Positions 1 to 64,000 of a stretch of DNA of 64,000 nt are shown piece by piece. Both the position numbers and the translations under genes were made by a program. Source of the DNA: Bolinopsis microptera (taxonomy: Eukaryota; Ctenophora; Tentaculata; Lobata; Bolinopsidae); the NCBI RefSeq assembly GCF_026151205.1, contig NC_087078.1, positions 18,309,118 through 18,373,117 on the forward strand, given 5' to 3'. The notes under the pieces are model-generated. The model worked only from the letters and a program-made list of their open reading frames with translations, was not told the DNA's origin and ran no database searches. How positions within the stretch are numbered: the stretch's first letter is position 1; each line of letters begins with the position of its first letter.

Positions 1-1752
1 CATCCTCCTCAGCCATCCTCCTCAGTCCTCCTCCTTCTCAGTCCTCGTCAGTCCTCCTCCTGAGTCCCCCTCCTCCTCAGTCATCCTCCTGAGTTCTCCT
101 CCTCCTCCTCCTCCTCCTAGGTCCTCCTTCTGGGTCCTCCTCCTCCTCCTCCTCCTGGGTCTTCCTGATCCTTCTCCTCCCTCTCAGTCATCCTCCTCAG
201 CCATCCTCCTCAGCCATCCTTCTCAGCCATCCTCCTCAGTCCTCCTCAGTCCTCCTCCTCCTCCTGGGTCCTCCTCCTCCTCCTCCTGGGTCCTCCAGCC
301 TCCTGGGTCTTCCTGATCCTCCCCAGTCCTCTTCCTCCTCCCCTCCTCAGTCCTCCTCCTACTCTTCCTCCTCGTCCTCAGTCCTCCTCATCAGTCCTCA
401 ACAGTTCTCCTCCTCCCCAGTCCTCCTCCTCCTCCTGGGGCCTTTTCCTGGGTCCTCCTCCTGGGTCCTCCTCCTCCTGGGTCCTCCTCCTCCTGGGTCC
501 TCCTCCTCCTGGGTCCTCCTTCTCCTGCTCAGTCCTTCTCCTCCTCCTCCTCAGTCCTCTTCTTCCTCTTCCTCCTCCTCCTCCCTCTCAGCCATCCTCC
601 TCAGCCATCCTCTTCAGCCATCCTCCTCAGCCATCCTCCTCAGTCCTCCTCCTTCTCAGTCCTCGTCAGTCCTCCTCCTGAGTCCTTTTCCTCCTGAGTC
701 ATTCTCCTGAGTTCTCCTCCTCCTCCTCCTCCTCCTCCTCCTCCTAGGTCCTCCTTCTGGGTCCTCCTCCTCCTCCTCCTCCTGGGTTTTCCTGATCCTT
801 CTCCTCCCTCTCAGTCATCCTCCTCAGTCATCCTCCTCAGCCATCCTCCTCAGCCATCCTTCTCAGCCATCCTCCTCAGTCCTCCTCAGTCCTCCTCCTC
901 CTCCTGGGTCCTCCTCCAACTCCTGGGTCCTCCAGCCTCCTGGGTCTTCCTGATCCTCCCCAGTCCTCTTCCTCCTCCCCTCCTCAGTCCTCCTCCTACT
1001 CTTCCTCCTCGTCCTCAGTCCTCCTCATCAGTCCTCAACAGTTCTCCTCCTCCCCAGTCCTCCTCCTCCTCCTGGGGCCTTTTCCTGGGTCCTCCTCCTG
1101 GGTCCTCCTCCTCCTGGGTCCTCCTTCTCCTCCTCAGTCCTTCTCCTCCTCCTCCTCAGTCCTCTTCTTCCTCTTCCTCCTCCTCCTCCCTCTCAGCCAT
1201 CCTCCTCAGCCATCCTCCTCAGCCATCCTCCTCAGTCCTCCTCCTTCTCAGTCCTCCTCAGTCCTCCTCCTGAGTCATCCTCCTCCTGAGTCATCCTCCT
1301 CAGTTCTCCTCCTCCTCCTCCTCCTCCTAGGTCCTCCTTCTGGGTCCTCCTCCTCCTCCTCCTCCTGGGTCTTCCTGATCCTTCTCCTCCCTCTCAGTCA
1401 TCCTCCTCAGTCATCCTCCTCAGTCATCCTCCTCAGCCATCCTACTCAGCCATCCTTCTCAGCCATCCTCCTCAGTACTCTTCAGTACTCTTCAGTACTC
1501 TTCAGTCCTCAAAATGTTTGTCTGCTAATGTCCACCAATGTCCGCTAATGTCCATCCAAGTCCGCCAATGTCCGTCCGGGTCCGCCAATGTCCGTCCGAG
1601 TCCGCCAATGTCCGTCCGAGTCCGCCAATGTCCGTCCGAGTCCGCCAATGTCCGTCCGTGTCCGCCAATGTCCCAAAAAACACGTCCGTTGTCTCATAGA
1701 ATCCAAAAAGGACAGGACATAGGCGGACATAGACGGACATGACACCCCCCCC
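1..1752. mobile_element. right part of a G-run-terminated, CT-rich non-autonomous element (left end outside window)
   Basis: Positions 1-1500 are almost pure pyrimidine, imperfect (TCC)n with interspersed CAG. A longer period of about 600 bp is visible: the same phrase (gggtcttcctgatcc) recurs near 158, 785 and 1368. From 1518 an array of TCCGCCAATG/TCCGTCCGAG units leads into the terminal sequence, which ends in eight C at 1745-1752. The last 60 bp match the right end of the complete element at 4067-5637, so this is a second copy of the same family. No transposase is seen. Long Ser/Pro reading frames here are by-products of the triplet repeat. Confidence 0.75.
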
Positions 1753-1837
1753 TCAATGTAAGTAGCCTTGTATTACTAACATTGGCCTTAATAATGTTTC
1801 GTTTACAATTAAAAAAAACAGATAAACCACTTAGAAC

Positions 1838-4800
1838 ATGATTGCCGTGGAGGATGAGGTCTTTGCTCAAGCAAACGAAGCACAGTTTGGAACATTTGAC
1901 ACAGCCAAGTCAGCTGCGTTAAAGATCAAACGACAGAGAAAACGGACCAACTCAAGATCTCATTCCTCAGAAGGCGATAATGATCCTGTATCTCCCATGT
2001 CAGATGACTTCCCTAAGGTTTATTTCAATTTATTGTTCCCATGCCAGTGGCATAATATTTCATTTATGTGCCCTAGCATAGCGCTGACACCATGCCCTTT
2101 TATTCCTCAAATTTTGGTCAAATGGGCATGGCATCTGCATCGATAGGCATAACTGTTTTTAAAGCTTTGCCCATTTTGGTTAATTTAAAGCCTGCAGCTA
2201 TTTTTATACTTATGTGTTGCAATGTGTAGTATAAATTACTATTGATTTTAATATATCGTATTTGGAAACTAAATCCTGATAATTTAACTGCAGCTGAAAC
2301 TAGACAGAAGTTTCACACGAGACAGGAGGTCCAGGACAGGAAGCAGAGGTCTGCCCAAGAAAGGGGGAGGAGGAGGCAAGGGCACTTGGGGCAAAGTTGG
2401 TGACGAGCTCAACTCTTCTGCAGTCAAGGACGAGTAAGTGGGGGCTGTTAATCTAAATAAATAGATCTGGAGATGAGCCTTTGAAGTCAATTTGTTGAAA
2501 TTTCTAATTCTTTATACATTTGAATAAGAATATTCTAGTGTTTAGAAACCATGATGGTGATAATGATTCCCTGGTAAACTTAAAGGATTTAATTATGGAC
2601 TGAACTAGTAATAAAAGTAATGCTAACAATCAAATATCAATTCCAGTCAGGATCCCAACTTCGACGCAACAGATATGGGATCAGGGATCAAGCTGGGAGC
2701 GTACATTCCAGCCCTGGACGGAGTTGAGATAGAGAAGAACCTGAAACCATTGTTTACCGAGTACTTCGAGAACAGCGAGCTAGATGAGTGTATTACCGCC
2801 ATCATCAAGTTCAATATAGGTTACTTTTTACAGTTTTATTGTTTTCAAATAAATTCATTTCAATTGTTTTTATAATGACCACGATTGAAACTCCCCATCA
2901 AATATTTGTTGAAAAGTTTCAATACTCGCCAAATTCTCAAACACTTAGCGGGACTCTATACTAATTAATTAATTAATTAATTTTCCTGATAAATCTAAAC
3001 CTCAGGACCGGAGAACATAGGAGACGTACTGACGCTCTGCGTCTCCATGGCTCTGGAGATGAACCCCTCCAAGAGGGAGCTGTGCTCGCGCCTCATTGCC
3101 GACATGTACGGTCGTGTCATCGAGCCTCAGTATATGGAGGACGCGTTCGTCGCGCTCCTTAAACAGGTTTTATCTTCAACCGATTGACCAATACAAACGA
3201 TTACGTGAAAGTAGGGTAAGTGTCTGTGCTGATCAGTCATATGCATAATCCTTGATATAAAAATAAAAATATTTTGATTTCGTGACTCTATCCCTAATTC
3301 AAGTTTATGTCCATTAAATTGGTAATGCTGAGAAGACCCTCCTAAATAGCGTACAAAAGTGGTGTTTCTTTTGTCTCTAGAATCTAATAAGAGCGCCTAT
3401 ATAAACCTATATCCCACTAAATATCAATTAATTCACACTGACATTACCCGTCCGACAGATCCCGGACCTGGAGTTGGATAACCCAAGTGCGGCTGATGAC
3501 ATTGGCAGGTTCCTTGCTCGAGCCATAGCTGACGACTGTCTCCCACCTGCCTTCCTCAAGAGGCTCGCTAGTCATGACTTGCACAAGAAGTCTCAAGCAG
3601 CGGTCCTTCACGCCTCTGCTCTTCTTAGTAAGTAGCTGATTTTAATTTCTAAAATTTTATTTATGGTCATTTATAATACTCCTTCTATTTATTCCATAGT
3701 AAGAAGATGTCTTATTGTAAATATATGTATAATACTATGCCCGAAGTTTGGTTCAGTAAATTAAACTGCTTTTTAAGATGATTTAGGTTGATCAGTTAGG
3801 ATGGCCGGATAGGGAATGGAATATGTGTATGCCTGCTTGTTCTAATTTGTATTGAATAAACAATTGTAGTTATTGCTAAGCATGGGTTGGGTAAGAGTTG
3901 TGGTTTCTTATTTCTTGGTCACTACCATGATGTGACTAAGGACGTCCCAAAAGTTTTAGAAAACGTTTGGAGAGGTTTGTTGAAGGTCAAATTAAAAGTT
4001 AAAATTATGAATGATGATAGCTTATAGCATACTATATCATATGATAAAAGCATGAAATACTAAACTGGGGGGGGTGTCACGTCCGTCTATGTCCGCTTGT
4101 CTCATAGAATCCAAAAAGGACAGGACATAGGCGGACATAGGCGGACATAGACGGACATTGGCGGACATTGGCGGACATTGGCGGACATAGGCGGACAAGG
4201 ACGGACATATACGGACATTAGCGGACATTAATGGACACCTAAATTGCTAAATAAAATGTTCAATTTTTGCTGTTATAGGGGGATCATGTTTTTTGTCCGT
4301 TCGGTACCCTATATTTTCAAAACGGACGAAAAATAGAGCGGACAAAAACGGACAAAAATGGACAAAAACTGACAAAAATGGAAATAACATTTAGATGCTT
4401 CCTCCTACTCTTCCTCCTCCTCCTGGGTCTTCCTGATCTTCCTCAGTCCTCTTCCATCTCCCCTCCTCAGTCCTACTCCTCGTCCTCGTCCTCAGTCCTC
4501 CTCATCAGTCCTCCCCAGTCCTCCTCCTCCCCAGTCCTCCTCCTCCTCCTGAGTCCTCCTCCTGGATCCTCCTCCTGGGTCCTCCTCCTCCTCTTCATCC
4601 TCCTCCTCTTCCTCCTCAGTCCTCAGTCCTCCTCCTCATCCTTCTCCTCAGTCCTCCATCCTCCTCCTCAGTCCTCCCCCAGTCCCCCTCCTCCTCCTCC
4701 TATTCAGTCCTCCTCCTCCTCCTCAGTCCTCCTCCTTCTCAGTCCTCCTCAGTCCTCCTCCTCCTCTTCCGTCTCAGTCATCCTCCTCAGCCATCCTCCT

Positions 4801-7765
4801 CAGTCCTCCTCCTCAGTCCTCCTCCTCCTGGGTCCTCCTCCTCCTCGTCATCCTCCTCCTCTTCCTCCTCAGTCCTCCTCCTCAGTCCTCCTCCTCATCC
4901 TTCTCATCAGTTCTCCTCCTCCTCAGTCCTCTCCCAGTCCCCTTCCTTCTCCTCCTCCTATTCAGTCCTCCTCCTCCTCCTCCTCCTCAGTTCTCCTCAG
5001 TTCCCCTCCTCCTCCTCCTAGGTCCTCCTCCTGGGTCCTCCTCCTCCTCCTCCTCCTGGGTCTTCCTGATCCTCCCCAGTCCTCTTCCTCCTCCCCTCCC
5101 CAGTCCTCCTCCTACTCCTCCTCCTCGTCCTCAGTCCTCCTCATCAGTCCTCAACAGTCTTCCTCCTCCCCAGTCCTCCTCCTCAGTTCTCCTCCTCCTC
5201 CTCCCCAGTCCTCCTCCTGGGTCCTCCTCCTCCTCCTCCTCCTGGGTCTTCCTGATCCTCCTCCCTCTCAGTCATCCTCCTCAGTCATCCTCCTCAGCCA
5301 TCCTCCTCAGCCATCCTCCTCAGCCATCCTCCTCAGTACCCTTCAGTACTCTTCAGTCCTCCTCCTCCTCAAAATTATAATACATAGAAGTTGCGAAAAA
5401 TTCCCAAAATGTTTGTCCGCTAATGTCCACCAATGTCCGCTAATGTCCACCAATGTCCTTCCGAGTCCGCCAATGTCCGTACGGGTCCGCAAATGTCCGT
5501 CCGAGTCCGCAAATGTCCGTCCGTGTCCGCCAATGTCCGTCCGTGTCCGCCAATGTCCCAAAAAACACGTCCGTTGTCTCATAGAATCCAAAAAGGACAG
5601 GACATAGGCGGACATAGACGGACGTGACACCCCCCCCTAAACTATATCAGATGACAGTGCTTACACTGGATGATTAGAGTTTAACAAAGTGATAACAAAT
5701 GAGATGTACTATGAGTTGGTTTGCAATCCTTATCTTTACCATTTACAGTCGACACGCAGTATGCAAACGTATTACATGACAATGATTATCATGCACAACA
5801 TATGCAATATCTATGCAACAGCTCTGGTCACGTTATATATGTGTAGGAGAATAGAGGAGTATACATTACATTTGCACACACTAGACAGTAGACTGTTACC
5901 TCTTTAAGGCGAACTATTCATATAGGGATTGTTCACGTTGTTACTGAGTAGACGTTACACCAGCGTAAGGTTTTCCAAACCCACGATATCTTCAATCATC
6001 ATGTTTGTTAACTCATTACACTGAATGTGATAGATGTTTCAAATGGTAATTTTAATTAGGTTCCGCTCCATTAGGGTTCTACTTGTACTAATTCTACATA
6101 AACACCACGAAATACCTGAATTTCAGGTTTTCATACGTTTCCAAATCGGGCCCATTTGGACTTTCTGACTTTTTGGCTCGACTGCGTGCTTTGAATATGG
6201 GTAAAATATATATTCTAATATGAAGTGAGTCAGGTGGTAAAGGGTGCAACCGCAAGGTTTATTCTCAAAAACTTGCGTTAGCAACAAATAATGATGTTTA
6301 TTTTCAGCCCTGAAGTTTGCCATGTCAAAGATAAGCAATATCTGGGGAGTGGAGGGTATGGAGAAACAGACAACCAAGTTCTACACCAACAAAGTGTGGT
6401 TCATCCTCAAGGAGTATCTCAAATCATCAGAGTTGGAAGAAGTTAAAACGTTAGTTTTACTTCAAATGAAGCTCATATTATAGTATGTGACTCTATATTT
6501 TTTAGCAGTCACCGTTGTTTCATGTGATTTAAGTTTTTGAAGCGTGTACCAGGTGGACTGAGATTATTTGTGGGATCTATCCTAAAATTATGAATTTCAG
6601 GAGTTTGCGAGAGTTAGATATTCCTCATTTCCACCATGAGGTGGTATACGAAACGATCGTCCTGGCTATGGAGCAGCGTGTTTCGGAGTTCGAGAAATAC
6701 GCTCAAAGAATGATCGATCTACTACAGTTCCTTGGAAAGGTATAGAGATTGTAGTAATGATATGTTTAACTGCATTTTGTCCAATGCGTTATGTGGATAG
6801 GGTAATTTGTCTGCCTCAAGATTGGTGTGGCATCAATTTTCTGCTCAACTGTATGCGCGCACAATTTTGCGCGCGTTATGAATGCTCACAGCTACAACTT
6901 TTAAAATATGTTTTAAGGAAAGCACACTATTTTTGTATGCAAACACGAGGTATTGCGAAAATTTGTTTAGTATTTGACCTGGCTTGATGCCAGAACTTGA
7001 ATCACGGGACATCTTTGTGTAATGAATATACATTTAAACATTGAATCGTTCCATGAGAATTCCTCTCAGTTGGCCTTATCAGAGAAGCAAATAAACTGAG
7101 ATTTAACCACTTATAGCTAATTTTAGAGAACTGGGTTCATTGGCAGACGCCGTAACATTGGCGGGTTCAATTAAGTCATCAGTATGAGGTTAATTTAAAC
7201 TTGTCAATGGAGAGGGTCTGAAAAACCAAAATTTGCCGAAATGATTTGTGAACGGTATGGTCCGTAACAAATCCTCATAATCTATTTCCTGAAAGTTCTA
7301 CTTTACAAAGATTTTAAAAAAAAAACCGTTTTCAATTTCTTATGTCTTATTGTATTTACATAGTTTTCCTCCTAAGTCCTGAGTACTCTGAATAGGACAG
7401 GAATGAATCAGCTGTTCAGCCACTTTTGAACTCCCTTGATTTATCGGACAAGGGGCAATTGGCAAAATCACTAAAAATTTTACGCGTTTTTAATCATAGC
7501 TATAACTAATAACCGCATTTAATTGTTTCAGACGTTCATTATCTCCAAGTCCCAGTTCGAGACTGGATTCAAACGGGTTGTTGAAGATCTCGACGACCTT
7601 ACCTTCGACATCCCCAACGCTGTTTCCCTGTTCTCCCAGTTTTGTGACATGTGCGTTGCTCAGTCCTTCATGTCGGATGAGACCTACGAAATGCTCCATC
7701 CCAACCGTGGAAGAAAGCGCTTCGTCAGCGAGGGAGACGGCGGCAAAATCAAAACTACGATCTAG
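1838..7765 (+). CDS. PDCD4: programmed cell death protein 4 homologue (two MA3 domains)
   Basis: Spliced model of 445 residues; coding exons 1838-2017, 2294-2433, 2647-2819, 3006-3166, 3459-3627, 6308-6449, 6601-6739, 7532-7765. All joins keep frame with GT-AG borders. In the known family PDCD4 binds eIF4A through two MA3 domains and represses cap-dependent translation; it is cytoplasmic/nuclear. Here a basic Ser-rich N-terminus (KRQRKR, NSRSHSS) is followed by the conserved GRGLPKKGG-like stretch ([16 protein letters not shown]), MA3-1 (about 118-235) and MA3-2 (about 283-405, with [15 protein letters not shown]), and the hallmark tail [13 protein letters not shown]. Length compares with 469 in human, from memory. 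The start is the first ATG in the exon; a cag at 1818-1820 suggests an upstream non-coding exon. Intron 5 (3628-6307) hosts a complete repeat element. Confidence 0.95.
4067..5637. mobile_element. complete G-run-terminated non-autonomous element in PDCD4 intron 5
   Basis: The 1571-bp insertion has perfect 30-bp terminal inverted repeats (4067-4096 and 5608-5637). Each starts with eight G followed by TGTCACGTCCGTCTATG. It is flanked by a direct TAAACT (4061-4066 and 5638-5643), read as a target-site duplication (7 bp if one terminal C is counted). Inside each end are tandem units of about 10 bp: GCGGACATTG on the left, the TCCGCCAATG type on the right. The centre (4400-5370) is CT-rich (TCC)n like 1-1500. 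The left end also carries a direct copy of the inner right end (tctcatagaatccaaaaagg), so it can fold as a hairpin. No transposase gene is visible, so it must be mobilised in trans. Confidence 0.85.
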
Positions 7766-10700
7766 CGGCTTCTAGATTGAAGCCCAGATATACATAATAC
7801 TGACTGTCGAAAACATTTAAACCACAATAACATATAATTTTTAGAGTGAATCTTAAATCAGACTTATGTAATGGACAGATCGTTTATTTTAGTTCATTTA
7901 AGAGGGTTTTAGAGGTTTACTGCGTGTCAAGGACTTTGTGCTAAAAATTTTATACCAGGGACAGAAAAGCATGGTCTCAATCGAAAAACTAAGGGTTTTA
8001 TTTGATTTTGTATTAACTTATTAAATTTGTATATTTGGGGTTTGGACCTGTTTGACGTGTTTAACCTTGGTGAAATTGTACGCGTTTTGGTGTACGAACA
8101 AATAACACTTGAATAACTTTCGTTCATTGACAGAATGCCATCTAAGATTAAATTCCATTCTGATTTCCACTCTCACTCCCTGTTTGTTTTGAGAACCTTG
8201 AGAGCAATTTTCACCAATTTGGTAGATTAATACAGGAAAGGTCTAATCCCAAGTACAATTTCCAGAAAAATATTTCCGATAGGAAACCGCAAAAGGATTA
8301 AATCTCTTGATACTTATTCGACTTTTGATAACTTTTGTTGTACTTTAGTTTATCTAAAGAAATGTTTTTTGAATTATGTCTAAGCTTTTAAGCATATAAT
8401 GTTCATATTTTTGCGAGAAATTTTTACGTGGCTATTGGATAATAATATTTAAAATGTTGACTAATTTCGGGCTGTAGTTTCAAATCGAGGATTATTATGC
8501 CGAGTATTAAGAGTGGAGGGTTTTACCGTTCTCCCTATAACTAGTACTAATTGATAACGGTTAACTTTGCCCGTTTTAACACGGGCACCCCTCCTACCCA
8601 AGATAATTTTCAACACAAGGAACAGAACTTTATGCGTATCCAGTATCGGATAATTAATCTTCTGATTTATTGAGCACAGCATTTTAGAGGTGAGTTTAGA
8701 CGATGGAATGTGTTATGATGCCATGTTATATATTTAGAAATAAATCAATAAACCGAAGTACATGAAGAGTTTTTATTTTACTAAAAATTTCAAACAAGAA
8801 GAATGCGCTCAAGTCTCTTATCTGTAAAATCGCATCAATTATGATAGTATTTCTACTGACAGGGTTACTGATAAATATATGTTCTTGTCAATTGTGTGAG
8901 CCCACTTTGTGAAAAGGGTCGCTGATCTTAATCTGATAGAATCAATTGGACGAATTCTGAGTCCTAAAAAGGGTCACTCGTTATATTCTTGCCGATTGGA
9001 TGGATGGTCCTCCGAATTGGGTCATTGGCTGAGGAGGTCACAGAGAAGGAACTCAGCTTTTGTCAAATTCGTTGCTTTTCTGATTGTCTCTCTTTGAGCT
9101 GCAAATATTGATATCTTAGAGTAAATTATAGGGCATCTGGGGTTTGTTGTTGAATCGTTTGAGATTTTCAAGTTACAGGTCAGAAGATTATGATTATCAG
9201 AATGAAGTATTAAGGAGGTGCGCGCGGCTGGACGCGCGCTCAAACTTGTTATAGTGAGCGCTAGAACTCAACTTTAGTATGCAATTATTCTGTCGCGTCT
9301 TCCAAGGTTAACACTAAAATTGGGGACTATCGAATATGGAGAGAAAATTTGTAGTCAGGACCAATACATTATACAAGTAAACCAATACAAGAAAATGAAT
9401 GTAAACCATTAGTTTTAAAACAAGTTACTCGATGCTATTTTTATTGTTATTACATTTGAAAGAGTCCGTGTTTCAACTTGTAAGCTAGTTTGGACTCCAA
9501 AGTTCAATAGTTTACTGTAGACTGTTAAAAGCTTAATCGATCCTAATTATATATCATCTGAAGAGGAGCTGTTTAAATATTTAACTTTGTAACAGTTGCT
9601 GCAGTGCTGCGTACTGTTAGATTAATGACATAGCCCCTTCGTTATAAAACCCCGATTTACTGTGCCGCGATTTACTGCAAACCCCGATTTACCGCGGCCA
9701 TTTCCTTTCCCCCAAATAGGGCTGGATGTTTGCTTTCCCCAAATTCCGCGGTAAATCTGAGTTTTACTGGTCAGAGCCCATTAATTCGATAAATTCACGA
9801 TGATATCAATAAATATACAGTTTTGTTCTGAAATCTAAACGATTTCCTTTTAAACCAGGCCTGATAGTAATAATCCTGCTTATCCCTCCTAATCGCTCTG
9901 TAACCCTAGCACCACCCCATTTGAGGTTTTGTAACAAACATAACTAATAAGTTATATAGTGGGAGGAACCGCACATTTAGTGAGAAGAAGTGTGAACCAC
10001 CTTCACACATATAATAACCTATTCACTTGTAAATCTGAGACAATGCTACTAAGTGTTTAAGGTTGACATAATGGATCAGGAACAATGGGGAGATGTGTAC
10101 CAAGGCTTAGTCAGGCTACTTAAACAAAATATGGCGGAGATGATTAAGCAGTTACATCACTGCTTATAATGTGATAACATTATTTTCACAACTTTGAGTT
10201 GTGAAAATAGTTTTATCCAACGAGTTTGACGAGTTGGATAAAACGAGTTATATCCCGAGGTTTGACCGAGGGATATAACTCATGTTATCATATTATAAGC
10301 AGTGATGTAAATGCATTCTCTGATGATCTACGAAATGATGTTAGCGAATGCAGCATTTACATCGGAAATTAACGACCGATAATATTACTACATAGAACAT
10401 TCCAGAGTCAAACTTTCTAGAGGACACATCCTTATCTCTTAAAATTGTTACAGGTCGCTGAGATGTTGCTAATTATTTTAAATTGGTCAAATAAGCTCAG
10501 TGAAGCTCACACTCACACAAAACTTGCCACAAATGGTTGACTACTTGTTATTGACATTCTGTAAAATTTTGAAGCAAAAATATTTATCAGAACATAAGTT
10601 ATACCACTTTCTGTTTTTAAAATAATTAGCAACATCTCAGCGAATAAGGATGGACCAGGGAGATAACAATAGTTACATCCCTCCTATTTACCTGTTAATC

Positions 10701-12657
10701 ACAGCCTAAATGTAGTACCAGGGAGATAACAATAGTTATCTCCCTCCCAGTTATTGCACCCCTATTTAATGCATTATATTAGCGTAAACAAGAGTGAGAT
10801 AACAACTTTTACATTATGGACAGTTACACACTGATCATGAGAGAATGTTGTTTATTACTTTGCCATTCTTATTATGTAGCTAGTAGTAAATTTGAATAGG
10901 TCATAATTCCCATAGACTGTCTCCAATGTAAAAGCTAATACAGGGTGGCCCAGAATTATGAGGTATAAAGTTGTGTCTCGGTCTGTTGATCACAACCTCT
11001 GATGATAATAACTGACTATTGATGCCAGCTAATACGGGGTAAACAGTATCGGCTCAGTTGAGTTATTGAACAGTTTCTCGATAAGATAACTAGCATTGGA
11101 TCTAATCAAGATCATTCTGGTACATTCTGGAATCATGCCCCTAGATAAATCTCTCTGGCAGTTGAGCTTCCGCTATCTTGCAGCTAAAGGCAATGTTACC
11201 TAATGTCCATGTTGCTATTGAACTAAAACCCTGCTATGGAGTGTTTCAAGAGAGAGCCATACAAATATCGAGTGTTCGAAAATCCTAACTCCATTTATCC
11301 CAGCCCTTCTATAGTTTCAACTAACCATACTCAACAGACTTTCCTTTGTCCCAATTTTCTCCTATTTTAGCGGAAACACCGCCTAACGTACTGCAGCAAA
11401 TACAACTAGTGTCTCTATACTGCGTAATACTGCGTATTTTTCTTTACCTTTAAAAGTAAATCCGTATTCAAAAGCTGAGCTCAGGCGAGGATCATAGTCC
11501 TCTATTGTCCTCTGGAGTCTGGACGATCTGTACTATTGTTTTAAGACAATCAAAACGATTAAGTATGGTAATGTAATGGCTTGGCTCACCCGGGGGACTC
11601 TTTAAAAGGACGGTATTGTCGCCAAGCTGATCGCAGGTGGAGGCTGGTACTAGGGTAAATGGGGGAGAGCAATAAATATACTGGCCAGTCGAGGAAGTTT
11701 ATGATATAGTTTTCTTAGAATAAGAGTGAGCTGTTTTTTACACATTCTACTTTTTACACATTCTACTGTTATCCCGACACCATAATGGGGCACAGATACT
11801 GGATTACTGGATTACTGGACTAAGCGCTCAAAGCTATACAATGCTTTTGATAAGTATCTTTATCAAGGGGCGTTATACTTAATATGAATTTAAAATGGGA
11901 TGAGAGCTTTAGGATGGATTCGGGCCGTATTAAAAGTCGGACGGCGTTTAATCAATAATACTGCCATTCTAAATTTCCATTAATGCCTTGAATTATCTTG
12001 TATTAATAATGCAAAAGAGATGTTTTATTTATTATATCGGATATCCTCCATAATATAATGTCATGACAACATAAAGTGAGCCGAGCCAGAGTAGGAAGAT
12101 GGTTTAAGAACTTTACTTTATTATATGCCTGATATTTGGGGATCCCAAATTTCTTAAGTCGTACCGAGGCTCCGTCCCAGTAAGGGAAACATAAGTTACA
12201 TGGTCTCTATAAGTACCTACTAGTTACATAGTCTCTATAAGTACCTACTAGTTTGACATAATGACTAACGAGGGGGTCCCCCGGATTTCATCTATTGTCA
12301 GTCCAGTAACAAGGGCCCTCCTGGACGCCAATAAGGACCTTGCCACATTCTACCAGCTAACTTCAATAACCGGTACAACGCTATTTGCCAATCAAAACAC
12401 AAAGATAATTTATTAGGGAGCGTTCACTTATGACGTCAGCAGCCGAGGGGCCAGGGGTTTTAGAAATGCTGACGGTTGCTGACGGGAGGAGACAATTACC
12501 TTAATATTAATATTTCAGTGATCTGAACTCGTAAGCCCCGTCAGCCCAACAACACGCATCCCTCAATATTTTGGCACATTACATGCTTTACAGGTTATGA
12601 CATAAATTCTCCCAATTTTTCGGCTCAAGGAAATTTATTTAAACAGAATAGTATACA
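7766..12657. other. intergenic stretch without recognised gene
   Basis: No convincing exon was found on either strand; open frames are short and unlike any family I know. Contents: a cloverleaf inverted repeat (10152-10310, listed separately) and an adjoining inverted repeat (10305-10320 with 10343-10361). There are two related copies of a gggagataacaatagtta motif (about 10654 and 10720), the second a hairpin with GTTATCTCCC. A CCGCGGTAAATC inverted pair lies around 9685-9760. A 27-bp direct repeat (ctctataagtacctactag) is near 12205-12250. Confidence 0.6.
10152..10310. repeat. cloverleaf-shaped inverted repeat (outer stem plus three hairpins)
   Basis: A 29-bp outer stem (10152-10180 with 10282-10310, one mismatch) encloses three contiguous hairpins. 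Hairpin 1 is 10181-10193 with 10197-10209 (13 bp). Hairpin 2 is 10211-10221 with 10233-10243 (11 bp), loop GAGTTTGACGA. Hairpin 3 is 10245-10256 with 10270-10281 (12 bp), loop GAGGTTTGACCGA. Almost every base of the 159 bp is in a stem or a short loop. The loops of hairpins 2 and 3 share the pattern CGAG-TTTGA-CGAG. No target duplication or coding capacity is evident. Confidence 0.85.
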
Positions 12658-15600
12658 CTATACAGTAGTGCTACCAATTCCTTTCTTAAAAGTAAAATAC
12701 TCACCTAATTTAGTGGTTGTAACAACCACGGTTGGATTTCTGCACTGTTCAGATTGACGTTCTCTTGTCAGATGTTTGTAGACACACTCTTCTGACGAAA
12801 CATAAGACATGTCCTCCTTCCAAGTTGTCCCTGAACAAGATTGTGGGTAGAAAAGTTGGATAATCCGCCAAATTACAAACATGAATCTATAATGATATAC
12901 AATTTTCATAATATTTCACCAAAAGAGATATCTTTACATGAAGAGCTCACCAATAAAGTTACTGAGCGGGGCCCAATGTCTGGTGAGAGTGGCAAAGTCC
13001 GTGTACAGATCCTCCGAGAGGTGGAGTTTACGCGCTGCACCCTTTAGAGACTTCCCACGAATGGGCACCGCGTGCGGCAGTTTGGTAAAGTGGTAGAGGA
13101 CCGGGTGTATGAAGTTACAGGTGTGAGCTCGGTATGGGTCCAACTGAAATATATGTGGCAAAATGTTACTAGGTATGGGTCCAACTGAAATATATGTGGC
13201 AAAATATTACTAGGTATGGGTCCAACTGAAATATTTGTGGTAAAATGTTACTAGGTATGGGTCCAACTGAAATATTTGTGGCAAAATGTTACTAGGTATG
13301 GGTCCAACTGAAATATATGTGGCAAAATGTTACTAGGTATGGGTCCAACTAAAATATATGTGGCAAAATGTTACTAGGTATGGGTCCAACTGAAATATTT
13401 GTGTTAAAATGTTACTTTTTAGGAGCTCGGTATGGGTCCAACTGAAATATTTGTGGTAAAATGTTGCTTTTAAGGAATTGGAATTCAAAAAGTTTTTGAG
13501 CCATTTTTTTGAACAGTTTTTTAAAGGAAAGGTATTGTTTAATTTATGTTTTGGGACAAAGTGAGAGTATTGTGTTGAGAATAATTGAACGGCTAATAAG
13601 CAACCGTTTGATGTGACCACCATTTTTCTAGGGAAGGGATTAAACGCGTTGTCGTGATCAACTTTGAAAACAAAAAGAAATGAGTAGAAACAACTAGAAA
13701 TACCTCTGTTCGGTCGAGCCTGAAAGGGTCTCCCCCAATCTGAGAGTACCCAGCCCCGTACTCCAGCCTCACCACAACCAGGTCTCGTGACACGTCACGT
13801 GGTTCTGCTAGCAACTCTGGATGGTTATCACGTGATTATTATTAATCACGTGGTTATTATTAATCACGTGGTTATTATTAATCACGTGGTCATTATCAAC
13901 AACACTAGTGCGGCTCCTTGAACATGTTTTACCCAAATATTATCGTGTCAAAATTATCATAAATCCGTTTGATTAAATCGTTTGCAATATTCATAGATCC
14001 TCAAATTAAGGAATTGTCTCCACGAAACGCTTTATCCTTACCGTGGATGCGATGCAGCAAGCCATGGGGGACATCCTTGAACACTTCGATAGTGTTTCCA
14101 CGCCGTAGGTACACATCCACCAGTACGTAGAACATCTGAGGTAGTAACTGTTACCAAGATACTGTTACCAAGATACTGTTACCAAGATACTGTTACCAAG
14201 ATACTGTTACCAAGATACTGTTACCAAGATACTGTTACCAAGATACTGTTACCAAGATACTGTTACCAAGATACTGTTACCAAGATACCAAGTAACTGTT
14301 ACCAAGATACAACGCTCTCAAGCTCATTACATATGTAATTGGAGGTAATTGGAAACATAAATATCATGTTTTTAGCTACGTAACACTACCAATGATCCTG
14401 GTAAACTCTGACCGGGCTATAACGGACTATTACTAAATTAGCTGTGCTGGTTTTAGTGGTTTATTGGTATCTATATGTTTCTTAGGACCTGGGCTTGTGA
14501 ATATTTGAGACAGCACCAAATTGAGCTGGTGTATACATTTTAAAAAGCATAATCTTACTTTTCTGAGTAAATCTGATTATGTGAACGAGTTTAAAGTGAT
14601 CGTCTGATAGTGGATCTGAAACTTTGATTAGATAAAAAGTAATAACCTGGTAAGGACCGTTCATTTCGTTCATTCTCTTCAGCATGAAGGAGACGATGCC
14701 ATAGAGAGGTACCGTCTCACTTGGCCACCTGATGGAAAGTATATTATATAGTTAAAGACTAGGTGATTACATCTTAATGATAGATTGCAAGCAATATAAA
14801 CTCTGTATGACTACGAATAGACAGAAAATTGGATGCGTAGACATGGATTCTTCTTCTTCGTAGGGGACATTATTATTCTCGTAGGGGACATGATGGATTA
14901 TTAGGGGTACCAGTACAATCACCATCGACAAACTTGGATTTTATAATGTTCTTGTTATTAAATTCTTTTACTACATTACAGTACCTACGGCGTCGTTCAT
15001 TGACTACTCCGATTCGTATTACAAAATCTACGATTTTGGTAACATGATAAAATATACAACAAAAATAAGATAATCAGACGATTAAAGTATCTTCAGATAA
15101 TCCAACTGACCTGATACCATTAGATCAGCCCTAACTTGGAGTGTGAGTGAGCTAGAATGTTCGGAATTTCACTCATTTAATAGTAACACGGTGATCTCCG
15201 TATGTGGCGGTAACAATTGGTAATTAATGAAAATGAAATCTCTGTCGTTGTGACCCTTTAAAGTATGTTCAGATAATCCAACTGACCTGATACCATGGTT
15301 CCTTGCTGCCAGGATCCAGGCCAGTGTACGGGAGGAGTATCTAAACCCGTGTATAAATCCTCCTGATGATACTCTCTTATCTAGCCCGTGTGTAATGGTG
15401 CCCGCTGAAAGATAAAGTTATCTAGACCGTGTGTAATGGTGCCCGCTGAAAAATAAAGTTCATTTATCTATCATCCTAATTGGAGAGTCAGTGAACTATC
15501 CTTACCCTTAAATTAACCTCGAACTTGTGTCTCAGACTTAACTTAAAGTTAAACTATCTGAAAAAGGCTAACAGAAGGGATAAGAAAGATTAAAAAGATG

Positions 15601-18600
15601 AATGTTTTACCGTAGTAAAGGTTTTTTACGGTAGCTGATTGGAAATCCCACCCCATACTCGGATACTTGGTCCATTTCTCCTCCTTCACCTCCTCCTTTC
15701 TTGTTTTCGTCAGATTTGCAAAGGGAGACGGATCGTACTGTTAAGGGCAATAATTATCAATGTATCCGACAATGTGCATTACGATGTTGATATTCATATA
15801 TCGAATATGAGTCAATAATTTTCGGAGACTATTCCGTATGAATAGTACAATAATGCACTGTAGTGCTATCGTATATTATATATATGGGAGAATGGTATGT
15901 GTTGTTATTTCTTTATTTGTTGTGTTGTTATTGTTGTTGTGTTGTTATTGTTGTTAACAATTTCAGTACAAGTATTTTATCTTTAACTGCTAACTTGCAG
16001 AACATAGTAAAATGTACAAACAAAAGTTATAAACACAGTAAAATTTATAAACAAAAGTTATAAACACAGTAAAATTTATAAACAAAAGTTATAAACACAG
16101 TAAGATTTATAAACGCTCACATCGAAACCCAGACAGTTGATGACCTTATCATAGGGGCCTAGAAATTCATCCTGGATACGGCCCCTGTTCTCCTCGTGGT
16201 CCCGCAGGAATATCTTACCTCCTTTCTTCTCGAACACTATTGGTTGTTTGTCAAGATCCCTCTCTGAAATAGCATTTATATAAGAAGTGTTCTTTGATCC
16301 AAGGACCATGGTAAATTGTGGGAGTGGGTGTGTAATCATGAATATTCAGGGGGTTAAAACGTGAAGTAACGTCGAGGGGAAGAGTTGCAGTTTGAGAAAA
16401 CGGTGAACAATGGACGATAATTATGTGAACTGTGCGGGAATGTAAAACAGTGAAAGGATAATTATTCTGAAAACAATCAGACGAAACAAGTGGTTGTTAA
16501 GGATTAAGGAGCCCAGAAAAAAGGGGAGGAGATTTAACAAAGCAGACAAATGATAGAGAAGGAGAGAAAATGGAGAAAAGAGAAAAGAGAAAAGAGAAGG
16601 AGAGAAAAAGGAGAAAAGAGGGAGGAGAGTAATGACATGTTCTCTTACCAACTAGCGCATCCAGACTCTTAAGCTGGTAAGTATCTAAAAGCTGGTTGTT
16701 AACGCCCCTAACATCACCCACATAGTGGGTGTTCCACGATAACTTCACCCGGTCCCTGCAGGGGTCAAGTGACGTCATAAGGTCAATTGATTACGTCACA
16801 ACGTGGATTGATTACGTCACGATATTATAGATTAATTACGATACAAGTTGTTACGTCACGAAATAGTTGGTCTATCTAATTACCCCTGTTGTAGCCCGAA
16901 TCCCGATACTACTCTGGCTGTTATAAACCCGCTCAACGCGGCTAAATCACGTGACCTAGCTTCCTTAGTTTCGCTAAACAGTACCATTAACTGATTTACA
17001 CGCATGTATCACATTAGGGTTCGTTAAAACTTTCCTTTGTAGTGTGTATATAGTTCTCTCAACATATTATGAAACGTTCACCATAAATATTATGGTAAAT
17101 AACAAATATATGATGAATAATTCATGTAACACGTGTAATTTCTCTTACGATAACTTACCGAGACAAAAGATGGACGAAGTCTGTGTGTCCGTAAATCAAG
17201 TCAGCGGTCTCAAACGCCGAATTCCCTGTAAAGATGGTTACTAAATCACAGAATTTAACATACAATAAACTAGAAGGGTGCATTTTTCTCATTCCTTTGA
17301 TGGAGTAGAAAACTTGTATTACCTGCATTATTCTTAATTAGTCTCTGACTGACTGAAAGTACGAACTCATGCTGGCAACAAGAAAAATTGGCTGAAAGCC
17401 AGGACATTTAGGACAACACCCTCTCTTACATTTTACGCAGATACGCGAGTGTTAAATTTAATTACAGTGCTAATAAGTTAATCGGTTAATTTATCCACAA
17501 ATAAGGTGGTTTAATCAGTCTTACAGAGCACTCTAATTTATTAAATTATGCAATTAAAACTTTCAAATTACGACAAACTTTGGTGTATTGTAATATGAAT
17601 TAGACGCATTGCAAGCTGAAAAACCAGCTGAAACCTGAATTATGTACCCTAGGTCATCTTAAGAAGACTGAAAATTTGGAGGGGTATAATTAACATGGCA
17701 ATCGGATATGGGTTCCGCGAAGACAAACCTTTTCCGAGGATAAGAACCTTCTTTCCCTCGTAGTGGAGCGGGTCGTGGGAGACAGTGTCGTAGCCCTGAG
17801 GTAAAACATGTTTTACTAAACTACTAGGTTGCACCATACATTGGTGTAGTTTCCTTTGTATTGATGAAGTTAAGAAATTAATTATTTGCCGCTCTTAGAC
17901 ATTTGGTCGACTACCCTGTTTTACATTTACGTGTAGATTATAGAAACGATGAAAATTGATTCCTCTCACTTCATAACTTATTAATTACCAAACTTAAGTG
18001 ACTTTATCAGTTCAGCAAATTTTAAAAATCCATTTCTTAAACCAACCTCGGATAAATTAAACCGAATATCCTACAACCCACATTATACCCAGATAAATTC
18101 TAAACGCGTTAATGCACCTGATTTGCCTTATTGTCAGCCTTTTTTGATGGATTTATAGCCTGGAACCAACGTCACAATAGCACGTACAGTAGTATATATA
18201 TAATATATATAGTACTATAGTAGTAGTATAGTAGTAGGCTAGCTCGAATAATAAAAAGTTAGAACGTCTAGACCCCAGGACAAAATACTTAGTGAAATGT
18301 TAGCCGGAGCTGCGTCTCCTTCTCCTCATAATTATCCATTACACAATACCTTGGAGCTGTTATCCATGGAGCGCTCTGGCATTCCAGGTTACGGTACCGC
18401 TATACCCCGCTATAACAGTTATCATCATTATCTGAAATAATACCCACTGGCCCCTTGATTCCTATTACGCTTATTAAACTTGAAGCGTTGACTTATAATT
18501 ATATTGAGACGCCCCTCTAATAGATCATTAGTATCATCAGGTACCGTGTGTTTTGTGGTGGTGGGAGCTAGAGAGATCTCGATCTTTACAGCTGTACAAA

Positions 18601-21600
18601 AACTTATTGTATAGGGGTTATATATATAGTACTACAACTACTAGTAGTAGGGGAGATCAGAGAGTATAACTCTGATAGAAATATCTGGTTGTGATATATT
18701 ACAGGGAAACTCTAATCCAAACGTATGTATTAGACTTATGTTATGATCGACAATTTCCTTATATGTTTAGAATGGGAGCGGTTGAATTTATACAAATTAC
18801 TCAATTACTGCTAAAGGGTCATTAACCTAACAATGATCAGATCAGTATAACGATGATTTCAAATTGGCTTACAGACACCTGTACTCTACAGTGTTATAAG
18901 TATAACCCAAACTTAATGAGTTATTCATTAGCATCAACGGTATGGCTAGTATTAATTGTTTATAAGGCCGTGTGTTCGAGAGCTAGCCTCAGTCACTGAT
19001 AGAAAAATTTACAAATATCATATTTTACAAAAATGATATTTTTGGTACCTGAATGTTCGCCGGTAGTAAGCATGAACATTGCCTTGTTAAATCTTGGATA
19101 TGTTCAAGTTTGATGCTGAGTGGAGACAATTAGGAGTTAGAGGGGAATAAATGCCTTAAATGCCTTTTAATTACACGTGGGCGACATTTTAAAGATCATA
19201 TCGTTCTGATCATTTACATCTACTTCCGTAGATGTTCCGATCTTTTTTAAACTCGTGACAATGATTTACCGATCAGCTTCCAATCAAATCCACGAATATA
19301 CGTCACGTGTCAAAACATACCCATCCACAAAGTTCCAAGTTTATCGTATCTTAGACTTAAGTAACTAGGCTGGCTAACTGTTTTGAGTTACAATTCTGTT
19401 ACAATCTGTCAGTATCGGCAACTACAGATATTATGTGCAATCAAATTTACATGATGTTAGAGTATACATCTCACAATCCAACCCTACAAACGCATTATAC
19501 CCAGCAAATCAGCTGTTCCTGTTGTTCTATAAGCTTACAACATTTCAATAAGATACACGTCGTTAAGGAAGGTGCAATTTTAATTGTACAAAGTGGAAAT
19601 ATTTCAATTATAGCTTTCTTTGTTTAAAAGTTCATAGTAACTTGTAAGCAAGCGTAGGTGGGAAGTAACCAGTATGTAGTAGCTATTATATACAGTATAC
19701 ACATTAAACCAGTGGCTTGACGACCGCCCCCGTTACCACCGCTATGCGGGGGGTGGCACCTTTGGGGCGGCATTTTCTCAACTTTTAGGTATTTTTAAAG
19801 TTTAAAAGAGAAAACGTCTGATTTCTGTATTATCTCGTTCACTTGAACATTCGGTCGAAAATATTTGGGGGTACAAAAAGCTTCCAGGGGAGGGGGGGGG
19901 GAGAACGCCAACAATTAAAAAAAGTATACTTCAAGGTTTTCAGAGCCTAGACAATCCATCTTGTCTACAATTCTGTAGTATTCTGCTGCTTATTACCTCT
20001 CATCATTTGTTTAAAACATCCAATTGTTAGTTAACGATTCTGTAGAAAATGTGGGGTCAAGCACTTCAATTCTCCAAAACAAACGTATGGTAACCTTTAT
20101 ATTTTCAGATTGATTTGATGTTTTTGTCTTTTGAGATAAATCCTTTAAAAATCCTTTCTGTTACGTACGTACCAAAATGTATTGCTTACACCACAACTAC
20201 CCTTATCAAGTCTGTATTGATAACATCCATAATTATTGCCCCAGACTTAAAGGAAATTTGCAACAGTCTAATTTACAGTTGGGCATATTGCAGCTAATAT
20301 AAGATAGGCTATATAATGTAACCAGCTAAAATCACACTGCCTAACTGTACACATTCTCATTTCTATCCCCAGACAATGGTACACTAAATAAATCTTACAA
20401 TCTCAATCTTCAAACATCAAAACTCGAGCCCACTCATCCTTGAAACTACCGCCATGCATTATTTATAAGACATAACTTCTTACTACCAGCGAGGAGGTAG
20501 CTCTTTTACATAGCTGTCTCTTATGTATTTCCACACAAATCTCTCCTATCTTATATGTAACACGTGTTAAAAACGGACATGTTGGTTACCTTGGTTACGG
20601 TTACTTCGTGGTATTGAAATCGCTGGAAATGAGATAATGTGTCTAATCGCTAAAAGTGTATGGTTTTTACACTCTTAACGGATCATGTTGATAGATTCAA
20701 CGTTATCAAATATTATATTTATTACTATTGTACTGATAGTGGTACATTTTTATCGTAAATTATTAATCAGAAAAACAATTTCCTGACTCCTGAGTGTTGA
20801 GCTGTTGTTACTACATCTGGAGCTTAAAAGAGCTTAAAAGAGCTTAAAATAGCAATGATAGCTCACATAAGAACACTTCAGGAAATACCAGACTTTTACC
20901 GGGTAAAATGTGGGCCGTTATTCTGCTAAATACCACGTTACCGGTTGCTTGGTGAGTTCCGGCGGGATCTTGCTAATTAGAAACATTTGCTGATTTTTCC
21001 AGATATGTTACATGTTCCGATAAGATCATTGATTATTGTGGTTACGGGAGATAAATATAAATTATGAGAAATAATTAAACATAGTTAGAGATAATCGGGA
21101 TACCATATTATCACCATATTACCGCCTCTATGGAGTCTGCGCTAGTGCGCTACATATGTTTAATAGTATAATACCAATAATTATAAACATTGGTTAACCG
21201 ACCAAATCGATCATTACATATTTATAACCATAAGATTTGCCGCCTTAATGTTAAGACCCTGTTTGAGTAAACTTGTAGTTGTGCCAAACTAATGTAGTTA
21301 TGTTAAGAGAAGCACATTCGAGACACTATTGGGATCTCTAGTCTCTAAATAATGTTTTAAAAAGTGACACCACAGTTACACAGTAAAAAAAGAGAAAACC
21401 GATTTTAAACGAAGGAATACCTCGACGTCATCTGAGCCTTTGAACTTATGAAGGACTGATATTCCTGTGCTGAAATAAAAGTTATTTTACAAAGTGATTG
21501 AGTAAGAGATTTCCAAGAGATCGGTACGTGTCACGTGATGCTATGCAAGATTAATATTGAGTATGGAGTTATGGACGTCTCCGTCATAAAATATCAGTAA

Positions 21601-23592
21601 TAAAGTGTTTAGTAATCACGTTGTCGAACAGAAAATCGGCACAAAGTTATGGAAAAAAGAAGGATTTATCATAGTTCAAAGTGAAATGTTGTTCTAAAAG
21701 AAAATGGATGATGTCAATGGCAGCCTAGCGATCAACGCATCAGCAAGGTTTTTGCGACTAACCTAGCAACAACGTATTTGCACGTGTACACGTCAGACTT
21801 TGAGGTGAAAAGAGAAAAAGAGCTGTCGGACGGATCCTGGACGATCTGGTCGATGTTGGTGTTGTAATGGATCTTTATCTTGAACTTTTCTACATAGTCT
21901 TGTAGATACTCCAACTGATGTAACAGTGGTTTAATTTCCATTTTAAAAGTGATTTTTCAGCACATAACACGTGTCACCGTATTCAGAGTGTGTGCTCATT
22001 ATTTCTAATATCTGCATTATTATTATCTGCATGAGATGGCTAATAGAATTCCAGCTGCAGCCTGATAACCAAAATAATAATGATGTGTCCTCACTCCTCA
22101 GTAAATTAGACAGCATAGTTATTAGTTGTACTATATTACGGATGAATTTTTATGAACACATGTATGTGTAGAAAGATTATTCCTAAACAAAATTGAAAGC
22201 CGGTATTGTTTTGAGGCTAAACAAGACTTCAGCTCGCAACTTCGCCTAACGAAATTCCAAACAATATTAAAACAATTCCGACATAAATTTGGAGAAGACA
22301 ATGAAAATAATTATCTTACGAAAGTATCGGCGGGAGGGAACATCTCTTTACTGTAGTGTTTAAAAACCATCTCTGGATCATCGCTTAGTAAACTGTTCCA
22401 GTCGTGTCTCATGTTAAACTCTGTGTTCGTCTCACCAGTGTGGCGCTTGTTTATGGAGATGAGGGTGCGTCGTCGTGGGTAGACTTCAAAAAATGAACCT
22501 GTGGAAAAAACATTAAATTTAGAGTTATTTTATGATTTAAAATGTTGGTCTTCATTGGTTACTTGATGGAGTTACCATTAAATACCAGATATCATGGATG
22601 CACAATGGATATGGTTGAAGTTTATGATAGCCTGGATGTTTCCCAAAATTACAGCAAGGATAGTACTCGATATAAATGTTGCAATACTTATGGAGCCATA
22701 CCGATTTCAGGAGGGACTTAATCGATTTTAGATATGTATTCAAGCACAAAAGACCAACAATTATAAATGTCATTTGATGATAATGAGCGATTCACTAGGG
22801 GAAGGGAGGCCCGGCGCCCGCCCTAATGAATTCATGACTTTTTCCTCATTGATAGACCGGATATTTCATGGTTCAAGGTTTTTTTTTCGGATCGAAGCCC
22901 GAATGACCGATAGGAAATTAGATTCGCTTAGAGAATAAGAACATAGTTTGAAGCAAGCTTGATATGAGGACTGCCACAAAAGCGATGGTAATAATCCTTA
23001 GGAAAATCAGCACTGTGCAGACTATAACTTAACCCTTAACGGGAATAATCAATTCGATCACAGGAGATTATTGTCACTCCTTTATGCAACATCTCAAAAA
23101 TAAATAATAATATAAGATGCATTGTTGATTGAACAATCTACCAGAGATTCAGGTAGACAGTCTTTGGAGGGGTGTCCCCACTCAGCAGTGTCTGCAGCTA
23201 CACCAAACCCAAGGAAGGATGGCTAAAGTGCACCTATATGTAATGAACACCTTCAGGCTTCAGTTAATCTGTTGCAGTCAGTAAGTACTGCATTTAAAAA
23301 AACACTAGTTAAATTATTACTTATGTCTAATTCATACCTGGAATACTATTTCTTTCGATTATTACATAATCTAATCCCGATTTCTGGAAGTAATATGCCA
23401 GCTGGATGCCTGAAAAAGTTAAACTAGTGTTATCAAGGTCAAATGATTCTGCAGGTTACCAAAACTAGGAAACTACACAGCATGAAAATCTAAATATTTT
23501 ACATGAATATTACCTCCAGGTCCAGCACCGATGACACAGTAGTCCCAAGTTTCTACAGTAGAGAAGAAGAATATCAGGAGTATATACCACAT
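12658..23592 (-). CDS. FOXRED2: FAD-dependent oxidoreductase, FOXRED2/ERFAD-like
   Basis: Model of 597 residues, exons from the 5' end: 23592-23514, 23409-23338, 22498-22320, 21914-21763, 17823-17729, 17225-17159, 16755-16649, 16263-16121, 15737-15611, 15404-15287, 14728-14647, 14135-14042, 13816-13704, 13143-12951, 12830-12658. All joins keep frame. A hydrophobic signal ([14 protein letters not shown]) leads into the FAD-binding VIGAGPGG. A second dinucleotide motif is [13 protein letters not shown]. The stretch [20 protein letters not shown] followed by [11 protein letters not shown] closely matches vertebrate FOXRED2, and YYAGTITHG and [12 protein letters not shown] follow. The family acts as an ER luminal flavoprotein in ERAD. 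The C-terminus is about 85 residues shorter than I recall for human and lacks a visible KDEL-like tail. A good donor (GTGAGTAT) just before the stop leaves open a further exon. An AATAAA (minus strand) lies near 12634-12640. Confidence 0.92.
13126..13460 (-). repeat. tandem array of an intron-exon acceptor junction (8 copies, 41-bp unit)
   Basis: Copies begin at 13131, 13172, 13213, 13254, 13295, 13336, 13377 and 13429: exactly 41 bp apart except the last step (52 bp). On the minus strand each unit holds a 3' splice site (tatttcag, or tttttag-like in one copy) followed by TTGGACCCATACC. Those are the first bases of FOXRED2 exon 14. The exon-proximal copy (acceptor at 13144-13145) is the one that continues into open frame. 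Confidence 0.9.
13828..13899. repeat. 18-bp tandem repeat with CACGTG, 4 copies
   Basis: Four units of atcacgtggttattatta (first and last variant) lie in the FOXRED2 intron about 10 nt upstream of the exon 13 acceptor (minus strand). Each unit carries a CACGTG or CACGTGA E-box-like core, which may be coincidental. Confidence 0.8.
14144..14310. repeat. 14-bp tandem repeat, about 11 copies
   Basis: Unit actgttaccaagat repeats almost perfectly, with a short interruption near 14285. On the minus strand it sits immediately upstream of the acceptor of FOXRED2 exon 12 (14135-14042), where branch point and polypyrimidine tract would be expected. Confidence 0.85.
15377..15458 (-). repeat. two-copy duplication of the FOXRED2 exon 10 acceptor (41-bp unit)
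   Basis: 15377-15417 and 15418-15458 differ at only two positions. Each carries ttattttcag or ttatctttcag, then CGGGCACCATTACACACGG, the start of exon 10. Only the downstream (lower-coordinate) copy keeps the frame of the protein; using the other adds 41 nt and shifts frame. Confidence 0.85.
16010..16110. repeat. 31-bp tandem repeat, about 3 copies, next to a splice donor
   Basis: Units of ataaacaaaagttataaac plus acagtaaaattt lie in the FOXRED2 intron and end about 10 nt from the donor of exon 8 (16121-16263). The exon itself is not included in the unit. Confidence 0.7.
17824..21762 (-). other. large FOXRED2 intron 4, no nested gene seen
   Basis: The 3.9-kb intron lies between exon 4 (21763-21914) and exon 5 (17729-17823). 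I see AT-rich (TA)n/TAGTAG simple sequence at 18180-18240 and 18600-18650. A GC-rich patch with a G-run is at 19720-19900 and a triple agcttaaaag repeat at about 20820-20850. No coding exon was recognised. Confidence 0.6.
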
Positions 23593-24513
23593 TGAAACCT
23601 AAACAAAATGTTTGGTTAATAATCTAACAATTTGGGTACAGTCTACCTCACCACTTGTTGCATACATAACAGGATAGTGATAATTAAAACTCCTACCTCT
23701 GAGAAGATAAACTACACATACATGATACAAGCCATTATCTTATCCAGCATGACCTATCCACAAGTAGGAATTGTTTCTTTGTGACGGGGACGTAAACAGT
23801 ACCTTAGATGGTAAAGACTCGCCGACTTTACTCTCAAAGGCTAATAAAAGCGGCAGTATCTGTCAGGCCACACTTCAAAGTGAATTTCTGTAGACAGATA
23901 AACTTGAATCCTACTGAGAGATCCTAGCCATGAGTATCTAAGCAATTTTAAATATTTAAACTTAATGTATAATGTATATGATCCAGAACTGCAAATTTGT
24001 GAAGATAGAAATGAGCACAATGCTTGATTTCTGAGACTGTGCTGCCGTACAATAATAAAAAGTAGAAATCTAAGGTTATTATCACTAGAAGTTGGGATAA
24101 AGCTTTGTTTTTCCACATTATCTACTGTGAGAGTAAAGCCAGCACTCATTTAATCCTAGTCAAATTCTAAAGGTGAATACTGAGTAGAGATGGGATGTGT
24201 ACCAAAAAACTGCTTTGGTTGAAAATTCAAAAGGAGATCATAATACGAAAATAATTACATCGTGAGAACCCGGAACTAGAAATGGTTCTGTAATATAAAA
24301 GTTTGAGCAAATTGAGGCACAAGCCAGCATCCGTGTGACTCCGCTGAAAATCTTGACGATGAGTACTAAGTAAGTGGGGTAAGAGGAAACCAAAATACAG
24401 CTTGAGAACCCAGAACTGGTACTAACTACCATTCCCTCACTTCTACAATTCCCTCACTTCAGATTTATCATATTGCTTACTGTAGCTCTGAATAAAGGCT
24501 CTTCATTGAGAAT
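23593..24513. promoter_or_regulatory. divergent upstream region between FOXRED2 and the GPCR gene
   Basis: About 0.9 kb separates the start codons of two divergently oriented genes, so promoter elements of both probably lie here. I see no clear core promoter motif. A short direct repeat (gagaacccggaact / gagaacccagaact) occurs at about 24263 and 24402. Confidence 0.4.
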
Positions 24514-25536
24514 ATGACCGATGTAGCCCCACCGATATATTCAAACCAGACTTTGTTTGCTTTGCAGAGCAGTTCAAGATATGCCTGGACCGGATTTAAC
24601 ATTTTCCTGCTCTTCTCGTCCCTAGTAGGTGATAGTATCATCCTAGTAGCTTCCATAAAGTACAATGCTTTCAAGCTACACAAAATGAGTGTAGTGCTGA
24701 TTCAGCACATGGCTATTTGTGACTTGATGCTGGCGATGACTCTGATCCTTCCAACCATCGTTTCGTTAACCTCAAACGAGTGGGTTCTTGGAAGCACAAT
24801 GTGCTTTCTTCAGCCATACTTTGTGCATTTGGGCTATACTGGGAGTATCTATTTCACCCTAGCGATGACAACGACCAAACTGATCATTCTCAAGAACCCA
24901 TTTCTAGCACGGGAGTGGTCAAGAAAAAAGGCTCACCTAATTTGTGTACTGATTTGGATCTTCTCTCTTGCTGTTGACCTAATGGTCATCAGCACTGGCC
25001 CAAAAGATGCATATTTTGATTACAGACGGTACTGCTGCAGATCTGGTCTCAGTGCTCCTATTTGGAGAATAGTTCTCCTACCTCTGGTCGCATTATTCGT
25101 TGGCATCCTACCTGTTGCCTTGGTGATCATCACTACCCTGATGTTGCTTTGGAAAGCTTGGAAAATTACCAGACGAGGAGGAAAGAACCTGAAACTGGAG
25201 GGAGTCCTGACGGTAGTCCTGACTGCCACTGTCTTCACTATCTCCTTCCTTCCCTACACAACTTATCACATCGGATCAAACTTCGCTGCCAAAGACCCAC
25301 TGAGTACCTATCATGTCCTCTTTTTCACAGTGGCGTCGAACATAATGTCGATCAACATAATGTGCAATTTCTACATATACAGCCTAACTGTGCATAGCTA
25401 CAGGCAGTTCCTTGTGACCAGACTCGGTCTTGCAAATCGGAAAAGCCCCGATATCTCTGGAGACACTGCACTGTCTCTAAGACGAAAAGACAAAGAAGGA
25501 CTGGATATCGAGTTGAACATTGAAAGATCAGCCTGA
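24514..25536 (+). CDS. intronless rhodopsin-class G-protein-coupled receptor
   Basis: A 340-residue single exon with seven hydrophobic segments: about 27-48, 58-80, 97-120, 140-161, 183-212, 229-252, 264-290. The N-terminus is short and has an NQT glycosylation site (N11). Class A features are recognisable but altered. D70 in AICDLMLAM fits the TM2 Asp. C97 and C174/C175 can form the TM3-ECL2 disulphide. FLPY (246-249) replaces CWxP and NFYIY (285-289) replaces NPxxY. The DRY position reads TKL (121-123) and the TM1 Asn is Asp (D40). The tail is charged. The ligand cannot be inferred. Such divergent intronless receptors are typical of lineage-specific expansions in invertebrates. The ATG gives a correctly placed N-terminus. 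Confidence 0.85.
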   Translation: MTDVAPPIYSNQTLFALQSSSRYAWTGFNIFLLFSSLVGDSIILVASIKYNAFKLHKMSVVLIQHMAICDLMLAMTLILPTIVSLTSNEWVLGSTMCFLQPYFVHLGYTGSIYFTLAMTTTKLIILKNPFLAREWSRKKAHLICVLIWIFSLAVDLMVISTGPKDAYFDYRRYCCRSGLSAPIWRIVLLPLVALFVGILPVALVIITTLMLLWKAWKITRRGGKNLKLEGVLTVVLTATVFTISFLPYTTYHIGSNFAAKDPLSTYHVLFFTVASNIMSINIMCNFYIYSLTVHSYRQFLVTRLGLANRKSPDISGDTALSLRRKDKEGLDIELNIERSA

Positions 25537-25772
25537 AGACAACAAAGAAGAACAGCAAAACGAGTTGAAAGATCAACCTGAAGATAAAAAAGACGGATAT
25601 CATGTCGTATCGAGTTAATTGAAAGATCAAATTGAAAAAGGTAAAGTTGGGATTTTAATTCATTTGAACGAGTAACTCTATACACTTATACAACCGGATG
25701 CATCAGGAGGATTTTATAGGCATACAAATTAAAACAAACATCTGAGGCGACAAAAAAGCCTTGACATCAATT

Positions 25773-26390
25773 TTGACCATTGTTAATGGTCTGGCCCGGC
25801 GCCATTTCGAGAAGAAAGCGGCGCGCGCTACTTCAAAGAAATTTAGACGAGTAACATCTGTCAACATCAATTTTGCTTTAGACTAAATTGCATATAATTT
25901 TGATGGACAGTTTGTTGTTTGTGTTTGCAACGAAATTTTTGTAGGTTCATAACTTAACCTACTAAGACGCACGCCGAGTTGGAGTCGTTGACGGTCTTGA
26001 AACAAATATTTTATTGCTTATGAGTACCACCTGTTAATGAACTTTGAAATTTGAATCTGAAATTTTGAATTTCACTTGTCACTGCCACTTTTTAATTGCT
26101 CTATCCAGAGCCCTTGCGCTTGCAGTAGCGCGCGCCCGCCTCACGGCGGTAAAAAGTGAAACAAGCGCGCCCGCAGTGGCGCGAAAGCACATGGTTAGGT
26201 TTACTGGGCCGCGCTCAGCCTGTCATTCGATCCGCCTAATCTCTATTCGTTATGTTTACCAACATTAAAGCCTTGGGTCTTGACGGATGTTACTCGTCTA
26301 AATTTCTTCGAAGTAGCGCGCGCCGCTTTCTTCTCGACGGCACGAGCTACGAAGTAGCGCGCGCCGGGCCAGATCATTATCAATGGTCAA
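25773..26390. mobile_element. GC-rich non-autonomous element with about 90-bp inverted repeats
   Basis: The left arm 25773-25864 and the right arm 26280-26390 are inverted copies. Both contain TCTGGCCCGGCGC, GAAGAAAGCGGCGCGCGC and AAATTTAGACGAGTAACATC. The right arm has an internal duplication of the GAAGTAGCGCGCGCC block. The 618-bp interior has no long frame. A target duplication is not clear. Part of the interior (about 26198-26250) recurs near 45585-45620, so it belongs to a dispersed family. Confidence 0.7.
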
Positions 26391-26885
26391 CCTTGGGTCC
26401 TCAGGTAAGGTTAGGTGAAACTTTTTAATACTATTAGCAAACCTTAATTTATCTTTTTAGATCGATAAAATAAAAAGATTTATTCATTATTTTGGTTTTC
26501 CTTGATACATGTTTCGCGCGAAAAGTGGCATGCAACGTACGTATGTCAAGGTTTTCCTTCCAAGACGCACGCCGAGTTGAATTCAATGATGGTCTTGTAA
26601 TACTTGAAAAAATATTGTACAAATAAGTATTACTCTTTGATTTGATTCACGATGTCAATCCTTCGTATTTCGCCGATCTGCATTTGTGGTTGCGAGAAGC
26701 ATTATTGGATGCGCGCGCGCGACCCAGTAGTGCATCGCGCTACAACTCTTTGACAAATTTCTTATGTGAATTTCTATTGTTAATATAAATTCTGATTGAC
26801 GATACAGTTGTATGTTTATAACCTACCAGGACGCGCGCCGAGTTGGACTCGTCGACACTCGACAGTCCTGGAACAAATATTTTAC
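25955..26885. repeat. three dispersed copies of a conserved hairpin motif
   Basis: Copies at about 25964-26012, 26561-26620 and 26826-26885 share AAGACGCACGCCGAGTTG (or the GGACGCGCGCCGAGTTG form) and end in GGTCTTG...AATATT. The closing stem changes on both sides: AAGAC/GTCTT in two copies and CCAGGAC/GTCCTGG in the third. Confidence 0.65.
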
Positions 26886-26949
26886 TTACCTGGGGACCCC
26901 AGGCTATTAAATTATGTTCATAAACATAGCCTGGCGTAATTGAACCCTC

Positions 26950-27230
26950 TAAAACGTTGTATCATGTTGCGACCCCCACGGTCGTTTCACTATGGTGACG
27001 ATACAGGGGGAGCCGCGCACTTCGTGCGCGGCGGGTCATACAACGTATGACAAGGTCTGCACGGCTGACGGCACACGAAGTACACAGTAACAGTTTGGTT
27101 TTGTCTCACGTCGTGACCCTCATCGTCATTTCAATATCATTTAAAACCGTGGCATAAGCCACGATATGGCCGGGTGCACTTTACTCGTGCACGGTGGGCC
27201 CACAACGTCAAACGTGAGGCAAGGTTTATC
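26950..27230. repeat. two related multi-hairpin (cloverleaf-like) repeats
   Basis: Copy 1 (about 26954-27046) has outer arms ACGTTGTAT/ATACAACGT. Inside are a TCGTTTCAC..GTGACGA hairpin and the strong CCGCGCAC-ttc-GTGCGCGG hairpin (27013-27031). Copy 2 (about 27099-27225) has outer arms CTCACGT/ACGTGAG with inner hairpins CGTGGC-ataa-GCCACG and GTGCAC-loop-GTGCAC. The order of elements is the same but the stem sequences differ. Confidence 0.6.
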
Positions 27231-27338
27231 TCTATGATTAGCCATTAGCGGGCTGCGCTTATCATGGAACTACCAGTACCAGGCCATGCTTTAAACTCAG
27301 TTTCACCATATATCGCATTCACAATTTACATGACAGTG

Positions 27339-29716
27339 TCTTTTTGATCTGATTTTGAAGCTATTCTGATAGTTTTACATTTTCGTTAAAAGTAAGACAC
27401 CCTTTTGCAGATTGTTTATATTAACAATTAAATTTAAAGTAAAACCAAAATACTTATATATAACATTTTGCACAATATTCAGTTTTACATATTATTTTCA
27501 TTTTTCTCTTTGTTATCATCATTAACCAAATGCTGCATGGAAAATTCAGATGAAAATTGAATCTATCAAATCTTTCACATGGTCCAACTTCCATTTTCCA
27601 CGAAAAATAACGATCATAAATAAAATTGAACGCTAGCTACATGCCCACAGGCATGCAAGATAAAACATACTATGAGACTAACATTAGTGCACTGCCTGTA
27701 TGGTAAAAACAGGATGGTGCAGAGTTTGGAGTAACGGTTCAAGCATCACTATCAATAACCTCGTCTAAACGCTCGCTGGAATCACGTGACAGAACATCAT
27801 GTGACGTCACTGTAACCACACGTGGTCTCCATGGCGATGTGAGTCTTCTGACGCAGTAAATATCTTACATACCAGCGGGTCTGAATCTGAAAATGGATAG
27901 TCGAGTTAGTGGAGTTTCGGTAAACATACTCAACCATCAAGACGGTAAATTTTGCGATTAAGTAAAACATATTCCAATTGGACTTGTTAGCGCTGACAGA
28001 ATTGGAAACTTGTTTACAGGATTCTTATACACGTATAATCTGCTTGTCCACTGTTAGGCAGAATGTATGATGTAAGGCACCATCCAGTGATCGACCGGGG
28101 AAATTTCTGGCTGGGCCCGGAGAGTATCATTTTCGGCCGGTGTTTTTTATCAGTTCGAATCTTATCCAACATTATTGTTTCGCATTCCTTATAAAGGTAA
28201 AAGATGGAAGCAGGTTTTCGATCGTAGATCTTATTTTATAAATCCTAGTCACAATCCCTGACAATATTTCCAAGGTTTTAGCCGGTCGATCACTGTTACC
28301 ATCAAACCAAAAACAAATGCAGAAATAGTGAGAAACCTTGACGGATATGTGCCATGCCATGATGGACAGATGTTAAACTTTACGACGGATATGATAGTGC
28401 TCCACAACCCAATGGCCGTTCGTCAGCCTGAAAATGACGCCTCTTTAGAGAAAATGGCGATTAAAGTACCGTTCGAACCAGAGGCAACTGCAAAATTTAG
28501 GTGCGGCAATATATTTCATACTATGCGATACTGCACCCGTTCAAAAAGGCACATTATGCGGTAGTATTGCGGCAGAAATCGTGAATTGTCTGGTAATGAT
28601 GCGGTTAATTTTTCAAAATTATGCGGTCGAATAATTTGAAGATGAGCGGGTAAGCTTTAAGCCGATAATGATCCATCAGATGAAGGACGTTTCGGAAAAT
28701 ATTCATGATTTACAAGCGGGCAATGATGGTAGTAAGTGAGCTGAGTCCTAAAATTACCAAAATTTTAGGATTTGAAGGCTGGCTTTCACTGCCTAAAAAT
28801 GAGAAAAGTTTTCCATCATCAATAATTATGTGGAAAAGTGCGGAAAATGCCAAATTATGCGAAACCATGCAGAAAATGCCAAATTTCACAAAAATATGCG
28901 ATAATGGAAAAATATGCGAATAATCCGCATCCATCGCACCTGGTTCGAACAAGGGCAAGTGCTTCACTGGGTAACATGCGAATACAATCCAGTTCTACTG
29001 CTATTTATAGGTTGAACAGATATGTACAGAGATCAGAACTACATACCCTCTCCACGATAGAGTCTTCCTCAGTCTCAAGCACTGTTGTTCATCAATCTGG
29101 ATACTCTTCTTCTTGATGGCAATGTCCTGTTGGAGTCGCTCCTTGTTCTTCAGCAGACGGTGAAGAGTCTCCTCAGCAGATGCTATTTGTTGCTGAAAAA
29201 TAAATATGTACTTATCAAATTGTGTGTGTTATTAATGCATCGCTTTCTTTAGGTTTCTCTACGGTCAAAGTAAATACGAATTCGTATACGATAAAAGATA
29301 GGAATCACGATAATATTTGCTAAAAAACACCCTAAATAACGAACCTTAAGGGCCTCCTGGGAGCCATTGATATCGTTAATCTCAGAGAGGAGACCTCCGT
29401 GAACGTAATCACGAGTCTGCTCAACATTGGGACGCTTGGCTCGCACGGCGAACCTGGTGGTGGCCACCTTCATTGGACCATCCTTGCTTCGGAGGGCTTC
29501 TCTCAATTGGTGGAGAGAATCTTCCACACTTGAGATCTCTTGGTTTGTCTGAGAAAAGGAGGTTTATTTTGGAGACTTTAGAAAAGTAGAATTTTTAGAT
29601 TGCGAGCCTTGTAATAACCAAAACTGTTTATCATTATGCTATGAAGGTAAAGCATCATGTCAACTTCATGATTATTTTAATATATTTTTGTTTCACAACT
29701 TGTTTTAAGAATTAAA
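27339..29716. repeat. segmental duplication, copy 1 (3' part of tektin gene)
   Basis: This segment of about 2.4 kb is nearly identical to 30293-32643, with single-base changes and small indels; about 575 bp of unique sequence separate the copies. It carries intact copies of the last two tektin exons (29001-29192, 29345-29548). It also carries a CACGTGA/TGACGTCA-containing stretch (27781-27810, matching 30737-30766). Confidence 0.9.
29001..29548 (-). CDS. duplicated tektin terminal exons 10' and 11' (alternative 3' end or gene fragment)
   Basis: Exons 29548-29345 (68 codons) and 29192-29001 (63 codons plus stop) repeat the last two exons of the upstream tektin gene with identical splice sites and frame. 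No upstream tektin exon was duplicated with them. They could serve as an alternative terminal cassette spliced from exon 9, or be an unexpressed fragment. The predicted protein is the same except near the end, where VHICSTYK replaces VLFCSSYK. The lack of disabling changes suggests a recent duplication. Confidence 0.7.
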
Positions 29717-30292
29717 GCAGCCGTATTGATCCTCCAAACCTACAACTTTTAAGAGCTAGAATTGGCCGTATTTTGCCGTTAAAATGCAGCTTATACTGTT
29801 TTACTTTATGATTGGGTCGTAATTCATAAGCAAATTGGCAAGAAGTGGTGCTCACGGTCTCACTGAACGTCACTTATCGCTCAGTTAAGAGCGACCATGG
29901 TCTTAAGCGACAGACAGCCTGCAGGGATATGATCCGAATACGAAATATCCTTGTGTTTGGCATGTAGTAGCCCTAATTGGGTACTTCGTCACCAGTTATG
30001 ATACCCAGCAAAAGTTACTGGCTGGTGGTGGTACTAGAGGTGGTTTAATTTAAACAGACGGCTAGACCTCCAATCTAGCGCATTCCAATCTTCAAACAGC
30101 CAGCACGTGACACAATTCAGCCAATCAGCGTATAGGAATCTGCAAAGTTACAGTTGCAAACTTTTGATCGGCCCAAAAGGACACTTTTCTGGAGATTTGT
30201 TGATAACTCCAAATCTACGCTGTTTTAAAAGTTCCCCCTTGGGGGGAAACGTTACTTTTACAAGACGAACATGTTGCAAAAAACCGGAAATG

Positions 30293-32643
30293 TCTTTTTG
30301 ATATGATTTTGAAGCTATTCTGATACTTTTACATTTTCGTTAAAAGTAAGACACCCTTTTGCAGATTGTTTATATTAACAATTAAAGTAAAACCAAAATA
30401 CTTATATATAACATTTTGCACAATATTCAGTTTTACATATTATTTTCATTTTTCTCTTTGTTATCATCATTAACCAAATGCTGCATGGAAAATTCAGATG
30501 AAAATTGAATCTATCAAATCTTTCACATGGTCCAACTTCCATTTTCCACGAAAAGTAACAATCATAAGTAAAATTGAACGCTAGTTACATGCCCACAGGC
30601 ATGCAAGATAAAACATACTATGAGACTAACATTAGTGCACTGCCTGTATGGTAAAAACAGGATGGTGCAGAGTTTGGAGTAACGGTTCAAGCCTACTGAC
30701 ATCACTATCAATAACCTCGGCTAAACGCTTGCTGGAATCACGTGACAGAACATCATGTGACGTCACTGTAACCACACGTGGTCTCCATGGCGATGTGAGT
30801 CTTCTGACGCAGTAAATATCTTACATACCAGCGGGTCTGAATCTGAAAATGGATAGCCGAGTTAGTGGAGTTTGGTAAAACATACTCAACCAAAATATAT
30901 TCCAATTGGACTTGTTATCGCTGACAGAATTGGAAACTTGTTTACAGGATTCTTATACACGTATAATCTGCTTGTCCACTGTTAGGCAGAATGTATGATG
31001 TAAGGCACCATCCAGTGATCGACCGGGGAAAATTTCTGGTCGGGCCCGGAGAGTATCATTTTCGGCCGGTGTTTTTTAGCAGTTTGAATCTTATCCAATA
31101 TTATTGTTTCACATTCCTTATAAAAGGTAAAAGAACATATCAAAATGGAAGCAGGTTTTCAATCGTAGATCTTATTTTATAAATCCTAGTCACAATCCCT
31201 GACAATATTTCAAAGGTCGATCACTGTTACCATCAAACCAAAAACAAATGCAGAAATAGTGAGAAACCTTGTGACGGATATGTGCCATGCCATGATGGAC
31301 AGATGTTAAACTTTACGACGGATATGATAGTGCTCCACAACCCAATGGCCGTTCGTCAGCCTGAAAATGACGCCTCTTTAGAGAAAATGGCGATTTAAGT
31401 ACCGTTCGAACCAGAGGCAACTGCAAAATTTAGATGCGGCAATATATTTCAAACTATGCGATACTGCACCCGTTCAAAAAGACACATTATGCGGCAGAAA
31501 TCGTGAATTGTCTGGTAATGATGCGGTTGATTTTTCATAATTATGCGGTCGAATTATTTGAAGATGAGCGGGTAAGCTTTAAGCCGATAATGATCCATCA
31601 GATAAAGGACGTTTCGGAAAATATTCATGATTTACAAGCGGGCAATGATGGAAGTAAGTGAGATGAGTCCTAAAATTACCAAAATTTTAGGATTTAAAGG
31701 CTGGCTTTCACTGCCTAAAAATGAGAAAAGTTGTCCATCAGCAATAATTATGTGGAAAAGTGCGGAAAATGCCAAATTATGCGAAACCATGCGGAAAATG
31801 CCAAATTTCACGAAAATATGCGGTAATGGAAAAATATGCGAATAATCCGCTTCCATCGCACCTGGTTCGAACAAGGGCAAGTGCTTCACTGGGTAACATG
31901 CGATTACAATCCAGTTGTACCAGTTCTACTGCTATTTATAGCTTGAACAGAAAAGTACAGAGATCAGAACTACATACCCTCTCCACGATAGAGTCTTCCT
32001 CAGTCTCAAGCACTGTTGTTCATCAATCTGGATACTCTTCTTCTTGATGGCAATGTCCTGTTGGAGTCGCTCCTTGTTCTTCAGCAGACGGTGAAGAGTC
32101 TCCTCAGCAGATGCTATTTGTTGCTGAAAAATAAATATGTACTTATCAAATTGTGTGTGTTATTAATGCATCGCTTTCTTTAGCTTTCTCTACGGTCAAT
32201 GTAAATACGAATTCGTATACGATAAAAGATAGGAATCACGATAATATTTGCTAAAAAACACCCTAAATAACGAACCTTAAGGGCCTCCTGGGAGCCATTG
32301 ATATCGTTAATCTCAGAGAGGAGACCTCCGTGAACGTAATCACGCGTCTGTTCAACATTGGGACGCTTGGCTCGCACGGCGAACCTGGTGGTGGCCACCT
32401 TCATTGGACCATCCTTGCTTCGGAGGGCTTCTCTCAATTGGTGGAGAGAATCTTCCACACTTGAGATCTCTTGGTTTGTCTGAGAAAAGGAGGTTTATTT
32501 TAGAGACTTTAGAAAAGTAGAATTCTCAGATTGCGAGCCTTGTAATAACCGAAACAGTTTATCATTATGGGGGTAAACCATCATGTCAACTTCATGATTA
32601 TTTTAATACATTTTTGTTCCACAACTTGTTTTAAAATAAATTA
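30293..32643. repeat. segmental duplication, copy 2
   Basis: Partner of 27339-29716. The homology stops just downstream (transcript sense) of tektin exon 9 at 32654, so the breakpoint lies in intron 9. It includes exons 10 and 11 and about 1.6 kb of 3' flank. Confidence 0.9.
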
Positions 32644-35434
32644 AGCTATAAACCTTCTCCAATTGTCCATCAAGACCAGTCTTGGCGTCAGTGAGCTCCT
32701 TAAGACGTAATCTGAACATGGAGCCAACCAGCTCGGACTGAAATATTATTATTTGTTAAACATCAGCAGCTTTTTGACGGTCAGGTAAGATTTAACTGAA
32801 ATAATTGACATAAATAACTTTTTTTAGCTTTGAACTTTTAAGCGACTCATAAAGTGCATATTACATTAATTATCTAATAAAAGTAAACTCAACAAGTGCA
32901 CACTAAATCATACCTGCTTCTGCAGTTCGTCGTTGGACTTGTTAATGCTAAATTCGTTGAGTTCCCTCTGTAAACAACTCATAACTCGAGCAATTTCACT
33001 TTTTTCCAGGTTGTCTTGTGAGAAAGATTCGTGCTTGTCAACTGTGCTCCTGTCATGTGTTAACTTGGTCAGGTGATGTGTTAACTTGGTCACGTGATGT
33101 TTAATTAATTTGTTAAAAGTTTAACATGCACATGTTTACCACCAATATCATAATAAACAATATGTGAAACTTCAATGTCCAGCGGATAGGAATGGCGACA
33201 GAGATAAACTGCATACTTGAAAAGTAGCATGGAAATACTTGTTGCATAAATGCATTCTTAAAAAAGGTGACCAAATTCCATCCTCTACAAAATATTTCCC
33301 ACTAACGTGTGTCCGTCGTAAAGGCTGGGTTGAGCGATTTGTTGGAGTCCAGCAGAGCCGTTGTTCAACTTGTAACAATGCTCATCCAGCCTCAAACATT
33401 CCTCCTTATCTCTGAAAACGTTAAAATTAATTTCAACTGTTTTATAATTCCAGGCAAAATAAGATCTGATGAATCAGATGTTTCTGTATGCTGCAAATCC
33501 TACAATCCTTAAATATTTTCACCTGATGTCGTATTCCAAATTAGACTTGCAGTCGTTGAGATTCCTCAGTCTGGTGTCGGAGTCATTAATTCGGTTGGAC
33601 AGGAGTTTCTGTACCTCGCTCAGCATGTTCAACTCCTGTGTGAAGTGGAATGTTTGTGCTGAACTCGTCAGTTAAAGAGGGTAGTTTTAATAAGTTTTAG
33701 TGTCAGCTAAATTACGAACCATTGTAAAAGTCAAAGGAAATTTTAACGACACTAACATTGATGAGCTCGTCATCCACAAGATCCTGCACCAAATCAATGG
33801 CTTCTCTGTTTTCTCTGTTCTTCAAGCAGTTGGTGCTGACCTGGGTTAATTTAAAGTTAAACTAGAAACCAAAATGTGATAAAATGAGAGGAAAATATGT
33901 AGAGAATAGCCTGGGGTAGAGTAAAACAATTGTATTATTGTAAGAAGTGGGCAATAGGAATTGGCAGGAGAAATGTGTGTCAGTTGTAAAGTAACCTCTG
34001 TGGGAAGCTCAGTGCTAGCGAGAGCTTGTTGGGTCTTCTGTTTGGACATGGTGAGATTGGTAATCTCCTGGCAGATAGCGGCATGCTCTGTTGTGAGACG
34101 CTGTTTCCAGTACGCTACAGTCGTTATCCTGACAGTGATTGGGATTAGACAAATGTAACCTGACTTAATCTTCATTTTGAACACATTGTCGGTGATAATG
34201 GTAGCCTTATTGAAATATTTCCTCCAGCCGCCATAACATCATTACCTGTCCTGCAGTCTACGGTTGATTTCAGCCTGTTTGGACTTGGTTTTCTGGTCGA
34301 GCTCCTTGATGAGCCTGTTGGAGGCATCACGCTGAGTTTCGGCCTTGTTCTTGTCCTTGTCTGAAATAAGATCGGAATTATTCCTGCTTTACGATTTAGA
34401 GACAATGAGCGTTTGTCACTAAAATTTAATTGATGTCGCCTCGATAGTGGATATTTTGAACAGAAATCTGAGAAATGTGACCTCGATAAGTCAATAAATA
34501 GCCTTTATCAGCCGAGGCGACATCAATTACAATAAGTATTTACAATGTAAAAAGACAAGGTGGGACAATTTTGACAAGTAGATAATATACTTGAATCAAT
34601 GTTTATATTCGGTGTTTTTATTCAATATTTTTATTTTGTCTGAAAATTGTCAAAATTGTCCCATCTTTGTGAAAAGTTTGACGAACCGCTGAGTCTAACG
34701 TGCATGTTGAGGGCCGCATTCCAGTGTTCGGGAGCTTTCCTGTCCCGCACAGAGTTAGAGGGTGCTCCTAAAGTCTGGAGGGAATTTAAAAATAAAACAA
34801 AAAGAAACGTCACAGGACAGGCGAAAATCGAGTAACCATCGTGATGGAAATCCCTGGTTCCTGAACCATCAGCTGAACTCTGTCATCATATCAGGTTTTG
34901 TGTCACGATGGATACTAAACCTTCCCCGGTCCTGCAGCAAAGTATGAGAAAATACCTACCACTTAACCTAACATGCATATTAAGTGCGGCGCTCCAGTCC
35001 GTTGGTGCTTTCCTGTCCCGGATTTCATTCGAAGGTGCACCAAGCGTCTGCAAGCGTTGAGTTTAAAAGCTATCGCCAATATGTGTACTTAATTTACAGT
35101 GAACAAAATGTATTCGGAATTTTACACAAATTTATGGAAGCGGTCTTCTATACTATTCTAGCATATCCGATTGATAAAGATTCTTGCTTAAGATTGATAA
35201 AATCAAAGCATTTCGATTAACATTTTGATTTAAGACCATAAATTTGATCCGATACTCATCACTTTCTAAAATTTCACTACAAGGTAATACCCAAGACGAT
35301 CAACCTGCCACCTGGGGCTCTTGTAACAAAGAAATAAATCTATTAATAGAAAGCTTGCTAACCTGCAGTAGAGCCTTTCCAACATCCCGCTTGGTCCCGT
35401 AGGAGGGGAGGACTGTGCTGTATGCTGAGGTCAT
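31932..35434 (-). CDS. tektin family ciliary microtubule protein
   Basis: 441-residue model, exons: 35434-35363, 35047-34960 (2a) or 34774-34687 (2b), 34360-34246, 34128-33996, 33840-33757, 33635-33523, 33411-33307, 33049-32914, 32737-32654, 32479-32276, 32123-31932. All phases fit. The protein is almost wholly coiled-coil. It carries tektin landmarks: QRDASNRLIKEL, WKQRL, RENREAIDLVQDLVDDELIN, KDGPMKVATTRF and the degenerate signature RPNVEQTRD (usually RPNVELCRD). Tektins are filaments inside ciliary doublet microtubules. The member (1-5) is uncertain, so no symbol is given. The start is the first in-frame ATG; the exon extends upstream to an acceptor at 35462, implying a 5' UTR intron. A GTATGT donor before the stop of exon 11 could allow another end. 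Confidence 0.92.
34687..35047 (-). other. duplicated tektin exon 2 (2a 34960-35047, 2b 34687-34774), probably mutually exclusive
   Basis: Both exons are 88 nt, start in phase 0 and end in phase 1. They encode near-identical 29-residue peptides (24/29 identical, both ending NMHVRLS). Including both would shift frame because 88 is not a multiple of three, so only one can be used per mRNA. The donor of 2a (GTAGGT) is stronger than that of 2b (GTTCGT). Confidence 0.8.
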
Positions 35435-36253
35435 TTGGACTGGTTCGCGAATAGAAGGTAGCTGAAAAAGGAGGAGATCGTACAAACTAGAACGTAACAA
35501 TTGCAACTAATAATATATGCAGCAAAGATAGCCGACCGGTCAATAATATTCGTGACATGTTAAAAACAGGAGATAAGAATGTTAATAATCTGTGCTTTTG
35601 CTTGTGAATTTCGCCCGGATACCGTAGGGAGTCACGCATTCGCGTTAGATACGGCCCGTGCGAGATTGGCTCTTTTTCAATTGTTAAAAAGGTAAACGAT
35701 AACACTAACAGAAATAGAATTTCGATGTTAAAATACCAGTCATATTTGTTTAAAGGATATTATAAAATAATCCATTATTTCTGCATGAAAACATGTTTCG
35801 TGACTTGCAAGAACTTGAAAGAAAAAGTATTGGCAAATATCTCATTAATGAAAGGTGATTTTAAAGGGTCTTTTGCTGATTACAACCGAACAAATGAGCA
35901 CTTCAAATATGGAATGCCTTGTTAAAATACCATTGATACCCCTTACCCGGTAATTAATTAATAAGTAGATTTTTAAGACTTAATATAAGAAGGGTCCTAT
36001 TTTCGGTTTTTTCCCAACCACTGAAGCTTATGAATCGCCCAGTTTTGAATTTTAAATTCGGTATCGGTAGTCGTTAATGTTTTGGCAAAGATATTTGTAA
36101 CATTCGGGTTGTTTCTAGAATATCCGAGAATATTACAAAAAATTGGTCGAAATGGCTGTATGCTGCACGTGTAGTCGGACTGATTATTTTCCATTTCAAT
36201 TGTAAATTTATTTGCAAGTGATAACATACATAAGTTATGCATAATGATTATAC

Positions 36254-36600
36254 TTGTCGGCCGGGTGGTGTAGTCAGCCGGGCGGTGTAGTCAGCCGGGT
36301 GGTGTAGTGGTTAATACATTTGCTTCCCACGCAGACGACCGGGGTTCGATTCCCAGTGTGGACCTATACGGTCGGATGCAGGTTGGTCACCAAACCATGG
36401 TGTGAATGGTGGATGCTCTCATCAGAGCTTCTAAAATAATACGAGTGGATTTGGGGTAGCGCCCGTCAATGCTGCAGAGCAGCCCATGTAGTGTTACCTA
36501 GTGTTAATGCCTATGCTGCAGTGGAAGCTGTACCAAAAGGGCCGAAACGCCATTAGGCAGGGAAATCGGCTCCCCGACTGCCCAAATTATCATTATTATA
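36254..36600 (+). mobile_element. tRNA-derived SINE with triplicated head
   Basis: The 5' part (36257-36355) resembles a tRNA gene: box A-like GGTGTAGTGGTTAAT, an anticodon-like TTCCCAC, and box B GGGTTCGATTCCC. There is no matching 3' acceptor strand, so it is not a functional tRNA. The first 17 bp (gccgggtggtgtagtca) occur three times in tandem. A tRNA-unrelated body follows, ending in an ATT-rich tail (attatcattattata). ATTATAC on both sides (36247-36253, 36595-36601) may be a target duplication. Confidence 0.8.
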
Positions 36601-38460
36601 CGCCTGCAGCAATGTCAGACGTGAGTAGCAATGCAATTAATTCAGCAATCACACACTTGAGCTTCCAGTGTGATTTTCTGCAGGTTTATAATACATGTCA
36701 TTTCAGTGCCGTGATCACTCGTCCAAGTAGTTGGTTATTTTATTGCAATAATCGTCCAAGTAGTTGGTTATACTTATAATATTGCAATAATCTAACGAAC
36801 TCTTTAAACCCGATTATTTAACTAATATCACTATAAAGGTGATATCAGTTTATGAATTGCACTACAAGAAGGGTATCACCATATATAATCACCTGGTCAC
36901 AGTAACTTTACTACAAATCACTTTTAATAAGTATCAAAGCTCAAAGTAAAAGGGCTTAAAGAAGTTCAAAATGCAGCTGTTGTCAAAAACAGTTGTTGCT
37001 AGAGCCACCTTGACATTTCAAGCAAGCCAGTCGCTCGAATTCCGTGACTTGCTGTTTTTCATAGCAAAACTTGTATCATTGGTCTCATTACTTAATTTGA
37101 AATTGACATGCTGACTCAACTCAAAATTTGATGTTTGCTTCAGGCTTATTCACAAATGTAGGAAATTCATTTTTTAATTTATTTATGATAAAGATGCTTC
37201 ATATGCTGGTAGGCGGTGTGAAGAACAGTGTGAAGAACAGTGTTTTATAAGATTATTTACCTCAGCCATATTGTTGGAATGCTCGGAGTATGGAATACCT
37301 ATTGTATCATTTTAAACATCATTAATCAATTGATAATCATAAACACAATTTCGTTAAAAGTGAATGTTGATCAGACTATAATGTATAATCATATCAAATG
37401 TAAAGGTTATAATTCAAGCTAAGTGAATGATAAAATAGTAGGATAGAAATTGGTGTGATAAATTAGAGAGTATACAAAACATGATAAAGCAAAACATTAA
37501 CTCAGAATTAAATGAGAGAATATTGATAAAAGATGAATAGAGTAGAACATAGACATAAGACAAAGTAACAAAACAAAACAATAAAGCCTATTATATGATC
37601 GATTGATGTATGTTAATGTACTTATGTGTCAAAACTTAAATATCCCGGGATAAGAAAATACTAATCGCAGTTCGCTGGTGAATATACTTATATATATGTA
37701 TTTATATACTCACGACATTACAATTGATTGGATAAGAGTCTTTTTTATCACCTGGGAATCTTATCACTCACGATACACTTAGATATTGATTAAATTTATT
37801 GTATTCCAAACTGAATGCATTCTTAAGGTTGATCGTGCTAAGGGAAGTCGGTATAAAGACGGAAATGCACTGATTTTGTTCGCTAGATAAATGAAATTAA
37901 TGAATAATGTAGGGAGTAAGTGAAGAAAAAAAGAAAAAGTATGCGGTATACATTCGTCGTCTCAAATATTTTTTGGGACAATTACAAAACATTTGTCACA
38001 TGTCAGCCTTGGTCACAAAACTCGCATGCTCACAACTACACATATTCTCGACTTACTCCATTAAAGGAACTCCTATACATATTAGACAGGGAATCTTCGG
38101 CCATGTTTTCAGCTAAAAAACCTTCCGAAACAAAACTAGAGACAGTGAAGAAGCGTAAGAAAATATTACAAATATTCAGGATAATGAGAATATATAAGAC
38201 GACAAATTAAAAAAGATATGAGCTGAGGTCGAGCAAACTGTTAACTCATTTACTGGTATCTATAAAATTTTGAGTGAGAACAATTCAAACTGTGTCACAA
38301 CGCGCGCCACCTTATACTAAAATGAATCGCTGCAACAATGCGAGATATCGCCGGTTTCCCGGACGAAATCTCCAGCAATTTTAACATCTTACTTGATTCC
38401 GATCTTGACGGTACTGCTACGTGCTCCTGCGGACATTCTTTTAATTCACCCAGCAATAGA

Positions 38461-38508
38461 TAATCACGTGACACGCCCACGTGCCGTCTTGGTGTCCACG
38501 TGTTGATT
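38461..38508. promoter_or_regulatory. cluster of three CACGTG E-boxes
   Basis: AATCACGTGAC, CCCACGTGCC and TCCACGTGTTG lie within about 45 bp. The sequence around them (38300-38590) is less AT-rich than its surroundings. CACGTG is the site of bHLH-ZIP factors such as USF, MITF/TFE and Myc in animals. No gene start is identified beside it. Confidence 0.35.
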
Positions 38509-38994
38509 CGTTCCGCCACTTTTGCCGCTCTTATTGTGGATATGCAGGGCTCAACTGGCATACCAAGCATGTGATTGGACGATGGCTGCAAGGGTTTTTA
38601 ACAGTTAAAAGTAGTTAAGTGATGGCTCACAACGATACTTTTAAATTACTCCACCAGCAAATGCTGCATGAGCAGTGCTTGCAGATATTTTGTGTAAAAC
38701 GATGAATATTAATTCAGTATATTTTAAAAGCCACGCTTGTCGCATAGACACGCATCTTTGTGGAGTGGCTGCAGCTCCGTTTAAAGGCGAGAAAACTTTA
38801 AATGCTGTTACAGCGGTCACGAATTCGATCGCTGTACTTATCGGCAAAAGCCATCAGTAATTAAGATCGTTTTAGGCAATAACCTTCGATGCAGTTTGAA
38901 TAAAATACAGTTATATGTCATCAGTTCATGAAACTGTTTCTAGAAAATAATTCAAAAACTAAAGTTAGTCGACCTGAATGAATTAAATCGATAC

Positions 38995-39808
38995 GGGGGT
39001 GATGCAACGTCAATTAATGTCAATTAATGTCAATTAATGTCAATTAATGTCAATTAATGTCAATTAATGTCAATGTCAGTTTTGCAAAATTTTGGAATAC
39101 TGACATTAATTGACACGATATTTTTCGACCAGAGATTATGTAGTTCTACCATATTTTTAGCACTTTAGAACGTTTATATCATCAATTTATTCACTACTAT
39201 CACATATGGAAATGTGAAATGTGAAAAAAATTCAGATCATTAAACAATAAAACTAAAATAATACGGTTTTCCGAAATTTAATTTTCTTAAATGGGCGTGG
39301 CCATCCAAGGGCGTGGTTCTCAACATCATCAGAACTTAAAACCCACATTAAACGAAATGCCTTCATGACATTTATATTCGAATAACGAATCTTAAACAGC
39401 TAACATTACTCCTTCATACTAAAAAAGCCGATTCTAGATATTTTACCTGTATAAGAAACCAATAAAATATGGGCGTGGCCGGTGGGGACCGAAGATGGAA
39501 GAGTTGGAAGCTGAAATTTTGTTTGGTGGTCTTTGAACCTAAGGATCAACAGATAAGAACATACTCATAATTATTCAAGGACATTTTGTTTTTTTGAACC
39601 GGTCTAACTTACATAGACGTGAATATCTTGAATATTTAAATCGAATAATGATAATCTCAAATTTCAAGACAAATTAATGTCAATTAATGTCAATTAATGT
39701 CAATTAATGTCAATTAATGTCAATTAATGTCAATTAATGTCAATTAATGTTAATGTCAGTTTGGGGTTTTTATGGAATACTGACATTAATTGACGTTGCA
39801 TCACCCCC
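38995..39808. mobile_element. 814-bp TIR element with subterminal GTCAATTAAT arrays
   Basis: The termini are inverted repeats of about 27 bp beginning GGGGGTGATGCAACGTCAAT. They are flanked by a perfect direct ATCGATAC (38987-38994 and 39809-39816). Inside each end is a tandem array of the 10-mer GTCAATTAAT (6 to 7 copies), followed by GTCAGTTT...GGAATACTGACATTAATTGAC. Each end can therefore form its own hairpin. The interior has no transposase frame. An 8-bp target duplication is typical of hAT-like and some other DDE families, but the G-run start does not let me assign it. Confidence 0.9.
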
Positions 39809-40115
39809 ATCGATACAGACTATGATTTCATAAGATAATTTAATTGAACCACAATTAACTTCCATGTATCACTAGGGTCTAGGTGAGCCCCAAAGCAAGG
39901 AAGGGAAGGCAATAGATTCCAAACTTTTAAAATATAATCTATATTAAAACATTTTTTGTAAAACAAATTAAAGCAATAAATTAAAATGGACAGTGATAAT
40001 CAAACACAATAATACTAAATTGTGCCCTCAAATTGCATCTCTCGAAACAAATCATAATCTAAAAATCTTATTAAGATCAAAAATCAAATCTAAGTTCTAC
40101 TGAAATCTAGCTACT

Positions 40116-43100
40116 TCACAACTTGAAGCTTTCAACAGCTCTTGCAACCACCAAGTCCGCAATTGCGAGTGACGAGGTTGCAGCGGGAGAAGGCGCGTTC
40201 CGCACGTGCAACATCCCCGGACAAGATGTATCAAACTCGAAGTCATCAACAAGGGTTCCATCAACTGACATCGCTTGCGCTCGTACACCAGAGCTTCCCC
40301 TGCGGTAAGAATTTATTCTTAAACTTTACGTGAAGGTGAAAAGTGCAATTTCAAAAATCAAGTTATCAATATATTCAAAAGTTCAAATTGATATTGATCA
40401 TTTTGGAAAAATGAAGGTGTAAAGACGATGATATAAAATTATTTGAATGAATGTATCTAAAGAACGTGAAGACAAACGTGAACAATTATCCTAACATTTC
40501 AGATTTTAATCAGAAAATTGACAGACTCGTAAGTCATGACGTTACCTGACTAGATCAGCATATTTGACTTCAGGAATGAACTTTTGAAGATCTGCTAGTT
40601 GTAAAGGCAAGATAGCAGACTTTGCCATTTCATTCAAACCGTACGACAAGTTCGGTACTGCTAACTTCCACAGTCCACTGAGAAACAGAAGAGAATACAG
40701 GTACCAGGTGATTAACAACTTCGCGATCAATTAAAAATACAGATTAAATTAAATAAGACAGGATGAACCTGTAGTACAGGTCATGTACGTGTTTAACTTT
40801 TCCAAAGTTCAGCATTTTATTTTTTGAGTAGTAAAATATGAGAAGTTTCTAGAACATCGATAAAAAACTATCTCAGACAACCAGAGAGCCGCTAGCCAAT
40901 TTCAGACCACAAAGTAACCACAAATGCAGATTCATAGCTACACTGCTTCACACTTCAGAACTTGTTTATAACCAGATAGTGTGTAGCAAAACCGCCCAAC
41001 AAGTTGTTAAATATACTTTATAAATGGTGGGCTGTCACCATGTTCGGAGAATCGAATGATTATTGATAAGCTACAGATGGTAATAATGATGATATACTCT
41101 TCCTGCATCCAAATTAATCTTTATTAATATGCAAACGATTTCTTTCGAATATATTTGACTGAACAGTGAACTGAGATATATTGCCTCGAACTGTATTTTA
41201 TGGAGTCATTTATATTAGTTATGTACATTGTACATTGTACATTGTACAATGTACATTGTACATATATATAGAGTACTCAAGATATGTATAAAGTTGTTTT
41301 ATGTTTTATTGCTTAAGCTATTGTAATTTAATTTGTTCCACCGGTCTTCCTTGTAGACTTATCAGATCTTTAGGATGTTTATTGTTAACTAATTCAGATT
41401 TGTGTAAAGTTCGATAGTCAATAATTTGTATTTCGTGTAATATAATCACAGCTGGTCTTAAAAATACTTACCTAAATGTGGCCATTTCAGCAATATCTCT
41501 CTTACAAATACTTACCTAAATGTGGCCATTTCAGCAATATCTCTCTTACAAATACTTACCTAAATGTGGCCATTTCAGCAATATCTCTCTTACAAATACT
41601 TACCTAAATGTGGCCATTTCAGCAATATCTCTCTTACAAATACTTACCTAAATGTGGCCATTTCAGCAATATCTCTCTTATTAATACTTACCTAAATGTG
41701 GCCATTTCAGCAATATCTCTCTTATTAATACTTACCTAAATGTGGCCATTTCAGCAATATCTCTCTTAAAAACACTTACCTAAATGTGGCCATTTCAGCA
41801 ATATCTCTCTTATTAATACTTACCTAAATGTGGCCATTTCAGCAATATCTCTCTTACAAATACTTACCTAAATGTGGCCATTTCAGCAATATCTCTCTTA
41901 CAAATACTTACCTAAATGTGGCCATTTCAGCAATATCTCTCTTATTAATACTTACCTAAATGTGGCCATTTCAGCAATATCTCTCTTACAAATACTTACC
42001 TAAATGTGGCCATTTCAGCAATATCTCTCTTACAAATACTTACCTAAATGTGGCCATTTCAGCAATATCTCTCTTATTAATACTTACCTAAATGTGGCCA
42101 TTTCAGCAATATCTCTCTTACAAATACTTACCTAAATGTGGCCATTTCAGCAATATCTCTCTTACAAATACTTACCTAAATGTGGCCATTTCAGCAATAT
42201 CTCTCTTATTAATACTTACCTAAATGTGGCCATTTCAGCAATATCTCTCTTATTAATACTTACCTAAATGTGGCCATTTCAGCAATATCTCTCTTACAAA
42301 TACTTACCTAAATGTGGCCATTTCAGCAATATCTCTCTTACAAATACTTACCTAAATGTGGCCATTTCAGCAATATCTCTCTTACAAATACTTACCTAAA
42401 TGTGGCCATTTCAGCAATATCTGTCTTACAAATACTTACCTAAATGTGGCCATTTCAGCAATATCTCTCTTATTAATACTTACCTAAATGTGGCCATTTC
42501 AGCAATATCTCTCTTACAAATACTTACCTAAATGTGGCCATTTCAGCAATATCTCTCTTACAAATACTTACCTAAATGTGGCCATTTCAACAATATCTCT
42601 CTTACAAATACTTACCTAAATGTGGCCATTTCAACAATATCTCTCTTATTAATACTTACCTAAATGTGGCCATTTCAGCAATATCTCTCTTACAAATACT
42701 TACCTAAATGTGGCCATTTCAGCAATATCTCTCTTATTAATACTTACCTAAATGTGGCCATTTCAGCAATATCTCTCTTATAAATACTTACCTAAATGTG
42801 GCCATTTCAGCAATATCTCTCTTATTAATACTCGAGCGGGAGTAACCCTCTCGTGAACCCGCTAATACAGCATTAGGACCTGCAAATAGATTAAATAATA
42901 AATAACACTCTGACATAGCAATAATTCGACAGTAAATTGATTGTTTAAGACATTACGGCTCATCAATGTTCAATAAACTGTGACGTATCACATACGATGG
43001 TCTACAATGGAGTCAATGGTGCACTAACCGAGCCATATAGATCCATCCATTCGTGGGGTATAGTGCACACCGAGGAAAGGGAACTTGGGGTTTGGGACCT

Positions 43101-46100
43101 GATGATAGGCTGCATGAAATTCATATATTAGAGCTTATCAGGAAACAATTTGAGGATACGATTGGGAAAGTATTTTGAGAATCAGTAGCAGTTAAATTAA
43201 CTACATAACATATGAAAACTAACAATTATCAATCAAATCAGGAAATTATACGGATAGATCTCCAAACCGGGTAAATGTTGCCCCTGACAAGATATCTCTT
43301 TTCTGGTCTCAACTCCAAGTATTCTCCTCTGAATGGAACTATTGTAGGACTACTCTTACCACCAGCATTCGCAGCAACCCTAGTTAATTATGGTTCATTT
43401 TCACAGCAACCCTGGTTAATTATGGTTCATTTTCACAGCAACCCTGGTTAATTATGGTTCATTTTCGCAGCAACCCTGGTTAATTATGGTTCATTTTCAC
43501 AGCAACCCTGGTTAATTATGGTTCATTTTCACAGCAACCCTAGTTAATTATGGTTCATTTTCGCAGCAACCCTAGTTAATTATGGTTCATTTCATATGAG
43601 TACTTATTCAGCATTTGAATACTACAGTGCAAGCAAGTTCATTCGCTTCAAAATATCGTGGTGATAAACTGAAATGAGGTTTACAATATAAACTTTAATT
43701 GTTCAGATGGTAACCTGTCAGAATAGAGTCCAGCACAGGTGATCACGTTCTTAGCAGTGATTCTGGATTTGTCCTTGCAATTAACTCGTATCTCTTTTCC
43801 TACATCTTTTATTGTGTCAACCTGCGGACATGACGTAGTACAAACTCTTCAATCGGGACGTTAATTTCAATTAATTTATCACAAATAATTAATTATCACA
43901 TAAACGTATGATCACAAGCTGTTTAACTCGAACGTTTTGAAACCATTTCCATTTATTTGTTGCGGCTAAGAGGCTTATGTGGGGTCAAATGGTTATTTAT
44001 GTTCTCGATAAAAGTTTAAAATGCTGTACTTAAATAATGTAACATAAAAATACAATATGTATAATATCAAGCACACTCTATCGTAATATGAAAACCCAGC
44101 ATGCTATTTCTTAATACCATAATGGCATGATTGTCCAAATTCCAAAAAGCGATTATAATAACTAAACCACAACTTCTTTAAAAGGTGTTATCTTCTCTCG
44201 TCTCCCCCTTATAACGTATCTGTAAAACATGAACATGGTGGTCATCAGGAGGGTTACAGCAAACGTCACCACCGCCAACAAAACCACGATTACATTAGAG
44301 TCATCCCCTGACTTTCCACTACCGTCTCCAATTACTCCACTGGAATCCAAAGTGTTCTCGTTATCAGCGTCAACAGAACTCTTGTCATTTCGTCGTTTCT
44401 CTCCTGCTAAGTTCATCGTCTTTTCATCGTCAGAATGTTCACTACAAGGAGTACCCACCATCACCATCTCACACCATCTCCTATATTCCAGCTCCACATC
44501 CCTCTCACAACACGTGGTCATGTTGGGTGATATCACCACACTGACACCAGATACCACCCTCCCCCTCTCCACTGAGACCTGCTCCACCACGTGAGGGGAC
44601 TGTGGTATTTTAGGTGAGGTAGCTGTTTTTATACCCACCTCCAGAGGGTGGTTGTAGGAGGAGAGGGAGGAAAGGGACGCTGGAATATTCTGGTAGAGGA
44701 AGAGTATAGTGCCGTTAGAGTACAGATGGCATTGGAATGTGAAGAATGCAGGAGGTTCCCCATCCTGGTAGCTGGGGTGAAGTTCATCAGATTCACTGTC
44801 CATATCATGGTTCAGTTGCATATCTCTCCATTCCACCACAAACACATTGTCCAGGGGGAGAATGCTGATCTTGGGAGGATTCTGAGGGTTGGGAATGAAG
44901 TCTGCCATCAGAGGAGCAATGTACCCAGCCACTCCAGTGTGAGGCACTGCGCTAAACGTACTCAGATACAGGAACCCAGAGGAGGTTGTTGTGATGACGT
45001 CACCTGGTGATGACGTCATGCTTTTGTCACGTGACGTGTTGTAGAAAGGGAAGGAAAAGAGGGATTGTGTGGTAGTGCTAGCCAGATAGGATCTAGATAG
45101 TATCTCGCGAGTAGAGTTGGGAGGGAGGGGTATCCAGTGGTCCAGGTCTTCTTTGTATGTTACTGTGTACCATGAGTCAGCATAGCTTACTGGAGAGCTC
45201 AAACATAGCAAGAGCAGGAATTTAATCATGTTTATGGGATGGTTAGTATATTAGAATGTTTGCTAAAACGGAAACTGAGGTGAATGAGTTTCGCTGTCGC
45301 AGTTTTATACCAGTTCTGGTGTAATGGAATGATGGTGTGGTGAAATTGGTGTACGAATATTTGGCATACTGATTGAGGAATCTGATGTCCGCATGATAAC
45401 TTGTCATCTAATTGAGGTATCTGGTCGCATTATCTCGAGTATCTCATGAGAATTAGAATCTGGAATTCTATGGCGTGTCAGATGATTAAGAGGAGTGTCA
45501 TGTCACATATTGTCATGCGATCCTCTTTAGTTGAGTTAAGCGTGTCCGGTGTTACTTTTTCACCGACTTGATAACAGTCATGTTTACTGGGCCGCGCTCA
45601 GCCTGTCATTCCGCCTAATCTTAATGAACATGATAGCCTGAGGTCCCCAGGTAACAGTCATGTTTGTTTTGGTTCATTATCCGACACGCTGAACACATGC
45701 TTCCGATAGATACTGTCTAGTCGCGCGACCGGAAACACGAAAACGTGTTTCTGTGATTCATCGCTATGTTTTCAATACATCAGAGCATCGAAAACTAGTA
45801 ATAGCAAGTCAAACAAGACTAAGTTAAAATTATAGATAGATCTATACTAGTCAATTTGTAAGAAAATCGACTAACCTCTCTCCCGGTCAGGATTGTGCCA
45901 CCACCAGCCATGAAATCATCCCCATAACTGCATGCCACTCTCTTCCAATCAACAATACCAGTGTTCGGGGAATGTATAGCCATGAGTCCGCCCTAAAGGA
46001 ACGATTATGGTTAACATGCTTTTTTAACCCTAAATACCAATTAACCACGACAAAAATTGTCATGAATATTCAATTAGATTCATTCAACCACAAAAAATTC

Positions 46101-49100
46101 ATTGGCCAGGTGCCCAGGTTGGTGATTATATGATAAGTTTATGTCGATAAGATAAAGTTTGGAGAACATTGCGAGGTTCTCAGGTTCATGTCGGGTGCCA
46201 ACTAATCTGCAGAGATGTGCTTGTAACGTGCTTGTAACGTGCTTGTAACGTCACAGCACACACGAAGGTCTAGTGCATGTCATTAATTTGATATCCGTCT
46301 TACCGATTGAAAGTGCAGCAAGATCCCAAGTTTATTGTATACTCAAGAAGTGTGGTACAGTAGAATAAAGTTGTTCGCACATAGTTTTTGACGAGAAGTA
46401 CAGTTAACTTCGAGAAAATTTGCAGTTGAGAAGCAACTAGGAAGGAGCAATCAAATTCTGAACAGTAGGGGACCACTTTTTGTAGTTGCATGCAATTCAG
46501 TAATAATATAGTTAGATGGTTTCACGCAAAAATGTCCTTTTCAAGATTGCAACTTTCATGTCACAAAGGTCCGCTATAAAATGTGATGTTTAATGTAACT
46601 TACTAATTACTGACTATAGTTAAGAATATCTACAAAGAATTTAACGTTTAACTTACAGTGCAGTAGGGTTCTATCTCCAATATCTGTTGTCTATCTACGA
46701 GAGCTAAACCGGGAACTTCATTCTTGAGACCAATCTGGTAAAGCGCATCTAATCTCGATACCTCCTCCTCATTTGTAGCTACTATCAACTGTAATTAAGT
46801 GATTACTAGGCTTAATTGTATAATTACATGTGGTAGTTACAGGAAATTAATTTATAAGAATGTTGCAGAGCCAATAAGATGTTAATCTCAATTTATTGCA
46901 GGTAGATGCTATAGTCTAGATGGTGAAATATATTGTGTAATAAATATTCTAATACTAAAAGCTGCTCAGCTGTGTCTTCTTAGAGGATGGGATTCCTTAA
47001 AATTGAAGACACTGCTATAATTTGCGAGGTCAAAGCTAGGGTAAGGATCGGTATTTTCTGCATAATCTGAGAAAGTGAATCACAACAATATTTTGAAGGC
47101 CATATGATGGCCAAATGTTACAGTAGCTCAATAATATCAAGACCGTGTCATTCCTGTCATTTATTAGCAGGGAATTGGGCGTTTCTGTGTAAAATCCTGT
47201 TTCCAAATCATCTATAAACTTGTGATATATTCAAACTATTTGATTTTTCGGCAGAACTTTACCTTTGGTGCCTCAGAACTATGCTTCATTTGTACTAATT
47301 CAGCTGAACATACTTCAAATAATTTTTACAATTCCAAAATTCCGTAAATTTTACAAACTTTGCCACAGCGTTTGTAAGGAATAGCTTTCTCGTCACAGTA
47401 CTCATATGTTCTCCGGGCACCCTCTCCGCATAACCGCGCTTTTAGCGAGCCAGGAGTGTAGTATATTCCCATGTGGATAACACCACTGTTGTGCCCGGTT
47501 TGGTGGGTCGCTGAAATTAGGGAAGCGGTGGATACCTATCTGATTATACTATGCGAAATACCAACGAATTGATGAAGGAAATAGGCATCAAAAACAGTGT
47601 GTGTCGTTTAATTTTAAAATAACATCACTGTCAAGCCAAAGCAGTGGTGCCAACTGACAATAACCAACATCACAAATACTTTAACTATAAAACAAACTAA
47701 CCAAGTTCATCCTCTTTCTCTAACACAACTATTTTCACGTCAGGATATTTTATATTAAGAGCTCGGGCTGTCCCTAGTCCGACTATTCCACCTCCAACTA
47801 TGCAGATATCATAGTTCTGACTGAAGGAATGTAAGTGTTTAATATATTTATACATTCTGTTGCGGATATTATATCAAGCAGGGAAATAACCCCTGCATAG
47901 TGCATATAATACGGATACCCTAACTTAACTCCTAATTTACACTTTTTCTATTACTCTTGGGCATTTTACTATTACTCTTCGGGCATTTTAAACTTTTAAA
48001 CCCTTATAAAGACACATCATTCAGTTCAGATAGCCTCTCCCCTTCTTAATTTATGGATGCGGTCCTATATATAGGGCGTGGAGACGTGAAATAACAGGAC
48101 TCTACGGCGTGGAGACGTGAAATAACAGGACTCTACGGCGTGGAGACGTGAAATAACAGGACTCTACGGCGTGGAGACGTGAAACAACAGGACTCTACGG
48201 CATGGAGACGTGAAATAACAGGACTCTACGGCATGGAGACGTGAAATAACAGGACTCTACGGCATGGAGACGTGAAATAACAGGACTCTACGGCATGGAG
48301 ACGTGAAATAACAGGACTCTACGGCGTGGAAACGTGAAATAACAGGACTCTACGGCGTGGAGACGTGAAATAACAGGACTCTACGGCGTGGAGACGTGAA
48401 ATAAAAGGACTCTACGGCGTGGAGACGTGAAATAACAGGACTCTACGGCGTGGAGACGTGAAATAACAGGACTCTACGGCATGGAGACGTGAAATAACAG
48501 GACTCTACGGCGTGGAGACGTGAAATAACAGGACTCTACGGCGTGGAGACGTGAAATAAAAGGACTCTACGGCGTGGAGACGTGAAATAACAGGACTCTA
48601 CGGCGTGGAGACGTGAAATAACAGGACTCTACGGCGTGGAGACGTGAAATAACAGGACTCTACGGCGTGGAGACGTGAAATAAAAGGACTCTACGGCGTG
48701 GAAACGTGAAATAACAGGACTCTACGGCATGGAGACGTGAAATAACAGGACTCTACGGCATGGAGACGTGAAATAACAGGACTCTACGGCGTGGAGACGT
48801 GAAATAACAGGACTCTACGGCGTGGAGACGTGAAATAACAGGACTCTACGGCGTGGAGACGTGAAATAACAGGACTCTACGGCATGGAGACGTGAAATAA
48901 CAGGACTCTACGGCATGGAGACGTGAAATAACAGGACTCTACGGCGTGGAGACGTGAAATAAAAGGACTCTACGGCGTGGAAACGTGAAATAACAGGACT
49001 CTACGGCATGGAGACGTGAAATAACAGGACTCTACGGCATGGAGACGTGAAATAACAGGACTCTACGGCGTGGAGACGTGAAATAACAGGACTCTACGGC

Positions 49101-52100
49101 GTGGAGACGTGAAATAACAGGACTCTACGGCGTGGAGACGTGAAATAACAGGACTCTACGGCGTGGAGACGTGAAATAACAGGACTCTACGGCGTGGAGA
49201 CGTGAAATAACAGGACTCTACGGCATGGAGACGTGAAATAACAGGACTCTACGGCATGGAGACGTGAAATAACAGGACTCTACGGCGTGGAGACGTGAAA
49301 TAACAGGACTCTACGGCGTGGAGACGTGAAATAAAAGGACTCTACGGCGTGGAAACGTGAAATAACAGGACTCTACGGCATGGAGACGTGAAATAACAGG
49401 ACTCTACGGCATGGAGACGTGAAATAACAGGACTCTACGGCGTGGAGACATGAAATAACAGGACTCTACGGCGTGGAGACGTGAAATAACAGGACTCTAC
49501 GGCGTGGAGACGTGAAATAAAAGGACTCTACGGCGTGGAGACGTGAAATAAAAGGACTCTACGGTGTGGAGACGTGAAATAACAGGACTCTACGGCGTGG
49601 AGACGTGAAATAACAGGACTCTACGGCGTGGAGACGTGAAATAACAGGACTCTACGGCATGGAGACGTGAAATAACAGGACTCTACGGCATGGAGACGTG
49701 AAACAACAGGACTCTACGGCATGGAGACGTGAAATAGCAGGACTCTACGGCATGGAGACGTGAAATAACAGGACTCTACGGCATGGAGACGTGAAATAAC
49801 AGGACTCTACGGCATGGAGACGTGAAATAACAGGACTCTACGGCGTGGAAACGTGAAATAACAGGACTCTACGGCGTGGAGACGTGAAATAACAGGACTC
49901 TACGGCGTGGAGACGTGAAATAAAAGGACTCTACGGCGTGGAGACGTGAAATAACAGGACTCTACGGCGTGGAGACGTGAAATAACAGGACTCTACGGCA
50001 TGGAGACGTGAAATAACAGGACTCTACGGCGTGGAGACGTGAAATAACAGGACTCTACGGCGTGGAGACGTGAAATAAAAGGACTCTACGGCGTGGAGAC
50101 GTGAAATAACAGGACTCTACGGCGTGGAGACGTGAAATAACAGGACTCTACGGCGTGGAGACGTGAAATAAGAGGACTCTACGGCGTGGAGACGTGAAAT
50201 AAAAGGACTCTACGGCGTGGAAACGTGAAATAACAGGACTCTACGGCATGGAGACGTGAAATAACAGGACTCTACGGCATGGAGACGTGAAATAACAGGA
50301 CTCTACGGCGTGGAGACGTGAAATAACAGGACTCTACGGCGTGGAGACGTGAAATAACAGGACTCTACGGCGTGGAGACGTGAAATAACAGGACTCTACG
50401 GCATGGAGACGTGAAATAACAGGACTCTACGGCATGGAGACGTGAAATAACAGGACTCTACGGCGTGGAGACGTGAAATAAAAGGACTCTACGGCGTGGA
50501 AACGTGAAATAACAGGACTCTACGGCATGGAGACGTGAAATAACAGGACTCTACGGCATGGAGACGTGAAATAACAGGACTCTACGGCGTGGAGACGTGA
50601 AATAACAGGACTCTACGGCGTGGAGACGTGAAATAACAGGACTCTACGGCGTGGAGACGTGAAATAACAGGACTCTACGGCGTGGAGACGTGAAATAACA
50701 GGACTCTACGGCGTGGAGACGTGAAATAACAGGACTCTACGGCATGGAGACGTGAAATAACAGGACTCTACGGCATGGAGACGTGAAATAACAGGACTCT
50801 ACGGCGTGGAGACGTGAAATAACAGGACTCTACGGCGTGGAGACGTGAAATAAAAGGACTCTACGGCGTGGAAACGTGAAATAACAGGACTCTACGGCAT
50901 GGAGACGTGAAATAACAGGACTCTACGGCATGGAGACGTGAAATAACAGGACTCTACGGCGTGGAGACATGAAATAACAGGACTCTACGGCGTGGAGACG
51001 TGAAATAACAGGACTCTACGGCGTGGAGACGTGAAATAACAGGACTCTACGGCGTGGAGACGTGAAATAACAGGACTCTACGGCGTGGAGACGTGAAATA
51101 AAAGGACTCTACGGCGTGGAGACGTGAAATAACAGGACTCTACGGCGTGGAGACGTGAAATAAAAGGACTCTACGGTGTGGAGACGTGAAATAACAGGAC
51201 TCTACGGCGTGGAGACGTGAAATAACAGGACTCTACGGCGTGGAGACGTGAAATAACAGGACTCTACGGCATGGAGACGTGAAATAACAGGACTCTACGG
51301 CATGGAGACGTGAAATAACAGGACTCTACGGCGTGGAGACGTGAAATAACAGGACTCTACGGCGTGGAGACGTGAAATAATAACAGGACTCTACGGCGGC
51401 GACAAAAAATTGTTCCTATTTCTGAAAACAATAGATATAATTTTATATTTCTAAATTACCTAACTCGTTAATATGTATCATGACAGGTTAAATTATGACC
51501 GTTAATTAAAAATATTGACCGTTAAAAAACCTTTTTTTTGAAATACATTTTTAACTGCCATAAAATTATCATTTGAGGTAAGATGACCGTGGTCCCAGGG
51601 AGTGTTCTTTATCGTATACAAAATTTATCGACCTAAGATATATAATAGCCGATGAAATGTAACGCTGAAAAAGCAAGTAAACACAACGTAATGAAAACAA
51701 AACCGATGATAATTTTATTCCAATAATATTTGCACGCGCAACACCTTTAATAGACAACTTTTAATTATCAAAAATTTTCAAGTGGGTGGTCACATCTATT
51801 TAATCGGGGCTTTTTTCACATCTCCACGCCGTAGAGTCCTGTTTTGTACGGCCCTACCGTAGAGTTTTGCTCCGTAGAGTCTCACGCTGAAGAGTCTCGG
51901 ACCCCATATAACCGACTGATGAAATGAATGAGTAAACACTAATGTATCGTTATTTCATTGAATAATTCTGGTGAGGTAAATATATATTGTATAATAACGC
52001 ACTCTAAATACACTAAATTATTACAATAATTCTCTCCGACCTCTCATTTTGACAACTACCCACTCATTTAACCATGACCGCATGATTTAGTTTTGAAATG

Positions 52101-52309
52101 TCAACAATTTATCAAATCAAGAACAACACTATTCAAGTTTACCAAACTTGACCACCAGAAGGAAAACAATGATTTGAATTGCAACAGTTTGCTTGCCTGG
52201 GATTATGAGTGATTTGTAGTTGTCGTATTGAGCCATTGTTTCCTGTGACATCTTGCCAGCAGCGCTGCCTCACTATGTCCAACCTTCTGGCTAGACGTTG
52301 AGCTAACAT
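40116..52309 (-). CDS. L2HGDH: L-2-hydroxyglutarate dehydrogenase, mitochondrial
   Basis: 441-residue model, exons: 52309-52197, 47820-47702, 47510-47359, 46788-46657, 45992-45876, 43821-43715, 43379-43268, 43098-43029, 42879-42792, 40677-40546, 40299-40116. All joins keep frame; intron 1 uses a GC-AG pair (CCCAG|GCAAGC). The enzyme oxidises L-2-hydroxyglutarate to 2-oxoglutarate with FAD in mitochondria. The Arg-rich N-terminus ([16 protein letters not shown]) suits a matrix presequence. Then follow the dinucleotide motif [78 protein letters not shown] and [13 protein letters not shown]. Human is about 463 residues. Two introns carry splice-junction minisatellites, intron 1 a 3.3-kb satellite, and intron 5 a nested gene. 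Confidence 0.95.
41224..41265. repeat. TGTACATT palindromic simple repeat
   Basis: Tandem tacattg units run into their own inverse (tacaatgtacattgtaca), giving a self-complementary stretch within L2HGDH intron 9. Confidence 0.7.
41456..42836 (-). repeat. 31-copy, 44-bp minisatellite made of an exon-donor junction (L2HGDH exon 9)
   Basis: Donor-containing copies recur exactly every 44 bp from 42791 down to 41471. On the minus strand each unit contains GATATTGCTGAAATGGCCAC, then ATTTAG|GTAAGTATT: the last 30-odd coding bases of exon 9 plus its 5' splice site. The copy at 42792 onward is the true exon end. Units vary mainly at TATTAATA versus TTTGTAAG-type positions. Read from GT to AG, each unit is a 44-nt GT...AG segment. 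Confidence 0.95.
43374..43590 (-). repeat. 7-copy, 32-bp minisatellite made of an acceptor junction (L2HGDH exon 7)
   Basis: Copies of gcaaccc occur at 43374, 43406, 43438, 43470, 43502, 43534 and 43566, a strict 32-bp step. On the minus strand each unit holds ATTAACTAG or ATTAACCAG followed by GGTTGCTG, the acceptor and first bases of exon 7. The lowest-coordinate copy is the one joined to the open frame. Confidence 0.9.
44162..45229 (-). CDS. plexin-domain-containing (PLXDC/TEM7-like) membrane protein, intronless, nested
   Basis: A 355-residue single exon inside L2HGDH intron 5, same strand. Signal peptide [17 protein letters not shown], then an ectodomain. Key matches to PLXDC1/2 are FSFPFYN, a GFLYLSTF strand, [50 protein letters not shown] and [11 protein letters not shown] short Cys cluster (TCCERD..WCEM..TPC, about 243-270) may be a reduced PSI domain. 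A charged linker, a TM helix (about 313-335) and a 20-residue basic tail follow. Vertebrate PLXDC proteins are cell-surface receptors of about 500 residues. Lack of introns beside multi-exon neighbours suggests retroposition, but no poly(A) trace was identified. Confidence 0.85.
   Translation of the reverse strand: MIKFLLLLCLSSPVSYADSWYTVTYKEDLDHWIPLPPNSTREILSRSYLASTTTQSLFSFPFYNTSRDKSMTSSPGDVITTTSSGFLYLSTFSAVPHTGVAGYIAPLMADFIPNPQNPPKISILPLDNVFVVEWRDMQLNHDMDSESDELHPSYQDGEPPAFFTFQCHLYSNGTILFLYQNIPASLSSLSSYNHPLEVGIKTATSPKIPQSPHVVEQVSVERGRVVSGVSVVISPNMTTCCERDVELEYRRWCEMVMVGTPCSEHSDDEKTMNLAGEKRRNDKSSVDADNENTLDSSGVIGDGSGKSGDDSNVIVVLLAVVTFAVTLLMTTMFMFYRYVIRGRREKITPFKEVVV
45580..45660. repeat. dispersed repeat shared with 26198-26250
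   Basis: The phrase GTTTACTGGGCCGCGCTCAG plus CCTGTCATTC and CCGCCTAATCT occurs here and inside the inverted-repeat element at 25773-26390. A nearby ctgaggtccccaggtaac also resembles 26390-26410. Confidence 0.65.
48075..51396. repeat. 107-copy, 31-bp satellite in L2HGDH intron 1
   Basis: The unit (ggcgtggagacgtgaaataa plus caggactctac) repeats without any length change from 48075 to the last start at 51361, a distance of exactly 106 x 31. The final copy has a 3-bp insertion. Variants fall at fixed sites: gCGtgg/gCAtgg, gAgacg/gAaacg, aaCagg/aaAagg. The variant order shows a higher-order duplication of 49 units. An inverted, decayed relative lies at about 51820-51900. Confidence 0.95.
51806..51900. 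repeat. decayed inverted relative of the 31-bp satellite
   Basis: CACATCTCCACGCCGTAGAG followed by TCCTGTT is the reverse complement of the satellite unit. It is followed by further GTAGAGT fragments (accgtagagttttgctccgtagagtctc) that look like diverged units. Confidence 0.7.
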
Positions 52310-54762
52310 AAATTGCTGTATTCTGAGAATTTCAAATCAGGGTATCAATCGTCAGGTCCTTTTACTCTATTTGTTAACTTTTACCCCTTTCTGTTGATCA
52401 TAATGCTAAGGAAACAGCGGTGAAACGTTACGGAAGGATGTTTGAGTTAATGATGAAGCAAGGTCGGATTTCATTATTCGTAACCAAATAAAAATTTAGT
52501 AATAATTTAGGGTCTCCAATAACGGGTAATAACCTGTGTTTGGATAAAAGTTTACGGCAATAATTTGTTTTAATAACCACATTAAAAAGACGACAAACGA
52601 AGCACGGTACTAAAGTTAGGTTTTTACGAGGTGATAAGGGGTCAAATTCTAGGCTCAAATTAATCATGTTATGAAATTATAATAACGGGAAAAAGTACCG
52701 GATATTATGCTGCAGTTTCTGTCAGCTTCACATTTTACGAACACAGTGGGTGTAAAATGACATGAGACAGCCTCCGGGGCCTGGTCCACATAAATTGAAA
52801 GCTGATTAACCAATTAGGGGGCTTTTCCTCGAGAAGGTGTCAAATGTACAGAAATAATTTTGTACCTCTTCGGACTGGTTAGTGTATTTGTAATGTAGGC
52901 TGTTGTGCTACATAAGCTGTTTTGTTGTATCTTGCTTAGTATTGTTATTTCTGTTGAGGGTTTGATAATTATTATAGAAGGACTTAACTACAGAACTAAT
53001 GTTTACTGTTCGTTTGTGAGCTAGAAATGTTCGGATGTCCAACATAACATGGCGCATTGGCTTTAAAAACTATAGACAGGGCCAAACACATGTGAAATGA
53101 TTGTTTATATTAACTTAATCGTTAATCGTTCATAATAACCAATGTTAGGAAACTGTAGGTCACTACTAATTACACCTTATTTAGCAGTAACAGAGCTCTT
53201 GCAGTCCTCTCCAGCTATCCAGTATAATGCTATTCTTAAATACTGAGTTCAAAAACCATTTCCAATGTTTTACGGGTATCGTGAACGTTTTACGAGTGTT
53301 CTGAGCGAAAGCATTATATGGAATTGTCGGGTACAAGGTTTCACAAGAAACTGTCTACTATGGCTTCATTTACTTTGCGGACGTACTAAAATACAAGCAT
53401 TCAAGAAAGTTGAATAGGTATACCCTCGAAGTAGTATGAATTTCCTACATAAAAAAGGTTTTCTTGTTTAATACTATATTTTATTATTTATCTTCTAAAA
53501 TTCAACAAAGTTAAGCTGTATTTTAAGATAATATTTTATGCCAGAGATCTGTCACTCTCAAGTATGTTAGAGAGTATGATTTAAACATTTTTCAGTAGCC
53601 GGCAATAAAGATGGTGTAATTATTACCTAACATTACATAGTTTACGGAAAGGAAATTTCATTTTTCGTTCATCAAGTGCAATAATAAACATCACACGTTT
53701 CAAAGTGCGTCAGTGGGCACAGTATAAAAATCAAATAACAAGTACTATCTGTAGGCTGGTTTCGTGCATAAAGTAGACTCTTATAAACATTGAACATAAC
53801 AGTCTGTCGTGCTTATAAACATAACAGTCTGTTATGTTTATAAACATAACGTCATGGTACTTACTCTTGGAGAATCTGGAGACATAGTCAAATTTAAATA
53901 ATTTAGTACGTCAGTGGTATAATCTTGTGTCTGAAGTACAGTGTAGTGTAGAAGTGTAGAATAGCTAGTGTGCAAGTATCAATATAATATAGCGGTTCAT
54001 TGTGATTTTAATACTCAGTGCAAATTTATTTATAAATTTATTTATTACTGTTATATAATAGCTAATTAACATCTATATTTGATACTACGCCTTTATTCTA
54101 TTATATAATAATATCTTATAGCCGAGTGTACTGGTAAAATGTGTTTATTAATGTAAATCCTACCTTTATTTACGTTGCACCTCCACTTAACAGACTCCCT
54201 TTTTGACTATACCAGCTTATAATTCACATATAGTATGTAGTATGTAATATGTAATATGTATGTCATTCATTTGGTTTGTTCATCAACAATGGGTCGACAT
54301 GAAACTACATATTTTTATATTTTTGATTCACGTCATGAATCATGATGGATAGTATCATAATATCCGATCGACTGAAACATACCGTATCTATTGTTTTTAG
54401 TAATTGACCATTTGGTCCTTTAATTACTTTTCGACTGAAAGGCGAAGTAGCTCCAAAAACCCTGCCCAGAAGTAAAATTATCTATTTTAAATAGATCATC
54501 ATTAGTCTTGAATAACAAAAAGTATTGACAGTGATGTTGATAATGATAATCCTACGATCACAATAGTGGCTGAACTCGATTACGTGTCACTCCTATAACA
54601 CGTTACACTCACTATACAGGTATACCGTAATACACCTGTAATTGTCTGGTACTGCCCAGGCTTATGGTTTATAATCGAGATACAATGCTTACAGTAGCAT
54701 CCTGGCAGTCTACAATATATGATAGCAACTCAATATTACTCAAATCAGGAGAAGGAACACAA
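52310..54762. promoter_or_regulatory. divergent intergenic region between L2HGDH and the laminin-like gene
   Basis: No gene was recognised in about 2.45 kb of AT-rich DNA. The promoters of both divergent genes should be here. A perfect palindrome with 15-bp arms (53813-53827 and 53829-53843, TTATAAACATAACAG) is the only conspicuous structure. Confidence 0.5.
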
Positions 54763-57284
54763 ATGTCCAGGATACTGATACTGGTGACGGTTACCCTGGC
54801 AACCATCATCACCACAGCACAGGCTGCGGGACAGTGCGATGCCAGTTGTAACTCTAACGGAACTAAATCCTGCGAGGAAGGAATCTGCACGTGCAAAGGA
54901 AATGTGATCGGCGCGGACTGCTCGTCGTGTCGTCACGGAACAGTGGATATGGACCCGGCTAACGAGGAAGGGTGTGTGAAGTGCTACTGTACTGATCACT
55001 CACCCTCTTGTCAGCTGCAGTCCTGGGCTATATCCTATGTGGGGGAGGCGTTTGAGGCTACACGTGGGGTGGGCTGGCTCGTGGAAAGCTCGAAAAACAG
55101 CACTAAAACTTCAACAGATGTGGTCAAATCGTACGGTGGTAGCTCGGAGTATATTTCGTATAGTAACCAAGTTTGGGAGTTGAAATCTAATAATTTCTAT
55201 TGGGTCCTGCCGGCTCAGCATCATGGGGATTGGACAGCTAGCTACGGTAGTAACTTGATCTACAAACTTAACCTGAGATGTGGCTCTGATTTCGCGTGTT
55301 CCTTCAATCAAGTAAGAGTGGAAACACTAGTAATTATATCTATTGTATGCTCAGATATGTGTAAAAGCAGCTTCATGTCTGTTTGTAGTGGAGTGTATAG
55401 GAATAATCCAATTAGCAAATGGACGGTTTGTAATTCTTGGAATTAACGAGCGGAACTATAATATCATGTTTAGCAGCAAACTCTTAATTAATGTCTCACA
55501 TCGTTATGAGGATTCAATTGCTGCGAATAGAAGACCGAGCGATATAATTGTCACATTAGGTATAAATACATGTAACGTAATTCAAATTCTCTCAGGAGCC
55601 CTGGGTGATACTGCGAGGGGGAATTCAACAAGATATTCAGACGATCCAACACTACAAGTTCGAGACATCCGGCTCCAAATGGCGGGGTATAAAAGAGATA
55701 ACAGTCTCACTTCACGAGGGGTACACGCTGCGCACGTGCTGGCGCACCCCCGACCTGCGCTGCATCTCGCGTACAACCATGATCAGCGTGCTGAGCAACG
55801 TGATAGAGGTGAAGATAAAGGCGGGTATCTTCAGAACTAGCTCCAGTATGGCTATAGGAGGGTTTAAGAGAGAGATAGCATCCCACATGGGGGACGTGCC
55901 ACGCAGAGTAGAGGTATGCAGCTGTCCCGCGCCATACACTGGCAGTTCCTGTCACCTCTGTAAATCAGGAATGTTTCACAAATATGGGTGGGACTGTGCC
56001 CGGTGCGAGTGCAACAACTACAGTTACACATGTGATTCCTTCACTGGGAAGTGTGACAACTGCGCGTATGACACCGCGTGTGATAATTGTGATTGTTGCG
56101 CGGATGGATTTTACGGTAAGCCCACAGGAGAACCGAATCCCTGCTCTCCCTGTCCGTGTAATAGCCGGGCTGCCACCTGCTCCACAAACCAGGACGGCAG
56201 CTTTGGGAGGTGTGTAGATTGCGAGGAGGGGTATGAAGGAAGGAACTGTGAAGTGTGCCAGGACGGTTACTACGGTGATCCTACTGCGGGAATACCTTGT
56301 CAGAAGTGTTTCTGCAGCGGCAACATCGACACTACCGTCACTGGTAACTGTCACAACATCACCGGAGAATGTTACAATTGTTTACACCACACTACCGGTT
56401 TCCATTGTGACATCTGCCAGCGTGGTTTCAATGGTGACGCCACGAGACAGCAATGTGAACAGTGCAGGTGCAATCTCATCGGTGCCAAGGACAACATCTG
56501 TAATCCTACCTCAGGTGATTGTACTTGTAAGGACAATGTTGTGGGTGGAGCTTGTGACGAGTGTGCTACTGAAACCTACGGTTTATCCTCTGGTACAGGG
56601 TGTTCACCTTGCACGTGCGACACAACAGGAACACAGTTCGCGTCAAACGAGTGCGACGCGCGAACAGGACAGTGCACGTGCAGAGCTGACAGACAGTACA
56701 GGACCTGTGACGGCTGTGTAAATGGCTACTTTCTGAAAAACGGCAGATGTTTAGGCTGTCAGTGTCCCTCGTCAAGGAGCTTGAACTACAGCTGCAATGG
56801 GGTGACTGGTCAGTGCTTCTGTCAACCCCAATATACGGGTCAGAGATGTGATGTTGCTGCGTGTGTAAAGGGATCATGGAGCGACTGGACCGTGTGTGAT
56901 AAGCCCTGTGGTAACGGTACTCAGATCAAAACACGAAGAATATACGTTCCGGACCCCAATGTGATCAGAGACGAGGGTCTGCCTGCTGAAACGTGTGACG
57001 AGATAGAGACGCAGTCGCGCTCCTGCAACGAGGCAAGTTGCAGCAACATCAATGAGAATGAGTGTGGTGTTATTGAGGTTACAGAGCCGCTCTCTTATCA
57101 GAACTGCAGAACACGCCGACATTACCCGGTTAAGAAATGTCGGGGTTCGTGCACGCACGGGGATATTGACTGCTGTCGGCCATATCGTCTGACTCAAAAG
57201 AGTTACCGGCTGTACTGCGCAAATGGGCGGAGAATAACCCACACATTTGACGAGGTGCAACAGTGCGGGTGTTTGGCTTGCTGA
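54763..57284 (+). CDS. secreted laminin-IV / laminin-EGF / TSP1 / C-terminal cystine-knot protein
   Basis: 745 residues from two exons, 54763-55311 and 55596-57284 (phase 0, CAA|gtaaga and ctcag|GAG). The second ATG is used because it starts a signal peptide (MSRILILVTVTLATIITTAQA); an upstream in-frame ATG at 54664 would bury it. Order: one laminin-EGF module (25-80); laminin IV/B domain (about 95-262, with NNFYWVLPAQHHGDW, YGSNLIYKLNLRC, EPWVILRGGI, WRGIKEITVSLHEGY). Then come laminin-EGF repeats (about 290-605) with classical Cys spacing, a TSP1 module (608-666, WSDWTVCDKPCGNGTQIKTR) and a CTCK-like knot (673-745, CRGSC..DCC..K..Y.LYC.NG......V..CGCLAC). It is probably an extracellular matrix protein or ligand. 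No coiled-coil or LN domain, so it is not a laminin chain. AATAAA at 57320-57325. Confidence 0.9.
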
Positions 57285-57980
57285 GCTGACTTTAGCTTAC
57301 TGGAAATTAGAATACTATGAATAAAGTTGATCAAGAAATAATATATTAGGTGACGAGAACAGTGCTATATATGATACAGATACAGGTGCAGATTGAATTG
57401 AATAAGAATGCTTATAACTTTTAAATTGTGATTTGTAAATCATTGGGCCGTGGTGCATATAATTCTGATTAATTGTTTTTGAATACAATAAATAATTAAA
57501 TAATTATTTTGATGAAAACTTTTTATTTCGATTGGTGATTTGATGTGTTTCATTATTTTCATCAATGCAGATCTGTGCTCCATGCCCCACGGCACAAATA
57601 TTTTATTATACTACCGCTACTGATACTAAATTAATAAAACTATCATCTGAGGGTCAATAAATTATCAAAAATAAAAAGTAATAAATAATAAGTACACTGA
57701 CAACTTTGATATAGAAACCTTTATAAAGAAGAGCCGTCTGTAAATGAATGAAGGATGAGACAAAATAGACTTACGATAATATTATGCTTCTTTGACTTGA
57801 TATCAAAAACTTAATTCCCGAAATCAGTCTGGATATCCCTTCATGTCGAGTCGGAAATCTTAAGCTCAGTTTCAATCATGATTACTCGCATTACTCATAC
57901 ACATTATTATTCAAATTGTTTTAAACCAGCAGGTCTTCATTCTAGAATGATCTCCGTCTGTCCACTTCAAGTGAGCTGTG
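57285..57980. other. convergent intergenic spacer
   Basis: About 0.7 kb of AT-rich DNA separates the 3' ends of the laminin-like gene (+) and the CIA30 gene (-). Beyond the AATAAA I see nothing specific. Confidence 0.6.
57320..57325 (+). terminator. poly(A) signal of the laminin-like gene
   Basis: AATAAA 36 bp after the stop codon, in the right strand and distance for 3' end formation. Confidence 0.6.
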
Positions 57981-60900
57981 TTACTCCAACAATATGTGGT
58001 CGTGTTTACTGTACACACGTGACTTTCTGTATTTGCCCAATATTTCCTGATCTTGTGTAACCGATTGGTTGCCAGTCCATTTCCAGATTGACTCTGGGCC
58101 GTACAATGTGTCCTCGTCAACAAATGTGTTCAAAGCCCTGATACTGTCAATCTCCAGACTAAAATCTCCTGTGATGGAAAAAAGGTTACTAGTTTAAGCA
58201 TGAAATAACAGTTAATTAAATTAGTTGAGGTAATTTAAAGATTATTGTATAGTTTTGCGCTTGCCCACACATGTGTAAAGTATTCTTGACTTATTCAAAA
58301 ACTAAGAGCCGGTTTTGACAGTTATGACTTATACATATCCAAAAAAACATATCCTGGACGAACGGAGAATGCTTGGTGTTGCCGGAAAGCGGAAACGTCA
58401 ATTTGAAAACTTCAACTGTTTTCATTCTCCAACAAAAATGTAAATTATTTAACAACATAGCTCAAACTTCAACATACCAGGAGTTTGCTGGTCCGTAAAG
58501 AATCCAATGGAGTAGAGCCTCATAGTTGCCGGCTTGTGAAGAATACCAGCAATCTGCTCGTGTTTCACGGGGTAAAACCGGTTAAACGGGATCTGAAACA
58601 ATGTAGATAATTAATAAATAATTATAATTATAATTATAATTATAATTAATAAATAATCACACAGGTGATGTTTCATCACCTTGGTTAAGGACATTTCGAT
58701 CTCATCGAGAAAGATACACAGCGCTCATATGATTTAAACAAGATTTTGAATTTATGATTTATCGCAAAATCAATATGTGGATTGGTGAGGTGTGCTGTAA
58801 CTTACTCAACTTCATTTCATTAACAGACATGAGTGTTCATGTTGAGTAATGACTAATGGCAGAGAATTACAAATATTCGTTACAAAAACTGATGAACTGT
58901 GATTACTCTTAAAATAAGAATTTTGCTTAAAATAATATCAAATTTCTCCATATGTGGTAAATCAGTTCTGCATTATTTAGCACGCTATTGCTAAGTTTAG
59001 CTTCTTAAGCTCCCAGTATCATGGTATTCCTAGTTTCTATTTCAAATCGAAGATATGAATTATCTTAGTTAAGTAAGAGAGACTACCAATACCCACGATT
59101 ACAACTATTCTCATCCCATGAAACCTAGGTGTAGGACAACCAATCTTAATCATAAACATCAAGCACAAAAATTCCATTCATAAAATTCAAAAAACAATAA
59201 ATCTAAAAGACCCATTTTTGAAAGAAATGACTCATGTTGAAAGTGAGTAATTAATAATTATATTTGTTAAACTATGAACTTCCAAATCTATTCAACTGTA
59301 CTCGACCAGTCCTCAATGCGCACTTTCGGAGAAAATTGCCACTTTATTGTAGATCTAGATTTTATATTTATATCATTATATAAAGGTATTTTGGTTTCCA
59401 TTTCACGGGCATGACGAACAGCAATGATTAGACCATTTTCGGTCGTAGCAGAATTTTCTTAGGCCCATTGTGGCGACCAGAGCTTGGTGCGATCGTGTTA
59501 AAAGGTTCTGTTCGCTTCTCATGCTTAAATTCATTGCCACCGTGACAATCTATAATGTCTTCTATATTTGCTGACATTTCAACTGACATTTCGACACAGC
59601 CAGCAAGGAATTTTTTCCCGCGATTAAGGTGAAATCTTCAGTCGAATTTTGTGCTTTTAAAGCCAGTGACTCGTACGACGTACATGGTTGAGATATTCTT
59701 CACGTTCACAATACAATTACATAATATAATATAATATATAATATAGACTGTATTGAATGAGCTTGAAGATATATCCTCGAGCTCATTCAAGAAACAACTT
59801 TGACCTCTTCGTCGCAAAAGCTTTATTTCTGAAATTTGAAATAACCTAAAGAAAGAAACCACACATCGACTTATCTTTTTAAAGATCCCGTACGTGTAGC
59901 AGGGATTAGTGTTGTTTTACTGTTTGTGCGGCGAAAGCACTTTTTGTCGGTCGTTAATTGCGATATTATTGATATTACACAGGATGTTTGGGGGGGGGGG
60001 GGGGTCAACCTCATTTTACCTCATTTTACCTCATCCCAATTTTGCCTTTCTTGGCTGCCCGAATGAGGTAAAATGAGGTTGACCCCCCCCCCCCCCCCCA
60101 TGTTTTTATGTCGAAAGGTGGGCGGACAATCGCTAGCCGCTATATAGTTATTATGAACGTCTTGCGTCGCCATTAAAATGCACAGTTAAGCATTTTACGG
60201 AGAAGAAAAAAGTGATATTTATAAATATTTAATGAATTGCAGTATAATTCAAATCGATAGCTTAATTCTAAATCTAATGCGTTGCATTTTATTAAAACTC
60301 TAAATCTGAAGCGTGGCATGGGTGTTTGTGATTTCAGACCATAATTTGGTAATATAATACAAATTATGTTGGAGTTTGCAGAACACACAGTATAAACTCA
60401 AATTCTTATCAATTCCAAATCTAAACCATTTTAATTTTCACGCTTTTACGGAAAACACCGGAAAATCTAATTCCAAATCTCTTAGCAGTGATGTTTTCGA
60501 GGACGATGTTTCTTGTAATGATTATTGGAGTAGAAAACAAACAAGTCAATCCCTCCTTAGGCCATGTTAAGGCTGCTTTGAAAAATGTGTCTCGGATAGA
60601 CCCATTTGAAGAACCCAAACATGTAACGCAACCTATGTTCCGTACATTCTTCACCACAAAGATTATGGAAGTAGCACAAACGAAACCAATAAATGTTATC
60701 ACTGCCTCCAATTGGACACGCTGTGGACAATACTGCACTTTCGTCGCAGATTGCCATATTTTGGAGTACCGGGCGAACACAAAAATCTGCAATCTTTACA
60801 AAAGAAGAAAATACCACGAAATAGCTGATAAAGCGAGCAATTCCTCCTACACCATATCTACAAAAGCCAACTTCATTACTCAGAAATGTGCGGAAGATTA

Positions 60901-63419
60901 CGGTGCTGTCTTGAGGGGCGAGCAGTTTATCATTGAATCACATGACAAGAAACTGTTCTTTTCAGAGGATAAAGGGGCTTTCTGGAAGAAGAAACGTATG
61001 ACAATGTGGCAATACAATAACGTAACCCAACAACTAAGAGTCCACGATTCTAACACTTGTCTAAGCTGGACAGCCAAACCTGACGACAAACCCGCTGACT
61101 TGAATTTTGAAACTTGCCTTGATAATCCAAACCAAAGGTTTGTACTGTATCAGACTGACCCCTGCGCTTGGTATCTGAAAACAGTGAATGACCGTGCGTT
61201 AAGTCTGGTGGAAGGTGAGTTCAGGTCGGGTGTTGAAAAAGATTTTGGGACTGAGGCAAAGCCGCAACCTGCGGCGAGCGAAAGTATGATACCATTACCG
61301 AAAGGAAACACATATAGCCAATGGGAAAACGGTAATAATGCAGATAGAGGCACGGACTTGAGAAACCTTTCATATTTTAAATTGGTAAGAACAACATTTG
61401 CGTGCTATAGATTCAGAGTTGTTAACGGAGAACTCCTGCCAAAAGAATACAACGCTCCCATCTTCCTTCAGGGTGATTCTATCACCATCCAGTGTAATGA
61501 AGACTACAGCATAAAACGAAAAGACGGACGCCAAAACCAGACAGTTTTAACTTGCAACAAGCGTGAATTAAGAAAAGTTGTGTGCAGGAGTGGGAAGAAG
61601 AGTGGTGTTCTCAAGTACACCGTGCTGTCCCTGGTGTTTGTTTGCTGCATTTTCCTGGGATACAAGTTTATTTGCCACCTTAGAGGCGGTGGTAGTGTTC
61701 CAGAAGATGCTGAGGCTGTGGAAAATAATGAGGAAAATTCACGGAATCCAGGAGATGTTTCTTATAAAGATTCAAACAATGATGACATTGTGAGCGACCC
61801 AAGATTCGGAGATTCGGTCACTGCAAACATCGTTGCAATTATCAATGAGAATAACAAGACGTTTGAGGACCAGAATGCAGATAGTAATCTTTTGGAATTA
61901 TGTGAGATGATCCCCAATCAACGTAACTCAACATTGCAGTACGAAGACGTAATCTATGAACCTGATTTTATCGATGCAAAATGGGATGAAGAAACTGATA
62001 AATCAACTGATGATAGCTTGCCGGTAGAGATGGATGAAGATGAAACCCCGGCAGAGGTTAACGATAGCTTGCAACTAGAAGCAATAGGGATAATATCATC
62101 ACCGTCGCTCGAGATCACCGCAGCGTCGTCACTAGAAATGGATAACAGTTCGGACACATTTGAATCGGTCAAATCATTATATTAGGGGAAAGAAAATCAT
62201 ATGCTTTATATTTCACTAGTAGGAACCCGCCTATATTTCATTGCTTTGTTGAGAATGTATTGCATTTTGTTTTATTGATTTTAATTTGAGTTAAAGTCTT
62301 ACAAAGTATTTCATTCTTTGCACGGTTGTTTTTGATCATTTCAACTGATGCTTTCTCCTAATTTGGTATTTTGGTATCCTTTTACTCAAAATCTACACCA
62401 TCTTTCCAAAACTATAAATATACGAAACACTCCTGAGAGAATATAATGGACGATATTGTTTAGAGACATCGCATATAAAATTAGTAATTTGCAAGCCAGT
62501 ATCATCAATAAATAAAGCCACCTGCCACGTCTTAATACAATCGACCACCCATAAAAGCACACACGCTAGAAACTCAAGTAAAATGTCTTTGTGAAGGAGC
62601 AGTACCTTTATCCTCTCCCAGTAAGGCCCACCTCTAGTCTGAAGATGTGCTGCCCAAAACTTAGTTCCCTCCTGTTGAGGATCTCCCAATCTTGACTTGA
62701 ACCATAACTGAAACGAATTTATGGTTTGATCCGGTGCTTGCCTGTTATAGGAAATAATTTTTAAGGACGCAATAATTTTGTGTCCCAATTATGACGCTCT
62801 AAGGACTAAGGAAGAATAGCAACTTCCGTCTCGTTTACTGATACTGATAATTCTTGGTATTAGATAATCTCGGCCAGAATTCATGGTTTCGCCACAAAAG
62901 CTAATGATCTTGTACACAACACCAATAAATGACGGCACTACAAGACCAGCTGGCGGTATTATGGGTACCTGTATTCGGTAAGGTCTGCCGTCACCACGGA
63001 CCCTGAACTCGAACTGGTGCCACCGGTGGAGATCAGTAGTTCTCTCACTCAGCTCAAGATCTCCCCACGTGTTCTGAAACGTACAAGTTTAGTACAGTAT
63101 TGAGAAATACACACACGGAATACACGTGAAATACAAAGGAAACGTCGGCATTGACAGCCGTGAATATTAATAACCGCTTCATTGCAAGTCGTTGTTCCAC
63201 AAGAACTATTAGACACTAAGTTACTAAGTATAAAATATACTTCTTAGAATAACGGTGGTACTAATAGGAAGGTTTAAAGACATGTGTAGTAGCCCGTGTA
63301 GACTGTAGCTACACTGTAGCACGAACCCAGAACGGATAAGATCTGATTCCAGCGTACCCAGTTGCGTCCCAGGGCCGGGAATGTTCGTTGTAGTAGGACG
63401 GAGTGGGGTCGATCTTTCC
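57981..63419 (-). CDS. CIA30-domain protein, NDUFAF1-like (5' part outside or not found)
   Basis: Exons, transcript order: 63419-63327, 63073-62969, 62707-62606, 58592-58478, 58168-57981 (stop TAA). All junctions keep frame, giving the last about 205 residues. Matches to the CIA30 fold are ATGYAGIRS, HQFEFRVRGDGRPYRIQL, TRGGPYWERIKIPFNRF, AGILHKPATMRLYSIGF and GDFSLEIDSI. In animals NDUFAF1 is a mitochondrial complex I assembly factor, but other CIA30-domain proteins exist, so no symbol is given. The first exon here opens with an acceptor, so the N-terminus lies upstream, beyond or near the window end. Intron 3 of this model (58593-62605) contains a gene on the other strand. Confidence 0.85.
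58610..58660. repeat. AT-rich (TAATTA) simple repeat
   Basis: Repeated ataatt units in the CIA30 intron just upstream of an exon; ordinary microsatellite. Confidence 0.7.
59990..60099. mobile_element. 110-bp G-run-terminated hairpin element
   Basis: It begins with 15 G and ends with 17 C. Just inside are TCAACCTCATTTTACCTCAT and, inverted, ATGAGGTAAAATGAGGTTGA. The unit ACCTCATTTT (10 bp) is repeated on the left side. Direct ATGTTT flanks both ends (59984-59989 and 60100-60105). The whole is one hairpin with a loop of about 30 nt. Non-coding. Confidence 0.85.
60491..62185 (+). CDS. orphan type I membrane protein with PAN-, ricin-B- and sushi-like modules
   Basis: A 564-residue intronless gene inside an intron of the CIA30 gene, opposite strand. 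ATG at 60491 starts a short hydrophobic signal (MFSRTMFLVMIIG). A Cys-patterned region (C78, C82, C88, C100; NWTRCGQYCTFVADC) resembles PAN/apple modules. Residues about 145-222 look like one ricin-B-type beta-trefoil lectin unit (LFFSEDKG..LRVHDSNTCLSW..NFETC..NQRFVL). Residues 305-365 carry four Cys in sushi/CCP order with NGELLP and CNEDYSI. A TM helix (about 376-395) and a long acidic tail (DEETDKSTDDS, EMDEDETPAE) follow. I do not recognise the full protein. Domain calls are from pattern only and the lectin assignment is weak. No catalytic motif is seen. Confidence 0.75.
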   Translation: MFSRTMFLVMIIGVENKQVNPSLGHVKAALKNVSRIDPFEEPKHVTQPMFRTFFTTKIMEVAQTKPINVITASNWTRCGQYCTFVADCHILEYRANTKICNLYKRRKYHEIADKASNSSYTISTKANFITQKCAEDYGAVLRGEQFIIESHDKKLFFSEDKGAFWKKKRMTMWQYNNVTQQLRVHDSNTCLSWTAKPDDKPADLNFETCLDNPNQRFVLYQTDPCAWYLKTVNDRALSLVEGEFRSGVEKDFGTEAKPQPAASESMIPLPKGNTYSQWENGNNADRGTDLRNLSYFKLVRTTFACYRFRVVNGELLPKEYNAPIFLQGDSITIQCNEDYSIKRKDGRQNQTVLTCNKRELRKVVCRSGKKSGVLKYTVLSLVFVCCIFLGYKFICHLRGGGSVPEDAEAVENNEENSRNPGDVSYKDSNNDDIVSDPRFGDSVTANIVAIINENNKTFEDQNADSNLLELCEMIPNQRNSTLQYEDVIYEPDFIDAKWDEETDKSTDDSLPVEMDEDETPAEVNDSLQLEAIGIISSPSLEITAASSLEMDNSSDTFESVKSLY

Positions 63420-64000
63420 CTGGAACAAACAAACATATTAAATGCACAAGATATTATCATAGGAGATCGTTCATACATTACGTAAGTCAGATAAGAGGGG
63501 CGGGGAGGGCAGAGGGTTCGGAAATTTCTTACACTAGTGTGATGTTAATAGCTAATAGCATGATTAGTGGCTAACGGAGGGGCGTCTGAAAAGGTCAAAC
63601 TCTGGCTTATAATTTACTTATAACTTACTTATTAAGTTTGAATTTGAATACTGAGCGGTATTTTGTTTTAGTTTTACGTTTTACTTTATAGTTATAGAAT
63701 GTTTTCACCAAATAGTTTGTTGTGTAATGTATCAGCACCCCACTGTGATAACGTATAATATACGTTATATTATATTATTATGTATACAGTGCACTGTATT
63801 TCAGTTGGTTTACATCTCTATTATATTATACGGATTTGGCTGGATTTTATTTTATAAGTTTATTATCGCAAACCGCAGGAGTGAAGTGTACATGATAATG
63901 TTATGAGTACAACTACATCAAAGATCGGCAATTCTTTATTCTTGCTGTAAATATTAATTACGCCTCTAACAGTAACAACATCAAAATGTGTGTTAACTAA
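63420..64000. other. upstream flank of the CIA30 exons, no exon recognised
   Basis: AT-rich sequence with TATA-type simple repeats (63750-63780). Missing 5' exons of the CIA30 gene should lie in or beyond this stretch; I could not identify one. Confidence 0.4.

Follow-up and report, generated by a model that had tools for sequence, protein, structure and literature searches.

A 31-copy minisatellite across an exon-intron boundary of L2HGDH in the ctenophore Bolinopsis microptera, most likely a passive 5' 'mirage'

The window analysed here, 64,000 nucleotides of Bolinopsis microptera contig NC_087078.1 (assembly GCF_026151205.1), carries a gene on its minus strand with 10 placed exons (47820 to 40116). 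Spliced together through the first of a long series of repeated splice donors, they form an uninterrupted reading of 404 codons, stop codon included. A 400-aa version of the product scored 501 bits against an L-2-hydroxyglutarate oxidase model (cut-off 299) and matched Pfam DAO, and comparison with PDB 8w75 (E 2.6e-133) left the joint between exons 8 and 9 ungapped. Judged by its sequence, the host of the array is an intact L2HGDH gene. The first-pass annotation had likewise named L2HGDH, and only its exon number needs revision, from 9 to 8 of the 10 placed; exon numbers here count only the 10 conserved exons placed, not those possibly lying further upstream. The nine introns measure 149 to 2114 nt, and the array begins inside exon 8 and occupies the initial 1.3 kb of intron 8. 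The relevant features are listed below, a slash marking a splice boundary.

42792..42879, minus strand: L2HGDH exon 8 of 10 placed, 88 nt; the unit's exonic part has its first, authentic copy in the closing 41 nt
42786..42791, minus strand: donor 1 (GTAAGT), the sole donor keeping the frame into exon 9, from translation
40678..42791, minus strand: intron 8, 2114 nt, array included
40546..40677, minus strand: L2HGDH exon 9, acceptor CTCAG/TGGACTG
41456..42832, minus strand: 44-bp tandem array, 31.3 copies, 31 donors (42791 to 41471), from Tandem Repeats Finder and donor positions
42820..42832, minus strand: exonic half of the seed repeat, AGTATTAATAAGA, from sequence comparison
41456..41468, minus strand: native intronic half of the seed repeat, past donor 31, AGTATTTTTAAGA, from sequence comparison
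43368..43592, minus strand: acceptor-side array of 7 copies of a 32-bp unit, spanning the exon 6 acceptor of L2HGDH; the exon (43379-43268) begins in the last copy

Two further features accompany the gene. A 31-bp array of 107 copies (48075-51398) lies a short way upstream of the first placed exon, and an unbroken frame of 362 codons (44162-45250, minus) lies within intron 4 on the same strand as the gene. By eye, the start of this frame looks signal-like and one stretch looks membrane-like; its 355-aa peptide gave no Pfam match.

Tandem Repeats Finder assigned the array a period of 44, 31.3 copies, 97% matches, 0% indels and a score of 2551; its end, previously put at 42836, is 42832. In transcript sense, which is the minus strand, the array contains 31 donors (GTAAGTRTT) at 42791, 42747 and onward to 41471, and the earlier observation that the units do not change in length holds throughout, donor-to-donor spacing being exactly 44 bp in 30/30 gaps. 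The claim that every unit starts and ends alike is true with two exceptions: the donor reads GTAAGTATT in 30 of 31 cases and GTAAGTGTT in donor 24, and CACATTTAG forms the 3' end of 30 units, while unit 31 continues into unique intron. The full GTAAGT core is present in 31/31 donors, and the formal GT...AG units number 30. Two positions within the unit are variable (18 TG, 10 AA, 2 TT and 1 TA) and their order along the array is irregular; other changes are few, with private ones in units 4, 5, 9 and 24. BLAST against the genome (264,652,675 bases, 232 contigs) found the 44-bp unit nowhere outside this locus, where the repeat counts are lower bounds.

As had been proposed, the unit combines the end of an exon with the start of its intron, comprising the terminal 35 to 41 nt of exon 8 and the first intron nucleotides. 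The AGTATT microhomology reported at its edges is also present, the exonic copy and the first intronic copy lying exactly 44 bp apart, and it proves to be part of a longer similarity in which exonic AGTATTAATAAGA and native intronic AGTATTTTTAAGA agree at 11 of 13 positions. In a comparison made post hoc, a match of at least 11/13 at 44-bp distance occurred at 12 of 55,057 window positions, main arrays excluded. The variable positions of the unit are the sites at which the two seed halves differ, where the exon has AA and the intron TT; the TG subtype, we infer, originated later. From this comparison, the imperfect direct repeat probably seeded the array.

The choice of donor has a clear coding consequence. 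Joined to 40677, donor 1 yields ...EMATFSGLWKLA (product ...ATFSGLWKLA) and keeps the frame, whereas all four distal donors that were translated (2, 3, 10 and 31) yield ...EMATFR followed by a stop, in agreement with the prediction that only the exon-proximal donor preserves the frame. The remaining distal products meet the same AGG TAA, because their retained part also begins with unit 1. For 30/30 distal donors the retained stretch has GT at its start and TTTAG at its end, and its excision therefore restores the normal mRNA, a property that follows from the structure of the array.

Boundary arrays are not confined to exon 8. Besides the acceptor-side array at exon 6, the window contains a 41-bp array (13131-13476, minus) whose units mostly carry ATTTCAG/TTGGACC and which leads into an open frame; from its sequence it is likely a third boundary array, of the acceptor type, and the frame following it gave no Pfam match. 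Elsewhere in the genome, 30 further arrays with repeated AGGTAAGT were fetched from among the matches listed, with units ranging from 11 bp to some 55 bp. In 18 of the 30 loci, the frame that runs up to the first donor was scanned with Pfam; these are loci, four of which were also compared with PDB; an open frame alone was not counted as genic, and three loci with frames of at least 90 nt (L012, L024 and L030) lie outside the 18. Recognisable genes ended in such arrays in 6 of the 18 scanned loci, four of them clear and two under curated cut-offs. Two exceeded the Pfam cut-off, an M14 carboxypeptidase (L015, E 7.3e-11) and an ADAM-type protease (L018, Reprolysin, 8.4e-5), and two were recognised through PDB, an ABCA transporter (L017, 9.8e-17) and an axonemal dynein heavy chain (L028, 2.9e-13). 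The pair under the curated cut-off comprised WD40 (L016, 6.2e-5, MABP1/WDR62 model) and Sushi (L027, 0.0038) matches. Pfam gave nothing reliable for the other 12 scanned loci, one of which (L019) had a single match at E 0.067, and L007 and L009 had no PDB match either.

Several of these loci showed peculiarities of their own. With 73 exact copies of AGGTAAGT, the 47-bp array that ends an open frame at L007:2036-5417 is longer than that of L2HGDH. Beside the donor-motif array of the dynein heavy chain, a coding exon contains an exact in-frame 171-bp tandem duplication (L028:1660-1986), which either arose recently or is an artefact of assembly. One 32-bp donor-motif array family occupies two sites on contig C1 (L023, C1:36576, and L024, C1:761375) with similar downstream flanks. 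Selection on decoy donors was also considered, donor 9-mers differing at 55 of 3357 sites vs 335 of 12504 in the remaining sequence of 18 arrays; this comparison was not taken as evidence, because the arrays had been picked by an exact donor word, L001 and L022 point the opposite way and the unit consensus of L028 is unreliable.

The L2HGDH array as such plainly exceeds chance; preferential seeding of arrays at donors was examined with word counts. Triples of AGGTAAGT at 20-50 bp spacing gave 1380 matches vs 12 for the reversed word, and triples of AGGTGAGT, a word of differing base composition, gave 1294 vs 185; further control words gave 110, 331, 398, 152, 531 and 256. The two donor words had the two highest totals of ten words (others 12 to 531), totals that are driven by few long arrays. 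As a single word, AGGTAAGT occurred 10,772 times and its reverse 7,977 times. Among the matches listed, arrays on contig C1 numbered 5 for AGGTAAGT, 7 for AAGTGGTA, 1 for TAGGATGA and 0 for GAGTATGA, with at least 9 for AGGTGAGT (first 17.6 Mb). In a sample of arrays not picked by motif, which is not fully neutral (12 in the window, 37 beside fetched donor arrays), a strong donor occurred in 1/49, the L2HGDH array itself, and in 0/49 reversed units. Because control words reached 531 and the C1 array counts overlap, preferential seeding was set aside and enrichment is not claimed. The simplest view is that the genome is rich in minisatellites, some of which land on splice boundaries and survive because the adjoining exon stays intact.

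Tandem repeats across exon-intron boundaries have been described in amphioxus as 'mirages', in Adh3 (10-72 bp) and in globins (150-160 bp) (PMC3087553). The globins concerned are BflGb6 and BflGb9 (PMC3087553; PMC3902484), and TnC and PGBD5 are given as additional cases (PMC3902484). Mirages are reported to occur at 5' as well as 3' boundaries, to contain AG/GT signals in many cases and to be unstable in length; Adh3 data and globin RT-PCR are cited for their leaving splicing undisturbed (PMC3087553). The L2HGDH array likewise consists of minisatellite-like tandem repeats (period 44, 31.3 copies), its unit crosses an exon-intron boundary, and the authentic boundary is kept at the array's edge in an intact gene. 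It differs from the amphioxus cases in belonging to another phylum, in having 31 copies of 44 bp at 97% identity, and in sharing one gene with an acceptor array. A search of the open-licence literature found no report of mirages outside lancelets and, by title and abstract, no related paper on ctenophore minisatellites. The array seems to be a real 5' mirage, a known phenomenon in what is apparently a new phylum.

Human IFI6 (6-16), with a minisatellite unit of 12 bp, offers another likeness, with tandem repeats at an exon end and one donor per repeat. There, the minisatellite is described as giving multiple donors (Turri 1995), and two repeat units lying downstream reportedly act as donors that yield protein isoforms (PMC4526556). 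The donor is also repeated at the exon end in L2HGDH, but its downstream donors do not add codons free of stops: distal donors run into a stop, as donors 2, 3, 10 and 31 do at once. Intron gain through AGGT tandem duplication (Rogers 1989 model, PMC4974935) is comparable in that doubling AG/GT gives formal GT...AG segments. Unlike in that model, a real donor has been copied here and the copies lie inside an existing intron.

In our assessment the array is very probably an exon-intron boundary minisatellite, a 5' mirage that is most likely passive within intron 8; the 'passive minisatellite' that the first-pass annotation had named as the outcome refuting its own reading is the likeliest answer. 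The first tandem duplication would have arisen by slippage or end joining across the imperfect 13-mer, after which unequal exchange may have raised the copies to 31 and interspersed AA with TG subtypes. Splicing at exon-proximal donor 1 would excise the 2114-nt intron and with it the entire array, leaving donors 2-31 as decoys of presumably little effect, and such duplications would be tolerated because the original exon remains intact alongside. The uniformly spaced array, the L2HGDH identity, the reading kept open by donor 1, the seed repeat, the second boundary array in L2HGDH and the donor-motif arrays at M14, ADAM-type, ABCA and dynein exon ends argue for this reading, as does, by analogy, the amphioxus precedent with its reportedly undisturbed splicing. 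Against it stand the reported use of decoys in IFI6 and the full core of all 31 donors, the donor scoring 9.19, among the gene's best on a small matrix. Those strong cores, the repeats used as donors in IFI6 (PMC4526556) and the immediate stop of 4/4 translated distal products would all suit expression tuning, in which some transcripts take distal donors, hit the stop and decay, so that copy number sets L2HGDH output. We nevertheless consider tuning unlikely: amphioxus mirages are reported to have no effect on splicing (PMC3087553; PMC3902484), and there is no trustworthy sign of constraint on the donors, the comparison being biased. That the assembly process added or collapsed copies is the least credible explanation; although the array comes from a single assembly, and the exact 171-bp coding duplication in L028 could be of such a kind, the irregular subtype order, the private changes in units 4, 5, 9 and 24 and the many unrelated arrays of like kind in the genome speak against it.

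A recursive splice point places an acceptor with a polypyrimidine tract immediately before a donor, and recursive splicing at an AG/GTAAGT junction would leave a zero-length exon. The L2HGDH array has this junction, and its 30 formal GT...AG units had been read as a ratchet layout, in which units could be excised singly or severally at TTTAG/GTAAGT points; in a variant, a distal-donor transcript would be repaired in a further splicing step joining donor 1 to the final TTTAG, and for all 30 distal donors excision of the GT...TTTAG retained stretch does give the normal mRNA. The layout itself, however, is automatic, because tandem copying of any AG/GT boundary yields GT...AG units with zero-length exons. 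No polypyrimidine acceptor directly precedes the donor: the pyrimidine share before the unit's AG is 0.5, and its acceptor scores -0.11 vs 3.83 to 9.54 for nine real L2HGDH acceptors (each left out when scored), on a small matrix built from the gene's own sites (10 acceptors), so that the comparison does no more than weaken stepwise removal. The tenth real acceptor, within the exon 6 array, scores -4.04. The unit's acceptor resembles a random AG, 28% of the 491 AGs in the gene scoring at least as high, and its 44 nt fall far short of the gene's shortest intron (149 nt). The short uniform units and the 2.1-kb intron likewise set the array apart from recursive splice points, and the unit sizes of the genome's other donor-motif arrays, 11 to about 55 bp, fit minisatellite turnover better than intron machinery. 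Ratchet or stepwise splicing is accordingly very unlikely in our judgement. A related proposal, that the array is self-correcting, in that any first donor leaves a stretch with the form of a GT...AG intron and its excision gives back an identical mRNA, appears improbable; if true, a second splicing round could render AG/GT-donor expansions harmless and could account for the persistence of such arrays in several genes of this genome.

Boundary minisatellites, known from lancelets, appear to be extended by this array to a ctenophore, one genome of which holds several genic cases. The array also constitutes a natural experiment, its 31 donors having the same GTAAGT core and near-identical context and differing in little but distance from the exon. 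The donor used among them would directly measure the proximal-donor rule.

A separate observation concerns glutamate receptors. The ligand-binding domain PF10613 had 32 genome matches, 14 of which lie in open frames of more than 500 codons, and from these frames many glutamate receptors seem to lack introns across the PF10613 region. Receptor frames L031 and L036 best matched kainate receptors. For the L034 frame the best PDB match, which points to a ctenophore distinct from Mnemiopsis, was 'ML032222a iGluR', with 188/260 aligned residues identical (72%), ML names denoting the ctenophore Mnemiopsis leidyi.
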